64,000 nucleotides of DNA. It comes from Nakazawaea peltata (lineage: Eukaryota; Ascomycota; Pichiomycetes; Alaninales; Pachysolenaceae). The position numbers were made by a program, and so were the translations under genes. The notes beneath the pieces were generated by a model that was not told the origin of the DNA, did not search any database, and saw only the letters and a program-made list of their open reading frames with translations. The stretch lies in contig BCGQ01000001.1 in the NCBI GenBank assembly GCA_001599355.1, positions 65,135 to 129,134 on the forward strand, given 5' to 3'. The number at the start of each line of letters is the position of its first letter. The first letter of the stretch is position 1. Positions 1 to 64,000 of this stretch are shown one piece after another.

Positions 1-801
1 TTCTTCTACTATCGTCCTATGCATCTGCTTGTCAATTTGATCAGGTCGAGATTGCTTGTTCTGTATGAGAAGTTGGATATCGACGTCAACGTTCAAAGAG
101 AATATGACAGAGTTAAAGATTGTATCACTTTGATCTCTCAAAGAAGTTTAGTTGCCGAAAAGATGTCGGTGATCTTGACCAGGATCGAGAAATGGATGCA
201 AGTCAGTATCGCATTCAATAAAGATGGTTCTTCGGGTTCAATGGAAGTGTTACTTGGAGAATTAGGTGAAGAAAAAGGCGGAGTGGAGAACTTGAAACTG
301 CCTCTGAAGGAATTACAAGACCATGTGAAAGAGGTTCTGCTTCGTCAATTACAGGAGGAAGATCTGAAACAGCTGATGAGACTCCAAGAACAACAACTGC
401 TGTTACAACAACATTTCCAATTGCTGCTGCAATTGCAGACCCCAATGTCGGAACCAATTCAAGATCAAACTCCAACTCCGGTACAAGTTCCGTTACAAGC
501 TCCGGTACCGGCGCCGGTACCGGTCCAATCCACAGCCCCTGTTTCCTCCCACACTTTAGATGATAAACCAGAAACCATCGAAGGTATCTTTAATGAGATT
601 GACCTGGAATTCCTCAACATCCAGTTCATGGATGGCACCCCAATGGAATACCCTACGATGTACAACGACGATTTCGTGGATTCCTCCTCTTTTGCCTCGT
701 TCTTCAATCCGTCCAATGAACTCCAAATGAAACAAGAAACCTCCTTCCCTTACAACTACGAGGCCACCGGTCAGATCTCAAGAAACAACAGCGTCGAGTA
801 A
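1..801 (+). CDS. C-terminal part of a probable fungal transcription factor (5' end outside window)
   Basis: The frame is open from base 1, so this is the last 266 codons of a longer gene; the first visible ATG (19) is internal. The opening residues (FFYYRPMHLLVNLIRSRLL) resemble the end of the helical regulatory domain of fungal Zn2Cys6 transcription factors. After it come a Gln/Leu-rich stretch, a Pro/Val/Gln-rich linker and an acidic, aromatic C-terminus (many D, E, F, Y) that looks like an activation region. No DNA-binding domain is visible because it would lie upstream. It converges on MSS51 with about 80 bp between stops. The family call is inference from composition and one short similarity; I cannot name the ortholog. 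Confidence 0.5.
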   Translation, partial: FFYYRPMHLLVNLIRSRLLVLYEKLDIDVNVQREYDRVKDCITLISQRSLVAEKMSVILTRIEKWMQVSIAFNKDGSSGSMEVLLGELGEEKGGVENLKLPLKELQDHVKEVLLRQLQEEDLKQLMRLQEQQLLLQQHFQLLLQLQTPMSEPIQDQTPTPVQVPLQAPVPAPVPVQSTAPVSSHTLDDKPETIEGIFNEIDLEFLNIQFMDGTPMEYPTMYNDDFVDSSSFASFFNPSNELQMKQETSFPYNYEATGQISRNNSVE

Positions 802-880
802 TCTTATTTAACTTATTTATAATAGAGCCTACATATTCCAAGAGTCAAGAATTATATGATATATACAAGTAGATGTCAGA

Positions 881-2125
881 TCAGTTCTGGTGAATAGCAT
901 GGTATCTCTTACCTCTGAAACCAAAGATCTGTTGGTTAAATTGGAAGGTCTCTTGAGGGTTCATGTCATTTAATTCCCATTTGGTGGATCCGAACAAGTT
1001 TTCTCTCTTTTCGAAAAGAATGTCCATGTCTTCATTGTAATTCTCCACCAACCAATTGTATTCCCTGTTGATATCTTCCTCGTGGTATCCGGTGACAAAG
1101 ATAGCACATTTACTGTCTAACAAACCTGGGAGAGATTGGTGCCAAAGAGAGATCGATTCTTGAGAAGAAAATCCAGGATGGAACAAGAAAAAGACATCCA
1201 AATAAGGATCATATGGGAAGAAATCTTGCAGCTCGTGCAAAGTATGGAAATATTCGGTGTGATGGATAAACAGAATCTGTTCGTCAATTCTCTGTACATG
1301 AGGTTTAGACAAGTTTTGATACTGTTTCTTTTCTCTATCATAAAGACATTCTGGGCCGATCAAATGCAACTCAAATTCACTCTCTGGGAACAAGTATCCC
1401 AATTGTTTCCAAACGTGACCAGGTAATTGGGCCTCGGCACGGGCTCCCAAGATGAAGATTCTCATAGGTCTGTCCTTCAAAGTAGAAGTTCTATTTTCAG
1501 GATATAAAGTATAACGTAAGGCCAGAAGCGATTTCAAACCTTCTAAAGTGACGGGACCCTTTGGTTTCATCAAATAAGGTGAATATTGGTGCAAAACTGA
1601 AGCTATTGTCATAGGGTAACTCAACAATTTGGTGACCACAGCCAATTGGAACTCGGTGTCCATCGAATAAAACTGTCTAGTATAGAAGAATTGATCCCAA
1701 TTACCAATATTGATCAAACGGTCTGGATGTTGCTCGGTAGGGAAATCAAACTCGGGGAACTCTCTTCCACTTCTCAAATCATGCTCATAAATGTTCACCT
1801 TCTTCAAGATCTCGGCGGTTCCGCTCTGATGATAATTGGTGTCTTGTTCCCACAGCTCTTTGGAATGGTGGGTTGGAATGCCCGAAATCGGACAAGTGTA
1901 TGCGATATCGTTCTTGGTGACAGGACATTTCAGATTCAGTCTAATATACGCGGCTCTGGTCCGCAACTCCAGCGAAGGAGACGAGTCCCACGGGTGGAAC
2001 CGATTTTCTACTGTAGGATAATCCGGGGATGGAGGTGGGTCCAAACATAACACTGTCCGGATGAATGAACTGATGTGTCTTTGTGACTGCACTGAGCCTA
2101 AACGTACTGGCGTTCTTAACATCAT
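881..2125 (-). CDS. MSS51: Mss51-like mitochondrial translational activator of COX1
   Basis: Predicted 414 aa (yeast Mss51 is about 436). The first in-frame ATG is at 2125 (a second follows at once); upstream there is only a TTG. The N-terminus is Arg-rich with few acids, like a matrix presequence. Cys67 and Cys78 each sit in a Cys-Pro pair (CPVT and CPIS), followed by the strongly conserved SGIPTHHSKELWEQD; in yeast Mss51 the CP pairs are heme regulatory motifs. Known role: binds the COX1 mRNA leader and nascent Cox1 in mitochondria, coupling synthesis to complex IV assembly. Convergent with the upstream transcription factor gene; ARL3 follows in tandem on the same strand. Confidence 0.93.
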   Translation of the reverse strand: MMLRTPVRLGSVQSQRHISSFIRTVLCLDPPPSPDYPTVENRFHPWDSSPSLELRTRAAYIRLNLKCPVTKNDIAYTCPISGIPTHHSKELWEQDTNYHQSGTAEILKKVNIYEHDLRSGREFPEFDFPTEQHPDRLINIGNWDQFFYTRQFYSMDTEFQLAVVTKLLSYPMTIASVLHQYSPYLMKPKGPVTLEGLKSLLALRYTLYPENRTSTLKDRPMRIFILGARAEAQLPGHVWKQLGYLFPESEFELHLIGPECLYDREKKQYQNLSKPHVQRIDEQILFIHHTEYFHTLHELQDFFPYDPYLDVFFLFHPGFSSQESISLWHQSLPGLLDSKCAIFVTGYHEEDINREYNWLVENYNEDMDILFEKRENLFGSTKWELNDMNPQETFQFNQQIFGFRGKRYHAIHQN

Positions 2126-2568
2126 CTCCGTGCTTTCGTGCTCCAACTATCGCTATAACCGCTGCTTCATATGCCGCCTTTTAGAAGCAAACTCCTAAAT
2201 GAATTGGAGGAGGGAAAATTTTTCGTTCGGGATTGCCTGATTGGGAAATTGGGGTGGTGTGAACTACTGAGGGTCGCGTAGTACAAAGTAACAAGAACTT
2301 TTTGGTATGGAGGGGAGTAGCAGCGAGCGCACTAAGAAAATTAGTACGCTACCGATAAGTACTGTGTGATGATGAGGGTCGCGCAGTTTGTAAAGGGGTA
2401 TGAAAGTTTGAATTAAAGTTCAATTAGATCTGGAAGTGATAGAGATGAGGGGAGATTTAGTCAATTGAATCACATGCAATTTCTGACGTCTCCTTTAATC
2501 GTATAATCCCTACATCGTATAATCCCTCCATACATATCCCTACATAACACATATAACTAACTATTACA
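2126..2568. promoter_or_regulatory. MSS51 promoter / ARL3 3' region
   Basis: About 440 bp without a gene. It holds a purine-rich stretch and two similar GAGGGTCGCG sites (about 2270 and 2375), followed by short ATCGTATAATCCCT duplications near 2500-2530. No regulator can be assigned with confidence. Confidence 0.35.
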
Positions 2569-3237
2569 TTACTTGTATACAGGGGGTCTGTTCTTCTTAT
2601 TACGTGTCAATCTAACCCAAAGCCATTCAATGCTGTCCTTTATACCGTCCCCCTTGATGGCACTAATGGGTAAAACACGAGAATCTCGAGCACTAAGATG
2701 CTCCAGAATCGGATTGAAAATCTCCTTGATGTCCTGCACCTCCAATTTGGATTCGATCTCCAAATCTTGTTTGTTCAGAAGCATGAGAATTGGGATATTC
2801 TCCACGAGATCATTAGTCACGATCTTAGTCAACACTTGTTGACACTCAATTAACCGATCTTTATCACAGGAATCGATCACAAAGATGATCCCATGACATT
2901 GCAGGTAATAATTCTCCCATAACTCACGTAACGATTCTTGTCCTCCGACATCCCAGAACTTCAAATTCAAACTATTGTTAATCGAAATCGTCGAAACATT
3001 CTGACCCACAGTGGGGAGGATCCGCTCCGGTGGTGTCACCTTCAGCTCAGGATTATATATGCTCTTGACCTTCTCTAAGAAAGTGGTTTTTCCGGCATTG
3101 TCAAGACCCAATATGAGCACCGAGTACACTGAAATCTAGTTAGTAACATCTCAATAAACCTCAATAAACCTCTCATAGTCTTACATACACTCCTTCTTGT
3201 TGTAATTCTCATACAATCCCTTCAGAAGATGGAACAT
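2569..3237 (-). CDS. ARL3: Arl3-type ARF-like GTPase, spliced
   Basis: Exon 1 is 3237-3189 and exon 2 is 3128-2569, joined across a 60-nt intron to give 202 aa (yeast Arl3 is 198). Exon 1 reads MFHL.KGLYENYNKKE, which matches the yeast Arl3 N-terminus; Met-Phe is the NatC acetylation signal used for Golgi targeting through Sys1. Visible GTPase motifs: GLDNAGKT (24-31), WDVGGQES, and NKQD. The C-terminus (ARDSRVLPISA..GDGIKDSIEW) is also Arl3-like. Known role: trans-Golgi GTPase upstream of Arl1 and Imh1. Codon 92 (2904-2902) is CTG where yeast Arl3 has Ser (YYSxCHG), supporting Ser decoding. The unspliced frame starts only at a GTG, which is why exon 1 is needed. Confidence 0.95.
3129..3188 (-). 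other. ARL3: Intron of ARL3
   Basis: 60 nt with donor GTATGT, a perfect TACTAAC branch site and acceptor TTTCAG. Splicing is phase 1 (T plus TG gives TTG) and restores the family N-terminus. Confidence 0.93.
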
Positions 3238-3449
3238 CGTATCTATCTACCTATCCCTTCTCTGTAACCACTACCGTCCCTTTTTTTTGATTTGCTGGCG
3301 GCTCAGATAGTTTTTTCCTTCATTTTCCTAATGGGGTCAAATGGCCAAAGGAAAATTAAGGTACGGGCAGGACGAAAAGGAGTGGAACGATTTACAAGGC
3401 AGGGATTCAATTATTTATAAAGATGTATTAAAGTGTGTATATAAACTTC

Positions 3450-4037
3450 TTAGTTGTTCTTCTCGAAGAAAGACTTAGAACCGGCAACATCTGGCTTGAT
3501 GGTGTCGGCACCTGGTTGCCAGTTAGCTGGGCAAACTTCACCGTGCTCGTCGGTGAATTGGAAGGCCTCCAACAATCTGAAGGTCTCGTCGACAGATCTA
3601 CCAACTGGCAAATCGTTGATGGTGATTTGTCTCAAAGTACCGGTTGGGTCGATCAAGAAGATACCTCTCAAAGCAATACCTTCCTCCTCGATCAAGACAC
3701 CGTAGTCCTTAGACAAAGAGTGGTTGGTGTCGGCAATCAATGGAATGTCGACTGGACCCAAACCACCGTCCTTTCTCAGAACGTTGGTCCAAGCCAACAA
3801 AGAGTACTCGGAGTCGGTGGAAGCGAACAAGATCTCGGCACCCTTCTCCTTGAACTTCTTAGCAGCCTCGGAGTAAGCAATGATCTCGGTTGGGCAAACA
3901 AAAGTGAAAGCCAATGGGATGAAGGCCAAGATAACCCACTTACCCTTGTATTGTTCCAAGGAAACTTCCTCGAAAACACCATCAACGACAGCGGTCTTGG
4001 TGAAAGTTGGAGCTGGTTTTTGAACGACTGGAGCCAT
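3450..4037 (-). CDS. TSA1: Thioredoxin peroxidase (typical 2-Cys peroxiredoxin)
   Basis: 195 aa, the length of yeast Tsa1, starting at an ATG in a good context. Peroxidatic Cys48 lies in FTFVCPTE and resolving Cys169 in EVCPANW. The GGLG motif (91-94), part of the signature of overoxidation-sensitive eukaryotic peroxiredoxins, is present. The partner C-terminal YF motif reads FF here (SKSFFEKNN), whereas yeast Tsa1 has YF. Known role: reduces H2O2 with thioredoxin and acts as a chaperone in the cytosol. Codon choice is strongly biased to abundant-tRNA codons, as expected for a highly expressed gene. Faces the same way as ARL3 and the cyclophilin gene. Confidence 0.97.
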
Positions 4038-4169
4038 TTTATATATTTATTAGATTTATTATCTGAATAATTAATTAATCCGATTTTTCAAACCCTCGGG
4101 GCTGCCCTCCTTTTTTATATGCTCGGCCCAAATCACCTGAAAATTTCCAATTTCCTTTTTCGAATCTTT

Positions 4170-4175
4170 ACGCGT
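4170..4175. promoter_or_regulatory. ACGCGT (MCB-like) in the TSA1 promoter
   Basis: A palindromic ACGCGT about 135 bp upstream of the TSA1 start codon. One hexamer can occur by chance, so a functional MBF site is only possible. Confidence 0.3.
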
Positions 4176-4330
4176 TGATAAGATTAATAATGTGGCGATT
4201 TCTAGATTTCTCTTTTGTGGCGGCCAGACCCCTGAGCATTACTAGATTTTTCTTTGAGATAATTGTTGGCCGTCGGCAGGGTTTCCCGATTTGGAATATT
4301 TGTAAATTGCTCTGGTATATATACAGCGCT

Positions 4331-4378
4331 TACTATGGGTGGCTACGGTCTACTGTGGGTGGCTACGGTTGGCTACTA
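4331..4378. repeat. 20-bp tandem repeat, about 2.4 copies
   Basis: Units at 4331-4350 and 4351-4370 match at nearly all positions (TACTRTGGGTGGCTACGGT core), followed by a partial GGCTACTAT. It sits between the cyclophilin stop and the TSA1 promoter. Confidence 0.7.
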
Positions 4379-4404
4379 TCGTGTTTAAAGAAGGAATTTA
4401 TTAA

Positions 4405-5052
4405 TCATAATTCATCCTTAACTGCGGTTTCAGTTTCAGTTTCCTCAATTGGTAATTCTCCACTGTCGGCAATCTTAATCTCAACGTCTGGCTTGTTGGC
4501 ACGGTTGGTCTTAACCTTGGAAATATGGTCGACAACTTCTTGACCAGAAAGGACTTGACCAAAGACAACGTGCTTACCGTCTAACCAAGAAGTGATCAGA
4601 GTAGTGATGAAAAATTGAGATCCATTGGTGTTTCTACCAGCATTGGCCATAGATAATCTGTATTTTCTGTCATGTTTCAAAACAAAGTTCTCATCTTTGA
4701 ATTTTCCGCTAGTGGAAATCGATTCATGAGCCTTACCACCTCTTCCGTTACCTAAAGTGTAGTCACCACCTTGGATCATGAAGTTGTCAATGACACGGTG
4801 GAAGAAAGATCCCTTGTATCCATCACCTTCCTCGGCAAGTGCCAATAATCTGAAGTTCTCAGTAGTGGTTGGAACGGTCTTACCGAATAATCCGATAACG
4901 ATACGTCCTAAAGATTCCCCGCCTTCGGTGATATCAAAGTAAACTTTGCTGGTAATTTCAGGGTCTTCGGCCAATTCGGCGCTAGCCATTCCGAAGAAGT
5001 AGAACAACGAGGCTCCAATCAAAAGTAAAGCAGAAACAATCTTCATTATCAT
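4405..5052 (-). CDS. CPR5: ER-lumenal cyclophilin (peptidyl-prolyl isomerase) with KDEL
   Basis: 215 aa. Residues 1-26 are a signal peptide (hydrophobic core [14 protein letters not shown]). The cyclophilin domain follows, with the catalytic [20 protein letters not shown] and [10 protein letters not shown] blocks intact. The chain ends in VKDEL, an ER retrieval signal. Known role: proline isomerase in ER protein folding (yeast Cpr5/Cpr2 class). The start could be Met1 or Met3 (MIMK); both fit a signal peptide. It is divergent from the GPI wall-protein gene across about 360 bp. The gene name is by analogy, since yeast has two secretory cyclophilins of this type. Confidence 0.92.
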
Positions 5053-5412
5053 ATGTTCTTCCAGTTACTCTCTTTGAGTATCCTCCATTAATTTTGATAA
5101 CCCTTGGATTTTTCTTTTTTGGTGTCCTTTTCGGGATTTTGGTTTTCTGCTGTTTTATTAAGGAAGGGCGTGGAAAAATTAGGGATGCACGGAAATTGGG
5201 TATTTTCTGCTATTAATTGGGGGGAGGGGGTGGTGAAATGGATTGCTGGGGTGCTATTCTGCTTTCTTCTGGTGTATTCTACATGTTTTGGAGCATAATG
5301 AGAGAATATCAATAATGATATCAATAATGATAGCAGAAACTGAAGTTCATGATATTTAAGTCGCTGAATTCTCACAGTATTTGTAGTGTTCTAGGAATCC
5401 CATCTATCAATC
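5053..5412. promoter_or_regulatory. Divergent promoter, cyclophilin / GPI wall protein
   Basis: 360 bp with G-rich and T-rich stretches on the cyclophilin side and an imperfect ATATCAATAATGAT duplication near 5306-5330. I see no convincing unfolded-protein-response element. Confidence 0.35.
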
Positions 5413-6750
5413 ATGAGATATTCCAGAACCATCACTCTCGCTTTTTTTGCACTTTGTCAAACCAAAGCTATGGCTTTGGCAGAGGTTGATAATTACAACT
5501 TCGTTGCCCGTGGATTCTGGGAACCTTCCAGTTCTGAGTCGTCTAGTATTATTTCTACTGTTAGCAGTTCGATTGATTGTGAATCGTCCACTTCAATTGT
5601 TTCGTCCTCGAGCGTAACAAGTTCAGATGATTGTGAGTCTTCAATTGTTACTAGTTCGTCTTCCAGTGTTAGTTCAGAAGATTGTGAATCTTCTATTATT
5701 ACCAGTATTCCTTCAAGCAGTACTAGCTCAGTTGATTGTGAATCAACCACTTTATCCTCAGTTTCTAGTGATTGGGTAGATCACTTGGTTGCAAGAGGTT
5801 TGCTCTTTGGAGGTGATGAGTCTAGTTCTTCTGAGGATTGTGAATCAAGCACTACTTCTGTCAGTTCAGTTCCTTCTAGTTCAGAAGGTTGTGAGTCAAG
5901 TATCATTACCACTTCCCTGATTAGTAGTGATGATTGTGAAAGTTCTACCTCTGTTGTTGCCTCTTCAACTCCTTGTGATGAAACATTGTACAAGAGAGGA
6001 TGGGATGAGCCAACCTCTTCTATTGCTCCAGAAACCACCACATCATCCTCAGAGGATTGTGAATCTTCTACTGTTGTTCCAACATCTTCGGAAGATTGCG
6101 ATACTTCTAGTTCATTCTCTTCTGTTGAAGCCACTGAGACTTCTTCCGAAGACTGTGACACTTCAAGTGCTTTTTCCTCAGTTGAAGCTACTGAGACTTC
6201 CTCCGCTTTTTCTTCAGTTGAAGCTACTGAAACTTCTTCTGCTTTTTCTTCCATCGAAGCTACCCAAACTTCTTCTGAAGATTGTGAATCCACTCTGTTT
6301 TCTTCAGTGGAAGCTACCTACCTGCCTTCCTCCTCATCTGAAGACTGTGTCTCACTGAAATCTTTAGGATTGACTTCTTTGTTAGCTCAAGGTAGTGATG
6401 ACACAACAAGCTACACCACTGAAACTATCACCGAAACCGAAATCGGAAAAAGTAGTAAAGATGCTGCTTCAACAGTTAAAGCTGCTCCAACTGAAACTGA
6501 TTGTGGATCCTCTACATTGATTACTAGTGTTTCTCCTATTAAGACTAAATCTTCAGCTCCAGTTGCTTCGGAATGGCTCAAACCAGGTAAGGGATCATCT
6601 CCAGATCACAGCAAACACCCAACAGCTCTGAATGCATCGCATTCTACTGTTTTCTCATTAGTTGAGTCCGGCCTTGCTCATCCAGGTCCAATTTCTTCGG
6701 GTAGTGTCATCACTTTGATGATCTCAGCCTTAGTCTTGTTATTACAATAG
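5413..6750 (+). CDS. Ser/Thr-rich GPI-anchored cell-wall protein with Asp-Cys repeats
   Basis: 445 aa, not recognised as a named ortholog. Residues 1 to about 23 form a signal peptide; the last 20 residues are hydrophobic after a small-residue stretch (ISSGSVITLM), a typical GPI signal. The mature chain is built of Ser/Thr with a recurrent SS(E/D)DC(E/D)(S/T)S motif: I count cysteines near 56, 74, 91, 109, 143, 160, 175, 188, 216, 229, 248, 291 and 312. A 13-residue unit (SSAFSSVEATET) repeats in tandem around 251-285. Two (A/K)RG sites are followed by a similar block: ARGFWEPSSS (32-41) and KRGWDEPTSS (194-203); a third, ARGLLFGGDE, begins near 127. Likely a covalently attached wall protein or adhesin stalk; function unknown. 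Confidence 0.75.
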   Translation: MRYSRTITLAFFALCQTKAMALAEVDNYNFVARGFWEPSSSESSSIISTVSSSIDCESSTSIVSSSSVTSSDDCESSIVTSSSSSVSSEDCESSIITSIPSSSTSSVDCESTTLSSVSSDWVDHLVARGLLFGGDESSSSEDCESSTTSVSSVPSSSEGCESSIITTSLISSDDCESSTSVVASSTPCDETLYKRGWDEPTSSIAPETTTSSSEDCESSTVVPTSSEDCDTSSSFSSVEATETSSEDCDTSSAFSSVEATETSSAFSSVEATETSSAFSSIEATQTSSEDCESTLFSSVEATYLPSSSSEDCVSLKSLGLTSLLAQGSDDTTSYTTETITETEIGKSSKDAASTVKAAPTETDCGSSTLITSVSPIKTKSSAPVASEWLKPGKGSSPDHSKHPTALNASHSTVFSLVESGLAHPGPISSGSVITLMISALVLLLQ

Positions 6751-7091
6751 ATTAATCTCTATATAACTTATTTTTACCTAAATTTCTTATTCTTTCTTGT
6801 TTGAAGTGGTTTCGTTCTCTTGACTAGTCAATTATATTTATTTCTTTGATAAGTAGTAGTATTCCGCATAATCCCCCCTCATACCCCCTCCCCTCCTCTC
6901 AAAGAATCTCGAAAACCTTCTTTTCTCCTAACCCCCTTTTTTCTCCGCCTTATCCCCATCAATTTTATCTCAGATTGTTTTTTTTCTCGCGCATTTGATT
7001 TATGGGGTAAATTATCCCCGATCGATATCGATTATGGCTTAGGATAGTGCATCTTTAGTAAGAGGAGACCATATATAAACGAGTGGAATTT
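6751..7091. promoter_or_regulatory. Promoter of the MFS transporter gene
   Basis: About 340 bp: pyrimidine-rich CCCCCTC/CCCCTCC runs (6870-6900), which include CCCCT stress-element-like cores, then an ATCGATATCGAT palindromic stretch near 7020-7032. Confidence 0.35.
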
Positions 7092-8564
7092 ATGGGGGAT
7101 GATGAGAACATCCACTTATCTAGGAATTGGGGAAATCTAATGACTTCCGTAAACATAAACAGCACGAGTACAACAGGATCTTTCAAAGGACCACGAGAAC
7201 GGTTCTTAGATAACAATCCCGCCGAAAGAAGGTCAAATGAATCTCACTCCATTAACAGTCGGCACCCCAGTGCTCATTCATCAATTAACAATAACCCCTC
7301 TGATGAAGAAGAAAATAACGAATTTTCCAAATTAAAATTCGAGAGCACCAAGGATAAAATAAGATTATTGTTTTGCTGTGCTTGGTTTTTCGCTGGTGGT
7401 TGGAACGATGCCACGGCTGGAACCATCTTGGCAAGAATTGAGTCGTATTATGGTATCTCATATGCTCTTGCCTCGTTGCTTTGGCTGGGAAATGCCTTGG
7501 GATACATCTCTGTGGCTCTTACCAGTCACCAACTTAATAATCATTTGGGATTCCATAAACTAGTGGTATTGAGTAGTTTTATGATGTCAGCCGCATCTGG
7601 GATCATCTCATCTGGAACTAAATACCCTGTAATGGTTCTTGCCTATTATTTAACTGGATTTGGTTACTCTGCAGGATTGTCTCAATTGAATGTTCACTGG
7701 GCTCGTTTCGATAAAGCTCCGGCCCTTCTTGCTTATTGCCATGGAAGCTATGGGGTGGGTGCTACTATATCTCCATTGTTGGCAACATCGATGATCGACC
7801 TGGGTATTCCCTGGCATTTCTTCTATTTATTGTTATGTGGAATTCTGTTTTTCAACATGGTGACGATGTATTTCTCGTACAAGGGGGTCGATGACGAAAT
7901 TGCCCAAGTCTACGTAAATCAAGTACCAAACCAAGGAAGAGTAACAAGGGAAAAGGTCGAGATAGGTCTGTCGTTACGTGACTTGAATACCTGGTTGATC
8001 TGCTTGGTTATTTTATTCTACCAAGGAACTGAAGTCTCTTTAGCCGGTTATATTGTCAGCTATTTATTAGACTATCGTTCTGGAAATATAAGTAATGTCG
8101 GATACGTAGCTTCAGGATTTTGGGGAGGTTTGACGGTGAGTAGATTTCTTCTCACTGAGTTCACAGTCAAACATATCGGTACCAGAAGAGGAGTGATGGG
8201 TATGACTATTCTAGCAATTCTTTTCATCTTACTTTCTTGGTTAGTTCCTAATTTAATTACAGAAGCAGTAATGGTATCCATTGCAGGTGTCTTCATTGGC
8301 CCAATATACTCGATGACGATTACACTGCTGACCAAGATCTTACCGAGAAAGATTGCGTTTGTCTCACTTAGTATGTCTTCACTGTTCGGAAGCACAGGAG
8401 CTTCGTTATTCCCATTTATTATCGGATTAGTTTCTCAATTCAGGGGAACTTTTGTAGTTCTTCCATTTAGTGTTGGTCTTTTCTCAGCTATGCTTGTTTG
8501 TTGGTTATTACTTCCTAATATTGATCGGATTAATGTTAAGAATTGGTGGCAGAGAATAGTTTAA
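7092..8564 (+). CDS. Major facilitator superfamily transporter (Bsc6/fucose-permease-like)
   Basis: 490 aa from the ATG at 7092 (the upstream in-frame codon is GTG). A polar N-terminal tail of about 90 residues (Ser/Asn-rich, likely cytosolic) precedes about 12 hydrophobic segments, with a charged central loop near 280-305. The GGWNDATAGTILARIESYYGISY start of the core resembles the yeast YOL137W (BSC6) group of MFS proteins related to fucose permease; recalled from memory, not searched. The substrate is unknown. No frameshift or truncation is visible. Confidence 0.75.
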   Translation: MGDDENIHLSRNWGNLMTSVNINSTSTTGSFKGPRERFLDNNPAERRSNESHSINSRHPSAHSSINNNPSDEEENNEFSKLKFESTKDKIRLLFCCAWFFAGGWNDATAGTILARIESYYGISYALASLLWLGNALGYISVALTSHQLNNHLGFHKLVVLSSFMMSAASGIISSGTKYPVMVLAYYLTGFGYSAGLSQLNVHWARFDKAPALLAYCHGSYGVGATISPLLATSMIDLGIPWHFFYLLLCGILFFNMVTMYFSYKGVDDEIAQVYVNQVPNQGRVTREKVEIGLSLRDLNTWLICLVILFYQGTEVSLAGYIVSYLLDYRSGNISNVGYVASGFWGGLTVSRFLLTEFTVKHIGTRRGVMGMTILAILFILLSWLVPNLITEAVMVSIAGVFIGPIYSMTITLLTKILPRKIAFVSLSMSSLFGSTGASLFPFIIGLVSQFRGTFVVLPFSVGLFSAMLVCWLLLPNIDRINVKNWWQRIV

Positions 8565-8884
8565 TAATTAATATATGACATTTTTAGTGAGTGATAGTAG
8601 ATAGTGGTACACTGAATGTAGATGAGATGTCTTTTCACCCTCCTTCCACCTCATCCAGGCCCTCTCGTCGTCGCCCCTCAGCCTAACCCCTCAGCCTAAC
8701 CCATTGGATATGAAAATTTCCCAATCGGGTCATTCAATTATTTCCCAATTAAGTAATCTCCAGCACAGCCAAAAAAAACAACAAATCCTCCTTAAACGCT
8801 CTCCTTTAACCACTCCTTTAAAGACTCGGAGGCACTAACCGCCGTTAATTAAACAACACCATAGACCAATTGAGTACATCCAAT
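8565..8884. promoter_or_regulatory. Promoter of the exomer ChAP gene
   Basis: 320 bp with CAGCCTAACCC repeated near 8680-8701, an A-run (8771-8777) and an imperfect CCTTTAA duplication near 8804-8820. No known site assigned. Confidence 0.3.
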
Positions 8885-11009
8885 ATGTTACCAGTAACTC
8901 AAGGATCTATCCCAGAGTAAGTACCACCTGTCTCGAGACCGATTGCCCCCCATCTACTAACACCAGCCCACCAGAGTCATAGAAGACGTTCAGGATCAAT
9001 CCCTCGAACAAAGAACCTCGCGGTTGGAGAATATACAAGATTTGGGACCACCAGATCTCGTTCAATTGTATAAATCTGGGTCCTCCGAGAAGATCACCTC
9101 GACTTATTTGTATTTCACCGGGGTTGATGTCTCGAATGCGGCCGAGATCTCGGTCCATTTACAATCCTTACTGCAATTGATCAGCGGTCAACCTCAATTG
9201 TGGTACGGTAAACAGAAACATTTCACCGTGACTCGTGCTACTCATTGCTCGTTCAATCTGTTCAGCAAAATGGATACTCGTGTCACCGTCCATATCCCAG
9301 GTAAAGTGGAATCTGTATTTGTCGACTCTAATGGGGACACGTATTCTGCTAATGATAATGATAGATTATGGTTGGAGACTTATATTTCTGCTATGGTCAG
9401 ATGTATTTTGACTTATGATGATGAGGAAGAGGACTTCACTGGCCAGGTGGTAGAGACTAGAAAACTTATTCCTTTCAGAACTAAGGCTTCTGTTCATGCT
9501 TTCTTGGATGGGTTTAAGGAATTGTTCTTTGATGGTAATAAATTGGGATCTAACGAGACTATTCAGGCCACTAACAGTGTGAATAATTATTTAGTCGATG
9601 CTTTCTTGGAGGTGTTGAAATTGACTAAGGAATACGAGTACGGTTTACTGATTTTGGAAGAGTTGAAACTGCAAGATAGTACTGTTTTACTTTTAATTAT
9701 CAAGGTTTTATTACTTCAAAATGAAGAGGTCAAGCTGGTAAAGGCCATGTATGAAGGTATCAAGGAGAATCCTCGTGATGGAGCTTTACTTTCTTTACAA
9801 GCTGCTTATTGTTTGGAGAAAGGATCATTAGATTTCGCTTTGAACTCGGCTATCAAAGCTGTTAGATCGACTCCATCTGAATTTGAACCATGGGCTGTCT
9901 TGGTTAAGGTTTATATTGCGAAAAACGATTTTGAAAATGCCTTGTTGACCTTGAATTCTTGTCCAATGGTCACTCATAAAGAGAAATACCATTTAAGAAG
10001 ATGTACTTCCTCCAAAAATAAGGGTAATCTTCATTTACCTTTACCAACAGACGTTACTTTGGAAGAGGTATCGACATTACATGCGAATGATATCATTCTG
10101 GAGCAACAGACAGTCGATCCAACGTTGGCTAATTTGCCAGGTGCTAATTTGAAAACCACTTTTCTTAGATCTTACCAATTGTTGACTGAAATTGTTCATA
10201 AGACTGGTTGGGAACAATTACTCAAACACAGAGCTAAAGTATTTGTCATGGAAGACGAGTATAAGAAGGATTCCAACTCGTTATCTCTTCAAGCCAACAG
10301 TACTGTACAATCGTTGAAAAGTGTCTCGACCGACCTGGTTATTGAAGAATTCAAGAAGAAGAGATTATGTGAGAGATGGTTAGATAACTTGTTCATGCTT
10401 TTGTATGAAGACTTGAGACAATACACCATGTGGCAGCTGGAACAAGTCCATTTCCAAGCCCAACAAATGGAATACAAAAAGAGTTCATTGGAATGGGAAT
10501 TATTAGGATTAGTCGCCTATAGATTAAGACACTTCAAAGAAGCTGCTTTCCTGTTTGAGAAACTGTTATCAGGTAGATTCAGTATTAGATCATCAAGAAA
10601 GTTATTAGTATATTACCAAACGGAAAAAGCTAAATTAAAGAGCTATGAACAGATGTTATTGACCTCCAAATTGAACTTAGTACCTAAAAATATCACTCCG
10701 GAATATATCCGCAAGACCGTGCGTGAATTAAATACCAGTTTACTCACCAATGCTGTCAAATTATCGGTCTGGAATCATAGATGGTACAACGAGTTCAGTC
10801 CAATGTTGATTGTAGCCCTTAATAGTGTTATCGATGACGATGGATTCGATAAAGTACAGAACGAGATCGACGCCAAGTACTCCGAATCCCCATTGAAACC
10901 AAAGAAGACCCCAGAAACAGTTGAAACCACCAAAGGTGTAGTTGAATTGATGCACGAGACCTTCGATTTCATCAAAGCTTTCTACAAAGAGGATCTGATA
11001 CATAACTAG
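8885..11009 (+). CDS. BCH1: Exomer cargo adaptor (ChAPs family, Bch1/Bud7-like), spliced
   Basis: Exon 1 is 8885-8916 and exon 2 is 8975-11009, giving 688 aa (yeast Bch1 724, Bud7 746). The spliced start reads MLPVTQGSIPEVIEDVQDQS, followed by QDLGPPDLVQLYKS, both characteristic of ChAPs proteins; without splicing the frame has no ATG at its start. The body is helical, TPR-like (for example a YCLEKGSLDFALNSAIKAVR helix pair near the middle). Known role: with Chs5 forms exomer, which carries Chs3 and other cargo from the trans-Golgi to the plasma membrane. CTG-clade yeasts have fewer ChAPs paralogs than S. cerevisiae, so BCH1 versus BUD7 is not resolved. Converges on TAF9 with about 40 bp between stops. 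Confidence 0.9.
8917..8974 (+). other. BCH1: Intron of the exomer ChAP gene
   Basis: 58 nt: donor GTAAGT, branch CTACTAAC (8954-8961), acceptor CACCAG. Phase 2 joining GA|A restores the SIPEVIEDV block. Confidence 0.93.
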
Positions 11010-11047
11010 ATATTCAAATACATATCTGTAAACATATTATACAACAT

Positions 11048-11608
11048 CTATTTCATAGCAACGTCACCTTCGTCGTCACTCACCTCATCTTCCAAGCTCC
11101 ATTCCTTTGCGGTGAAACAGTATTTTTCAGGAGGTAAACGTAAACCCCAAGATGGGATCACCAGAGGAAGTGGTTTGCGGTTTCTTTCCTTCGCCAATTC
11201 CAATAATAACTCTTTAGGAGGCAGAGGCTTGAATTGGTAGTTAGTACGAGCCAGAATAGCCAATCTAACATCGTCAGTCGTCACGTTTGTCTGTGAAGAG
11301 CCAGGATTTCCAGCATTATTAAGCGTCGACGCGGCATTCCCAGACACAAGAGAATCAGTATTGCTCAAATGAGCATGATCATTGTATAGTACAGCATCTT
11401 TCAAGATCCCAGATGTATATCCTATATATGTTAGTACGCCTTTCTATCACCTACTCCCGTCTTGTTACTTACTATGAGCAAAATCCATAAGCTGTAAAGG
11501 TACATGGTCTTGATAACTGGAGATTCCTTGAGTGGCAAAGATCAAATGCAACAATCTGACGTCTCTAGGAACATCTTCCTGAGTAGTCTGTGGTTGGTCA
11601 GTCGTCAT
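11048..11608 (-). CDS. TAF9: TFIID/SAGA subunit Taf9, spliced
   Basis: Exon 1 is 11608-11473 and exon 2 is 11421-11048, giving 169 aa (yeast Taf9 157). The join reads DFAHRYTSGILKDAVLYND, matching yeast Taf9. The histone-fold runs from about residue 14 (DVRLLHLIFATQG) through VRLAILARTNYQF; the conserved C-terminal block PPEKYCFTAKEW follows, with an acidic end. Known role: histone-fold partner of Taf6 shared by TFIID and SAGA. The linker between the second and third helices carries a Ser/Asn-rich insertion relative to yeast. Divergent from HNT2 across a 269-bp region with a 57-bp duplication. Confidence 0.95.
11422..11472 (-). other. TAF9: Intron of TAF9
   Basis: 51 nt: donor GTAAGT, branch TACTAAC ten bases before the acceptor (TACTAACATATATAG). 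Phase 1 joining A|GA gives the conserved Arg. Confidence 0.93.
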
Positions 11609-11659
11609 CTTGATGAATTCCCCGATATCACTTCTTCTCAACCGATCAATAGTAATTAA

Positions 11660-11773
11660 ATTGAAATGTTTTCGGCGTTTTAATTGAGGGATGGGAATTC
11701 GTAAATTGCTAAGTACATTGAAATGTTTTCGGTGTTTTAATTGGGAATCTAAATTCGTAAAGTGCTAAGTAAA
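11660..11773. repeat. 57-bp direct duplication in the TAF9/HNT2 divergent promoter
   Basis: Copy one begins at 11660 (ATTGAAATGTTTTCGGCG) and copy two at 11717 (ATTGAAATGTTTTCGGTG). Each is followed by TTTTAATTG, AATTCGTAAA and GCTAAGTA blocks in the same order, with a few substitutions. Confidence 0.8.
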
Positions 11774-11877
11774 TTGTTAACTAATTTTCATATGGTTGGT
11801 GTTACGATGTTAAATGTAGATCTTACGATGTCAAGTAGTGGTTGACAGCGGTTGACAGTACACAGTAACACCTGGCC

Positions 11878-12417
11878 ATGTCTTCAGGAACTATCTATTT
11901 CAGTACCTTCGTTGTCAACAGACAAGTCTTCTTCCAATCCAAGTACTCTTATCTGTTGGTGAACTTGAAACCCTTGATCCCCGGCCATGTGTTGGTGGTC
12001 CCTCATAGAGTCGTGCCCAGGTTAAAGGACTTAACAGCGGTAGAATCACTGGACTATTTTGACACTTTACAAAGGATTCATAAGTTTATTGAGCATATTT
12101 ATAAAGCTGATTCGTTGAATATTGCCATTCAGGATGGTAAACTGCTGGGCCAGAGCGTTCCTCATGTCCATACTCATATCATTCCTCGTTATAATACTGA
12201 TGGAGAAGGAGACGGAATTTATGATAAATTGGAACGCCATGAAATGTCATTGCTGATCCAACATTTGGAGGAACTGAAAAGGTTACTTCCATTACAAGGG
12301 TCCAAACGATTCAAAGTCCCCGATGATGAGAGGAAACCTCGTACCGATGAAGAAATGGCCCTGGAGGCCAAATGGCTCGCTGAAGAGTTGATAAAATTTG
12401 AATCCCCTCAAATTTAG
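11878..12417 (+). CDS. HNT2: Fhit-like dinucleoside polyphosphate hydrolase (HIT family)
   Basis: 179 aa. The Fhit-type HIT motif PHVHTHI has histidines at 96, 98 and 100, with His98 the expected nucleophile. Upstream blocks VNLKPLIPGHVLVVPHR and IAIQDG, and a downstream DEEMALEAKWLAEEL helix match Fhit/Hnt2. Known reaction: hydrolysis of Ap3A/Ap4A. Unlike S. cerevisiae HNT2, no intron is needed. It starts at the ATG ending at 11880. Converges on the mitoribosomal gene with 54 bp between stops. Confidence 0.93.
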   Translation: MSSGTIYFSTFVVNRQVFFQSKYSYLLVNLKPLIPGHVLVVPHRVVPRLKDLTAVESLDYFDTLQRIHKFIEHIYKADSLNIAIQDGKLLGQSVPHVHTHIIPRYNTDGEGDGIYDKLERHEMSLLIQHLEELKRLLPLQGSKRFKVPDDERKPRTDEEMALEAKWLAEELIKFESPQI

Positions 12418-12471
12418 ACCAATATTCACTACACCTAACTTCTTATATACAGTTGTATTCAATATATACAT

Positions 12472-12960
12472 TTAGATCAGATCCTCTGGATGCTCCTCTA
12501 ACCACTTCTTTCTCAAGGCTCTCATCTTCATATTCTCTTGGTTCTTCATTTGAGATACCACCAATCTTCTCTTTCTTTCACCTCCAAGTTTCTTAGTTCC
12601 CCTCTTGAACTCTCTTAACTCTTCTCCCTTTCTGAACTTCTCTCTCCAGCTTAAGATGTATCTTCTTAATCTGGTATCGATTCCCTTGTCTTTTAACTCG
12701 GCTGAACTCAACAAGAACAACTGTTCCCAGGATTCAAATACTTCAACGTGCTCAGCAGCATCTCTTCCAATAGCCTTTAAGAACAGTTCTACGTCTGGGA
12801 CTTTTTCAGTAGGAGGAGGAATATTGACTTTCTTCGTCAGTTCAGCAAATCCTCTTGAGATCACAAAACTGTGTCTCATTATGCTATGATTTCCAGCGAC
12901 TCTGGTCAAAGGACTCAGAACGGTCCTTGTACTAACAGAACTCAACAAACTTCTTAACAT
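12472..12960 (-). CDS. FYV4: Mitochondrial small ribosomal subunit protein mS41 (Fyv4)
   Basis: 162 aa. The N-terminal 35 residues are Arg/Ser-rich without acids, a matrix-targeting presequence. A SAM-like helical domain follows (DVELFLKAIGRDAAEHVEVF ... LRRYILSWREKFRKG), then a Lys/Arg-rich tail typical of ribosomal proteins. This matches Fyv4, the mS41 protein of the fungal mitoribosome. Divergent from MED6 with about 220 bp between the start codons. Confidence 0.88.
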   Translation of the reverse strand: MLRSLLSSVSTRTVLSPLTRVAGNHSIMRHSFVISRGFAELTKKVNIPPPTEKVPDVELFLKAIGRDAAEHVEVFESWEQLFLLSSAELKDKGIDTRLRRYILSWREKFRKGEELREFKRGTKKLGGERKRRLVVSQMKNQENMKMRALRKKWLEEHPEDLI

Positions 12961-13179
12961 GATATGGTGTGATCTTTAAGGTGTGGCCTTTCCGTCTGTG
13001 ATTGTAGTCCGTCTTTAGTCTGTCGTCCAGTCCTAAGAAATTTTTTCATCGAAATAAAACGAGTAAAATATGAAAAAAATAAGTACGAATATGTAGATAT
13101 GCAAAGTCTCGAATAATATTTTAATATTTCTTCAGCTCCAACTCCCATTCAATACCACCACCAACACCCAATAACCTCC

Positions 13180-13785
13180 ATGTCAGAAGAACCAAAATTA
13201 GACGAGTTACAATGGAAGAACCCAGAATGGATCCAACTGTTCGGTCTTCGAACCGATAATGTGCTAGACTATTTCAGTCAATCGCCCTTCTTCGACAGAA
13301 CTTCAAATAACCAAGTCCTCAAAATGCAAAACCAATTCCAAGAAGACAACTCTCCCAATAAATTGACTAAACAGTTGACTAGTATGGTAGGTGTGGAGTT
13401 TGTCATTCATGATATCAGAGAACCGGACTTCTGGATCATCCGCAAACAACATCGGTATTCCCCGACTGACCTGAAACCATTGAACGACTACTACATCATC
13501 GGAGCCAACGTTTACATGTCTCCCACATTGAACAAAGTCATCGAGAGCAGGCTCTTGAGTACCACATATTTGTTGCAGAAAAGCTTAAGAAAGCTCTCTA
13601 AATTGACGAATTTCGACCCTCTGACCGGACTGTACTACAAAATCTCCTCGAACCAAGACGACTCCACAGCATTATCCAACACCAACTCATCTTTGGCCTC
13701 TCAACAACTGCAACTGCAACTGCAAACCAACGACTCCACTTTAGATGCTTTGCTCAACATAACTATGAAGCAATACAATAAATAA
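13180..13785 (+). CDS. MED6: Mediator head subunit Med6
   Basis: 201 aa (shorter than yeast Med6, 295). The conserved block is intact: LDELQWKNPEWIQLFGLRTDNVLDYF, SPFFDRTSNNQVLKMQNQF, FWIIRKQHR and YYIIGANVYMSP. The tail is Ser/Gln-rich with an LQLQLQ run. Known role: Mediator head module, joining Mediator to RNA polymerase II. Converges on the mannosyltransferase gene with 26 bp between stops. Confidence 0.95.
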   Translation: MSEEPKLDELQWKNPEWIQLFGLRTDNVLDYFSQSPFFDRTSNNQVLKMQNQFQEDNSPNKLTKQLTSMVGVEFVIHDIREPDFWIIRKQHRYSPTDLKPLNDYYIIGANVYMSPTLNKVIESRLLSTTYLLQKSLRKLSKLTNFDPLTGLYYKISSNQDDSTALSNTNSSLASQQLQLQLQTNDSTLDALLNITMKQYNK

Positions 13786-13811
13786 AGTAATACATGAAAT
13801 TAGATTATATA

Positions 13812-15779
13812 CTAGCTAAACCAGGCCTCTACAATTGGCTGGAATGACAGACGTTCCTCGTCGCTGAACTCGATCACTTTACCTTGGGTCAATTCTGGTG
13901 GGTCTGAGGGAGTCCCCACGCTCGAATAAGCAAACCAGTAGTAACCTTTACAACCTTGACTGTCCTCTTGATGGAACCCTCTTGAAGGCTCATTAATGGC
14001 ATTATTCCAGTCTTTATTGGAGTTTGGAGGAATCACCACACCTTCCAATGGGATGCAAGAGTCATAGTAATGTTGTAAATCTTGTACCGATTGGAATTTC
14101 GTGTCTTGTTTTGGTTTATAAATCTCTTCGAAATCGTCTTCTGCTGTGTCCTTTTTACAGTTCTTTAATCCACTATTCACCCAGAGTAATGTATGATCAT
14201 CTAAAGGTGAGATGTGGGCCGGTTGGATCCCCTTGATATACTTGGAATACTTGGACTTCTCCTCGATTTTCCCAATATTTCCTGCTGGATTCGAGTTGAA
14301 ATATAAATCATCGTTTCCCAGTAAGACTTGACCTAACCAAAAGATCTCTTTATCACCGTAGAATTGATGTGTCAAATCTCCAATTAACTGGATGTTGATC
14401 GAGGTGATCAACCCTTTGAAGTTCTTTCTCTTGTTCATCACAACAACCCCACTTTCTTGGAAATGTTTAGCTCCATATTCAAAGAAATGGAACTTATTTT
14501 TCAACAGTCTTTTCTTCATCGTGGGTATGTCGAAGATCAATTTCTCCACTGAGAGAGGTAGAAGATAATCAACTAAAAGTCTGGTACCTTTATTCACGGT
14601 CTCAAAACTCTCACGATCTCTGAAGAAGAATGTCCCTGTCCTCTGGTATTCAGGGAAATCTTGGAAAAACGACTCAGGTTTAACAAATGGAACCACATCA
14701 TTGTCCATCAAAATCATCTCTTCAAAAGAACTGAATAAAACGGCAAGCCATTTCGAATTGAACCCACGGAATTTCTCTACATATTCTTCAAGTATACAAC
14801 CACCCACATTGACTATCAATAAGTCCTGTTTCAATCCCGGTAATGCGGTAGAACGAGCCACATCAAACAACTTCTGCTTAGAATGGTCGGTCATTTCATT
14901 CATATGCACCAATTGAATAGGTAAAGTGTTGTTCAAAACTCTCAAAACCTTGATCAACTGGTTGGTTTCGTCCACTAACTTGTCCGCAATACTCAATACA
15001 ATACCTTGACCACTATATTTGTCCTCTAATTCCTGCAAAAATGTATAACTTAATCTATTCTTTCTTGAAGAAGCTCCATACGTTGGAAATTCCTCATCAG
15101 ATCCATCCCAAGACTCAAAAATCGGCAAATCTCCAGAGAGATAAGGCACTAATTCCCTCTCATATTGTTGGAGATCGGGAAATTTCAACCTATTTTCAAG
15201 GAAACATTGCCCATAAACTCTAAGTCTAACGATTTGGTCCCTCAAATTTGACATAAACACCTTATTATCCTCTTTATGACTCTCCATAAGCGGTCTCACG
15301 TCATCTTCATCGGAAATCTTGTCCTTATCCATGCCTTCACGCTCGAAATGAGCCTCCACCTGTTTCCTAACATCGTCATGGAAGTCAGCAGCAAACTCCT
15401 CAGGATGGAACGCCAGTCCCAACTCATAAAACTCGGTGTTATCCGTGTACTTGAAATAGTCCACACAGTTCTCATACAAAGGAATCAGCAACAGCTGGGG
15501 CACCCTCGTAAGGTACTTGTTGACCATCTTGGGCATCTGGTTGATATCCACAGTGATCTCATCGTGCGGCACACGCTCAATCGTCGTCGTAGCAAACCGC
15601 GGGTTCGAGTATTCCCAACGGCCCATCCCTCTTCTGAAGAACACATATATTAATATTTGGAACACCACCGCCATTAGCAGGAGACGCTTGAAAGTGGTGC
15701 TTCGCCTCTTCATTTGGTACTGAGCAAACGTTACTACATGCTGGAAAAGTCTTTCCAACTCCTCCCCGTAGTGCGACAT
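13812..15779 (-). CDS. MNN1-family alpha-1,3-mannosyltransferase
   Basis: 655 aa from the ATG at 15779 (an upstream TTG is not needed). Type II Golgi topology: a short basic cytosolic tail (QMKRRSTTFKR), one membrane anchor at about 32-48, then a lumenal catalytic domain. The metal-binding DxD motif is DND at about 359-361, in EEMILMDNDVVPF. The C-terminal block GCKGYYWFAYSSVGTPSDPPE with a Cys resembles the Mnn1 end. Known role of the family: adds alpha-1,3-mannose to N- and O-glycans. CTG yeasts have several MNN1 paralogs, so I leave the gene unnamed. Confidence 0.88.
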   Translation of the reverse strand: MSHYGEELERLFQHVVTFAQYQMKRRSTTFKRLLLMAVVFQILIYVFFRRGMGRWEYSNPRFATTTIERVPHDEITVDINQMPKMVNKYLTRVPQLLLIPLYENCVDYFKYTDNTEFYELGLAFHPEEFAADFHDDVRKQVEAHFEREGMDKDKISDEDDVRPLMESHKEDNKVFMSNLRDQIVRLRVYGQCFLENRLKFPDLQQYERELVPYLSGDLPIFESWDGSDEEFPTYGASSRKNRLSYTFLQELEDKYSGQGIVLSIADKLVDETNQLIKVLRVLNNTLPIQLVHMNEMTDHSKQKLFDVARSTALPGLKQDLLIVNVGGCILEEYVEKFRGFNSKWLAVLFSSFEEMILMDNDVVPFVKPESFFQDFPEYQRTGTFFFRDRESFETVNKGTRLLVDYLLPLSVEKLIFDIPTMKKRLLKNKFHFFEYGAKHFQESGVVVMNKRKNFKGLITSINIQLIGDLTHQFYGDKEIFWLGQVLLGNDDLYFNSNPAGNIGKIEEKSKYSKYIKGIQPAHISPLDDHTLLWVNSGLKNCKKDTAEDDFEEIYKPKQDTKFQSVQDLQHYYDSCIPLEGVVIPPNSNKDWNNAINEPSRGFHQEDSQGCKGYYWFAYSSVGTPSDPPELTQGKVIEFSDEERLSFQPIVEAWFS

Positions 15780-16106
15780 CTTCAATTCCTTGAGTCCTTT
15801 CAGGTCCTATCTTAAAAGTACCGTCTTGCTTATTTTTATAGTGTAATTTTTTCTGTGTTTTCAGACTGCTGTACTGATCCCTGCTAGTCTTGTGAATTTT
15901 GTTTAATTCAGACGAGCGCGGGCGCGCTCTAGAGAGTGAAAATTATTTTAGTCTTATTATCCCTTTTTAGAGGGGTTAGCCGATTGAGAGTGCTGGTAAG
16001 GGAGAGAGGTGAGAGAGATAGAGAGTTAAGCGGAGATGATCTGGATCTGGTGCAACAAAATGACACCATACTTACTACTCTCAACACTAATTACTACCCT
16101 GCTACT

Positions 16107-16186
16107 TTACTACCTCACTACCTCACTACCTTACTACCTTACTACCTTACTACCTTACTACCTTACTACCTTACTACCTCACTACC
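16107..16186. repeat. 8-bp minisatellite (TYACTACC)n
   Basis: Ten consecutive 8-bp units, seven TTACTACC and three TCACTACC, without indels. Confidence 0.95.
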
Positions 16187-16203
16187 TTAGAACTACTTAA
16201 AAC

Positions 16204-16295
16204 CCACTACATATTCACATATTCACTATCACTTACTACCCCTTACTACTCCTCACTCCTCCTTACTACCACTACATATTCACATATTCACTATC
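16204..16295. repeat. 27-bp perfect direct repeat
   Basis: The 27-mer beginning CCACTACATATTCACATATT occurs at 16204-16230 and again at 16269-16295, 65 bp apart, with no mismatch that I can see. Confidence 0.85.
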
Positions 16296-16314
16296 CCCTT
16301 TATTCATTACATAA

Positions 16315-17982
16315 TCATTTCAACTTTCGTTCAATAAATTCCTCCTCATTCTCAACATTATCTGGCACCTTAATGAAGACATTTCTCCAGAACCCGTCAT
16401 CTTCCAAAATCTCTCTAGAAACAATATGATACTTGCCGAATTTCGGTAAAATATGGGCCCAAATAACATAGTATATAAGACCAACCAGGAAAATACCCCA
16501 AGTAGCAACACAATGGGTCCAGTATGGCATGGAGGTGTAGACTGATTGACCATCTGTTGGTGGAATATATGGAGCCACAATCAAGTACAATGAACTTAAA
16601 GCAAAGAACAAAGTAACAATAATTGGAGACTTAATAACAGGGGTCCATTCTCTCTTTCCTTGTCTGGCTCTGAAGTGTAACCATAATAATCCAGAAGCGA
16701 CAAAGAAGTTGATGATGTTCAAAGGATAAGAAATCAAGTTAACAACAAAGTTATAAGCATCACCTACCGGAGGAGCGACAATAGTAATGACACAAATAAG
16801 CCAATGTTCAAATAATCCAACAGTTGGGGAATTGAATGGTTTCTGAGAGGCAAAGAATCTAGAAAATGGTAAGACACCTTCTCTACCCAATTGTTGGACA
16901 ATTCTACCTTGAGAAAAGATAACACTAAGAACATTACCCAAGGCACTCAATGCAACAAAGACAGAACACAGCTTTTGCAGGGTACCTTCACCAAAAGCAA
17001 TCTTGAAGAAATTAGCCAGCAAAATTTGACCAGAGGTACTGATGACTTCCTTTGGAACAACGGCAAAATAAGCAATGTTGACAAACATATAAATAATAGC
17101 CAAGAAGATCAACAGCAGAGGAGCTGAGTATTTCAAAGTTCTAACTGGGTTTTTAACTTCACCCAAAGCATAGTTGACATTGGAATAACCGATGAAAGAC
17201 CAGATAATATTGTACAAAGCAGTGACAACACCGTAACCAGTAGCAGAATGACCAGAGAAACTGTTGGTGAACAGATGCGTTGGCTCGTATAAAGAACTCT
17301 TCAAGTTACCATTTAAAGCAACCCAACCGACAACGGTAATGACGAGAACAACGGCAATCTTGAAAACGGCAAGAGCATTTTGCAAATAAATACCAGCTCT
17401 GACATTAACGGCATTGATTAAGAAAGCAAAAGTAACACAACCAATACCAATGGCTCTGGAATTCCAAGTAGTAACTTCGACTCCAGCAGCATCCAAAATA
17501 TATTGACCAAAGACAACAGAGTTTGGAGCAGACCATCCTAAAAGTAAAATATAAACCAGGTACATACAAGTGACGAGGAATCTTGGTTTGTTATAAATAT
17601 ACTCCAAATAATTCTTCTCACCTCCATTTCTTTGTAAATATCTGGAAGGATAAGACCCAAATGAAGAATACACAATCAACCCACTAAGAGCGATCAACAG
17701 ACCAACCAGCCATAAAATCAATGACAATCCAACAGACCCAGACAATTGATAAATAGTGGAAGAGGTGGAGAAAATACCAGTACCCAAAATTCTGTTGGTA
17801 ATCAAGAAAACAGCACTCACATATCCAATACTTCTATCACCTTGGTCCAAAGTGAGATCGGAGCTAGAATCTGAATTGACTTGTTCGATGTCAGTATTGA
17901 GAGAATACGATTTGGTGTCATCGTCTTTGTCAGATGAGGAATTGGTCCTTCTGGAGACCGTCTGGAAAAATCTCAAGCTCAT
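16315..17982 (-). CDS. MUP1: High-affinity methionine permease (Mup1-like, LAT family)
   Basis: 555 aa (yeast Mup1 574). A polar acidic N-terminal tail of about 50 residues precedes 12 predicted membrane segments. The first is preceded by IGYVSAVFLITNRILGTGIF, the LAT-family substrate-binding start (TNRILGTGIFS). Later blocks IWSFIGYSNVNYALGEVKNP and SALGNVLSVIFSQGRIVQQL match Mup1. Known role: plasma-membrane uptake of methionine. The promoter carries three AACTGTG(G) sites (listed), which supports sulfur control. A Mup3-type permease is the alternative. Confidence 0.88.
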   Translation of the reverse strand: MSLRFFQTVSRRTNSSSDKDDDTKSYSLNTDIEQVNSDSSSDLTLDQGDRSIGYVSAVFLITNRILGTGIFSTSSTIYQLSGSVGLSLILWLVGLLIALSGLIVYSSFGSYPSRYLQRNGGEKNYLEYIYNKPRFLVTCMYLVYILLLGWSAPNSVVFGQYILDAAGVEVTTWNSRAIGIGCVTFAFLINAVNVRAGIYLQNALAVFKIAVVLVITVVGWVALNGNLKSSLYEPTHLFTNSFSGHSATGYGVVTALYNIIWSFIGYSNVNYALGEVKNPVRTLKYSAPLLLIFLAIIYMFVNIAYFAVVPKEVISTSGQILLANFFKIAFGEGTLQKLCSVFVALSALGNVLSVIFSQGRIVQQLGREGVLPFSRFFASQKPFNSPTVGLFEHWLICVITIVAPPVGDAYNFVVNLISYPLNIINFFVASGLLWLHFRARQGKREWTPVIKSPIIVTLFFALSSLYLIVAPYIPPTDGQSVYTSMPYWTHCVATWGIFLVGLIYYVIWAHILPKFGKYHIVSREILEDDGFWRNVFIKVPDNVENEEEFIERKLK

Positions 17983-18301
17983 TTCTAACTGTGACCCCTC
18001 ATCCTATCCAATACCCAGCAGCGCCCTGCTCTTTTATACAAACCACATCTCCAACGTCCTTCCTGCATACCACATAAAATTTTCCACACAAAGTTTAACT
18101 CATCGCTTTGAGCCACAATTTTTCCGGGCTTATTTGACGTCTCGAGATGGGACGTTTCTTTTTTTTCGTCCCTAAGTAGTAGGAGAAGCGACGAGGTGAT
18201 GAGAGGAGTGGTGAAAAAGGAGGAGCTAAGAGGAAGTTGCGGTGGTAAGACGGTACCGGAGGAAAGGAATTCAGGGTTCATGAGGGGTATTCATTGTGAA
18301 G

Positions 18302-18357
18302 AACTGTGGTCTCAGATCTTATCTCAACTGTGGTCTTGTCCGTCTATTGAAACTGTG
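18302..18357. promoter_or_regulatory. Cluster of Met31/Met32-like sites upstream of MUP1
   Basis: AACTGTGG at 18302-18309 and 18326-18333 and AAACTGTG at 18350-18357, spaced by 24 bp, all in the same orientation. The yeast Met31/32 core is AAACTGTGG, and MUP1 is a known sulfur-limitation target in yeast. They lie 320-375 bp upstream of the MUP1 start. Confidence 0.6.
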
Positions 18358-18687
18358 TTGTTCTCGCACTAAGATCATTTTTAAGGTGCCCAGCGCAAGC
18401 AGAAAAAACCTTCACCGTAAGGCATTATAAACCTTTTTAGTATACAATAAAGTTTAAGGCATTAAAGTATGTCGTCAGAGATGCCTGAAATGATGGTATT
18501 ATAATGTGAGACAACAATGGAATGGATTCTTGGATCGAAATGTGTGCATTAGTTAACCCTACCTGGTATCAGGAGTTCCAAGGGGATAGGAGATGATGAG
18601 CATTATACAAATATTGATAGTAGTGTATTAAAGGTTAATTTCCGAAAATGGATTTATAGTTGCTGGCGTGGATCCATACACCTGACA

Positions 18688-18745
18688 GCCAGTGAAGCTG
18701 CCAGTGAACATGCCTGTGAACATGCCTGTGAACATCAGTGAACAT
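18688..18745. repeat. 12-bp tandem repeat (GCCWGTGAACAT)
   Basis: Four 12-bp units from 18688 (GCCAGTGAAGCT, GCCAGTGAACAT, then two GCCTGTGAACAT), followed by a 10-bp CAGTGAACAT. Confidence 0.85.
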
Positions 18746-19048
18746 CAGTCAATGACACATGGTGAAGAATTGAACTGAAATTCAAACTCATCATCCAACA
18801 TTTAAAGATCACCATCCCTGATTGATATCGCGTTTCTCATTCACACGATATCTAAGCTCAGAAGACACCAATCCCCTAAATGATTCCTATTGGCTTCCTA
18901 TTGAATTTCAATTGATACCTCATTTCACCAATCATTAATTTCCCCGAAGCAGCCAAATGACTTTAAAAACTGGTTGCTCATCTTATCGGCTTGCTCCCCC
19001 AATAGGAAACATAAACAAGTAAACAATTACTAATTATCTATTATTGAT

Positions 19049-19058
19049 GTCACGTGAC
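19049..19058. promoter_or_regulatory. GTCACGTGAC palindrome (Cbf1-type E-box)
   Basis: A perfect 10-bp palindrome around CACGTG. In yeasts TCACGTG is the Cbf1 (and Cbf1-Met4) site. It may serve MUP1, 1.07 kb away, or RNR1, 0.55 kb away. Confidence 0.45.
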
Positions 19059-19151
19059 TTGGACAAAAACGTGAATTTGTTTGTTTACCAACTTCTGTTT
19101 TGGGACGATGTGCAGTGGAAAACGCTTCCTGTCCAAAGGCTTTTTAAATTG

Positions 19152-19521
19152 ACGCGTCAGTATAACTCCCAATGGGGGTTCATCACAGCTGCCAGCAGAA
19201 GTCAATACACATCATTACACATCAATACAGATCAATACAACTCAATACAACTCAATATCTTGAAATTACTCGACCTATCATCACCTCATCTCCCAACTAC
19301 TTACGCGATACCTTACCCCAACTCAGTAACCCCATTCCTCCTTTTCTCCATTTCTCCCATCTTATCACCGATCCTCGCTCCTGCAAGTCTCGTTCCGTAT
19401 TTTTGTTTATTGTTACCTATTCCAGACGCGAAAACACCAAAATTCTCGGGTCCAATCTGCAAATCGCGTCGTTTTAAAAATTTTCGCTCCTCGCGAAGGC
19501 AAAAAATATAAATAAACGCGT
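19152..19521. promoter_or_regulatory. MCB and SCB-like elements upstream of RNR1
   Basis: ACGCGT at 19152-19157 (inside a TGACGCGTCA palindrome) and at 19516-19521, ACGCGA at 19303-19308, ACGCGAAAA at 19436-19444, and CGCG cores near 19465 and 19492. ACGCGT is the MluI cell-cycle box bound by MBF, and RNR1 is a classical MBF target. Confidence 0.8.
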
Positions 19522-19602
19522 TTTCTCCTCCCCCCAAAAAAAAACTTGGACATCTCTTTGCAATCATCTTGATTCGAAGATTATAACAGTAACCAAGAGA
19601 AA

Positions 19603-22233
19603 ATGTACGTTCTTAAAAGAGACGGTCACAAAGAGCCTGTTCGCTTTGATAAAATCACAGCCAGAGTCTCCAAGTTGTGCTACGGTTTAGACCCAAAGCA
19701 CGTTGACGCCGTTGCCATCACTCAAAGAGTGATCAGTGGTGTTTATGAAGGTGTCACCACCATCGAGTTAGATAACTTGGCCGCCGAGACCGCCGCTTAT
19801 ATGACCACAGTCCACCCAGACTACGCCATCTTAGCCGCCAGAATCGCCATCTCTAACTTGCATAAACAAACCACCAAATGTTTCAGTGATGTCGTTGCCT
19901 CTTTATACAACTATGTCAACCCAAAGAATGGTTTACATTCTCCTATGGTCTCCAAGGAAACCTATGATATTGTCATGGCTCATGCCGATGAGTTAAACTC
20001 TGCCATCGTTTATGACCGTGATTTCAACTATAACTACTTTGGTTTCAAGACCATGGAGAGATCTTATTTGTTGAGGATCGACGGTAAAGTTGCCGAAAGA
20101 CCACAACATTTGAATATGAGAGTCGCCATTGGTGTCCACGGTGATAACATCGAGAAGGTCATCGAGACTTATAACATGTTGTCTTTGAAGTATTTCACCC
20201 ATGCTTCTCCAACTTTGTTCAACGCTGGTACTCCACACCCACAAATGTCTTCTTGTTTCCTTGTTGCCATGAAGGAGGATTCTATCGAAGGTATTTATGA
20301 CACTTTGAAAGAGTGTGCCTTGATTTCCAAGACTGCCGGTGGTATTGGTTTGCATATCCACAACATTAGAGCCACTGGTTCTTACATTGCCGGTACTAAC
20401 GGTACTTCCAACGGTATTATTCCAATGGTTAGAGTCTTCAACAACACTGCTCGTTACGTCGACCAAGGTGGTAACAAGAGACCAGGTGCCTTTGCCTTGT
20501 ACATTGAGCCATGGCATGCCGACATCTTCGACTTCATTGACATCAGAAAGAATCACGGTAAGGAAGAAATTAGAGCCAGAGATTTGTTCCCAGCTTTATG
20601 GATCCCAGATTTGTTCATGCAAAGAGTCGAAAAGAACCAAGATTGGACCTTGTTCTCTCCAAATGAAGCTCCAGGTTTAGCCGAGGTTTACGGTGATGAG
20701 TTCATTGCTTTGTACGAGAAATACGAGAAAGAAGGCCGTGGTAGACAAACTGTCAAGGCCCAGAAATTGTGGTACTCCATTTTGGAGGCTCAAACTGAGA
20801 CCGGTACTCCATTCATGTTGTACAAAGATGCTTGTAACAAGAAGACCAACCAAAAGAACTTGGGTATTATCAAGTCTTCTAACTTGTGTTGTGAGATTGT
20901 CGAATATTCTGACCCTGAAGAAACAGCCGTTTGTAACTTGGCCTCTATTGCCTTACCTGCCTTTGTAGAAGATGATGGTGAAAAATCGTGGTACAACTTT
21001 GAGAAGTTGCACGAAATTGCCAAGTTGGTTACTAGAAACTTGAACAAGATCATTGACAGAAACTACTACCCAGTTGAAACTGCCAGAAAATCTAACATGA
21101 AGAACAGACCAATTGCCCTTGGTGTCCAAGGTTTGGCCGATACTTTCATGAAGTTCAGAGTTGGTTTCGACTCTGTTGAGGCCAAGGAATTGAACATTCA
21201 AATCTTCGAGACCATCTACCACGCTGCTGTCGAGCAAAGTATCGAATTGGCCATGGTTGAAGGTCCATACCCAAGTTACGAGGGATCTCCAGCTTCTCAA
21301 GGTTTATTACAATTCGATTTGTGGGACAGAAAGCCAACCGACTTGTGGGACTGGGATCTGTTGAAGGAGAGATTAGCTAAGCACGGTATGAGAAACTCTT
21401 TGTTGGTTGCTCCAATGCCAACTGCTTCTACTTCTCAAATCTTGGGTTACAACGAATGTTTCGAGCCGTACACTTCTAACATTTACTCTAGAAGAGTGTT
21501 GGCCGGTGAATTCCAAATTGTCAACCCATACTTGTTAAGAGATTTGGTTGATTTGGGATTGTGGAACGACTCCATGAAGAACCATATCATTTCCGATAAC
21601 GGATCTATTCAAAACTTGCCAAACATCCCAGATGAATTGAAGAAAATCTACAAGACCGTTTGGGAATTGTCTCAAAAGACCATCATTGACATGGCTGCCG
21701 ACCGTGGTGCCTACATTGATCAATCTCAATCTTTGAATATTCATATCAAGGCCCCAACTATGGGTAAGTTGACCAGTATGCACTTCTACGGTTGGAAGAA
21801 GGGTTTGAAGACCGGTATGTACTACTTGAGAACTCAAGCCGCCTCTGCTGCCATTCAATTCACCGTCGACCAAGAGAGTGCTTTGAAGGCTGGTTTGAAG
21901 GTTGCCGATTTGTCCTCTTTGAAGAGACCTGTCTACAGCCCAAGACAATTCGCCATTGTATCTTCTGCTTCTGATTCTGAGGAGAACTCCTTCTCTAAGG
22001 ATACTCCTTCCACTTCCTTGGAGAACTCGGTCGAGAACTTGAGTCTTGTTGACCTGAACAAGCCTTTGCCGGTCTCCGAGCCTGCTACTTCCACCCCAGC
22101 TCCAGTTGAGGCCCCAGTTGCTAAGGATATTTCCGAGAAGACCATCGAGGAAATCGAAGCTGATATTTACAGTGCCAAGGTTATTGCCTGTGCTATTGAT
22201 AACCCAGAGTCCTGTGAGATGTGCTCTGGATGA
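19603..22233 (+). CDS. RNR1: Ribonucleotide reductase large subunit
   Basis: 876 aa (yeast Rnr1 888). The ATP-cone occupies about 1-92. Active-site residues are present: Cys218 in MSSCFLV, then Asn427, Cys429 and Glu431 in [11 protein letters not shown], Cys444 in TAVCNLAS, and the tyrosine pair in the [10 protein letters not shown] block. The swinging C-terminal arm ends in ESCEMCSG with the Cys871/Cys874 redox pair. Known reaction: reduction of NDPs to dNDPs, rate-limiting for dNTP supply. Codon bias is strong. Its promoter has MCB elements. One CTG (codon 586, 21358-21360) sits where yeast has Thr. Converges on PRP16. Confidence 0.98.
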
Positions 22234-22379
22234 TCAAACAGCTAAATTTTGTGGTGAATACTTTGTTAAACGTTTCTGGTTAAGGGTTTAGTTGATGTAT
22301 ATTAGTTTTAGATACCCAATAATTGATATGATAAAGAAATATGTAAAAAACTAAGTAAAATCTATACAGTAAGATTCAA

Positions 22380-25300
22380 TTAGAACCCCCTTCTCTTGAA
22401 TTTCATCTTGGATTTGATAATTTTAGATTGGGGTTTTGATGAACTTCCCAGAGATGGAGTCTCCTCAGCCTTCAGAGCATATTGTTCCCGGTCAGAGTTC
22501 AATTGCTGAAGAAACATCTCATGTCTGGAATTATCAAACCCTTCCACCTCATTCCGTAAAGTATAATAGTTATCCCCAAATTCTAGGAGCCATTCTGGTC
22601 TGACGACACTTACATAGTTCATATACTCTTTAGAGGTCAACAAGATCTCATGATAAACCACATGACTTGGGAAGTTATTCATCGAGTACAACAGTGAGGT
22701 AGGATGTAATAAGACAGTCAACCCATTCTGTAAGTTTGTATATTGACCAAACTTATGGAACCTCAGCAGATGGAGGTAGAAAGTTGAGCATATACACTTT
22801 AATACGAGTTCGTCATTGTTGTAGCCGGCACTGGTGAGTGGGATCTTCATATTTTGGAAGATCTGAACTATTTGCAACTTGATATCATGGGCCCGACGAA
22901 GATTCTTATAATTTAAGAAGTTCTTCTGACACCATCCACTGTTACTATTCTTCATAAAGAGATTATATACGTTCAACAAGGTGAGATGATCACTTTCCAG
23001 GATTTGGAATTTCATTCTCAGCAGGTCACTCTCGTTCTGTCTTTCTTTTGATCTGATGAAGATCTGAGGTACAGAAAGCATCGCTACAATGGCAATGATC
23101 TCTAAAGAGCAGCCGAAATCTACGGACCGGATCAATAATTTAGACAATGAAGACTCAAGAGGGAATTGACACATCTTCTGACCCAATGGAGTCAAATTAC
23201 CAAAATTATCCAACGCTTGTAAGAGCCAGAGCTCATATAAGGACGATAAAGTCAAGTCTAAGGGTGGAGAATCCATGAAAGGGAACCTGATCAAGTCTCT
23301 AATACCCAAATTCTTCAATAACAAGAGAGTGTTGGATAAATTGGTTCTTTGGATCTCCGGGATAGGTTGAGGGTACATCTCATTCTCCTGTTGAGTAAGA
23401 GTATACAATCTATAACATACTCCGGGCCCTGTTCTACCAGCTCTTCCAGACCGTTGGTTCAGTTGAGCCACAGAGATCGGACAGATTTGTAAAGTATCCA
23501 TATTCAACTTCGGATTGTAAATGTTCAATTTACTCAATCCACAGTCGATCACAAACTTGATCCCGTCTACAGTCAACGAAGTCTCTGCTATATTCGTCGC
23601 TACTACGCATTTACGGTGCTTCGACTTTGCAAAGATCTTGTTCTGGAGATCCGCAGGCAAGGTCGAATAAATAGGCAACACTTTTAAAGGTTCTATGTGC
23701 TCAAATTGTTTTAGTCTTTCCTCTAATACTTGGCATGTGACTTCGATATCCTCTTGACCAGTCATAAAACACAAGATATCACCTTTATTTTGTGATTGGG
23801 AATGGATTTTGAGCACTTGTTGAACGCAACTCTCTACGTAATCAGTTACATTATACAGATTCGACAAGATATCGACAGGGAATGTCCTTCCAGGAATCTC
23901 AAACTGAGGTGCACCTCCATAGAAAGCAGAAAACTTATCAGCATTAATAGTAGCAGAAGTTATCACCAATTTCAAATCTCTCCTCTTAGTTAAGATCGAC
24001 TTGAAAAGTCCTAATAAAATATCGGTATTTAAGGCTCTTTCGTGGGCCTCATCGATGACAATACATGAATATTTATCTAAAGTATCATTCATAAGACACT
24101 CTCGTAACAATACACCATCGGTCATGAACTTTATTTGTGTCTGTGGACTCGTATGATCCTCAAATCTGATGGTATATCCTACTTCTTTACCTAATTCACA
24201 CCCCATTTCTTCACTTACTCTTTTGGCGACACTCATAGCGGCCACTCTACGAGGTTGAGTGATGGCAATCATACCATGCTTGGTTAATCCTGCCTCTTTC
24301 AAATACTGAGGGATCTGAGTCGTCTTACCGGACCCTGTCTCTCCTACGATTACTAGTACTTGGTTCTCTAAAATAGCTTTTACGAGGTCATCCTTCACAC
24401 TGAACACAGGAAGGGTCTTTCTCTGCAGAGAAATCGACAGAAAACTAGCTCCTTCATTCAAGTCCTCTTCTTCCTCTTTCAGTTCATCCTCTTCATCATC
24501 ATTCACCTCCCCTTCCAGACCAACAACTTTACCCATCTTCGAATCTTTGAAACTCTGCTTATCACGTCGCAGTTTCTCGTTCTCATGACGTTTCTCTCGT
24601 ACTAAAAGTGACCCTTTGCGAGCCATTACGGCCAAATCTCCTTCTGGATCCTTGATAGGTTCCACCAGGGTCCTTTGTGTGGTCAATTGCACCGACAGAG
24701 TACTGGAATCCAAGAATGGAGGCCGCACCGGATCCACCGCTATACTGAACTTCAGCAGCTCATCTTCGGAGTCATCTTCATCATCAGATCCCCACTCATT
24801 CAACTCATGTCCTTTACCAAGCGATTTATTCAACTGGTTACGGATCCAACGATCATTGTCCATATTCTTCTTACGATTCCTGGTCTTCTTCAGCTTCTCA
24901 AACTTCTGTACTTGTTCCAGAGTCTTCTCTTCCAATTCTTCCTCATTGAAATCTATATAATAGTTGTCTTCGACACCATACCAAGCTCTATCAACCTCCA
25001 GATCAACATCTGTCTCGATATCATCACCAAATTCTATGGTGTCTGTTATCGTAGTGGAAGGTGAGTTGATCAAAGTCATCTCAGATTGGGCATCATTGAA
25101 AATAAGGTCGTGCTTATCGAGAGTAAAGCTCTTTTTGGGCACAATTTTGGTTTCAGAGGGGGGAACAACTTCTGAAGGCCTATTTTCCCTTATTTCTTCC
25201 TCATTTTCATTAAAACTTTTCAATCTCTGAGCATCCAGTCTTTTCATCTTCTTGAACTTGACAGGCTTCTTTACTATAGGAGCCTCATCATCGCTAAGGG

Positions 25301-25580
25301 GGGCAATTTTTACACCTCCATAAAGATTATCTTCCTCTTCTTCGTCACCCAAGTCTAGATTTATCCTCTTCTTCTTCTCTGAATTACTTTTCTTCGCCCC
25401 CAGGCTCTTCAAACTCTGAAATACCTTACTCAACTTCTCTTCAGATAGGCTCTTCTTCAATAGAAGACAGTTCTGGATGAACGTATCGGCTGAGTTTTGG
25501 TTCTTTTCGTACACATTCAAAACAATGCGACAAAACTGGTCATTTTCCCCGAGGATCCGGGCTATTTTATCCACACTCAT
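22380..25580 (-). CDS. PRP16: DEAH-box splicing helicase Prp16
   Basis: 1066 aa from the ATG at 25580 (yeast Prp16 1071); the frame is open upstream to a TTG but without another ATG. Helicase motifs: GETGSGKT at 413-420, DEAH at 510-513, SAT, and QRSGRAGRTGPG. The block PPFLDSSTL ... DPEGDLAVMARKGSLLVREKR before the helicase core is specific to Prp16, not Prp2, Prp22 or Prp43. The acidic N-terminal part diverges. Known role: ATP-dependent remodelling of the spliceosome before step two, and branch-site proofreading. Codon 707 (23462-23460) is CTG at a position that is Ala in DEAH helicases. Confidence 0.93.
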   Translation of the reverse strand: MSVDKIARILGENDQFCRIVLNVYEKNQNSADTFIQNCLLLKKSLSEEKLSKVFQSLKSLGAKKSNSEKKKRINLDLGDEEEEDNLYGGVKIAPLSDDEAPIVKKPVKFKKMKRLDAQRLKSFNENEEEIRENRPSEVVPPSETKIVPKKSFTLDKHDLIFNDAQSEMTLINSPSTTITDTIEFGDDIETDVDLEVDRAWYGVEDNYYIDFNEEELEEKTLEQVQKFEKLKKTRNRKKNMDNDRWIRNQLNKSLGKGHELNEWGSDDEDDSEDELLKFSIAVDPVRPPFLDSSTLSVQLTTQRTLVEPIKDPEGDLAVMARKGSLLVREKRHENEKLRRDKQSFKDSKMGKVVGLEGEVNDDEEDELKEEEEDLNEGASFLSISLQRKTLPVFSVKDDLVKAILENQVLVIVGETGSGKTTQIPQYLKEAGLTKHGMIAITQPRRVAAMSVAKRVSEEMGCELGKEVGYTIRFEDHTSPQTQIKFMTDGVLLRECLMNDTLDKYSCIVIDEAHERALNTDILLGLFKSILTKRRDLKLVITSATINADKFSAFYGGAPQFEIPGRTFPVDILSNLYNVTDYVESCVQQVLKIHSQSQNKGDILCFMTGQEDIEVTCQVLEERLKQFEHIEPLKVLPIYSTLPADLQNKIFAKSKHRKCVVATNIAETSLTVDGIKFVIDCGLSKLNIYNPKLNMDTLQICPISVAQLNQRSGRAGRTGPGVCYRLYTLTQQENEMYPQPIPEIQRTNLSNTLLLLKNLGIRDLIRFPFMDSPPLDLTLSSLYELWLLQALDNFGNLTPLGQKMCQFPLESSLSKLLIRSVDFGCSLEIIAIVAMLSVPQIFIRSKERQNESDLLRMKFQILESDHLTLLNVYNLFMKNSNSGWCQKNFLNYKNLRRAHDIKLQIVQIFQNMKIPLTSAGYNNDELVLKCICSTFYLHLLRFHKFGQYTNLQNGLTVLLHPTSLLYSMNNFPSHVVYHEILLTSKEYMNYVSVVRPEWLLEFGDNYYTLRNEVEGFDNSRHEMFLQQLNSDREQYALKAEETPSLGSSSKPQSKIIKSKMKFKRRGF

Positions 25581-25768
25581 CCACTTTGGGTCCAATATAC
25601 CTGAATAATGAACTACAGGAGATAGATATACAATAAATGGTAGTGTATTATAGAACAATTTCGTAGTTTATTTAGTCGTGTATATAAGAACAAACACTGG
25701 TCGTGCACCATCTACTAATCCTGTCTTCATCTCTTTTAGTCGTGTACCTTATCACCAATTTATTATAT

Positions 25769-27343
25769 CTATTTCAAATGGGCAGTAGCATCCTGATAAA
25801 GACTCTGCCAAATAAACAGTTCACTCATCATGAGCTCCACATCATCTACTTTCCAAGAACTAGTCTTGGAAAGATCTTGTAAATACAAAATGATATCTTG
25901 GAACTCCATTTCTTTCAAATCATCGCTAAATTTCATCAAAAACAGCAGACAAACGTAGACATGGAACTCGTTAAACCCGTTGGGGAACTCAGATATGTAG
26001 GTATCCCACATCCGGACGATCAAATTGATGTTGAGTTCTCTCATCAAGAGGCAATTCATCCATCTGAACGAAAATTGGAGGAAACTGAGCCCTTGTTCTT
26101 CGAAATGATCAATTAGTGACTGATCGATCCGCTTGATCAAGTTAGATAAATCATCCACCTGTCTAATGATCCCCGGTTGTTCATGGATATAATTGTCCTG
26201 GATAGTATCTAAAATCTTAGTAAGACACCAGAAAGTGTCCAGTTCGATGACATCGACCAATTCCTGGTCTAAAAGATTAGAATCAAAGGTGTCCACTTTA
26301 TCTGGGGCAGTCAAATAGATCGAAAGGAAGGTCTGATAGATAGGGGTCGACAAATCATTGATACCTTGTACATACCCGGACAGTGGGTGCCGTATTGCCC
26401 AGAGATAAAGGACTCGCTCTAAAGATTTCTGGGTACTGGCATTTTGATACAATTTGATATGAGGATTTGTTCTGGGAACATCGATCTCCACTTGGTGCCA
26501 TATAGTTTGATCTTTCCTTGTCTGTTCAAAGACTCTCTTGACGTTATCTAAATACTCTTGTCTCTTCCGTTTCAAAGTGGAGTTTCTTCTCGACAGATTT
26601 GTAGGGAGATATCCCAATAAAAGTTGCCATACAATGGGCCTCAAATCGGCAGGAACTCCATTCCAAGCCAATTTCTTCAATTTCAGTAGATCGATCGAAT
26701 CAGATTCCAATATACTTTTGAACTTCGAGACTCTATCATTACCACCAGTAGTTACAGTCTTTAAAACATGCATCGGATCGGCCACAATGCTCTTATAATC
26801 GTCACGAACTCCATTGGTCTTCCGTAGAGGCTTTGTTTGAGTCGTTGTCGATGTATTGCTGTCGACAGAAGACAACTTCAACAGCTCCACATTGGGATAA
26901 TTTATCTCCGAGTCTATGTTATCATCCCAGTCATCGTCATCATCCTGTAATTTCTTCACAAACTCCCTATTTATCAGCCGTTTGGACAAGTTCAAAGAGC
27001 TACTGGTGGGTTTATTTTGAGAGCCTCCTTGCAGGTTGGCGGCAGCCGTATAAAACGACCCAACAGAACTCTCTGAATGGCGCGGACTAGCAATATCAGC
27101 AGAAGAATTGTTCTCCAATATCGAATGTGATGCCCCCACCACCCTACTCGAGTTCTCAAATTGATCAATATGATGCTGATGGCCTCCAATAGCGGAAGAC
27201 GTCAACGATTTCAAAAAGAATGGGAGAGATCCTTGACTTCCGTTGTTATTTGTATTAGATGAAGATCCGTTCAAGAATTGGTAGTCTGAGGTTTGAGACA
27301 TCTCCGACGACGCTCGTTGATACCCCTTCTTTCTCCCCATCAT
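25769..27343 (-). CDS. GYP1: Rab GTPase-activating protein Gyp1 (TBC domain)
   Basis: 524 aa from the ATG at 27343; the frame runs upstream only to a GTG. A Ser/Asn-rich N-terminal 150 residues, an acidic DDDDDWDDN patch as in yeast Gyp1, then the TBC domain starting at LKKLAWNGVPADLRPIVWQLLLGY. The arginine finger is in IDVPRTNPH and the glutamine finger in GYVQGIND. The C-terminal blocks SFRWMNCLLMREL and RMWDTYISE complete the domain. Known role: Ypt1 GAP in the early Golgi. It follows PRP16 on the same strand. Confidence 0.92.
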   Translation of the reverse strand: MMGRKKGYQRASSEMSQTSDYQFLNGSSSNTNNNGSQGSLPFFLKSLTSSAIGGHQHHIDQFENSSRVVGASHSILENNSSADIASPRHSESSVGSFYTAAANLQGGSQNKPTSSSLNLSKRLINREFVKKLQDDDDDWDDNIDSEINYPNVELLKLSSVDSNTSTTTQTKPLRKTNGVRDDYKSIVADPMHVLKTVTTGGNDRVSKFKSILESDSIDLLKLKKLAWNGVPADLRPIVWQLLLGYLPTNLSRRNSTLKRKRQEYLDNVKRVFEQTRKDQTIWHQVEIDVPRTNPHIKLYQNASTQKSLERVLYLWAIRHPLSGYVQGINDLSTPIYQTFLSIYLTAPDKVDTFDSNLLDQELVDVIELDTFWCLTKILDTIQDNYIHEQPGIIRQVDDLSNLIKRIDQSLIDHFEEQGLSFLQFSFRWMNCLLMRELNINLIVRMWDTYISEFPNGFNEFHVYVCLLFLMKFSDDLKEMEFQDIILYLQDLSKTSSWKVDDVELMMSELFIWQSLYQDATAHLK

Positions 27344-27656
27344 CACTGCACCTGATCTCACTAACCAACTATTGATTAAACCCTTGGGCCTATATAATGT
27401 ATGGCTGGGATTGGGAGAGCGCACACGACTGTTTATTTCCGAATTGGGATATCATGAAGACACGACCGTTAAGTTTGTGTTTGACTTCTATTTTAAGTAA
27501 TTCCTATTTGAACCCCCTCTATTTTAACTCCGTTCCTCTGCGCATCGCATTTTTTTAACTCTGTTCACACGTTTAATATTTGTCTAATTTTCAGATTTTC
27601 TTATATATGTGGAGTTGACAGGTTGCAAAGTTCAAGTCATCAAAGGGTATAGAACG
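27344..27656. promoter_or_regulatory. Divergent GYP1 / MTD1 promoter
   Basis: 313 bp with a T-run (27551-27557) and a TATATATG just before the MTD1 leader. No named site recognised. Confidence 0.3.
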
Positions 27657-28607
27657 ATGTCAGAATTAGTGAAAAACGCTGGTAAGAAGATCTTAGCTTC
27701 GAGAATCTCGAAAAGTTTTTTCGATGAGATCAAACTGGTCACTTCTCAGTTACAAGAGAAGCCTAAGTTAGTAGGGTTCTTAGCTAATGAGGATCCTGCA
27801 GCTAAGATGTATGCTAATTGGACTGGGAAGACGTGTGAGGAGTTGGGATTTAAGTACGAGCTGATCCAAGTCAACAAAGAGAACTTGGAGGAAGAAATTT
27901 ATAAACTGAATGACGACGATAAAGTCAACGGAATCATCGTATATTTCCCTGTCTTCAACAATAGACAAGATCAATATTTACAGCAATGTGTCTCATTGAA
28001 GAAAGATGTCGAAGGTTTGAATTTCACTTATATCTCTAATATGTACCACAACATTCGTTTCCTTGATTCTCAGAAACAAATGAAGAGTATTTTACCTTGT
28101 ACTCCTCTTCTGATTGTCAAGATCATGGAATATTTGCGTGTCTATAACAACCTTTTAGATTACGGAGATAGATTGTATGGTAAGACTATTACTATTGTCA
28201 ACAGATCTGAAATTGTCGGTAGACCATTACTGCTGCTTTTGCTGAACGATGGTGCTACTGTCTATTCTGTCGATATCAATGATGTACAGAAATTTGAAAG
28301 AGGAGACAATTTGAGATTGAAACATCATAGAGTCACTGACACAGATCTCACTTTACTGGATGTCGCTCCAATCTCTGACGTCATCATTACCGGTGTTCCT
28401 TCTAAACTGTACAAATTCGATACCAGTTTGATCAAGAATGGTGCCGTCTGCATCAACTTCTCCAGTGAGAAGAACTTCAATGAAGAAGACGTTTTAACTA
28501 GAGCCGGCTTATACGTCCCAATGACCGGTAAGGTCACCATAGCTATGTTGTTGAGAAACATGTTGAGACTCATGGACAACGACGGTAAGCTTCATTACAC
28601 TAAATAA
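27657..28607 (+). CDS. MTD1: NAD-dependent 5,10-methylenetetrahydrofolate dehydrogenase
   Basis: 316 aa from the ATG at 27657 (yeast Mtd1 320). The fold-defining blocks are present: GFLANEDPAAKMYANWTGKTCEELG, GIIVYFPVF, DVEGLNF, TPLLIVKIMEYL and the C-terminal PMTGKVTIAMLLRNMLRL. The nucleotide-binding loop is ITIVNRSEIVGRPL. Known reaction: oxidation of methylene-THF to methenyl-THF with NAD in the cytosol, feeding purine synthesis. CTG codons at 28230-28235 and 28242-28244 fall where I recall Ala in yeast Mtd1, consistent with Ser. Confidence 0.93.
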   Translation: MSELVKNAGKKILASRISKSFFDEIKLVTSQLQEKPKLVGFLANEDPAAKMYANWTGKTCEELGFKYELIQVNKENLEEEIYKLNDDDKVNGIIVYFPVFNNRQDQYLQQCVSLKKDVEGLNFTYISNMYHNIRFLDSQKQMKSILPCTPLLIVKIMEYLRVYNNLLDYGDRLYGKTITIVNRSEIVGRPLLLLLLNDGATVYSVDINDVQKFERGDNLRLKHHRVTDTDLTLLDVAPISDVIITGVPSKLYKFDTSLIKNGAVCINFSSEKNFNEEDVLTRAGLYVPMTGKVTIAMLLRNMLRLMDNDGKLHYTK

Positions 28608-28979
28608 TAACCTCATATTTATACATTTAGATCATTTTGTAGCCCTCATCTCAACCCCACGTTATCTGCCCCACCCCTCATCGAGCTCATCTCTCATCAA
28701 CACTGAGCATTTTATGATTTTTCACCCACTATGGGAAAAATTTTCGATGTGCCCTCGGCTCTTAGTATGAGAGGGAGGATTAAACAAACTATTTGAAGGT
28801 ATTTTCCCACAATTTTGAGATATTACGAGAGCTGTGACAATCCTCAGTTCTTCGTCGATTGAAATTCTCAAAAATTGTCTCGTTTAGCTCAATTTTCAAA
28901 AGGGCGATCTGTTCCATTTTTCATCCAAAAGCTTAACTTTCACTCGGATCGCCCCTTGCAATCTAGGACAGCAAATACC
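28608..28979. promoter_or_regulatory. TRZ1 promoter and upstream open extension
   Basis: 372 bp after MTD1. The last 117 nt (from 28863) are open in the TRZ1 frame without an ATG and would encode a basic, acid-poor peptide; see findings. The rest is T-rich and C-rich with no clear motif. Confidence 0.4.
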
Positions 28980-31412
28980 ATGTTTCTGATTACTACAACC
29001 TCCCACCCGTCCTCTGATGTCACTAGACCCTCATTGGTACTCACAAATATGACCAGTGGTAAGAAATATTTGTTTGGAAATGTGCCCGAGGGCTGTCAAA
29101 GAATCATCGTGCTGAACAAAGTGGGTCTCAATAAGATTGACGAGATTTTCTTCACTGGAGCGGTCGATTGGGACTCTGTCGGAGGGTTGCCTGGATTTGT
29201 ATTGACCTCAGCTGATCAAGGTCGTAATTTCCTCCGCTTAAATTATTGTCTGGGCACCAACGGATTCTTCAAATATATCATAAGTACTTGGAGATACTTT
29301 GTGTTCAGATTTGGACTCAATTTGGAGTTAAATGAAGTAGAAAATGGACAAATAATTGACATGTCAAAGAATGCAGGTTTCAAAGTATTGCCTATTAGCT
29401 CTGAATCATCGATTTTAGGACCACAGGCTCCATTTTCCACCACTATAAAAAGCCAATATGAACTGTTATCAAAAATTGTCCAAAGAGTGTTCCCAAAACT
29501 CGAGGTTCCTTCCAAAAAAGAAGTAGTAAACACCATATCCCTTCCGAATATTCCTGTCCGCTCTACTCAGCTGTGTAGTTATGTCATTGAGTTCGAGCCG
29601 ATCCGTGGGAAATTCCTCGTTCAAAAACTGAAACTGTTAAACGTCCCTCCTGGACCTTCCTATGCCAAATTGACCAAAGGAGAGTCTGTTACTTTAGAAG
29701 ACGGTACTGTAGTCACTCCGGAACAGGTCATGGAACCTCTCAGATCTTTCAGTAAAGTTCTGATCCTTGATATTCCTCTGCCTGAGTATCTCGCATCTAC
29801 ATTGGGCAATAAAGCTTGGGATGACGATCAAATCACTTTGGTGTACCATTTCCTCGGGGAAAATGTAAATGTAAATGAAACTTTAGCTTCCCCAGAATAC
29901 CAGGAATTCTTCCAAAAGACCAAGAATGCTAAAAATTTCATCTCCCACAAAGATGTATGTGCTGATGAGATCAATTTCAAGACCTCGGCTTTACTTACTT
30001 TAAAATTAAAAGCTATCAATGATGAATTATTCAGATTGCCTCGAGCTAGTGACCTGAAAATTGAAATTCAAGGCCTGGAGAATGTCTCGCCCTTGAAAAC
30101 ACAACAATCCGTAGTCATTAAGCCTAATAATTCACTCGCCATCACCCAACCAGAGAGTGAGGGATCCAAAATTTATGAACAATTATACGATGAACATATC
30201 AAACCTTTGGGATTGGATTTTTATGCCAAAGAACAGACCATTTCATTGCAAAAGACAACTCAATCAACAACTAGAGACGTAGAGATCATCAATTTGGGTA
30301 CTGGATCGGCCCTTCCCTCAAATTATAGAAATGTCGTATCAACAATTGTGAGAGTTCCTGAACTGGATCTGGAAGGATTCAATTCCATTCTTTTAGATGC
30401 CGGAGAAAACAGTTTAGGTGCTATCCGTCGTCTCTTTACAACCGAAGAATATTCTAACTTCTTCCGTAACGAATTATCCATGATCTACCTCTCTCATTTA
30501 CATGCCGATCATCATCTTGGAATAGTTCCGTTAATTAAAGAATTCAACAAACTAAATCTGGACACAGATAAAAAATTAGTCCTTGTGTGTCCATGGCAAT
30601 ATGACAGATTCTTGAAAGAATGGTTCAAATTCAACGATAATGACTCTGAACTTGAAAATATCATATATTTGAATTGTGAGATTTTCGAGAAAACCCCCAA
30701 AAAATTCATGCCATTGAAACAATATCCCTTCTCGAGTATCGACAATTTGGATAATTTACCTAAAGAGTTCCATTCCAATTTGGAAGTCCGGCTCGATACT
30801 GCCCGTAAACTGTTGATGTCTATTTGCGATATCGTTGATATCAAGACTTGTAAACTGATTCACTGTGACTGGGCCTATCTCGTCTGTATAAAATTCAAGA
30901 ACCAAGGTTTCACTGTAGCTTATTCTGGAGACACAAGACCTGCTAGAGGGTTCCTTGATATTGCATCTAATTGTGATGTGTTGATTCATGAATCCACTTT
31001 GGAAGATCACTTGATCCAAGATCTGATAGATAAAAAACATACCACAATTTTGGAGCTGAAACATCTTCTGCTGTTAATGAAAGCTCGTTACTTAGTTCTC
31101 ACTCATTTCAGTCAGAGATATCCAAGATTGCCATGTGTCAATTTAGAGGAATCTGTAAAAAGAGATACAATTGAGAATTGTAGAGAGGTGGATAAATTCA
31201 GTATTTTCAATATGAAGTTGGATCCAAACCGTACTCCGGAAATTCCTGATTCCAATATTATTTACTCGTTTGATAATATGTGGTACAAGTTGGGGGACTT
31301 ACATTTGCAATATGACAAATTTTCAAAATTGGATTTATCTATTTTGGAGAAACTGTTAGTTGAGGAGGAGGAAACTAATGAGAAGAAGAGGAGTAGTGGT
31401 GAGATGGAGTGA
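28980..31412 (+). CDS. TRZ1: Long-form tRNase Z (3' tRNA-processing endonuclease)
   Basis: 810 aa from the first in-frame ATG at 28980 (yeast Trz1 838), whose MFLITTTSHPSSD matches the yeast start. The N-terminal half is the inactive metallo-beta-lactamase repeat with the flexible arm; the C-terminal half carries the catalytic zinc motif HLHADHHLG at 506-514, the AYSGDTRPARG block, HESTLEDHL and the final LTHFSQRYPR. Known reaction: removal of tRNA 3' trailers in nucleus and mitochondria. Converges on HBS1. Confidence 0.95.
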   Translation: MFLITTTSHPSSDVTRPSLVLTNMTSGKKYLFGNVPEGCQRIIVLNKVGLNKIDEIFFTGAVDWDSVGGLPGFVLTSADQGRNFLRLNYCLGTNGFFKYIISTWRYFVFRFGLNLELNEVENGQIIDMSKNAGFKVLPISSESSILGPQAPFSTTIKSQYELLSKIVQRVFPKLEVPSKKEVVNTISLPNIPVRSTQLCSYVIEFEPIRGKFLVQKLKLLNVPPGPSYAKLTKGESVTLEDGTVVTPEQVMEPLRSFSKVLILDIPLPEYLASTLGNKAWDDDQITLVYHFLGENVNVNETLASPEYQEFFQKTKNAKNFISHKDVCADEINFKTSALLTLKLKAINDELFRLPRASDLKIEIQGLENVSPLKTQQSVVIKPNNSLAITQPESEGSKIYEQLYDEHIKPLGLDFYAKEQTISLQKTTQSTTRDVEIINLGTGSALPSNYRNVVSTIVRVPELDLEGFNSILLDAGENSLGAIRRLFTTEEYSNFFRNELSMIYLSHLHADHHLGIVPLIKEFNKLNLDTDKKLVLVCPWQYDRFLKEWFKFNDNDSELENIIYLNCEIFEKTPKKFMPLKQYPFSSIDNLDNLPKEFHSNLEVRLDTARKLLMSICDIVDIKTCKLIHCDWAYLVCIKFKNQGFTVAYSGDTRPARGFLDIASNCDVLIHESTLEDHLIQDLIDKKHTTILELKHLLLLMKARYLVLTHFSQRYPRLPCVNLEESVKRDTIENCREVDKFSIFNMKLDPNRTPEIPDSNIIYSFDNMWYKLGDLHLQYDKFSKLDLSILEKLLVEEEETNEKKRSSGEME

Positions 31413-31649
31413 ATTTCCACCATCTCAATTATGTAATTAGACTATAATTGAATAATTACCGTTCAGGATATTTCTGAATCTTGTGTAGCTTCTCTTGTGT
31501 AGCCTTCGTAGGTATTTCATTAGGGGTGATTCATTAGGGGTGATGGAATTAGGGGTTAATGGTCGTGTATAACCAATATTCTTGTTTAGGAAATCTAATT
31601 AAAACCTTTATCTTATCAGTTTATTGAATATGCTATTTATCTAAAGTCT

Positions 31650-33969
31650 TCATTCAACAATTCTACCACATCCAATCACTTTATCACCCTTTCTAATGAC
31701 CACTCTCGATAATTTATCCATACTTAAACTATATGCTGCCTTATGATCTAATTGAATAATCACCTTCGCACTTTGACCGGAAACTAAATGTCTCTTTTTG
31801 TATGGTTTCTCATCTATTGAACCGTCTGTGGATTTCTTGAAGATGGACTCAATTTTGGAAATTTTCGACTCATATTGTTTACAGTTATGGAATAACACAA
31901 AGGATGCACCAATCAATAAAGGTTTATCCAAGTCGAATAACTTCAATTCGATCTTCAATTGGTCATTTGATTTGAAATCATCGGGTTGATCAGTGAAAAT
32001 ATCTCCATTACTTACTAATGAAACATCCTCTGATTGAACTACTCTTAATTTCAAGTTTGATACGAAATCTCCCTTCTTGATCAGATCCTTAGATTCGATT
32101 TTCAAAATACTACCCGTTGGGAAAGTCTTGATTTCACAACCATTGGAAGAGTATCCCAAATTGACACGGCCGTTGATCTTCAACTCTTTTTCAGATGAAG
32201 AATCCAAAACCTCGGTGGCTGTCAATACAAACGGTTCCTCCAAGAACTCTGACTGTCTACTTTGAACCAGCTCTTGCAAGCAATCCATTAAAGTGAAATT
32301 CCAGTCGATTTTATTAGACGACTTCACCACATTGTATCCGAGCAAACCACTGATAGGTACAAACTTCAAGTATTCTTTTTTAAACCCAATCAGCTCCAAA
32401 TCTCTGGTCAATGAATCAATGACAGGCTCCAATTCTGATGTTTTGAAATCAAAGAGATCAAACTTATTGATAGCCACGATCAAACTATCGATTCCCAAAT
32501 TCTTACTAATTAAAACTTGTTCCTTGATCTTCAGGAATCCATCGGTATGATCATTACAATCCACTAAGACAACTCCCACATCAGCCTGTGAAATTCCATT
32601 GATTAACTGGGGGACATAGTCTTTATGGCCTGGTGAATCGATGATATTGAACTTCAGAGTATCAGTTTCCACCGAGGTAGTCACAATATCTACGGTGACA
32701 CCTCTAGATCTTTCTTCATCAGTCTGATCCATGATCCACAGAAGCAGGAATGAGCCCTTACCGATCTTATCACTCTCTTGTTGCAATTTATGAAGAGTCT
32801 TGGAGTCGACTACATTCAAATCATACAACATACGGCCAACAAGAGTCGATTTCCCACTATCCACATGACCGAATATGACAAATGACAACTGAGGTTTCAA
32901 ATTCAGTGGCAGAGGTGGCTTTTTAGAGGACTTTTTCAACAGTTTTTCAACTGGAGCCTTCTTCTGAGAAATACTCAACTTGTTCAAATCCTCAAACAGA
33001 TTAGCCTGTGCTTGTAAGATGACATCATCGGGACTTGGTTTGGAGAAATTAGATGTCACTTTTTTCACTATGATTTCATCGTTAGTATATATTGGTCGTA
33101 ATATGTCGTAATAACTATCATCTAGTTTGCGTTTTTTTGAGTTTGAGGTCAAGACAGAGGTGAATTTGGTTCTTGATATTGTGATGAGAGAGTCATTGAG
33201 ACCTACTCTCGATGCAATGATATGAGCTGGAGTTGGTTTAGGAACAACCATTGGTGATTCAACTGGAGAAACTACTGGAGAAACTACTGGCTCGACCGGT
33301 GTTGGGTCACGTGCCAAGTCACGTGACTGATCAACTCCGACCTTGTCAGCTTCCTTCACCACTGGTGCTTTATTCATATCCTTAATTGGTCTCCTTGTAA
33401 TTGGTCGCACCTCTCCTCCACGCAATGAATCTAATATAGAGATAGCCCTTTCAGAACCTTCACCTTCAACCTGTTTCTGTTCCAACTTCAGCAGCAGTCT
33501 CTTCTTCAGCAACATTGCCAACTTAGAAGAACCCGCCACCATCACATTCCGAGGATAAAATAACATCAAACCTAAAATCCGTTAGTCGAACTATGATCAT
33601 TTGATAAAATAACACATCAAAACACTCCACTAGAAGATTGCAAAAGATCAATAATTCAACTTCCTAACGGAATCAAAATGATAGAGTTAATAAAAGATAC
33701 TTACGTGGCTTCGGCTTATAAACCGTCTTGATCTCCAGAGTGGCATCCTCTACATTGTAGTAGTTCAACCACAAATACTTTTTGAGGACTTGGTCATTGA
33801 TCTCGGAATTGCCGTACTCTTTGAATTGGCTCCTTATGATGGGGAGCAGGTCATATAATTGGTCATATTCGTCATCTGGTAAGTCATCTTCGATCAATTC
33901 TTGATCTTGATCTTGGTCGTCCAGTAATTCATCATAGAAGTCATCTTCATCCACGAAATTAGACGCCAT
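31650..33969 (-). CDS. HBS1: HBS1/SKI7 translational GTPase, spliced, with two possible acceptors
   Basis: Exon 1 is 33969-33705; exon 2 is 33571-31650, giving 728 aa. Exon 1 carries the Hbs1 N-terminal domain (acidic, then VLKKYLWLNYYNVEDATLEIK). The GTPase domain has GHVDSGKS, DSPGHKDY and NKFD, all intact, so this is an active Hbs1-type GTPase, followed by beta-barrel domains II and III. Between the intron and the GTPase lies a long linker holding ISRTKFTSVL and PSPDDVILQAQ. Use of the in-frame acceptor at 33069-33068 would shorten the protein to 560 aa, near yeast Hbs1 (611). Known role: with Dom34 rescues stalled ribosomes; Ski7 links the exosome to the Ski complex. Confidence 0.93.
33068..33087 (-). 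promoter_or_regulatory. HBS1: Alternative 3' splice site inside HBS1/SKI7 exon 2
   Basis: A perfect TACTAAC (33087-33081) followed 11 nt later by an AG (33069-33068). Joining exon 1 here is phase-compatible and deletes exactly 504 nt (168 codons). Confidence 0.7.
33572..33704 (-). other. HBS1: Intron of HBS1/SKI7 (proximal acceptor)
   Basis: 133 nt: donor GTAAGT, branch-like GACTAAC, acceptor TTTTAG (33573-33572). Phase 1 joining C|GT. The first acceptor gives the long isoform. Confidence 0.88.
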
Positions 33970-35700
33970 TTCCTTGCTTGCTTACAGTGTTAGCTCCTTA
34001 GTTCCTTGCCGCGTATAATTGTTAAGCGCTGAAGTTGACCAACGTGAAGAACTAAGGGGGCGTTTTGGGATTTCGTGCACTACTAATGTCAAGATCAGGG
34101 GATTTTGGTTTGTATGCACTACCTTCTTGTATGTCCGAATTCAGTAATTCATTCCATGTGAGTGTTCTGATATTTCGGAACGTGCGAAAGCCCCGAACTT
34201 TAAAGGCTAAATGTATAGCAGAAGCCAGAACGAAATTCTGCAGGTCTAGGCCCGTATTGTCCTCCGCGGGGTGGAAGATAAGTGACAGGAAGCAAACAAA
34301 GGAGAACGATTTGGGGTCTATAGAGAGAAACTTGTAGGGAATGACGGGGATTGGGATAGGATCATCGCATGGACATGAAGTTAGCAAGATCTGATTTCAT
34401 GAAATTGGGTCGTTTCGAGTTTCTTTTCGAGTCTTGGGTGGTTGCTGTAGGTTCTGAATGGAATTGGCAACCAATGCTACAAGATAGTCTACGTATTTAG
34501 GTTGAGTAGGTTGGTTTTCAGCCTATATTAGATGATAGTGTGTTTTAGTGTATCGTCCTATGTTTAATTGGTCTTGGTCATGATTAGTTATGAATTTTTG
34601 ACACTACCGTGGTCTAGATGAGGGGTGAGTTTAGTACTTGCCATTGCACTCAATTATTCTTGTTGCTAGAGACCAACAAAACATTCTGACCATGGACTAC
34701 AAATCCCAGATATTACTGTGGATCGGGTAGTTCTGTTTTGTTGTTGTAATTGCTACTTATCTGTATTACAATCTCTAATTGCAGCCCTGTTCTTCGATTC
34801 CCTTCAATTTAAGTCACCGTACTTAATGAAAGAAAGCAGAAAAAACAATATCGTTAATTCTGCGCTACCAGTTGTATTGAGACAAAATTTGATCTTCCTA
34901 TGTATCTACTGCAAAAGGGTCTACTTTTCATAATATAGATGCTCTAGAATTCCCATTTTCAGAATCCCCAACTTGTAATTTTTCGCCCGATTAGTACAGC
35001 TTATTATTTTACTAAATAATTAGCACTGGAATAATGCCACCTTTAGTGTGACTCTTACTTGGCTCCGCTATTGTGCGGTGTCGAAAAAATTCTAGAATCT
35101 GGAGAAGCAAAATCGGAAAGCAAAATAACAAGCCCAGAACTTTGTCGATAAATGTCTGAATCATTTCTCAAAAGGTAACCCATAGCCTGAGACCGGGTTG
35201 CCCGGTGTTTTGTATCCTATGTGGCGTAGACACTAAAGCGACATTTTACTCAGCCTTTACAAAATTAAATACTCGTTAAAAGTTATCCAAGTAACACCGC
35301 CCAGTTTGTAGAATCCCCTGAAAAATCTGCATTCGCAACCGAATCCGAACTATCTCGGTTTCATTCTCCATACATTATTCACATCCATTAAACTTTGCTC
35401 TTCAATTTTTTTAGTCTTCTACCCATTAAAGAATCTAATTGCTTTTAGTGTTTCAGAACAGAAAAAAATCCCAAAAGAAACGAAAACCCCCCTATGAAAG
35501 CACACAAGGAATCACATAAATAATACATTATCTCCCTAAGCAGATTTGACGAGTCTGGATTCCAGAAAATCACATCATATATAAACTCACAAAAAGGTAT
35601 TGGTTTCAGGTATCAATATAGCTTCATATAAGAAACCAAGTGCTTCGCTCCTTTTGTTGGCATCCTGTCCAAACCGCATTATCTATAGAATCGAAAGTTT
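33970..35700. other. Long intergenic region (HBS1 to zinc-binding orphan)
   Basis: 1.73 kb. The first 400 bp (about 34040-34400) is more GC-rich than its surroundings and open on both strands (111 codons minus, 90 codons plus, neither with an ATG at its start). The remaining 1.3 kb is AT-rich, with a hairpin ACCGGGTTGCCCGGT near 35193. I see no tRNA, snRNA or conserved ncRNA signature. It is probably the large promoter of the gene at 35701 plus unexplained sequence. Confidence 0.45.
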
Positions 35701-36345
35701 ATGTTGATCATCGACGACAGCTACATTGGGGAAAATCTGAAAATGATGAGTGTACCTAATAATGGCATTACAGAAAGGATACTGGAAGGTTCGGACCAGT
35801 ATCCACTAGATAAAATACAACCGAAACATACCCATCGCAAGGGTCTTAGCAGGCAAGGAAGTAAAGGAAGTACAATGTTCATAAATTTGAGCAGCACCCC
35901 TGTTGTGGATTTCTCACAACTGTCAGATGGAAGTAGTGTAGGGGAAGATATGAACTATAATACAAATCGCAATGCAAGTGTGATATCGACGGCATCATTC
36001 AATTCAAACTCGGGCCAACTGTCTTTAGCAACCCCCATCTCACAACAAGAGACGGTGTTCATACAGCTGGACCCGGAGTCGCGCACGAGAACCATGTCGC
36101 TGATGCAGCTCGAATTTGACCATAATAAAATTATCCAATGGTATTGTTGTGAGTGTGCTAATCCTCATGGAAATATCTCGGAGTTTGTGAATACCACCCC
36201 AGATTATTATCTCCGCAGTGATTGTATCCGTTGTAATCATATCATGTGTCCATATTGTACCAAGGGGCGACTCCACCAATATATTGTGGACCTTAGTGAG
36301 GATGCGCATCCCCATGAAGATGCGGTATCTTTTCAATCGGTTTAG
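35701..36345 (+). CDS. Orphan protein with a C-terminal Cys-rich zinc-binding-like module
   Basis: 214 aa; not recognised. Residues 1-140 are polar, Ser/Asn-rich and probably disordered. Residues 147-186 carry W-Y-C-C-x-C then C-I-R-C-N-H-I-M-C-P-Y-C, with Cys149/150/152, Cys175, Cys178, His180, Cys183 and Cys186: enough ligands for one or two zinc ions. The pattern W-x-C-x2-C ... C-x2-C-x-H-x2-C-x2-C recalls small zinc domains in filamentous-fungal hypothetical proteins (inference). The 1.7 kb upstream suggests complex regulation. Starts at an ATG at 35701; a downstream Met15 or Met16 is also possible. Confidence 0.65.
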   Translation: MLIIDDSYIGENLKMMSVPNNGITERILEGSDQYPLDKIQPKHTHRKGLSRQGSKGSTMFINLSSTPVVDFSQLSDGSSVGEDMNYNTNRNASVISTASFNSNSGQLSLATPISQQETVFIQLDPESRTRTMSLMQLEFDHNKIIQWYCCECANPHGNISEFVNTTPDYYLRSDCIRCNHIMCPYCTKGRLHQYIVDLSEDAHPHEDAVSFQSV

Positions 36346-36616
36346 TCTCATTGCATCATGTTTATTTCTTTGTATATTGCATTAGTTTAGGGTTAGGGTT
36401 GATTTTAATAAATACAGAAGATGGTAGTTGAGTATGTAGTAATTTGCCTTAGTATTAGCCCTTAGTGTTAAGTATCCCCTAAGTAGCCCCCAAGTATCCC
36501 CTATTTTGAGTATCCTCAGCAAATTATCATTTCCCAATTTGGAAATCAAAGAAAAAATTTCACTATAAAAATTTAAACTATGAGAGAAGACCTTGTTAAG
36601 GCAGGATAGTGACAAT

Positions 36617-37612
36617 ATGAGTGTGATATCCATCACTAAAGCATCCAATTATACACGTGAAATCGAAGACGATGACTCTTTGATTGACGGCGATTCATCA
36701 GATATCGAAATGAATGAAGAATCTCGTCATAACGAAGAGTCTGAAATCGTCACTCCCGGAGAATTAATCACAGATGACCCTATTTGGATGAGAGGTCATG
36801 GAACATACTACCTCAACGAATCTACATACTCATCATGTGCTGGAAAGATCATGAAAGTGAATAAATTATTGAGTGTGAAACCTCTTCGTGGCAGATACCA
36901 ACCGGAAACCGGAGATCATATCATTGGAAGAATCACCGAAGTAGGTCCAAAGAGATGGAAAGTCGATATTGGACTGAAAACCGATGCAGTTTTATTATTA
37001 GGATCAGTAAATTTACCGGGAGGTATTCTCAGAAGAAAATCAGATTCTGACGAATTAACAATGAGAAATTTCTTAAAAGAGGGGGACTTATTAAACTGTG
37101 AAGTCCAAACGTTATTCCAAGACGGAACTCTGTTTTTGCATACAAGATCACTCAAATACGGGAAATTAAGAAATGGAATATTATTCAAACTGCCATCTTC
37201 ACTTGTCATTAGATCTAAAAATCATCATCATCAACTCCCAGGTGGGGTCAGTGTCATCATCGGATTAAACGGTTACGTCTGGTTATATAAGACCAAAAAA
37301 CAAGACTCCATCGTCAAAGATGCCATCACCAAGATGGAAGAAATATCTTCATGGGAAATTTACTCTGACAAAAATGACGAAATCTCAGAAACCTTAAGGA
37401 ACACAATACTGAGATACTACAACATCTTTCGTATTTTGCTGACGAACGAGATCGGAATCAGCGAGTCCCGAATCGTTCTGTTATACGAATTGAGTATGTA
37501 CTACGAAAATGTGAACGATTTGATCGATTTGGATGTGATGGAAACATTAGGTGCGGATTTGATCCAACAAGAAAAAATGAGAGGAAACGGATCCTCGGTC
37601 GTTAACGAATAA
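36617..37612 (+). CDS. RRP4: RNA exosome cap subunit Rrp4
   Basis: 331 aa from the ATG at 36617 (upstream in-frame TTG rejected; yeast Rrp4 359). The N-terminal domain has VTPGELITDDPIWMRGHGTY, the S1 domain GDHIIGRITEVGPKRWKVDIG and LLGSVNLPGGILRRKS, and the KH domain the GGVSVIIGLNGYVWL block. Known role: one of three S1/KH cap proteins of the nuclear and cytoplasmic exosome. Only 3 bp separate its stop from that of UFE1. Confidence 0.95.
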   Translation: MSVISITKASNYTREIEDDDSLIDGDSSDIEMNEESRHNEESEIVTPGELITDDPIWMRGHGTYYLNESTYSSCAGKIMKVNKLLSVKPLRGRYQPETGDHIIGRITEVGPKRWKVDIGLKTDAVLLLGSVNLPGGILRRKSDSDELTMRNFLKEGDLLNCEVQTLFQDGTLFLHTRSLKYGKLRNGILFKLPSSLVIRSKNHHHQLPGGVSVIIGLNGYVWLYKTKKQDSIVKDAITKMEEISSWEIYSDKNDEISETLRNTILRYYNIFRILLTNEIGISESRIVLLYELSMYYENVNDLIDLDVMETLGADLIQQEKMRGNGSSVVNE

Positions 37613-37615
37613 ATG

Positions 37616-38527
37616 CTAAGGTTTTATATAATCAATTAATAGTACCATAACCCCACTAAAGATGAGGATGTACATGATGTAGTTCCCCCTCCCACTCAAC
37701 GAAGTCTCCAGTTTACGCAATTGACGATTCGACAGTTGAAGGTCATCCATGATGAAATCGTTGTTTTCCACTATGGTATTAATTTGCAGATTCTGCTCGG
37801 TGATTTTCATGAGCAATTCTTTCTGTAAATTCATCACTTCTTCTACTGATTTTTCCAACTGGGAGATTTTCTGGAGCTCATCTTGTTTGTTTGAGAGCAA
37901 AAGCAGATGGTTTTCTTGTTGGAGGAGGAGTAATTGTTGGTCAGAGACCTGGGTCGGTGAGGTCAGCTGTTTCTCCTCGATGATCTGAATCGATTCCGTA
38001 GCATTATAATTGGCCAACGAAGTCAATTGTCTCTTCTTATTCAACCTCACTTGTTTCATCTCTGTCAAGAATTCGGTCAGCTCTTGTAACTCCCCTAAAA
38101 CATACTGTAATACATTGGCCCTAAGCTTGATATTCACTTGTAAATACAACGACATCTCCAGAGACAAAAGTTTGAATCTCTTCAGTAATTTGGCCTCGTC
38201 GAATTCGGTTTTGCTCCCATTGGTCTTCTCCAACGATTTGTACATCTTATTCAATCTGCTCACATACACGGCAGATTGGTCATCTATATAATCTTTCTCC
38301 AGTTCATCTCCTTCATCTAATAATAAATATTTCCCGCGAAGAGCGGCGATCTCATCTTTGAATCCACGTACGAGTCCATGTAATTTGTACGCGTCTTGGA
38401 TGAACCTTGAGTTGAATTCACGTTCTTCTTCACGAATCAAAGGGTGCGATTTGGGTTTGGCTCTTTCGACTTTGTATTCTTCTTCTACAAGATGGGTGAT
38501 TTGTTTGAATTTTGCGGTTAAGTCCAT
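37616..38527 (-). CDS. UFE1: ER t-SNARE Ufe1 (syntaxin-18 type)
   Basis: 303 aa. An N-terminal helical region (MDLTAKFKQITHLVEEE) is followed by a Qa-SNARE motif from about 205 to 270 with its zero-layer Gln in MKITEQNLQIN, and one C-terminal membrane anchor (MYILIFSGVMVLLIDYI). Known role: target SNARE for Golgi-to-ER retrograde transport, with Sec20 and Use1. The call as Ufe1 rather than another syntaxin rests on the tail anchor, size and N-terminal pattern. Divergent from VPS5. Confidence 0.82.
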   Translation of the reverse strand: MDLTAKFKQITHLVEEEYKVERAKPKSHPLIREEEREFNSRFIQDAYKLHGLVRGFKDEIAALRGKYLLLDEGDELEKDYIDDQSAVYVSRLNKMYKSLEKTNGSKTEFDEAKLLKRFKLLSLEMSLYLQVNIKLRANVLQYVLGELQELTEFLTEMKQVRLNKKRQLTSLANYNATESIQIIEEKQLTSPTQVSDQQLLLLQQENHLLLLSNKQDELQKISQLEKSVEEVMNLQKELLMKITEQNLQINTIVENNDFIMDDLQLSNRQLRKLETSLSGRGNYIMYILIFSGVMVLLIDYIKP

Positions 38528-38927
38528 TTTGCGATCGATTGCGGGGTTATATTTCGTTCAACTTCGGCCCTTTGGCTATCAACAGCTCTTCCCAGCAGGT
38601 TCCCAGCAACTTTCCAGCTCTTCCTTCTCGACTCGTATCTTTTCTTATGCGTGTTCTTTAAAATCTCATTTTCATTGAGCAAAAAAGTGGATTAATTTTA
38701 CTTTTCCACCTGGCGAAACTGACAGAATTCTCATTTTCACTGAGCAACTCAGTCACCGCTCACTCACCGCTCACTCACCGCTTCTCCCACCGATCACCAT
38801 CCGTGTGCCAAATAATTTCCTCAGCATTTTATCACTTTACTCCTCAATCTCCCTCGCGCAACCCGATAAAAACCCGCCCTTACTCCAATTAACCGCCAAT
38901 TCATCCCATCCAACCACTCTACAAACC
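38528..38927. promoter_or_regulatory. Divergent UFE1 / VPS5 promoter
   Basis: 400 bp. Contains a duplicated TCTCATTTTCAYTGAGCAA (near 38664 and 38730) and a CACTCACCGCT tandem repeat (about 38752-38785). An open stretch in the VPS5 frame before the ATG (from 38805) is not supported as coding. Confidence 0.45.
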
Positions 38928-40838
38928 ATGGAAGATTTATCGGAAAGTCATTGGAATGACGTAGTCCCGCTGTCCAGTGGTGCCACTCGCAGCTACGCCG
39001 ATATCTTGCATGAGAATGGATTCCAAGACGACAGCGCTTCCCCACCACTCACCAACAGCCACCTGTTTGGTGTTAATCACTTTGCCAGCGCTAATGTGTT
39101 TGGGTCAGTTTTGGACCAAGATGACAATGGGTTTGGTGATGAGCCTTCAGATTTCAGAGAACTGTCCCCTTTCAATGACTCGGAGCGTCCTTTCCACCAA
39201 GAATCGGGCCCAATTTCAGAACACAACTCAGAACCTCAATCTGCCGTGCTTGATCTGTTGAACAATGAGAATAAAGAGATCCTCTCCACATTGACACTGG
39301 GAGATTCGACTCCTTTAGATGATCTGATCCCGAAAAATGACGCCAATTTGTTCAATAATATCGATGTGGGTCCGGTTTTGGAATCTGCTCTGGAATCTCA
39401 ATCGACTGAAACTTCACCTGTAAAGAGAAGAACTACTAAAGTCATGTACAAGACCCCAAGATTCCGTAGATCAGTTAGAGGAACTGTCGAGACGAAGGAT
39501 GCGGAAGTTGTGAGTGCCGATTCCGGGCCATTGGCTCTCGCGGCCAATGATGATGATGACGATCTTTTAGATGGGTCTCAATTGTCTCCGCTTAGAAGAG
39601 ATAAACTCATCAATTCTATGGATCTGCCGTTATTTGACCGGAAACCGCAATCACCTCTTGCAAAATCAACAGTAACGGAGACCCTGCCAAAATCAGTACT
39701 GCCACCACCTTCTCTCAATGAAAAACCAGAGTACAATTTCAGCATCTCAGTTGGAGATCCTCATAAAATAGGCAGTGAATTGATAAATGCCCATATCCAA
39801 TACAATGTGACGACAAAATCCAACTCCCCAGTCTTCTCTTCAGTCGATGAGATCACCGTAGGAAGGCGGTATAGCGACTTCCTCTGGTTGTACAATCAAC
39901 TCACTCATAACCACCCGGGATATATCGTACCTCCGGCCCCAGAAAAGCAGGCAGTCGGAAGATTTAACAAGAATTTTATCGAGCATCGTAGATTATCGCT
40001 TGAAAAAATGTTAATCCACATCTCCGAGCATCCAGTGCTCCAAAAAGACCAGGACTTTATCATCTTTTTAACAAGTGACAAGTTCAGCTCAGAATCCAAA
40101 TATAGAGAACATGGAGCAGATGTAGAGGAAGAGTCTGGGTTCATGACCAGTATTTTCTCGTCGCTGCCCAAATATATCGAACAAGACCAATTCTTCATTG
40201 ATAAACTGGTTGCGATCGACCATATGGACCAAAATTTGAAAAATTTATACAGAGCAATCGAGTTGATTTCCACTACAAGGAGTGATTTGATGACTTCATT
40301 GGATGAATTCAATACTTCTATTGCCAAATTAGCAGAATTGGAGATCAATAATGAACTTACATTGGTGTTTGGAAACTATGACGAGTTGGTCTCGAAGATC
40401 CGTGAGAATGTCGAGCGTTTCTCAATGAGTGAAATGTTGACTATCGGTGATACTGTCGATGAGTATATCAGGACCCTCGGATCTGTCAAGACTATTCTCT
40501 CCCAACGGACCAAATTGATGGGGAATATCAATAATAATGAGCTGGCTCTCTCTAAGAAACAGAAGAATCTTTCCAAATTCAAATTGAAATTCCATAATCA
40601 GGTTGATAAAATCACTAAATATGAGTCGGAGATCACCGAGTTGGAGCAATTGACAGCTCTGGACCTGAAGGCTAAAGATGAACTTGTTGCTCGTATCAAG
40701 TCTGAGCTCGAGAAATTCGATTACAAACGTTTGGAAGATTTCAAAAACTCGTTTGAAATTTATTGGGAAGGACTTATTGAGTCACAAAAGGAATTGATTG
40801 AGCTTTGGGAGACATTTTACGATAAATGTCAGTTTTAA
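38928..40838 (+). CDS. VPS5: Retromer sorting nexin Vps5 (PX-BAR)
   Basis: 636 aa from the ATG at 38928 (yeast Vps5 675). A long acidic disordered N-terminus is followed by a PX domain with the phosphoinositide-binding VGRRYSDFLWLYNQL and RFNKNFIEHRRLSLE, then a BAR domain (about 400-636) rich in heptad-like helices. Known role: dimerises with Vps17 and forms the membrane-coating part of retromer on endosomes. Converges on RPF2. Confidence 0.9.
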   Translation: MEDLSESHWNDVVPLSSGATRSYADILHENGFQDDSASPPLTNSHLFGVNHFASANVFGSVLDQDDNGFGDEPSDFRELSPFNDSERPFHQESGPISEHNSEPQSAVLDLLNNENKEILSTLTLGDSTPLDDLIPKNDANLFNNIDVGPVLESALESQSTETSPVKRRTTKVMYKTPRFRRSVRGTVETKDAEVVSADSGPLALAANDDDDDLLDGSQLSPLRRDKLINSMDLPLFDRKPQSPLAKSTVTETLPKSVLPPPSLNEKPEYNFSISVGDPHKIGSELINAHIQYNVTTKSNSPVFSSVDEITVGRRYSDFLWLYNQLTHNHPGYIVPPAPEKQAVGRFNKNFIEHRRLSLEKMLIHISEHPVLQKDQDFIIFLTSDKFSSESKYREHGADVEEESGFMTSIFSSLPKYIEQDQFFIDKLVAIDHMDQNLKNLYRAIELISTTRSDLMTSLDEFNTSIAKLAELEINNELTLVFGNYDELVSKIRENVERFSMSEMLTIGDTVDEYIRTLGSVKTILSQRTKLMGNINNNELALSKKQKNLSKFKLKFHNQVDKITKYESEITELEQLTALDLKAKDELVARIKSELEKFDYKRLEDFKNSFEIYWEGLIESQKELIELWETFYDKCQF

Positions 40839-40908
40839 GGACGTCTACATCTACATCTACACCCTACTTCACCCTGCATTAGTCAACAATAAATGATAAT
40901 TTACATTA

Positions 40909-41961
40909 TTATGCCTTACGAGACTTCTTCTTAGAAGGCTCTTCATCCTCACTGATCTCATCCTCACTATATTGCTCAACAGCATCCTCATAAATAGTCA
41001 GATCCTCCTCGTCATCGTAATCCTCTTCATCGTTATAGTATCTCTCCTCCTCAGAATCGTCACTCTCTTGGTCATACTTAGACTTTAATCCCTTCATCTT
41101 TCTAGTTTGAAGCTTGGACAAATCTTGCTTTCCAACGTGGATTCTGGCAATTTGATCTCCCATATCATCAGTCTCAACGTTCTTCTTAGCCTTGACCTCC
41201 TTAGGTTTAGTCATGGCCTCCTTCTCCATCTCAGCACTTGGCTCTTGTACTCTTCCAATCTTGAAATTTAATCTAGGACCAATCTCATCCAATTCGACCC
41301 TTGGTAACTTTGGTTGAGAACTCTTGAAAGTCTTGATTTTGTAGACACGGAAATGAACAAGTGGTAATTTGGAAATGGTGGTGTCGACATCATCCTCTTC
41401 AAAAGCACTGACGGAAATGACATGCTGCAACCCAGCCAAGTCATGCAACTCAAAGGTCTCTCCTCTGAAGAAATCCAAGAATAACGATTTGATGTGCTTG
41501 AAAGTTGGATGGGTGTCGAAGATAGGACCGTTGAAGACAAATACCGGCTTTAATCCAATATTGAAAGTTTGTTTCTTGAAGTCTTGCAATAATTTGTAGT
41601 TTCCAAGTACACTCAACTCGACCATATCGTAAATTTTATAGTCAAAAGTTCTGATGAAGGTGAGGGTGTTTGGTCTCTTTTTGTTGTGGGAACTGAGTAC
41701 GAGTAAGGAGGTGTCGTTTTTCTCACTGAAGAACTCCAACTGACTGGCATCTTCAAATGGTAAAATATCATTCTTCTTTTGGAATCTCTTCATGTCTGGC
41801 TTCTTAAGAGCACTCAAATCAACCATACAGTCGTGTAAGAATTGGTTGGACGAGCGCCCTGGGACAAACAACAGGTTTTTGACATTTTCGACAACCTTGG
41901 CCTCTTTCTTGGCCAAAGCTCTCTTAGAACGGTTATTCTTAGGTTTGATAGTTCTGATCAT
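40909..41961 (-). CDS. RPF2: 60S ribosome assembly factor Rpf2 (Brix domain)
   Basis: 350 aa (yeast Rpf2 344). Begins MIRTIKPKNNRSKRALAKKE; the Brix core has FVPGRSSNQFLHDCMVDLSALKKPD and RPNTLTFIRTFDYKIYDMVELSV. The C-terminal 80 residues are Asp/Glu-rich ending in KKKSRK. Known role: with Rrs1 recruits the 5S RNP to pre-60S particles. Upstream, on the coding strand, there is an RRPE-like TGAAAATTTTT (42027-42037), the ribosome-biogenesis promoter element. Confidence 0.95.
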   Translation of the reverse strand: MIRTIKPKNNRSKRALAKKEAKVVENVKNLLFVPGRSSNQFLHDCMVDLSALKKPDMKRFQKKNDILPFEDASQLEFFSEKNDTSLLVLSSHNKKRPNTLTFIRTFDYKIYDMVELSVLGNYKLLQDFKKQTFNIGLKPVFVFNGPIFDTHPTFKHIKSLFLDFFRGETFELHDLAGLQHVISVSAFEEDDVDTTISKLPLVHFRVYKIKTFKSSQPKLPRVELDEIGPRLNFKIGRVQEPSAEMEKEAMTKPKEVKAKKNVETDDMGDQIARIHVGKQDLSKLQTRKMKGLKSKYDQESDDSEEERYYNDEEDYDDEEDLTIYEDAVEQYSEDEISEDEEPSKKKSRKA

Positions 41962-42025
41962 CGCTACTTATATCAACTGCTCTTCCTCTTCATCTCTTAA
42001 CTAAAATTTTTATCTAAAAATTTTT

Positions 42026-42037
42026 AAAAAATTTTCA
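42026..42037 (-). promoter_or_regulatory. RRPE-like element upstream of RPF2
   Basis: Minus-strand TGAAAATTTTTT, matching the RRPE consensus TGAAAAWTTTT, 65-75 bp upstream of the RPF2 ATG. The surroundings are A/T-rich so chance is possible. Confidence 0.5.
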
Positions 42038-42237
42038 GTCATCGGATACTTGATTAGGAAGGTGAGATGGAGATGCTTGATTGGGAAGTTAAAGTCTTAA
42101 TTCATTTGACTTCCATATTTAGTAATATAAAATTTCTCCCAATTTGGTAATTATAAAATTTTTCCTCAATTATAAACAACTCTCATACTGAGCGAGCCTC
42201 TACTCAGCTCAACTCACCTCTACCACAACACCAATAC

Positions 42238-45200
42238 ATGACGGGAACTAAATTCAGCGCCAGAAAATTGAATAGAGTCGCTTCTGTTGGAGTCCCTGGT
42301 TCAAGACAGGTATCACTCAAACGTGACCTGTCTTTATTACTCTCCCCAGTGTCGTCTTCAAAAGAACAAACTCCAGAGCCTGAGCCCACTGTACCACTCA
42401 CTCACCATCACACTATATTACCAACGGCTGATGAATTGACTAAAACTGACAAGTATACTGTATCGAGGTTGAGCCTACCGATCCATGAAACCGCTGTCAC
42501 TAGCGGATCTGTCAAATCCCAGTTCGTCATCACCATTTGTGAGACTTCCCATACTATCAAAGTATGGAATTACGTGCAATCTGTCGAGGGCGCTACCCCA
42601 ATAACCATCTCATTCCCATATGAACCTAACCCACATGGTTTGACTCCATTTGCAGTCTTAATTGACAACTCTTCGAACCTGCAAGACCCAGGTTTGCTCA
42701 TCTTGGACTCCTATAGAGGGAAGGTCAAGTACTATGAAACCATCAGCAATGCCCCACTGTTGAAGGTGTTAAATTATAAGATTTTGGACTGTGATTTGAA
42801 ATTCTCCAATGAGTTCGCCACAATCGTTCATTATTCCCCAGATTTGGGAGTATTTGTAGGTACTTCTTCTAAGAGAGTTTGTTTGATCACTTTAAAAGAT
42901 ACTTTTAACAAACCTCTGTTGAATTGTGTCGATATCAATACTTCGACTCAGTCTTTTGGGTTATTCTCATCGATATTTGGAAACTCCAACAAAATTTACT
43001 CCAAACATGAGTTCAATCTTCGTAATAATAAGATCTGTGCTATCAAAGAACTGCTGGTGTCAGAATCTGGTCGTGATATGGTGATTCTGGACTCTGAGGG
43101 AGCCGTTGAAAAATGGCAATTCACTTCCGTCTCCATGAACAACCTTTATGAAGTCAATATCAAGTCGGCATTATGTTCATTCTTAGCTGATATCTATGAT
43201 AATATCCATTTCAGCTTCAAGATCGTCGATTTATGTGTTTTACAAGATATTCTGGATGATGTTTACTTGGTTTTAACCAGTTTTAACAAAGAAGATGAAC
43301 AAAATCTGAAAAATTTGGTGTTATTCACCGTTAAAATCACCAACGATGATGTCTTGATTTATTCCACCTATAAATTGACTTGTTATGTCTCTAAATCGGT
43401 CGATGATACTCCTAAAATGGTCTTACCTAAACCTTATAACATATGCTACATCGTCGTTGGTAATAATGTGATCCTTTCGGAAGTCATTCGCTCATTGGAT
43501 CCTCATAAATTGGCCCAATTGAATTATAGAACCAAATGGGAAGATTTAATTAGTCTTAAAGATTCACTTCAATTTGTGGGTTATGGCTATGAACAAAATT
43601 CGCTCATTTTAATCACCTCGAATTCAGAATTATTAAGTATAGAGACCCACTCTACCATAGAACCAGAGACTCTCGATGAACTGGAATTAAATCTTCAATT
43701 ACAACAGCAATCTATGTTCTTCATAAAGAGTCATATCGAACAAGCAATTTACTACGGTACTTCTCCATTACCTAACAATCCGATCAAATTCCAGATCCCT
43801 TCGACTCAAGATTTCAACTTGAAAGATATCGAAAATGCCATCTTGAATGTCTTGACCGAGTTAATCTCCAATGAATCTCCATACTTACCAAAAGTATATC
43901 CATCAGTGGAGGATTTCTTGAAAAAGAGAAACGTCATCGTAGAAACAATGGTAGAGTTCATCTTGGCCAACTTCCAAGAGTTGTCTGTGGACTTGAAAAT
44001 CTTAATCTTGAACTCATTGAACAAATTCAAAGTGGCCTTGGAATTCTACCAATTCATTAAACAGGATTCGAAATTATTCGCAATTGCTGAGCAAATCTTG
44101 GGTAGAGATGAGATTCGTGGGTTCTTCTTCAATAGGGTGATCAATATCGCCGATCTCATTGCTAAATTTGTAAGTATGAACTCGATTGACGATAAGAATC
44201 TCGATTTGATCAACAAATTAAGTCTTGTCTATTTGCAATTCGAGCGTACTTTACGTTACGATCACTTAACCTTGGATTACGTTGACTATGAGGACGTGGT
44301 GTCTAAGAACAAGCCATATTTGATCGAGAATGAGAGTTTACTCTTGAATATTGTCAATTGGTACAATAAGATCTATGACCAGAACAAAGAATCTTTCACA
44401 ATCGAACAAAATGAACAATTTGTCAACGTAACTCAATTCTTATTCTATGGATTTAATGATCTTATTAGTTATGGAGAGAGACAAGACGTTGAATTCGTAG
44501 TAACTTTGAAAGAAATTTATACTTCAAATAGAACAAGATGGATTAACGTCCTTGTTGATAATGGGTTTGCCGATTTCGTACTGAAAGTCGCCGAACTTTA
44601 TAAAGATTTCAAGAGTATTTGTGACATTATCGATGACACCGATCACGTGATTTACTATTTTGATAAATTCGGAGCAGATTTCGCCTCGGTTTATTATAAG
44701 AGTTTAATTGAGTCGAAACAATTGAACAAATTATTCGAAACCAAGACCAATACTCATTTGAAGAGTTTCTTCTCGCTGAATCCTCAATACAATCATATCC
44801 AAAGTCTCTATCAATTACATTTGCAAGAGTATGGTGATCTGACTAAAACCTTAGTGGAAATCCAAAATCAAGACACTCTCGTCCTGAGCAAAAAATTAAA
44901 TTTAAGCTTACTGAAATTATCGTTGTTTGAGAGTGGAGTTAGAGATGAACAAATGTTGAGTCAAATTAATTATCAGTTGATGATGTGTGATTTCCAATTG
45001 GAAATTGAGATCCAAGACTCGATCCCTTCTAATTTAGTCGAAAAACTTAAACTGGGTCAATGTTTAGGAGAACTCGAATTAATCGATCTGTTGTCCTCCA
45101 CCAATTCCGAGGCCAATTTTTTCATGTGTTATAAGCTCATCGAGCAAAGGAAAATCAGTAATGCGGAGCAGGAATTGAAATTGTTATTTAGTAGATTGAT

Positions 45201-45486
45201 TCTTTGTGATGATTGGAGTTTCTTGAAGGATTCAAATAAGAGTGATGAATATTTGACTTCGATGACAGAGGCTACTAAGACGTATAGAGTGATTTCTATG
45301 ATAATTCAATCTTCGCAGCAATTGGAATTATTTGATATCAGTATTGAGAATATCATGAATAAATATATTGATAGAATTGATGGGGAGGAGTTGAAGAGAC
45401 AGGATATTCAATTACGGGAACTTGATTCTGATGTCCAATTAGGTCAATGGATACAATCTATTATTAGTTTAGCTAAAGATAAATAG
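42238..45486 (+). CDS. NUP133: Nuclear pore Y-complex nucleoporin Nup133
   Basis: 1082 aa (yeast Nup133 1157). Begins with a basic disordered leader, then a beta-propeller half (for example VITICETSHTIKVWNY and RDMVILDSEGAVEKWQF), then an alpha-helical stack to the C-terminus. The Nup133-typical helical part has MVEFILANFQELS and DWSFLKDSN. Known role: stem of the Nup84/Y complex in the pore scaffold. One long uninterrupted frame. Recognition rests on propeller-plus-solenoid architecture and these blocks, so somewhat less certain than for its neighbours. Confidence 0.82.
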   Translation: MTGTKFSARKLNRVASVGVPGSRQVSLKRDLSLLLSPVSSSKEQTPEPEPTVPLTHHHTILPTADELTKTDKYTVSRLSLPIHETAVTSGSVKSQFVITICETSHTIKVWNYVQSVEGATPITISFPYEPNPHGLTPFAVLIDNSSNLQDPGLLILDSYRGKVKYYETISNAPLLKVLNYKILDCDLKFSNEFATIVHYSPDLGVFVGTSSKRVCLITLKDTFNKPLLNCVDINTSTQSFGLFSSIFGNSNKIYSKHEFNLRNNKICAIKELLVSESGRDMVILDSEGAVEKWQFTSVSMNNLYEVNIKSALCSFLADIYDNIHFSFKIVDLCVLQDILDDVYLVLTSFNKEDEQNLKNLVLFTVKITNDDVLIYSTYKLTCYVSKSVDDTPKMVLPKPYNICYIVVGNNVILSEVIRSLDPHKLAQLNYRTKWEDLISLKDSLQFVGYGYEQNSLILITSNSELLSIETHSTIEPETLDELELNLQLQQQSMFFIKSHIEQAIYYGTSPLPNNPIKFQIPSTQDFNLKDIENAILNVLTELISNESPYLPKVYPSVEDFLKKRNVIVETMVEFILANFQELSVDLKILILNSLNKFKVALEFYQFIKQDSKLFAIAEQILGRDEIRGFFFNRVINIADLIAKFVSMNSIDDKNLDLINKLSLVYLQFERTLRYDHLTLDYVDYEDVVSKNKPYLIENESLLLNIVNWYNKIYDQNKESFTIEQNEQFVNVTQFLFYGFNDLISYGERQDVEFVVTLKEIYTSNRTRWINVLVDNGFADFVLKVAELYKDFKSICDIIDDTDHVIYYFDKFGADFASVYYKSLIESKQLNKLFETKTNTHLKSFFSLNPQYNHIQSLYQLHLQEYGDLTKTLVEIQNQDTLVLSKKLNLSLLKLSLFESGVRDEQMLSQINYQLMMCDFQLEIEIQDSIPSNLVEKLKLGQCLGELELIDLLSSTNSEANFFMCYKLIEQRKISNAEQELKLLFSRLILCDDWSFLKDSNKSDEYLTSMTEATKTYRVISMIIQSSQQLELFDISIENIMNKYIDRIDGEELKRQDIQLRELDSDVQLGQWIQSIISLAKDK

Positions 45487-45602
45487 AAGAGAATGTAATA
45501 TTGTATGTACTGTAGTGGTAATTCACTGTGAAATTTGTCGTAATGATACGAAACCCATATCATACTATGATTTTAACGTCATCTTTAAATATTCTTATTC
45601 CT

Positions 45603-45920
45603 CTATACATTCTCATTCATTTTAATACGAACTAACGTCTCAGGCAACGGCATATCCAGTGTTGAAGTCTTAGATTCAAATTCCTCATAATCAGCCAGTG
45701 AATATTTCTGAAGAGATAAACTTGCCATACTAATCGATTTCAAAATTTTTTGCCAATTCATCATGATCTCCAGGATCAGTTCTGTACCATCAGATAAGTC
45801 TGTCATATTCAGTTGAAGTTGCTCAAAATACCTTGTCATTGTAATGATTTCGTTATTAAGCAGTTGGAGTGATCTCAACTCATTTCTTTTCTCTTGTATT
45901 CTTCTTGTTATATCTTCCAT
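45603..45920 (-). CDS. DAD2: DASH/Dam1 complex subunit Dad2
   Basis: 105 aa (yeast Dad2 133). A short helical protein; LSDGTELILEIMMNWQKILKSISMASLSL matches the conserved Dad2 core. Known role: DASH ring coupling kinetochores to spindle microtubules. An ACGCGT lies two bases upstream of the ATG. Divergent from SGO1, another chromosome-segregation gene. Confidence 0.9.
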   Translation of the reverse strand: MEDITRRIQEKRNELRSLQLLNNEIITMTRYFEQLQLNMTDLSDGTELILEIMMNWQKILKSISMASLSLQKYSLADYEEFESKTSTLDMPLPETLVRIKMNENV

Positions 45921-46392
45921 GACGCGTGTATATGTGATTACTTGGTGATATGAGATGGCGATTTAGTATAGTGTGGTCAGTGATATGATATAAGGGGTCA
46001 GTGAGGTTGATGATATGATGAAATGATCTAGTGGTGATTAAAGTGTGGATATGATGATCTAAAGGATGATCTGAATGATATTTGTTTGGTATGTACGGTG
46101 ACTGTCACTCTCTCTTCGCTTTGTTTATAAGAATTGTATCGTAAAATGAGGTCGCGCGGTAGAGTAGCGCAGCGCAGTAGCACTTTAGCACTGTAGCGCA
46201 TTAGCACTGTATAAATAAGAGCAAATAATCACTTTTCGTGTAAGCCCTCACCAAATTCTTTCCCATAGTTAAGCCAGCTCTGCGCATAGTTTACTTTCCT
46301 TAACAAGCCATCTCTGCGCATTCCTTAACCTGCTCTGTTTACCATTTATCAAACATAAACAAACCATCTAGCCACCCTGGGAGACCAACCAG
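45921..46392. promoter_or_regulatory. Divergent DAD2 / SGO1 promoter
   Basis: 472 bp. ACGCGT at 45922-45927; a run of short GTGATATGATGA-type repeats (about 45970-46080); GTCGCGCGG at about 46151; GCGCAG/TAGCAC repeats (46164-46210); and duplicated CTCTGCGCAT sites (about 46277 and 46310). Such a G1/S element set is plausible for both genes. Confidence 0.5.
45922..45927. promoter_or_regulatory. ACGCGT MCB next to the DAD2 start codon
   Basis: Hexamer immediately upstream of the DAD2 ATG, 466 bp upstream of SGO1. Its position inside the likely DAD2 leader is unusual for a DAD2 activator site. Confidence 0.4.
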
Positions 46393-47475
46393 ATGATCCC
46401 ACACAAACAACTAGAAGAGATTCGTAGTAAGTATCTCTTCCAAAACAAATCATTGGCCCTGCAAAATTCATCTTTAATGGTCAAGTGCAATAATTTGGAG
46501 ACCAAACTTTCTCAACTTTTACTGGAAAATACCGAGATCAAGAGCCGTAGTCTGATGATGGAACTGAAATATCGCAAGCAATTAGACTCACTTCATGAGT
46601 TGGTTAGTACGAGGATGACTGAAATATTGGATTTGGTGGACAAATGTAGGACCGAGAATACTGAGAATCTGGTTATAAAGGTGCCCAAACATTTGCCGCC
46701 CTCGAAGAAAAGTCGTGTGAATGAGAAGGTGATTTTGGAGGAGGAGAATGAGGAAGAGAATGTGGATGAGGGGACTGAGATGAGGGGAGCTGTTTCTGTG
46801 GCGGCTCCGCTGGCTCTGCCTCTGACAACACTGGCCTTCCCACCTGTCCTGCCATCTGTTGTACCATCTGTCTTGCCTCTGAGCACTCCCCTGCCATCTG
46901 CTTTGCCTCTCCCTCAAAAAATCAACCCCTTTTTCCCTCAAGAATCCAAATCAAAAAGAAGACAGTCAGGGTTATTTGATGTCGAAGAATCAACTACCAA
47001 GCCAGATCTGTCTACCAATACTCAGCCTCCCAATACTCAGCCTCCCAATACTCAGCCTCCCAATACTCAGCCTCCCAATACTCAGCCTCCCAATACTCAG
47101 CCTCCCAATACTGATGACATCCCAGAAAGATCAAAAAGAAGAAGATCCATCGTCAGCTATAAACTTCCATCTTTGAAAACTAAAATGAGAAGAGAAACCG
47201 ATAAAAAATTCGATGCAATTTATGACATAGATACACGCCGCAATAGTGTGGGAGATTGGGAATATAAAGAGAATACAGAGAACCATCCACCTACACTCAC
47301 TGCTCCCTCAAATCCTACCAAGAAAAGAGCCCTCGCAGATATAACAAATTTACAAAAACCTACATCTACATCTGAAAAATCTATCACATCAGTCTTCGAT
47401 TTCATAGAGGACAACGAAATGGAACGCAAGACCATCTTCAACTATCAACGTCGTCGTCGCCACAGCACTGTATAA
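46393..47475 (+). CDS. SGO1: Shugoshin (centromeric cohesin protector)
   Basis: 360 aa. N-terminal coiled coil (about 8-75: LFQNKSLALQNSSLMVKCNNLETKL), then a low-complexity Pro/Leu/Ser linker, a perfect (NTQPP) repeat near 208-238, and the basic shugoshin box RRSIVSYKLPSLKTKMRRET. The end carries ENTENHPPTLT and KKRALADITNLQ. Known role: recruits PP2A and the chromosomal passenger complex to pericentromeres and protects cohesin. Its stop lies 5 bp from the CDC21 stop. Confidence 0.9.
   Translation: MIPHKQLEEIRSKYLFQNKSLALQNSSLMVKCNNLETKLSQLLLENTEIKSRSLMMELKYRKQLDSLHELVSTRMTEILDLVDKCRTENTENLVIKVPKHLPPSKKSRVNEKVILEEENEEENVDEGTEMRGAVSVAAPLALPLTTLAFPPVLPSVVPSVLPLSTPLPSALPLPQKINPFFPQESKSKRRQSGLFDVEESTTKPDLSTNTQPPNTQPPNTQPPNTQPPNTQPPNTQPPNTDDIPERSKRRRSIVSYKLPSLKTKMRRETDKKFDAIYDIDTRRNSVGDWEYKENTENHPPTLTAPSNPTKKRALADITNLQKPTSTSEKSITSVFDFIEDNEMERKTIFNYQRRRRHSTV
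47016..47112 (+). repeat. SGO1: 15-bp coding minisatellite in SGO1
   Basis: Six perfect 15-bp units (CAATACTCAGCCTCC), 47016-47105, plus a 7-bp start of a seventh, encoding NTQPP repeats. Confidence 0.97.
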
Positions 47476-47480
47476 AAGTT

Positions 47481-48386
47481 TTAAACACTCATTTTCATCT
47501 TAATAGGAGGATGAGGGTTGTAATCAACGATCTCAAAGTCCTCAAATTTAAATCCATCGATATCTTTGGTATCGTTATTGATCTTCAATGTAGGGAATTC
47601 TCTAGGAGTTCTTTCAAACTGTTGTTGTAACAGCTCAATGTGATCCAAATACACATGAGCATCTCCCATGGTATGAATGAAATCTCCACAGTTCATATCA
47701 CAACATTGAGCGATCATCTTGGTCAATAAAGCGTAGCTAGCAATGTTGAAAGGAACACCCAATCCCATATCACATGATCTTTGATATAATAAACATGACA
47801 ATTCCGGTTTCTTTCCCTCTGGGAAATTCACATAGAATTGACAGAATACATGACATGGTGGTAAAGCCATCTGGGCGAAATCTGGTGGATTCCAAGCACT
47901 CATAATGATTCTACGGTCATAAGGATTAGTCTTTAACTTGTGAATGATCTCTGCAAGTTGGTCATATCCTTGACCTGAATAATCCAGATCACAATCTTTG
48001 TATTCGGCACCGAAATGTCTCCATTGGAACCCATAAACCGGTCCCAAATCACCCTCTCTTCTATGGGTTAAACCTAACTTATCCAAGTATTCACGTGACC
48101 CGTTCCCTTCCCAAATCTTGACTCCTTTCTCGGATAATTTCTTACCATCAGTATTACCTTCAATGAACCATAACAATTCATGGATAATTCCCTTAACGAA
48201 AGTCTTCTTAGTGGTCAAAAGAGGGAACTTGTCATCACGTAAACTGAATCTCAATTGAGGAGGGGCAAAAAGAGATCTGGTACCGGTACCTGTTCTGTCA
48301 GGTCTGTGCTCACCTTCTTCGATGATTCTTTTACAAAGATCCAAATATGCTTGTTCTTCGGTATTACCTGTTTTATCGGTCGTCAT
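47481..48386 (-). CDS. CDC21: Thymidylate synthase
   Basis: 301 aa from the ATG at 48386 (yeast 304). Conserved blocks: [49 protein letters not shown], the catalytic Cys at about 178 in [12 protein letters not shown], and [22 protein letters not shown]. The C-terminus PPIKMKMSV is intact. Known reaction: dUMP plus methylene-THF to dTMP and DHF. Its promoter has three ACGCG cores, as for the yeast gene, the classical MBF target. Divergent from the nucleoside deaminase gene with 248 bp between starts. Confidence 0.97.
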
Positions 48387-48450
48387 ATTCAATACTATCG
48401 ATATTGTGGACCCTCTTCAACTGTTTGTATTTTGAGTAAACTTAAAGATT

Positions 48451-48473
48451 ACGCGGGCTACGCGCTGACGCGA
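48451..48473. promoter_or_regulatory. Triple MCB-core cluster upstream of CDC21
   Basis: ACGCG at 48451, 48460 and 48468, within 23 bp, 65-90 bp upstream of the CDC21 ATG and 160-185 bp upstream of the deaminase gene. Tight clusters of ACGCG are the hallmark of MBF-bound promoters. Confidence 0.75.
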
Positions 48474-48634
48474 CTCATCTCAGCAAATTATTAAATTTGT
48501 GCAGAATATGTATTTGGGTTTATTTACACTACTTTCGCTTAATATACATATTTCCTAAAATAGTAACTTTTCCGAAAATAGAAATAGATAAGAAAATCTC
48601 TAACGGTTGACTAACTTGATCTTATCGAGCAACG

Positions 48635-49126
48635 ATGTTCCCACAAAGATCACCTGCTCCTACAAAGGAGACTATTGCCAAATCATTAAGAGAAAGTATC
48701 AGGGTAGCTCATGATGCCAAAACTCATGGTAATCATCCATTTGGATCGGTACTTCTCTCGCCAACTAACGAGATTCTTCTAGAGCAAGGGAACATTAACA
48801 CGTTGAATCATGCCGAATTGACTCTTTGTCGTCAACTGTTTGAAAAATATGAACCTTCGTATCTCTGGCAATGCACTTTGGTTACCAATTTTGAGCCTTG
48901 TTTGATGTGTTTTGGTGCCATTTATTGGGCTAATATCGGTAGAGTCATTTATGGACTTAGTGAAAAACAGTTGCTCGAATTGACAGGTCTGGCTCTGGAA
49001 AATATGACTTTTGATTTGAGTTGTAAAACTTTAGTCAAGCATGGTCAAAAGGATATCGAAATTTATGGTCCTTATGAAGAATTCCTGGACGAAATCATTA
49101 AAGATCATTTAAGTTTCTGGAACTAG
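48635..49126 (+). CDS. Nucleoside/nucleobase deaminase (CMP-dCMP deaminase fold)
   Basis: 163 aa. Zinc ligands His59 (in HAE, with Glu61 as proton shuttle), Cys89 and Cys92 (PCLMC). The blocks GNHPFGSVLLS, NHAELTLCR, FEPCLMCFGAIYWANIGRVIYGLSE and LELTG are those of the bacterial-type nucleoside/guanine deaminase group rather than of yeast Fcy1 or Cdd1. The substrate cannot be read from sequence (guanine, cytosine or a nucleoside are possible). It is divergent from CDC21, and could share its G1/S promoter. Its stop overlaps that of SKY1. Confidence 0.85.
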   Translation: MFPQRSPAPTKETIAKSLRESIRVAHDAKTHGNHPFGSVLLSPTNEILLEQGNINTLNHAELTLCRQLFEKYEPSYLWQCTLVTNFEPCLMCFGAIYWANIGRVIYGLSEKQLLELTGLALENMTFDLSCKTLVKHGQKDIEIYGPYEEFLDEIIKDHLSFWN

Positions 49127-51273
49127 TGCTCCACCTCATCTTCTTCCGTTACAAGACTTGACCAACCTTTGATATATTCTCCTTTGGTGCCAAATCTTCT
49201 TCCTGGAATTGAAATGCCATAATCCAGACTCTTAAGCCACTTGTGACGTAATAAACCACCGGAATCCATTCTCTCATATGGCTCAAATTGCAAAAACAAA
49301 TTGATGAAATTAGCAGTCTCTTCCAGGAGCTCCTTGTTCATATGATATTTCTCAATAAACACCTTATCTAATGTCCATATCTTCAATTTATCAATCCGGA
49401 TTAACCTCATAGGATCTTGATACAGACGTAAATACTTACTTCTGTAAATGCATTTCCTCAAGAATTGCCTTTGCGGCCATTTATTGAGTAATTCCACCAT
49501 CTGAGCCAAATGATCATCATCTTTATCATAACTGTAATCACTCTTGGGGTCAAACAAGTAATCTGAAGTGATCAACTCGAATATAAGACACCCAAGAGAC
49601 CACATATCTGTAGAACACCCCCATTCTCCTCCTAATATTATCTCTGGAGATCTGTACTGTCTAGTTTGAATATCCTCCGTGTAATGTAAGTTGTACCAGC
49701 AAGCGTTACCCAAGTCGGCTATTTTGACCGAGATCAAATCATCGGGTTCATAAGTTCTAGTGCCTGTACTGTGATTATCTTCGGCATCTTCCGAACCCTC
49801 GGTCACATGTTTTTCCGAACCCTCGGAGTTCTCCACACCCTCGGAGTTCCCCACACTTTCACACCCCTCAGGAATTTCATCGACATCTCTAAGACTCAAA
49901 CTACCCACCTGTTCCTCAATAATCGGAGTCGATACTACCGACGAACGATGGTATATCTCCTCGGTACTAAGAGGACTCTGTAAAGGTTTCGAGGTTCGCA
50001 CTGGAGAATTATTGATCTTAGTAACACTCTTTCTAGATCTATGTACAGGAGGTCTCTTAGAACTTGATAATAACAGTGGTGGTTTTCTAGCAGTTCTATG
50101 GGAATTTCCATCCTCATTTCTTTCAATTACTTTCAATAATTTCTCGACATCTTTGATCTCGATTAAAACATTCTCAGGTTTAATATCGGTATGGATCAAG
50201 CCACACTCAGCATGCAAATAATCTAACAGCATTAAAAGCTGTCTAGTGATATGTTTCACCAATGGGATCGGTAAACCCCCATACATCTCCTCTACATGTT
50301 TCAATCTCTGATAATTCTTGAATTTATGCACAAGACTGAGCATATTCTCACCTAACACTTCAAAGCACATGCAAACATGAGTCCCATTAGGACCTTTAAT
50401 CTCGAACGAATCAAGTAACTTGACTATATGAGATTTTCCAGGATGAGAATCGTCTCCTTGGTTGATTTTAGTCAAAATTTTGATCTCATCGTTAGCCAGC
50501 TCTGTATAATGCTTAGCAGATCTGACGATTTTCATCAGTACATGAGTATCGGTGAGCATATCATACAGTAGCCAGACGGTACTGAAATGACCCCAGCCCA
50601 ATTTACGAGTGATTTTGTAGTTACGTTTAGGGCCATAAATCTCCCCAATAAAAGTCGGATGATACCCTCCACGACAATAATCCTTCTCACCTTCTTCGAT
50701 ACTTTTCGATCCGGAAGACTGTTCATCTTCATCGATACTTGAAGTCAGATCGTTTTCTTCGGTAAATTCATCCATTCCACTACGAGTTTCATCCTCCTCG
50801 TTTTGTTCGTCACGTGCAGCCTCAGTGGTATTTAATTTCAAAGCTGGAGCCAGTTTCTTTGGAGATTCTTGTCTATGAGGCAGTGAAAGATGATACTCTC
50901 CACCATTAAGCTTGAAAGGATTCTTGAATGGGAACGCTATCTTCTTATTAAAAGAGTTTGTCCTGGAATGTTTCAGACCATTTTCAGGCTGTGCTCCACC
51001 AGTTAAAGCCGAACCCCCATTGGATCCATTAATATTACTTATCACACTGTTATTGCTGGCTGTTGACCCCAGTCTGTTGGGAGCAGAATGAGATATCGAA
51101 TTTGTCCGGAAAAGAGACGTGATAGAATTATGTCTGGGCTTATGTTGCTCCGATCCATTTAAATGATACATCGCCTTAGATCCTCCATTGCTATTAATCA
51201 GATCAGTAGTGATAACAGCGGCGGTTGAAGTCCCCGCGTGGTTCTTGTTGTTGGAATTCCCAAAAACCATCAT
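49123..51273 (-). CDS. SKY1: SR-protein kinase Sky1
   Basis: 716 aa (yeast Sky1 742). A long Ser/Asn-rich N-terminus, then a split kinase: GGYHPTFIGEIYGPKRNYKITRKLGWGHFSTVWLLYD start, HTDIKPEN at 361-368, an acidic/Ser-rich spacer of over 100 residues, then DLG at 520-522 (KIADLGNACWY), SPEIILG and the C-lobe. This spacer split is diagnostic of SRPKs. Known role: phosphorylates RS-domain proteins such as Npl3. Start: Met1 or Met2 (ATGATG). Codon 349 (50229-50227) is CTG at a position that is Gly in other family members. Confidence 0.95.
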   Translation of the reverse strand: MMVFGNSNNKNHAGTSTAAVITTDLINSNGGSKAMYHLNGSEQHKPRHNSITSLFRTNSISHSAPNRLGSTASNNSVISNINGSNGGSALTGGAQPENGLKHSRTNSFNKKIAFPFKNPFKLNGGEYHLSLPHRQESPKKLAPALKLNTTEAARDEQNEEDETRSGMDEFTEENDLTSSIDEDEQSSGSKSIEEGEKDYCRGGYHPTFIGEIYGPKRNYKITRKLGWGHFSTVWLLYDMLTDTHVLMKIVRSAKHYTELANDEIKILTKINQGDDSHPGKSHIVKLLDSFEIKGPNGTHVCMCFEVLGENMLSLVHKFKNYQRLKHVEEMYGGLPIPLVKHITRQLLMLLDYLHAECGLIHTDIKPENVLIEIKDVEKLLKVIERNEDGNSHRTARKPPLLLSSSKRPPVHRSRKSVTKINNSPVRTSKPLQSPLSTEEIYHRSSVVSTPIIEEQVGSLSLRDVDEIPEGCESVGNSEGVENSEGSEKHVTEGSEDAEDNHSTGTRTYEPDDLISVKIADLGNACWYNLHYTEDIQTRQYRSPEIILGGEWGCSTDMWSLGCLIFELITSDYLFDPKSDYSYDKDDDHLAQMVELLNKWPQRQFLRKCIYRSKYLRLYQDPMRLIRIDKLKIWTLDKVFIEKYHMNKELLEETANFINLFLQFEPYERMDSGGLLRHKWLKSLDYGISIPGRRFGTKGEYIKGWSSLVTEEDEVEH

Positions 51274-51729
51274 ATAGTCTCTAATTTCTCATTTATCTAA
51301 TACCTTTATAATACAAATTTCCTCAGTTTCCATCCATCAATTATCACCCCCATCTCCAAAACCTCCCTAAAAACTTTTTTTCATACTATTTCTCTGCTCG
51401 GCTGCCCCTGCGATCTCTGCTGTTTTTCCCCCCTCAATTTTCCCCTCCTTAAGGGACGACAATTAATAAGAAACGATGCGTTGCTGCCTCGCTAAAGTAC
51501 TTTATCGAGAAAGTCCTGATCTGGAAAGTGCTTTATTGGGAAATCAATTCTGGGATATAAGTACTGTATCTGGAAAGTACTTTATTGGGAAATCTAACTC
51601 GGTGTTATACCTTCTCTATTGGGAATGTTCCGTATTCGGAAATTCACACATTAGTGGCAACGAAAAGAACAAATAAAAAGACGCTTCGCTTCACCAACAC
51701 CTCGCCTTCACTAACCACGAATCACCACA
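51274..51729. promoter_or_regulatory. Divergent SKY1 / RPN12 promoter
   Basis: 456 bp with T- and C-rich runs next to SKY1, a degenerate duplication (51494-51597, listed) and a PACE-like TAGTGGCAAC near 51652, similar to but not identical with the Rpn4 site GGTGGCAAA that controls proteasome genes. Confidence 0.45.
51494..51597. repeat. Degenerate direct repeats of a CTGGAAAGT.CTTTATTGGG unit
   Basis: Copies at 51519-51547 and 51568-51597 (49 bp apart) share CTGGAAAGTRCTTTATTGGG and AAATC; a diverged relative, AAAGTACTTTATCGAGAAAG, is at about 51494. Confidence 0.75.
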
Positions 51730-52578
51730 ATGTCATTAGAATCCTTGACCAAACAATTGACTTCGTTGTTCGACTCCAAAGACTACGAAGGATGTCAACA
51801 AATCTTACCCAAGATCAAAATTGAACTCATGAAGAATGGCCTTCTTGTCCCAACAAGCGCCGACATCAAGTCCAAGAACAGTAATGACTTGATCATCACC
51901 AGATCTATCTTGGAGATCGGTCTGTTAGTATCGATCAATTTGGTCGAATATGAAGCATTTGAGAACTATATCTTGCAATTAAAGAACTTTTACTCCATCT
52001 TGGCCTTGCCTACATCCAAGAACAAGAACAAGTTGATCCTGTTATACTTATTATTGTTGTTATCTCGTGGATCTTTAGATAAATTCCATATCGAATTAGA
52101 GGCATTTTTGAACGAGAATAGAACCGTTGATGACTTGGAAAACGACACCAACTTGAAGATCCCAATTAATTTAGAGAAATGGATGATCGACGGTGATTAT
52201 TTCAACATTTTTGAGATGTTCAAATTGAAGAAATTCCCTAGTGATGAATTCCTCATTTTTGAGACCAGTTTGTTGAACCAAATCAGACAAGAAATCATCA
52301 CCAACTTCTGCAGTAGTTACAAACAATTACCTTTGAAGAACTTGAAAGTGTTATTGTTCTTGAACGATTTCACCAACAATCAAATATTAGAGTTAGTTAA
52401 CAGTCAACCAAACTGGACTTTGGAAAAAGATGTTGTCTACTTCGGAAAGAAAGGATCTCTGAAGTCCGATCTGGATGGTGATGCTATTTTAGACGATAAT
52501 CTCACCGAAGAACACAGTAATTCTACAGCTTTGAAGAATTGTTTGCACTACGCTAAGGAAATTGAAACCATCATTTAA
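51730..52578 (+). CDS. RPN12: 26S proteasome lid subunit Rpn12
   Basis: 282 aa (yeast Rpn12 274). All-helical PCI-domain protein; MSLESLTKQLTSLFDSKDYEGCQQILPKIKIELMK and ILEIGLLVSINLVEYEAFENYI are Rpn12-like. The C-terminal part includes IFETSLLNQIRQEIITNFCSSYKQL. Known role: last lid subunit to be incorporated, joining lid and base. Converges on the acyltransferase gene with 15 bp between stops. Confidence 0.9.
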   Translation: MSLESLTKQLTSLFDSKDYEGCQQILPKIKIELMKNGLLVPTSADIKSKNSNDLIITRSILEIGLLVSINLVEYEAFENYILQLKNFYSILALPTSKNKNKLILLYLLLLLSRGSLDKFHIELEAFLNENRTVDDLENDTNLKIPINLEKWMIDGDYFNIFEMFKLKKFPSDEFLIFETSLLNQIRQEIITNFCSSYKQLPLKNLKVLLFLNDFTNNQILELVNSQPNWTLEKDVVYFGKKGSLKSDLDGDAILDDNLTEEHSNSTALKNCLHYAKEIETII

Positions 52579-52593
52579 TTTTATTCGATTTTG

Positions 52594-54474
52594 TTAAAGT
52601 TTATGATCGTAGATATCGTAACGGTAAAAGTGTCTTGTAAACTGCTGTAATTTCTGGAATTTTACCTCATCCTCAATATTCATCTCTTTATTCATGACCC
52701 CAATGTCAATTAATTTCTTCTTGTAGATGGAAGAGTACAGTTTATTTCTCAGCTCGACAAACACCGATTTATGCTTGGTAATGTCGTGCAATTGGTTCGA
52801 TTTCAACAATTTACAGAATATTAAGAACGATTCTAGGAATGGGTCGATGAAAACATTATCTGCAAACCATCCTAACTCTCCCTTATGAGCTTCAATCTCA
52901 GACTCACTTAAATTCGGTACCCCCAATTCTTCAAGCTCCTTGTCAAGATCAAATCTATGCAAGCTGAGAAATTGGCAGTCGAAAATCTCAATAAATTGGC
53001 GTATATTTTCACGGCTTAATTCCCCCTTTAAAATCATTCTCAGGAGGAAACATTTCCTAGCGAAAAGATCGATGAATGAGTTCTTGTACATAATAAGATC
53101 TGAATCTCCCATTACCCGCAAATCACCCCATCTGTCAAATTCACAGTTCTTGTTGAATTTATCACAAATCCCCCTCAACATCCTCACTTTCTCTTCAAAA
53201 CCAGCAGCCAAGATCTCCAGGACACTTTTTTGCTGCGCACCAAGCACTTTACAAATCATCTGGACGTCCGCGAGGATGTCTTCGATGGGGATCGAATCTT
53301 GGCTGTGGCGATTTCGATGATAGTTTAGGTAGATAGCAGTGTTGAAGATTGACACGTCAGTGATGTGAGATATCAGCAGAATCCGGTCCATAATCTTGAG
53401 TGAGAGTTCCGAAATATCGTCTTTATTTTCCAAGACATCAATGGGGGTGTCATCGAATCGAATGAAGACCTTGCCGAGGTTCTTTTTCCCGATCATATTG
53501 GAGAACCCATGGCGTAATATATTCACCATAGACTCTTTTCTCTTGGGTTTTCCGACAAGTTCGTTATTTATGCTATTGAATTCGTAAATTTTCTCGTACT
53601 GAATAGACATCGGATATATCGCGACAGGAACCTTTTGCAGCCTTGATTGGTCAACAATCAATTTCAAGATCCCTTGTTTAGGAGCAACAAATTTACCATC
53701 ACGGGACCTACCACCTTCGATGAACAATTCCACGTTGTATTTCTTACTCAATATGAACTCGAAAAACCCGGAGTAATTTTCATTCAAGATTTCTTGGTGT
53801 TTCGACCATTTACGACGAATGTAAACGGCCCCAAAATTCAGTAACATTGGTCCGAATACTTTGACGTTCAAATTCTCTCCAGCAACAACTATCGGGACAG
53901 GCTGACGAAATCTGATGCTCATGATATGTACGATTATATAATCTAAATGGGATTTATGAGACGGCGTATAAACCTTGATACGGTCATCTTTGATTATATT
54001 CTCAAATTGAGAACGTTTACACCATATTCCTTCTGGGAAAATACGAAGCATAATCGAGATCAATACAACATAAGCAAGTCTAAGAGTCCATACATTCTCG
54101 AAACGGGGAAAATTCATCTGGTTTTCTTGTTCAAAGTATTGAATTAACCACCTTCGTAACTCTTGTCTCCTCTCTTCAGATTGGTCTTGCTCAGACCCTA
54201 TCAAGTAGTCCACCTCTCGCTCAATACTCTTGGAATCCTGTAATCTAGATTTGGAATGCAGCATTAACGAATTGAAAAAAGTGTCATCTTCAAATATCCG
54301 GCCTTTCACTCTCTTCGTATTGTATATTTCACCCCAATTGACCCCGGTAATCATCCCCAAAGCTCTCTCCAAAAGGCTGGATGTACTTGGAGCATCGGCC
54401 CGCAGCAGAACTGGAAATACTGGGATCCGGTAATAGTCCGCATCGATCAAATTGCAGTCGAAATCCATTGCCAT
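52594..54474 (-). CDS. PlsB/GPAM/GNPAT-type acyltransferase (glycerol-3-P or DHAP)
   Basis: 626 aa from the ATG at 54474 (two candidates, Met1 and Met3; the frame upstream has no ATG before a stop). Acyltransferase motifs: HKSHLD at about 173-178 (HxxxxD), GAVYIRR at 215-221, EGGRSR at 253-258, and VAIYPMSIQYEK. These resemble bacterial PlsB, animal mitochondrial GPAT and peroxisomal DHAP acyltransferase, not the yeast Gat1/Gat2 enzymes. One hydrophobic segment near 132-148. The C-terminus (YDHKL) is not a clear PTS1. Likely first step of phospholipid or ether-lipid synthesis. Divergent from GPI18. Confidence 0.82.
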   Translation of the reverse strand: MAMDFDCNLIDADYYRIPVFPVLLRADAPSTSSLLERALGMITGVNWGEIYNTKRVKGRIFEDDTFFNSLMLHSKSRLQDSKSIEREVDYLIGSEQDQSEERRQELRRWLIQYFEQENQMNFPRFENVWTLRLAYVVLISIMLRIFPEGIWCKRSQFENIIKDDRIKVYTPSHKSHLDYIIVHIMSIRFRQPVPIVVAGENLNVKVFGPMLLNFGAVYIRRKWSKHQEILNENYSGFFEFILSKKYNVELFIEGGRSRDGKFVAPKQGILKLIVDQSRLQKVPVAIYPMSIQYEKIYEFNSINNELVGKPKRKESMVNILRHGFSNMIGKKNLGKVFIRFDDTPIDVLENKDDISELSLKIMDRILLISHITDVSIFNTAIYLNYHRNRHSQDSIPIEDILADVQMICKVLGAQQKSVLEILAAGFEEKVRMLRGICDKFNKNCEFDRWGDLRVMGDSDLIMYKNSFIDLFARKCFLLRMILKGELSRENIRQFIEIFDCQFLSLHRFDLDKELEELGVPNLSESEIEAHKGELGWFADNVFIDPFLESFLIFCKLLKSNQLHDITKHKSVFVELRNKLYSSIYKKKLIDIGVMNKEMNIEDEVKFQKLQQFTRHFYRYDIYDHKL

Positions 54475-54644
54475 CCTGCCCTCAATCTCTAACTCCAGGC
54501 TTCCCCTCCCTATTTTAAAGCAATCCAGCTCACTAACCGCTGCCCCGTCTTCCCCATACAAAAAAAATCTTGGGCTAAAAAAAGTGACTAAAATAAAGCG
54601 AGGGAAAAAGTTGGGTCATACAAAGAGACTCAAAGAGGAGATCG

Positions 54645-55790
54645 ATGGAGGTAAACAAGGTTCAAAAACACAAGATGTGGGGATGGATTCGGGTGTTTTT
54701 TGTGGTCAAATTGGTTCAGTTTGTGTTACTTTACGTTGTGCCGGTCAAATTTGACACTTCTTCCGACAATTACCTCATCTTCAATGAGTATACTAAGGCG
54801 CTTCCTAATAACTTTATAGTATGGGATAATGTGTATTTTACCAAACTTTTCAGCGAGGAGCCAACATATGAGCATGAGTTTGTATTTTCACCTGCTTTTA
54901 CATACATGATCAGATCTATTGTGCCGGGGAATCTCTACATCAAGTTACTTGCGCTGGTAATTGTGTCCAATGTGTCGCATTTTGCAACCTGCGTCATGGT
55001 TTCCAAATTGACCCGTGTTTATTTCCCCAACGAACCCAAATTGGCTCAATTAACCCCTTTGCTCTGCGCAATCTCGGTGGCCGGGATATTTTTAACAACT
55101 GGTTACAGTGAGAGCTTATGTATGTTGTTGACCACAACAGCATTATATTTACGTGAGAGTCGTTCAACTATTAAATACTTGTGCTCCGGGTTCTTGATAG
55201 CTCTAAGTTTTGGTGTCCGCTCAAATGCTATCTTATTAGGTTTCTTGTATATATATGACACAATTGCATACCTGTTGAAAGGTTTCCAGGTGAAAAATAT
55301 TCTCAAGAGTTTAACTACAGGTTTTATTGTCTTCTTACTGCTATGTCAAAGTGTGGGTACTCTGTACCTTGAATTCTGCCCTGAGAGGGGTGCCTGGTGT
55401 TTCGACCCGATCCCCTCTCTTTTGGTTTATGCGCAGTCAAGATATTGGAACAATGGATTTTTAGCGTATTGGACCGCCCTGAATATTCCAAATTTCTTGT
55501 TCATGATGCCCAATTTCCTCGTATTTGTGGCTAGTGTATGGCATTTCAGATCCCAGTCCAGACTTCGACCAATAGTCTTGACTACCACAATTTATTTGGT
55601 ATTAAATTTCTTCTTCTGGCATGTCCAGATCATGAACCGCATATCAACTTTCCTCCCCTTAAATTATTGGTATCTAGGCTTAAAGTTACTTAAAACGGAT
55701 GACTCGCTTGCAAAATATTACCTTTTCTATCTCATCGCTTGGATAGTGGTACAAACCGGTTTATTTGCACTGTTTCTTCCTCCTGCCTAA
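54645..55790 (+). CDS. GPI18: GPI mannosyltransferase II (Gpi18/PIG-V)
   Basis: 381 aa (yeast Gpi18 433). Multi-pass ER protein with about eight membrane segments. The lumenal DNYLIFNEYTKALPNNFIVWDNVYFTKLF and EHEFVFSPAF, then the TTGYSESLCMLL and SFGVRSNAILLG blocks, match PIG-V. The catalytic Asp is probably in FIVWDNVYF. Known role: adds the second mannose to the GPI precursor, a natural link to the GPI protein at 5413. Starts at the ATG at 54645. Confidence 0.88.
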   Translation: MEVNKVQKHKMWGWIRVFFVVKLVQFVLLYVVPVKFDTSSDNYLIFNEYTKALPNNFIVWDNVYFTKLFSEEPTYEHEFVFSPAFTYMIRSIVPGNLYIKLLALVIVSNVSHFATCVMVSKLTRVYFPNEPKLAQLTPLLCAISVAGIFLTTGYSESLCMLLTTTALYLRESRSTIKYLCSGFLIALSFGVRSNAILLGFLYIYDTIAYLLKGFQVKNILKSLTTGFIVFLLLCQSVGTLYLEFCPERGAWCFDPIPSLLVYAQSRYWNNGFLAYWTALNIPNFLFMMPNFLVFVASVWHFRSQSRLRPIVLTTTIYLVLNFFFWHVQIMNRISTFLPLNYWYLGLKLLKTDDSLAKYYLFYLIAWIVVQTGLFALFLPPA

Positions 55791-56002
55791 TTTACGCAGG
55801 AAATTTTCCAGTGCATCGCTTTGATAAGCTAATTTTTGCCTAATTGGGATAAAATAAGCATCGATCCACAGCAAATTATCATTTTTGCACCCCTTGTTAT
55901 CAACAGACCCCCCTTGGTGAAGGTGACATCAAATAGATATATAAATAATGACATGATCTTTTAGAGAATTTTGTAGTGTTACTGAAGTCAGATTGTCGAG
56001 AA

Positions 56003-57238
56003 ATGGGTATTGTCAAAACATTTTTCAACAGTTTATCGACCAATGAGTTGATAACTTTGGTTGTGTTGATCTGCATTGTGTCTCCCTCTATTTACTATGT
56101 TTTGGAGAAGTTCTATTTTGCCCCATATGATCCGTTGGACCCTTTGAAGTACTTGAAGCCTTTACCTCCTCAAAAACTGAAAAATAAGAATAGAAAGCCT
56201 GGAAAATGGACCCCAGAAGTTTTCAAGGCTCCAAGACCCAAAGCATACCCAGATTGGGATGTTAACAAAACAAAACCTTTACCATATAGACTGTTCAAAC
56301 ACAAATATAATGTCACTATGGGTATCAGGTCGATGGAATTCGACGACTGGATCCAGTTGGATAATGAATGGTTGAAGTATCATAATATCAAGATGAAGAG
56401 AATTCAAGAAAAAGGCCAGTTATGCTACAGAACATCACCGGAGCTGTACCCAGCCCTGTTGGAATTACTACAATTATTCAAAGAATATTTACCTGCAAGA
56501 TATCCTTCCATGTTCACAGAGACTAAAAAAGGTATCTACAACAGTGTTACCGGCGAAGACTTCGATTTTGAGACAAAGCCTTTAAAAGAAGACCCCATGT
56601 TGATGTGTGCTAAATTATTGCAGGATGATATTGCTATAATGGTGGAAATGCCGGATGACCAGTACTACTTGAAAGCGGGGGCAATTTTCCTTGCGGGATT
56701 TTGGAGATTAAAGGATAAGTTGAATATGCCCCTTTCACAAATTCATACCTCTGGCGATGTCCCAAAATACAATACACATTTGAAGAGCGGGATGGAGAAG
56801 TTCTTCATTAGACAAACTCCTGATAAGCCGGTCGTCCGGAACAACTATTTCATCCAAACTGACGATGATTTGGCTTGGTCCTACTCTATTGGAGATGAGT
56901 CAGAGGAACAAGTAGGCTGGTACACTGCTCCGAAACTGACCGAAATTGATAAAATCTACTTCAGATCTGAAAGACAAAGTTTGAGAAAATTACCCCTCAC
57001 GGGACTGACAGTATTCACCATTAGAACTTATTTCTGTCCAATTGTTGAGTTGTGTAAAGAGCCACACATCCCAAGAAGGTTACTTGATGGTATTGAAAGT
57101 TGGTCTGATGATGTCGAAGAGTATAGGGGTTACAACACATTTAAAGACATTTTATTACCCTACCTCCAAGAGAAAGCACTGGAGCAGGAACTGCAAGGAA
57201 TCACCACTCTAAACGAGCCCAATAGCTATCCATACTAA
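56003..57238 (+). CDS. DUF3445 (heme-dependent oxidative N-demethylase-like) protein
   Basis: 411 aa from the ATG at 56003 (upstream GTG rejected). An N-terminal hydrophobic segment (about 15-33, LITLVVLICIVSPSIYYVL) is followed by a soluble region with YNVTMGIRSMEFDDWIQLDNEWLKYHNIK, DDIAIMVE, HTSGDVPKYNTHLKSGMEKFF and FTIRTYFCPI. These are DUF3445 features. In characterised bacterial relatives this domain is a heme-dependent oxidative N-demethylase subunit. No role is known in yeast, so function here is inference from family. Converges on H3 with 137 bp between stops. Confidence 0.8.
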   Translation: MGIVKTFFNSLSTNELITLVVLICIVSPSIYYVLEKFYFAPYDPLDPLKYLKPLPPQKLKNKNRKPGKWTPEVFKAPRPKAYPDWDVNKTKPLPYRLFKHKYNVTMGIRSMEFDDWIQLDNEWLKYHNIKMKRIQEKGQLCYRTSPELYPALLELLQLFKEYLPARYPSMFTETKKGIYNSVTGEDFDFETKPLKEDPMLMCAKLLQDDIAIMVEMPDDQYYLKAGAIFLAGFWRLKDKLNMPLSQIHTSGDVPKYNTHLKSGMEKFFIRQTPDKPVVRNNYFIQTDDDLAWSYSIGDESEEQVGWYTAPKLTEIDKIYFRSERQSLRKLPLTGLTVFTIRTYFCPIVELCKEPHIPRRLLDGIESWSDDVEEYRGYNTFKDILLPYLQEKALEQELQGITTLNEPNSYPY

Positions 57239-57375
57239 TAATTTATTTACTTTCTACATTTGTAAGTTAAAATATATAAACCCTTATTAAAAAAGTACTA
57301 CCTTAATTATAAAAAAAACAATCATAAAAGAAAACCAATAAGAACTAAATAAGCAAATTAAAAACTAAGAGCCAC

Positions 57376-59314
<1,939 letters not shown>

Positions 59315-60598
59315 ATTATTCTTTTTGTTTGCGTGTGTTAATCGGTTTAGTTTTTTGGTTTTATAATTTTAGTTTTATATTATGATCTGTATAACAGCGT
59401 TATAGCTTAAGGTTCTATTTTATTTCTATAAATGAATTGGTGTAGGTGTTAATGTGGGGCTTGGCCATTAATTGCGGCAGTTGCGGCAATTACGGCAACA
59501 ATTTGGTTGCGAGACTGTTGCTGTTAGTTGTAATTGATGTTTCGTATTATGCTGTGGAGAAATGGATTAATTCATAAAATGCAGTCAATTGAGAGGAGTT
59601 GAAAAGAGGGGTAAATGGACAGATAAAACTGGGAGAGTAATCATATAGACTGTAAAGTGAGAGGATATGTAGTTTGAATCATTTGAATTTTAAAATCTGG
59701 AAATTTCAATGTCTTTGAAATACTTAGTATCTCTTTATCGTATTTTTATCTATTAAATTTTATAAAATATATATCTTTATGTTAGAATAGGTGGGATAGA
59801 GGAAACTGAGGAAATGATTCCACTAAAAAATCAAAATAAAGAGATTCTGACAACATAATAGCAAAGAGCAAGCAATTTACTTTGGAATCGAGTGGCAAAC
59901 CAATATTTACTATGGTCATGACTTACTATTATCGCAATATTTGAATCAGCAGATCCAATATTAATAATCTGCTCAATAAAATCTATCCATTTAATAAATT
60001 GCTTATTGAGAACAGTACCCCCATTTAAATTTTTATACCAAATAAAAGCAAGAAAATATCTCAATTCAGTAGATTCGGCCGATCGCATTTGCCTACTGCA
60101 TTTCCCGGATACATCTACCAAATACGTTTACCAAACATTCACCTGATACGTAAATCCCTCCAAGCAATACCGAACATTCTAGAAAAAATGCTGGTTTTAA
60201 CTCGCTAAGATCTACTAACAGAAGCGGAAAAGAGGAAAACTTAGACTTGAACGCACGACTTTTAAGAAGAGCATTGCATCATATATATAGAGAAGGCAGG
60301 GCTTGAATACAGATTCACATGGCAATACCTTAAGGTTACTCAAGTCACATAAGACACAGAAGGTTCACGGACGCAACTCACGCAACTCACATAACTCGCA
60401 ACAACCCACATAGCTCACAACCACTCACGCACAACTCATTCACTCACCCACTCACCCACTCACCAACTTCACTAAACTTCTCACTACTTTACACTTTTCT
60501 TGCTAAAAACCACAGCAAAATTTAACTAAAAAAAAGATCGAAAATAATTCTTAAAACTACACACATTAAGAAGCCATAGAGTTTACACCACAGCGGAT
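59315..60598. promoter_or_regulatory. H4 3' region and HSF1 promoter
   Basis: 1.28 kb. A GCGGCAGTTGCGGCAATTACGGC repeat run (about 59474-59498), an AT-rich middle with a minus-strand 96-codon open stretch at 59831-60121 lacking an ATG, the heat-shock element at 60172-60184, and a leader with CACTCACCCA repeats (60436-60470). Only the heat-shock element is an assignable site. Confidence 0.5.
60172..60184. promoter_or_regulatory. Three-unit heat-shock element upstream of HSF1
   Basis: GAA (60172-60174), two bases, TTC (60177-60179), two bases, GAA (60182-60184): a perfect alternating nGAAnnTTCnnGAAn element, 415 bp before the HSF1 ATG. Confidence 0.75.
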
Positions 60599-62350
60599 AT
60601 GTCCAATATATACGATATTGAGTCTGGAGAGTACGGCGCTAACGTCGAGGGAAACACCCCAACAGACCTCGGTACTTACCCTGAGGAAATCATCGATATG
60701 GGAACCACAGGGGTAAGAGGAACAAGAGCGGTTAATGACGATGAGGATGATGATGACGGCAATCTGCTGCTCACTTTGGCAAATTATTATCCTGTGAAGA
60801 GCACAGCCGCCGATTTGCCAGTCTTATCGGATTCTCTGATTTCTGGTGCCCCTGGTCTTGTAGATGACACCAAACTGCTTGCCAGATTACCCTTGGCGGG
60901 TAGTTCGGGGTCCGTCCCTGGAGCTACAGCAGCGGCTCTCAATAAGTTGAAGAAATCGAAACAGAAAAAGCCTCTGAGTGGTCCTAAATCAAGACCGGCT
61001 TTCGTGATGAAATTGTGGAGTATGGTGAACGATTCTCAAAATGAGAGCTATATCAAATGGCTGCCTGATGGTAAATCGTTTGTCGTGACAAATAGAGAGT
61101 CATTTATGAAGTTCATCTTACCGAAATATTTCAAACACAACAATTTTGCCAGTTTTGTTAGACAGTTGAACATGTATGGATGGCATAAAGTACAGGATGT
61201 CACCCATGAGAGTATTCACTCGGCTCAGAATCAACAACTGAACCCACTGAATGAGTATTGGCAATTTGAAAATGCCAACTTTATCAAGGATAGAGAGGAT
61301 TTATTGGACAATATTGTCAGAAATAAGTCTAGTAAAGAAGATGAAGATATCGATTTCAATGTGCTTATGTCCGAATTGGAGTCTATTAGAATGAACCAAA
61401 TTGCTATTATGGAAGATTTGAGAAGAGTAAGAGGAGACAACCAGTTACTTTGGGAGGAGAATTTCAGAGCTCGTCAAAGACATGACAAACAAACACAAGC
61501 TATTGATAAGATTATGAGATTCCTTAGTCAAGTTTATGGTAGTAGCAATAATAGGATTGAACTGCCGAATATGTTCAATTTTGGAGATTTAGTTCAAAGT
61601 ACAGGGGAACAATTACAAAAAACACAACCTCAACAGAGTACACAGAAACAGAACTCTGGTCAGAAAAGTTCTCAAGGTGGTCAAGTAAGTCCCGTAGCAG
61701 CTCTGCCTGTACAACAATCTCTGGAATTGGATAACGAGTTCCATAAACCTATGTTAATGCTTACACAGAATGGACACAAAAGAAATCTCAGCAATTCTAA
61801 CACCCCAACCAATATTTCTGAGCTTCTGGAAACTCCAGTTTCGAATCCTCTGATCCAAGAAATAATTAATGAAGATAATCAACTGTTGGCTCCGTCACCA
61901 AGAAGTTTGTTCCCAGAATTGGCCGTGGCCTCATCAGGTGGAGCTTCCAATGGAGATGTAACGACTTTGTCCAACCTGTCATCTTCTACATCTTTAGGAC
62001 CTAATGTTCCTTCGGATCCTCATTTCATAGATAAATTAGAGCAGAATATCGAGAAACAAGGCCAGTCGATCCTGCAAGTGAACGATTGGATCGCCAAACT
62101 CACCCTGGCCAACGATTCAAACGCCCTGATACCCGATATTGGAGATTATTCGACAGATTTTTACCCCCAATTGAAGGAAGATTTCCCAGCAGTACAAACA
62201 CCAGGAATATCCAACTTCAATATGGATGAATTCTTAGCCCCAACTCCACAAGAATTCGGATCCTACGACACCTCGAAGAAGAACGAAGAGATTGGTCGTA
62301 TCGACGAGATCGTCGATGACGAACCTCCTTCAAAGAAGCGGAAAAATTGA
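60599..62350 (+). CDS. HSF1: Heat shock transcription factor Hsf1
   Basis: 583 aa. Winged-helix DNA-binding domain at about 132-240: RPAFVMKLWSMVND, then ILPKYFKHNNFASFVRQLNMYGWHKV (the recognition helix). A leucine/isoleucine-rich trimerisation region follows (about 260-320). The N-terminus is acidic and the C-terminus (KKRKN) basic. Codon 155 (61061-61063) is CTG in W-CTG-P-D-G, where other HSFs have Ser (WSPDG). Known role: essential activator of chaperone genes. A heat-shock element in its own promoter suggests autoregulation. Other HSF-like fungal factors (Sfl1, Skn7) lack this exact domain and trimer layout. Confidence 0.93.
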   Translation: MSNIYDIESGEYGANVEGNTPTDLGTYPEEIIDMGTTGVRGTRAVNDDEDDDDGNLLLTLANYYPVKSTAADLPVLSDSLISGAPGLVDDTKLLARLPLAGSSGSVPGATAAALNKLKKSKQKKPLSGPKSRPAFVMKLWSMVNDSQNESYIKWLPDGKSFVVTNRESFMKFILPKYFKHNNFASFVRQLNMYGWHKVQDVTHESIHSAQNQQLNPLNEYWQFENANFIKDREDLLDNIVRNKSSKEDEDIDFNVLMSELESIRMNQIAIMEDLRRVRGDNQLLWEENFRARQRHDKQTQAIDKIMRFLSQVYGSSNNRIELPNMFNFGDLVQSTGEQLQKTQPQQSTQKQNSGQKSSQGGQVSPVAALPVQQSLELDNEFHKPMLMLTQNGHKRNLSNSNTPTNISELLETPVSNPLIQEIINEDNQLLAPSPRSLFPELAVASSGGASNGDVTTLSNLSSSTSLGPNVPSDPHFIDKLEQNIEKQGQSILQVNDWIAKLTLANDSNALIPDIGDYSTDFYPQLKEDFPAVQTPGISNFNMDEFLAPTPQEFGSYDTSKKNEEIGRIDEIVDDEPPSKKRKN

Positions 62351-62412
62351 AACCTTTTAATTCTTTTACCTGTTTTATAACTAAAATACATTAAGCATTA
62401 ATATAATACAAA

Positions 62413-64000
62413 TCATATAGGATCTAAATTATCGATCAAAAGATCTAACAACAGATCTTCGTCCATATCTCCCATGGCCACAACGTCATCATCTATTTTT
62501 TTCGAATCTATGTCTTCATCGTTATCGGTGTCACCTCCGTTGGTGGTTGATCTGTGGGAGACCACCAGCAGAGCAGCGGCATCGGCAGCGGCATCTCCCA
62601 ACGACGAACTACGAAGACATAATCTCATCAAATAACGGTACTTATCATGTTTGTAGTTTTGTTCCGAAGCAATTGTCGAAAGCATCCGATCCACAAGCAG
62701 TTGTCTTTTTACTTGGTACAAACTCAACTTGATGATATTGGTTAAAGTGTCTCCTTCATCTGAACTACCTGAGCTTTCTTCTTGTTCGGAAAGTTGTACT
62801 AAAGTAGCCAAATCCTTTGATTGAGATCTCTCAACCAATTTACGAAGTTGTAATTGACATTCTTGATATTCTTGCAGTTGTTGAATAGCCAACTCATTCA
62901 AATTAGGATTCAGTTCTAACTTGGATTCGATATCACGAATCTCTTGATTTAAAGAAGCGATCATCAGCTTGACCTCGTTGATCTCATCTTCCTTCTGTTG
63001 TAATTCATTATCGTACAGGTTCAGTAACTCATCGAGTCCATCACACATCTGATTAGCTACTACTTGGTTCAGTTGAATCAGCAGTTCACTATAATGAGGA
63101 ACTGGGACTATTCTTGGGACAGAAGTAGTAAGAGAGATAGATTGTTGCAGCAGCAGCAGTTGCAGTTGCAGATGGATCAGCTGATAATACGGATTAACTC
63201 CCAGTTGACTCTGTTGACTATGTTGAGATAATGGGAAATGATCGGTGGTTTGAGAAAGTTGATCTTCCACTTTAATTCCAGCTTTATTAGCCACATCGAT
63301 ACGAGCTCCATATTGCATCAAGATCTTGAGATATTTCTTAACACTCCCATGAGAAACCAAATGTAACAGAGTATTCCCATCATGGTCTTGTTTATTGACA
63401 TAATTCACCACTGTCTCTCTCAAATGATACAGAGAAACCTTCCCTAATAACATCTCCATATAATATCTAGCCAGACTTAATCTAATTTTGGAATTTGTAG
63501 AGATCAGAATCAAATGTAAGATAGTTTTCCCATCTAAAGACACACTTAAAAGACTCTCACGGAGCAATTCCAATAATTTCAGGAAAGTCCGTCTCTCATA
63601 CGGGTTAGTAAATAACACCGAACGCATTATTGGAATGAGTCCATCGTTATTGGTAATATTAGTATTAGCACCGGCCTGTAAGAGCAGTTCGGTCATCTTC
63701 AAATCTCCCACAGCACAAGCCCAATGTAACAGGGTATTGTTCTCTTTATCTACTCCATAATTGATATCGAAACCCGGAGGTGGACGGGTGAGAAATTCAG
63801 GTAATCTTGGTGAGTCACTAAGTCCATCGTCTGGGGTATAGAAATATTCGAGTAAGCTGTGTCTATAAGCTTGATACCAGGAAGGATGATCACGGGTATC
63901 GTCGTCATCATCCTCATCCTCTTCTTCATCTCGTCCCTCGTCATCAGCCTCTTCTCCCATATCATTATGTCCGTCTCCATACAGGTATCGTTGTTGGTAC
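62413..64000 (-). CDS. MBF/SBF cell-cycle factor subunit with ankyrin repeats (5' end outside window)
   Basis: The frame is open to the window edge (528 codons visible; the first visible ATG, 63960, is internal). After an acidic linker comes PEFLTRPPPGFDINYGVDKENNTLLHWACAVGD, the shared ankyrin block of Swi4, Mbp1, Swi6 and Cdc10, then PIMRSVLFTNPYERRTF and DGNTLLHLVSHG. A coiled-coil region (about residue 300-370 of the visible part) precedes the heterodimer-forming C-terminus (YKHDKYRYLMRLCL ... LLLDLLIDNLDP). The N-terminal DNA-binding region, if any, is outside, so Mbp1, Swi4 and Swi6 cannot be told apart here. Confidence 0.85.
   Translation of the reverse strand, partial: YQQRYLYGDGHNDMGEEADDEGRDEEEDEDDDDDTRDHPSWYQAYRHSLLEYFYTPDDGLSDSPRLPEFLTRPPPGFDINYGVDKENNTLLHWACAVGDLKMTELLLQAGANTNITNNDGLIPIMRSVLFTNPYERRTFLKLLELLRESLLSVSLDGKTILHLILISTNSKIRLSLARYYMEMLLGKVSLYHLRETVVNYVNKQDHDGNTLLHLVSHGSVKKYLKILMQYGARIDVANKAGIKVEDQLSQTTDHFPLSQHSQQSQLGVNPYYQLIHLQLQLLLLQQSISLTTSVPRIVPVPHYSELLIQLNQVVANQMCDGLDELLNLYDNELQQKEDEINEVKLMIASLNQEIRDIESKLELNPNLNELAIQQLQEYQECQLQLRKLVERSQSKDLATLVQLSEQEESSGSSDEGDTLTNIIKLSLYQVKRQLLVDRMLSTIASEQNYKHDKYRYLMRLCLRSSSLGDAAADAAALLVVSHRSTTNGGDTDNDEDIDSKKIDDDVVAMGDMDEDLLLDLLIDNLDPI

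Follow-up and report, generated by a model that had tools for sequence, protein, structure and literature searches.

Structure of the SKI7/HBS1 gene

The window, by which we mean the whole stretch of 64,000 nucleotides of Nakazawaea peltata DNA that was analysed, carries a SKI7/HBS1 gene on its minus strand. Sequence reading reveals one 5' splice site and two in-phase candidate 3' splice sites in this gene, the distal one of which is located just upstream of the motif S3 (Table 1). In a preliminary description of this DNA, exon 1 had been joined in phase 1 to position 33571, and its coordinates, with a length of 265 nt ending in phase 1, were confirmed. Joining at this proximal acceptor removes an intron of 133 nt and leads to a protein of 728 amino acids. 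A perfect TACTAAC within exon 2, followed after 11 nt by AG, had also been claimed and was found at the same place when the sequence was read again. Joining behind this distal AG, at 33067, stays in frame and removes an intron of 637 nt, leading to a protein of 560 amino acids, and the difference between both forms amounts to exactly 504 nt, as had been described. At the junction of the short form, C and TG are brought together as a CTG codon, which is followed by KKVTS and then by NFSKPSPDDVILQAQ. A scan of exon 2 for common types of branch-like heptamers did not reveal a further one and agrees, for the types scanned, with the earlier statement that no nearby TACTAAC with an acceptor had been noticed elsewhere in this exon.

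Table 1. Features of the SKI7/HBS1 gene of N. peltata, with positions counted from the first nucleotide of the window
Feature	Position	Strand	Remarks
Exon 1, Hbs1 N-terminal domain	33705..33969	-	88 codons + 1 nt; assigned by Pfam HBS1_N and coordinates
5' splice site GTAAGT	33699..33704	-	donor GTAAGTAT at 33704, end of exon 1
Proximal branch-like heptamer GACTAAC	33581..33587	-	followed by N7 and AG
Proximal 3' splice site AG	33572..33573	-	candidate; long, Ski7-like form; exon 2 from 33571
Alternative coding segment, 504 nt / 168 codons	33068..33571	-	long form only; open under translation table 26
SKLAMLAKKR (CTG = Ala), candidate Ski7 motif S1	33498..33527	-	sequence reading
ISRTKFTSVL, candidate exosome-binding (SKI7-like) motif	33150..33179	-	sequence reading
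Distal branch site TACTAAC	33081..33087	-	candidate; followed by N11 and AG
Distal 3' splice site AG	33068..33069	-	candidate; short, Hbs1-like form; exon opens at 33067
Motif S3 / Patch 4-like, NFSKPSPDDVILQAQ	33006..33050	-	both forms; alignable with NFNRPSPDDIIQSAQ of Ski7 from S. cerevisiae
Translational GTPase and C-terminal domains with stop codon	31650..32891	-	common to both forms; GTP_EFTU, GTP-eEF1A_C

Identity of the gene and its expected partners

Pfam searches revealed the HBS1_N domain (PF08938) in exon 1 with 42.1 bits (E = 1.2e-10), covering residues 9-88 and thereby reaching the last codon of the exon. The family GTP_EFTU was matched with 139.7-141.6 bits, depending on the genetic code, and GTP-eEF1A_C with 30.8 bits, and the best PDB match of a standard-code query was Hbs1 (5m1j; E = 9.5e-73). 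The GTPase had been described as intact and indeed the motifs GHVDSGKST, RGVTVD, DSPGHKD and NKFD, including the histidine of G3, can be read in the sequence. The S3 motif was aligned to its counterpart of Ski7 from S. cerevisiae (PDB 5g06) with 21.1 bits and E = 0.0025.

When the genome was searched with the exon-2 protein, nine matches were obtained and only the locus in the window covers residues 1-639 of the query. The remaining eight matches are confined to query residues 187-595, which correspond to the GTPase region and its neighbourhood, and judging by their size they likely represent eRF3, eEF1A and other translational GTPases. In this search of an assembly that may be incomplete, no second SKI7 or HBS1 gene was found. 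Viral contigs, in which relatives were looked for, yielded none. Genes for the expected partners of Hbs1 and Ski7, as named by family and size, are present in the genome. A pelota/DOM34 gene was found above the cut-off with 278.5 bits, two DSHCT proteins are encoded in frames of 1067 and 1332 amino acids, as would be expected for MTR4 and SKI2, and a further frame, of 1455 amino acids, encodes one TPR_22 protein, as would be expected for SKI3.

Probable decoding of CUG as alanine

For 10 of the 35 listed ORFs, Pfam searches were performed with CTG translated as leucine, serine or alanine, and all 16 rows with E values of 1e-10 or lower were compared. The bit scores summed over these 16 rows amounted to 2842.1 for alanine, 2814.9 for serine and 2805.7 for leucine, and the best code was alanine in nine rows, leucine in three and serine in two, with ties in the other two. 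A pattern search for tRNAs with a CAG anticodon, which would overlook intron-containing genes and those with an unusual T arm, gave five matches, in which ARAGORN found two tRNAs, one of them with CAG. This tRNA(CAG) (G000:C4:81458; L003:1469-1542) comprises 74 nt and has no long variable arm, and it is therefore not built like a tRNA-Leu or a tRNA-Ser. Its acceptor stem, when read by hand, shows a G3:U70 pair and one mismatch at 6:67. A G3:U70 pair is an identity element for alanine. ARAGORN labels this tRNA as Leu, by its anticodon, no Rfam match was obtained at the gathering score, and a plain fold yielded neither a cloverleaf nor a low energy (z = 0.35). According to excerpts of a published study, Pachysolen, Nakazawaea and Peterozyma constitute the clade that reads CUG as alanine, and the tRNA(CAG) of this clade arose from tRNA-Ala (PMC5951914). 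The profile scores together with the tRNA(CAG) indicate that the yeast very probably belongs to this CUG-Ala clade.

A sample of 124 ORFs from the window and from L006-L025 (187.8 kb in total; no overlaps, each 200 codons or longer) contains 1054 CTG codons beside 2972 GCN codons. CTG is thus not rare and, if reassigned, would be in ordinary use for alanine. The preliminary description had translated the gene with the standard code and has to be corrected in this respect, as CTG very probably encodes alanine and 18 residues of the long form would then change. Under the alanine code, the switch region reads SFALAW, the last alanine of which is also alanine in the aligned 5m1j, 5lzw and 3mca, and the S1-like stretch reads SKLAMLAKKRAAAK.

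Comparison with known SKI7/HBS1 genes

Alternative splicing of SKI7/HBS1 genes is an already published phenomenon. Passages of Marshall et al. (2013; PMC3597508) report that it was shown in Lachancea kluyveri, Aspergillus and Saitoella, and in the case of L. kluyveri both isoforms were demonstrated by rt-PCR, Western blot and complementation, the long form being Ski7 and the short form Hbs1. The same passages place the alternative (distal) acceptor of the fungal genes just upstream of S3 and describe the same two potential sites in five pre-duplication Saccharomycetaceae as well as in Candida guilliermondii, Debaryomyces hansenii and C. lusitaniae. Excerpts of another study state that in humans, and typically in plants, a single locus gives rise to Hbs1 and Ski7 through alternatively spliced forms (PMC6143672). 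The earlier statement that one gene makes both isoforms by alternative splicing in other fungi and animals agrees with these sources. The assignment of the 560-residue form as Hbs1 and of the 728-residue form as Ski7-like is in agreement, on the grounds of sequence and homology, with the published fungal architecture (PMC3597508, in part), and in its sequence-testable features, except for S1 and S2, the N. peltata gene appears to fit the known pattern.

Differences to the known systems were also noted. In contrast to the L. kluyveri gene, the N. peltata gene likely belongs to a CUG-Ala yeast, and its predicted short-form junction would create a CTG (Ala) codon. With C. guilliermondii, D. hansenii and C. 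lusitaniae it shares two predicted 3' splice sites at similar places (PMC3597508, in part), but these species belong to the CTG clade, in which CUG is read as serine. As in the loci of metazoa and plants, two proteins would be formed from one locus and a Patch 4-like SPDD motif is present; however, the metazoan Ski7 form, as described in excerpts of PMC6143672, lacks the C-terminal GTPase that the predicted long form retains. In the literature collection searched, there was no paper that treats SKI7 together with either Pachysolen or Nakazawaea, none on alternative splicing of HBS1 in Pichiaceae, and none that combines Ski7, Hbs1 and Komagataella. The predicted new element is an alternatively spliced SKI7/HBS1 architecture in a yeast that is very probably a member of the CUG-Ala clade.

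Candidate introns and chance occurrence of the two acceptors

In order to compare both acceptors with other introns, 264 kb of DNA were scanned. A blind count of donor, branch site and acceptor gave 24 combinations of GTAAGT or GTATGT with TACTAAC, in comparison to 20 when the donors were reversed and 8 when the branch word was reversed. Because this count was not clearly above the reversed-donor control, support by the reading frame was required for candidate introns. The frame-supported scan of the 264 kb gave 47 rows, with several rows per acceptor and many of them surely false, and 15 rows outside the SKI7/HBS1 gene had a GTAAGT or GTATGT donor. In ten of these 15 rows (nine acceptors), NACTAAC is separated from the AG by 5-11 nt, among them one GACTAAC-N7 and one TACTAAC-N11. 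The other five were set aside; their branch words are TACTAAT, TGCTAAT or TATTAAC, and their gaps range over 5-22. With respect to these comparison introns, which are candidates by frame support, both acceptors of the SKI7/HBS1 gene seem to fit the local habit, although the heptamer GACTAAC of the proximal site occurs in only one of the ten comparison rows. At another place of the window (3188-3129, minus strand), a candidate intron of 60 nt, GTATGTAA ... TACTAAC-N8-AG, leads into a frame that is open for 186 codons.

As a string, TACTAAC-N11-AG is at the level of chance, with 120 copies in the 11.63-Mb genome against 114 of the reversed pattern, and on its own it was dropped as evidence. In the 124 ORFs, a sense TACTAAC with an AG 3-20 nt further on was found five times, and three of these five, including the one of the SKI7/HBS1 gene, are in phase 1; at the rate obtained from these ORFs, about 0.009 in-phase sites would be expected in 0.55 kb. 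When the protein encoded by exon 2 was kept fixed and its codons were redrawn (4000 trials), 2.4% of the trials gave an in-phase site somewhere in the exon, and 2.2% gave one at most 15 nt away from the real site. TACTAAC itself shows no clear depletion in the coding sequence of the 124 ORFs (6 seen versus 9.7 ± 2.8 by synonymous recoding). Its reversed control, CAATCAT, is under-represented in the same ORFs (6 seen versus 17.6 ± 3.7).

These data bear on the reading that the distal TACTAAC/AG is an unused chance match in coding sequence and that the 728-residue protein alone would exert both functions. That the string is at chance level genome-wide would suit this reading, and so would the in-phase matches in two other ORFs of the sample, though one of these two coincides with the acceptor of a candidate intron that starts at position 77423 of the joined L006-L025. 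A match would have to arise by chance, however, within an exon where recoding produces one in about 2% of cases, and at a position and in a phase that correspond to the published distal acceptor; in addition, the long form of L. kluyveri does not complement hbs1 (both from passages of PMC3597508). We consider a mere chance match very improbable.

The main rival is an internal start as in Candida albicans, for which excerpts of PMC3597508 describe a single gene with the distal acceptor and a Ski7 mRNA that starts just upstream of S1, with a Met codon at S1. Applied to N. peltata, only the distal acceptor would be spliced, yielding Hbs1, and a second promoter, located within the intron, would give rise to the Ski7 form, translated from an internal ATG (33566 or 33542) directly ahead of the S1-like motif. 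Both ATGs are in frame and directly precede SKLAMLAKKR, in line with such a start, but N. peltata possesses an in-phase proximal acceptor, which the same excerpts report as absent in C. albicans and three close relatives. When the stretch ahead of the S1-like motif was shuffled by dinucleotides, an open in-phase proximal acceptor arose in only 7 of 5000 trials, and the recurrence of GACTAAC-N7-AG in one other candidate intron also argues against an internal start as the sole source of the Ski7 form, which we therefore regard as unlikely. Similarly doubtful, in our estimation, is a combination in which alternative acceptors of the Lachancea type would be used and a Ski7 form would also start at the internal ATGs that closely follow the proximal acceptor, as an evolutionary intermediate towards the promoter switch of C. 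albicans; in such a lineage, the reassigned CUG would occur both at the junction specific to Hbs1 and within the S1-like motif.

The segment skipped in the short form

Between both acceptors, SKLAMLAKKR and ISRTKFTSVL are candidates for S1 and S2, respectively, in a segment without a significant match to Ski7 of S. cerevisiae. A PDB search with the first 56 residues of the segment found no Ski7 chain, and 580 of 3000 shuffles aligned equally well to the N-terminus of S. cerevisiae Ski7 when the alanine code was used (784 and 657 of 3000 with leucine and serine, respectively). In the best alignment, the S1-like stretch is not paired with the Ski7 N-terminus. A likeness of the skipped segment to the Ski7 N-terminus was thus rejected as not significant. 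The patterns S[KR]LAxL and LA[KR][KR]R are rare in shuffles (0.07% and 0.17%, respectively), but they had been chosen after seeing the sequence.

The preliminary description had likened ISRTKFTSVL to the exosome-binding motif of Ski7. The residues R, F and L are present, but the spacing R-x2-F-x3-L is one residue shorter than in the RxxxFxxxL that excerpts of PMC6143672 describe, together with Patch 4-like motifs, as SKI7-like, and it fits the plant form A+SLFaaa[P/L] given there. R-x2or3-F-x3-L arose in 2% of shuffles of the skipped segment, which makes ISRTKFTSVL weak evidence.

A model for the formation of Hbs1 and Ski7-like proteins

The gene identity, both splice sites, their phase and the intact GTPase motifs are found at a locus for which no second gene was detected. 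Taken together with the published architecture, they make it highly likely that N. peltata has a single SKI7/HBS1 gene of a CUG-Ala yeast, in which two competing acceptors would lead to an Hbs1 and a Ski7-like form. According to this model, the HBS1_N exon ends in a single donor, which would be joined to either of two 3' splice sites, and a separate branch site would serve each of them. Use of the distal site (TACTAAC) would generate the 560-residue Hbs1 and use of the proximal site (GACTAAC) the 728-residue Ski7-like form, the 168 extra residues of which, located between HBS1_N and S3, might bridge the exosome and the Ski complex. From the sequence we infer that both mRNAs are made, and a division of labour between the two forms is suggested by homology to L. 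kluyveri.

If the alanine reading holds, a standard-code translation of this genome would give wrong proteins wherever CTG occurs, and in the SKI7/HBS1 gene it would obscure the conserved alanine in the switch region as well as a possible S1 motif. Should both junctions be in use, the strategy, conserved among fungi, of obtaining Hbs1, for ribosome rescue, and Ski7, as the exosome bridge, from one gene would extend to the CUG-Ala clade, and it would have survived a change of the genetic code that touches residues of the very same gene.
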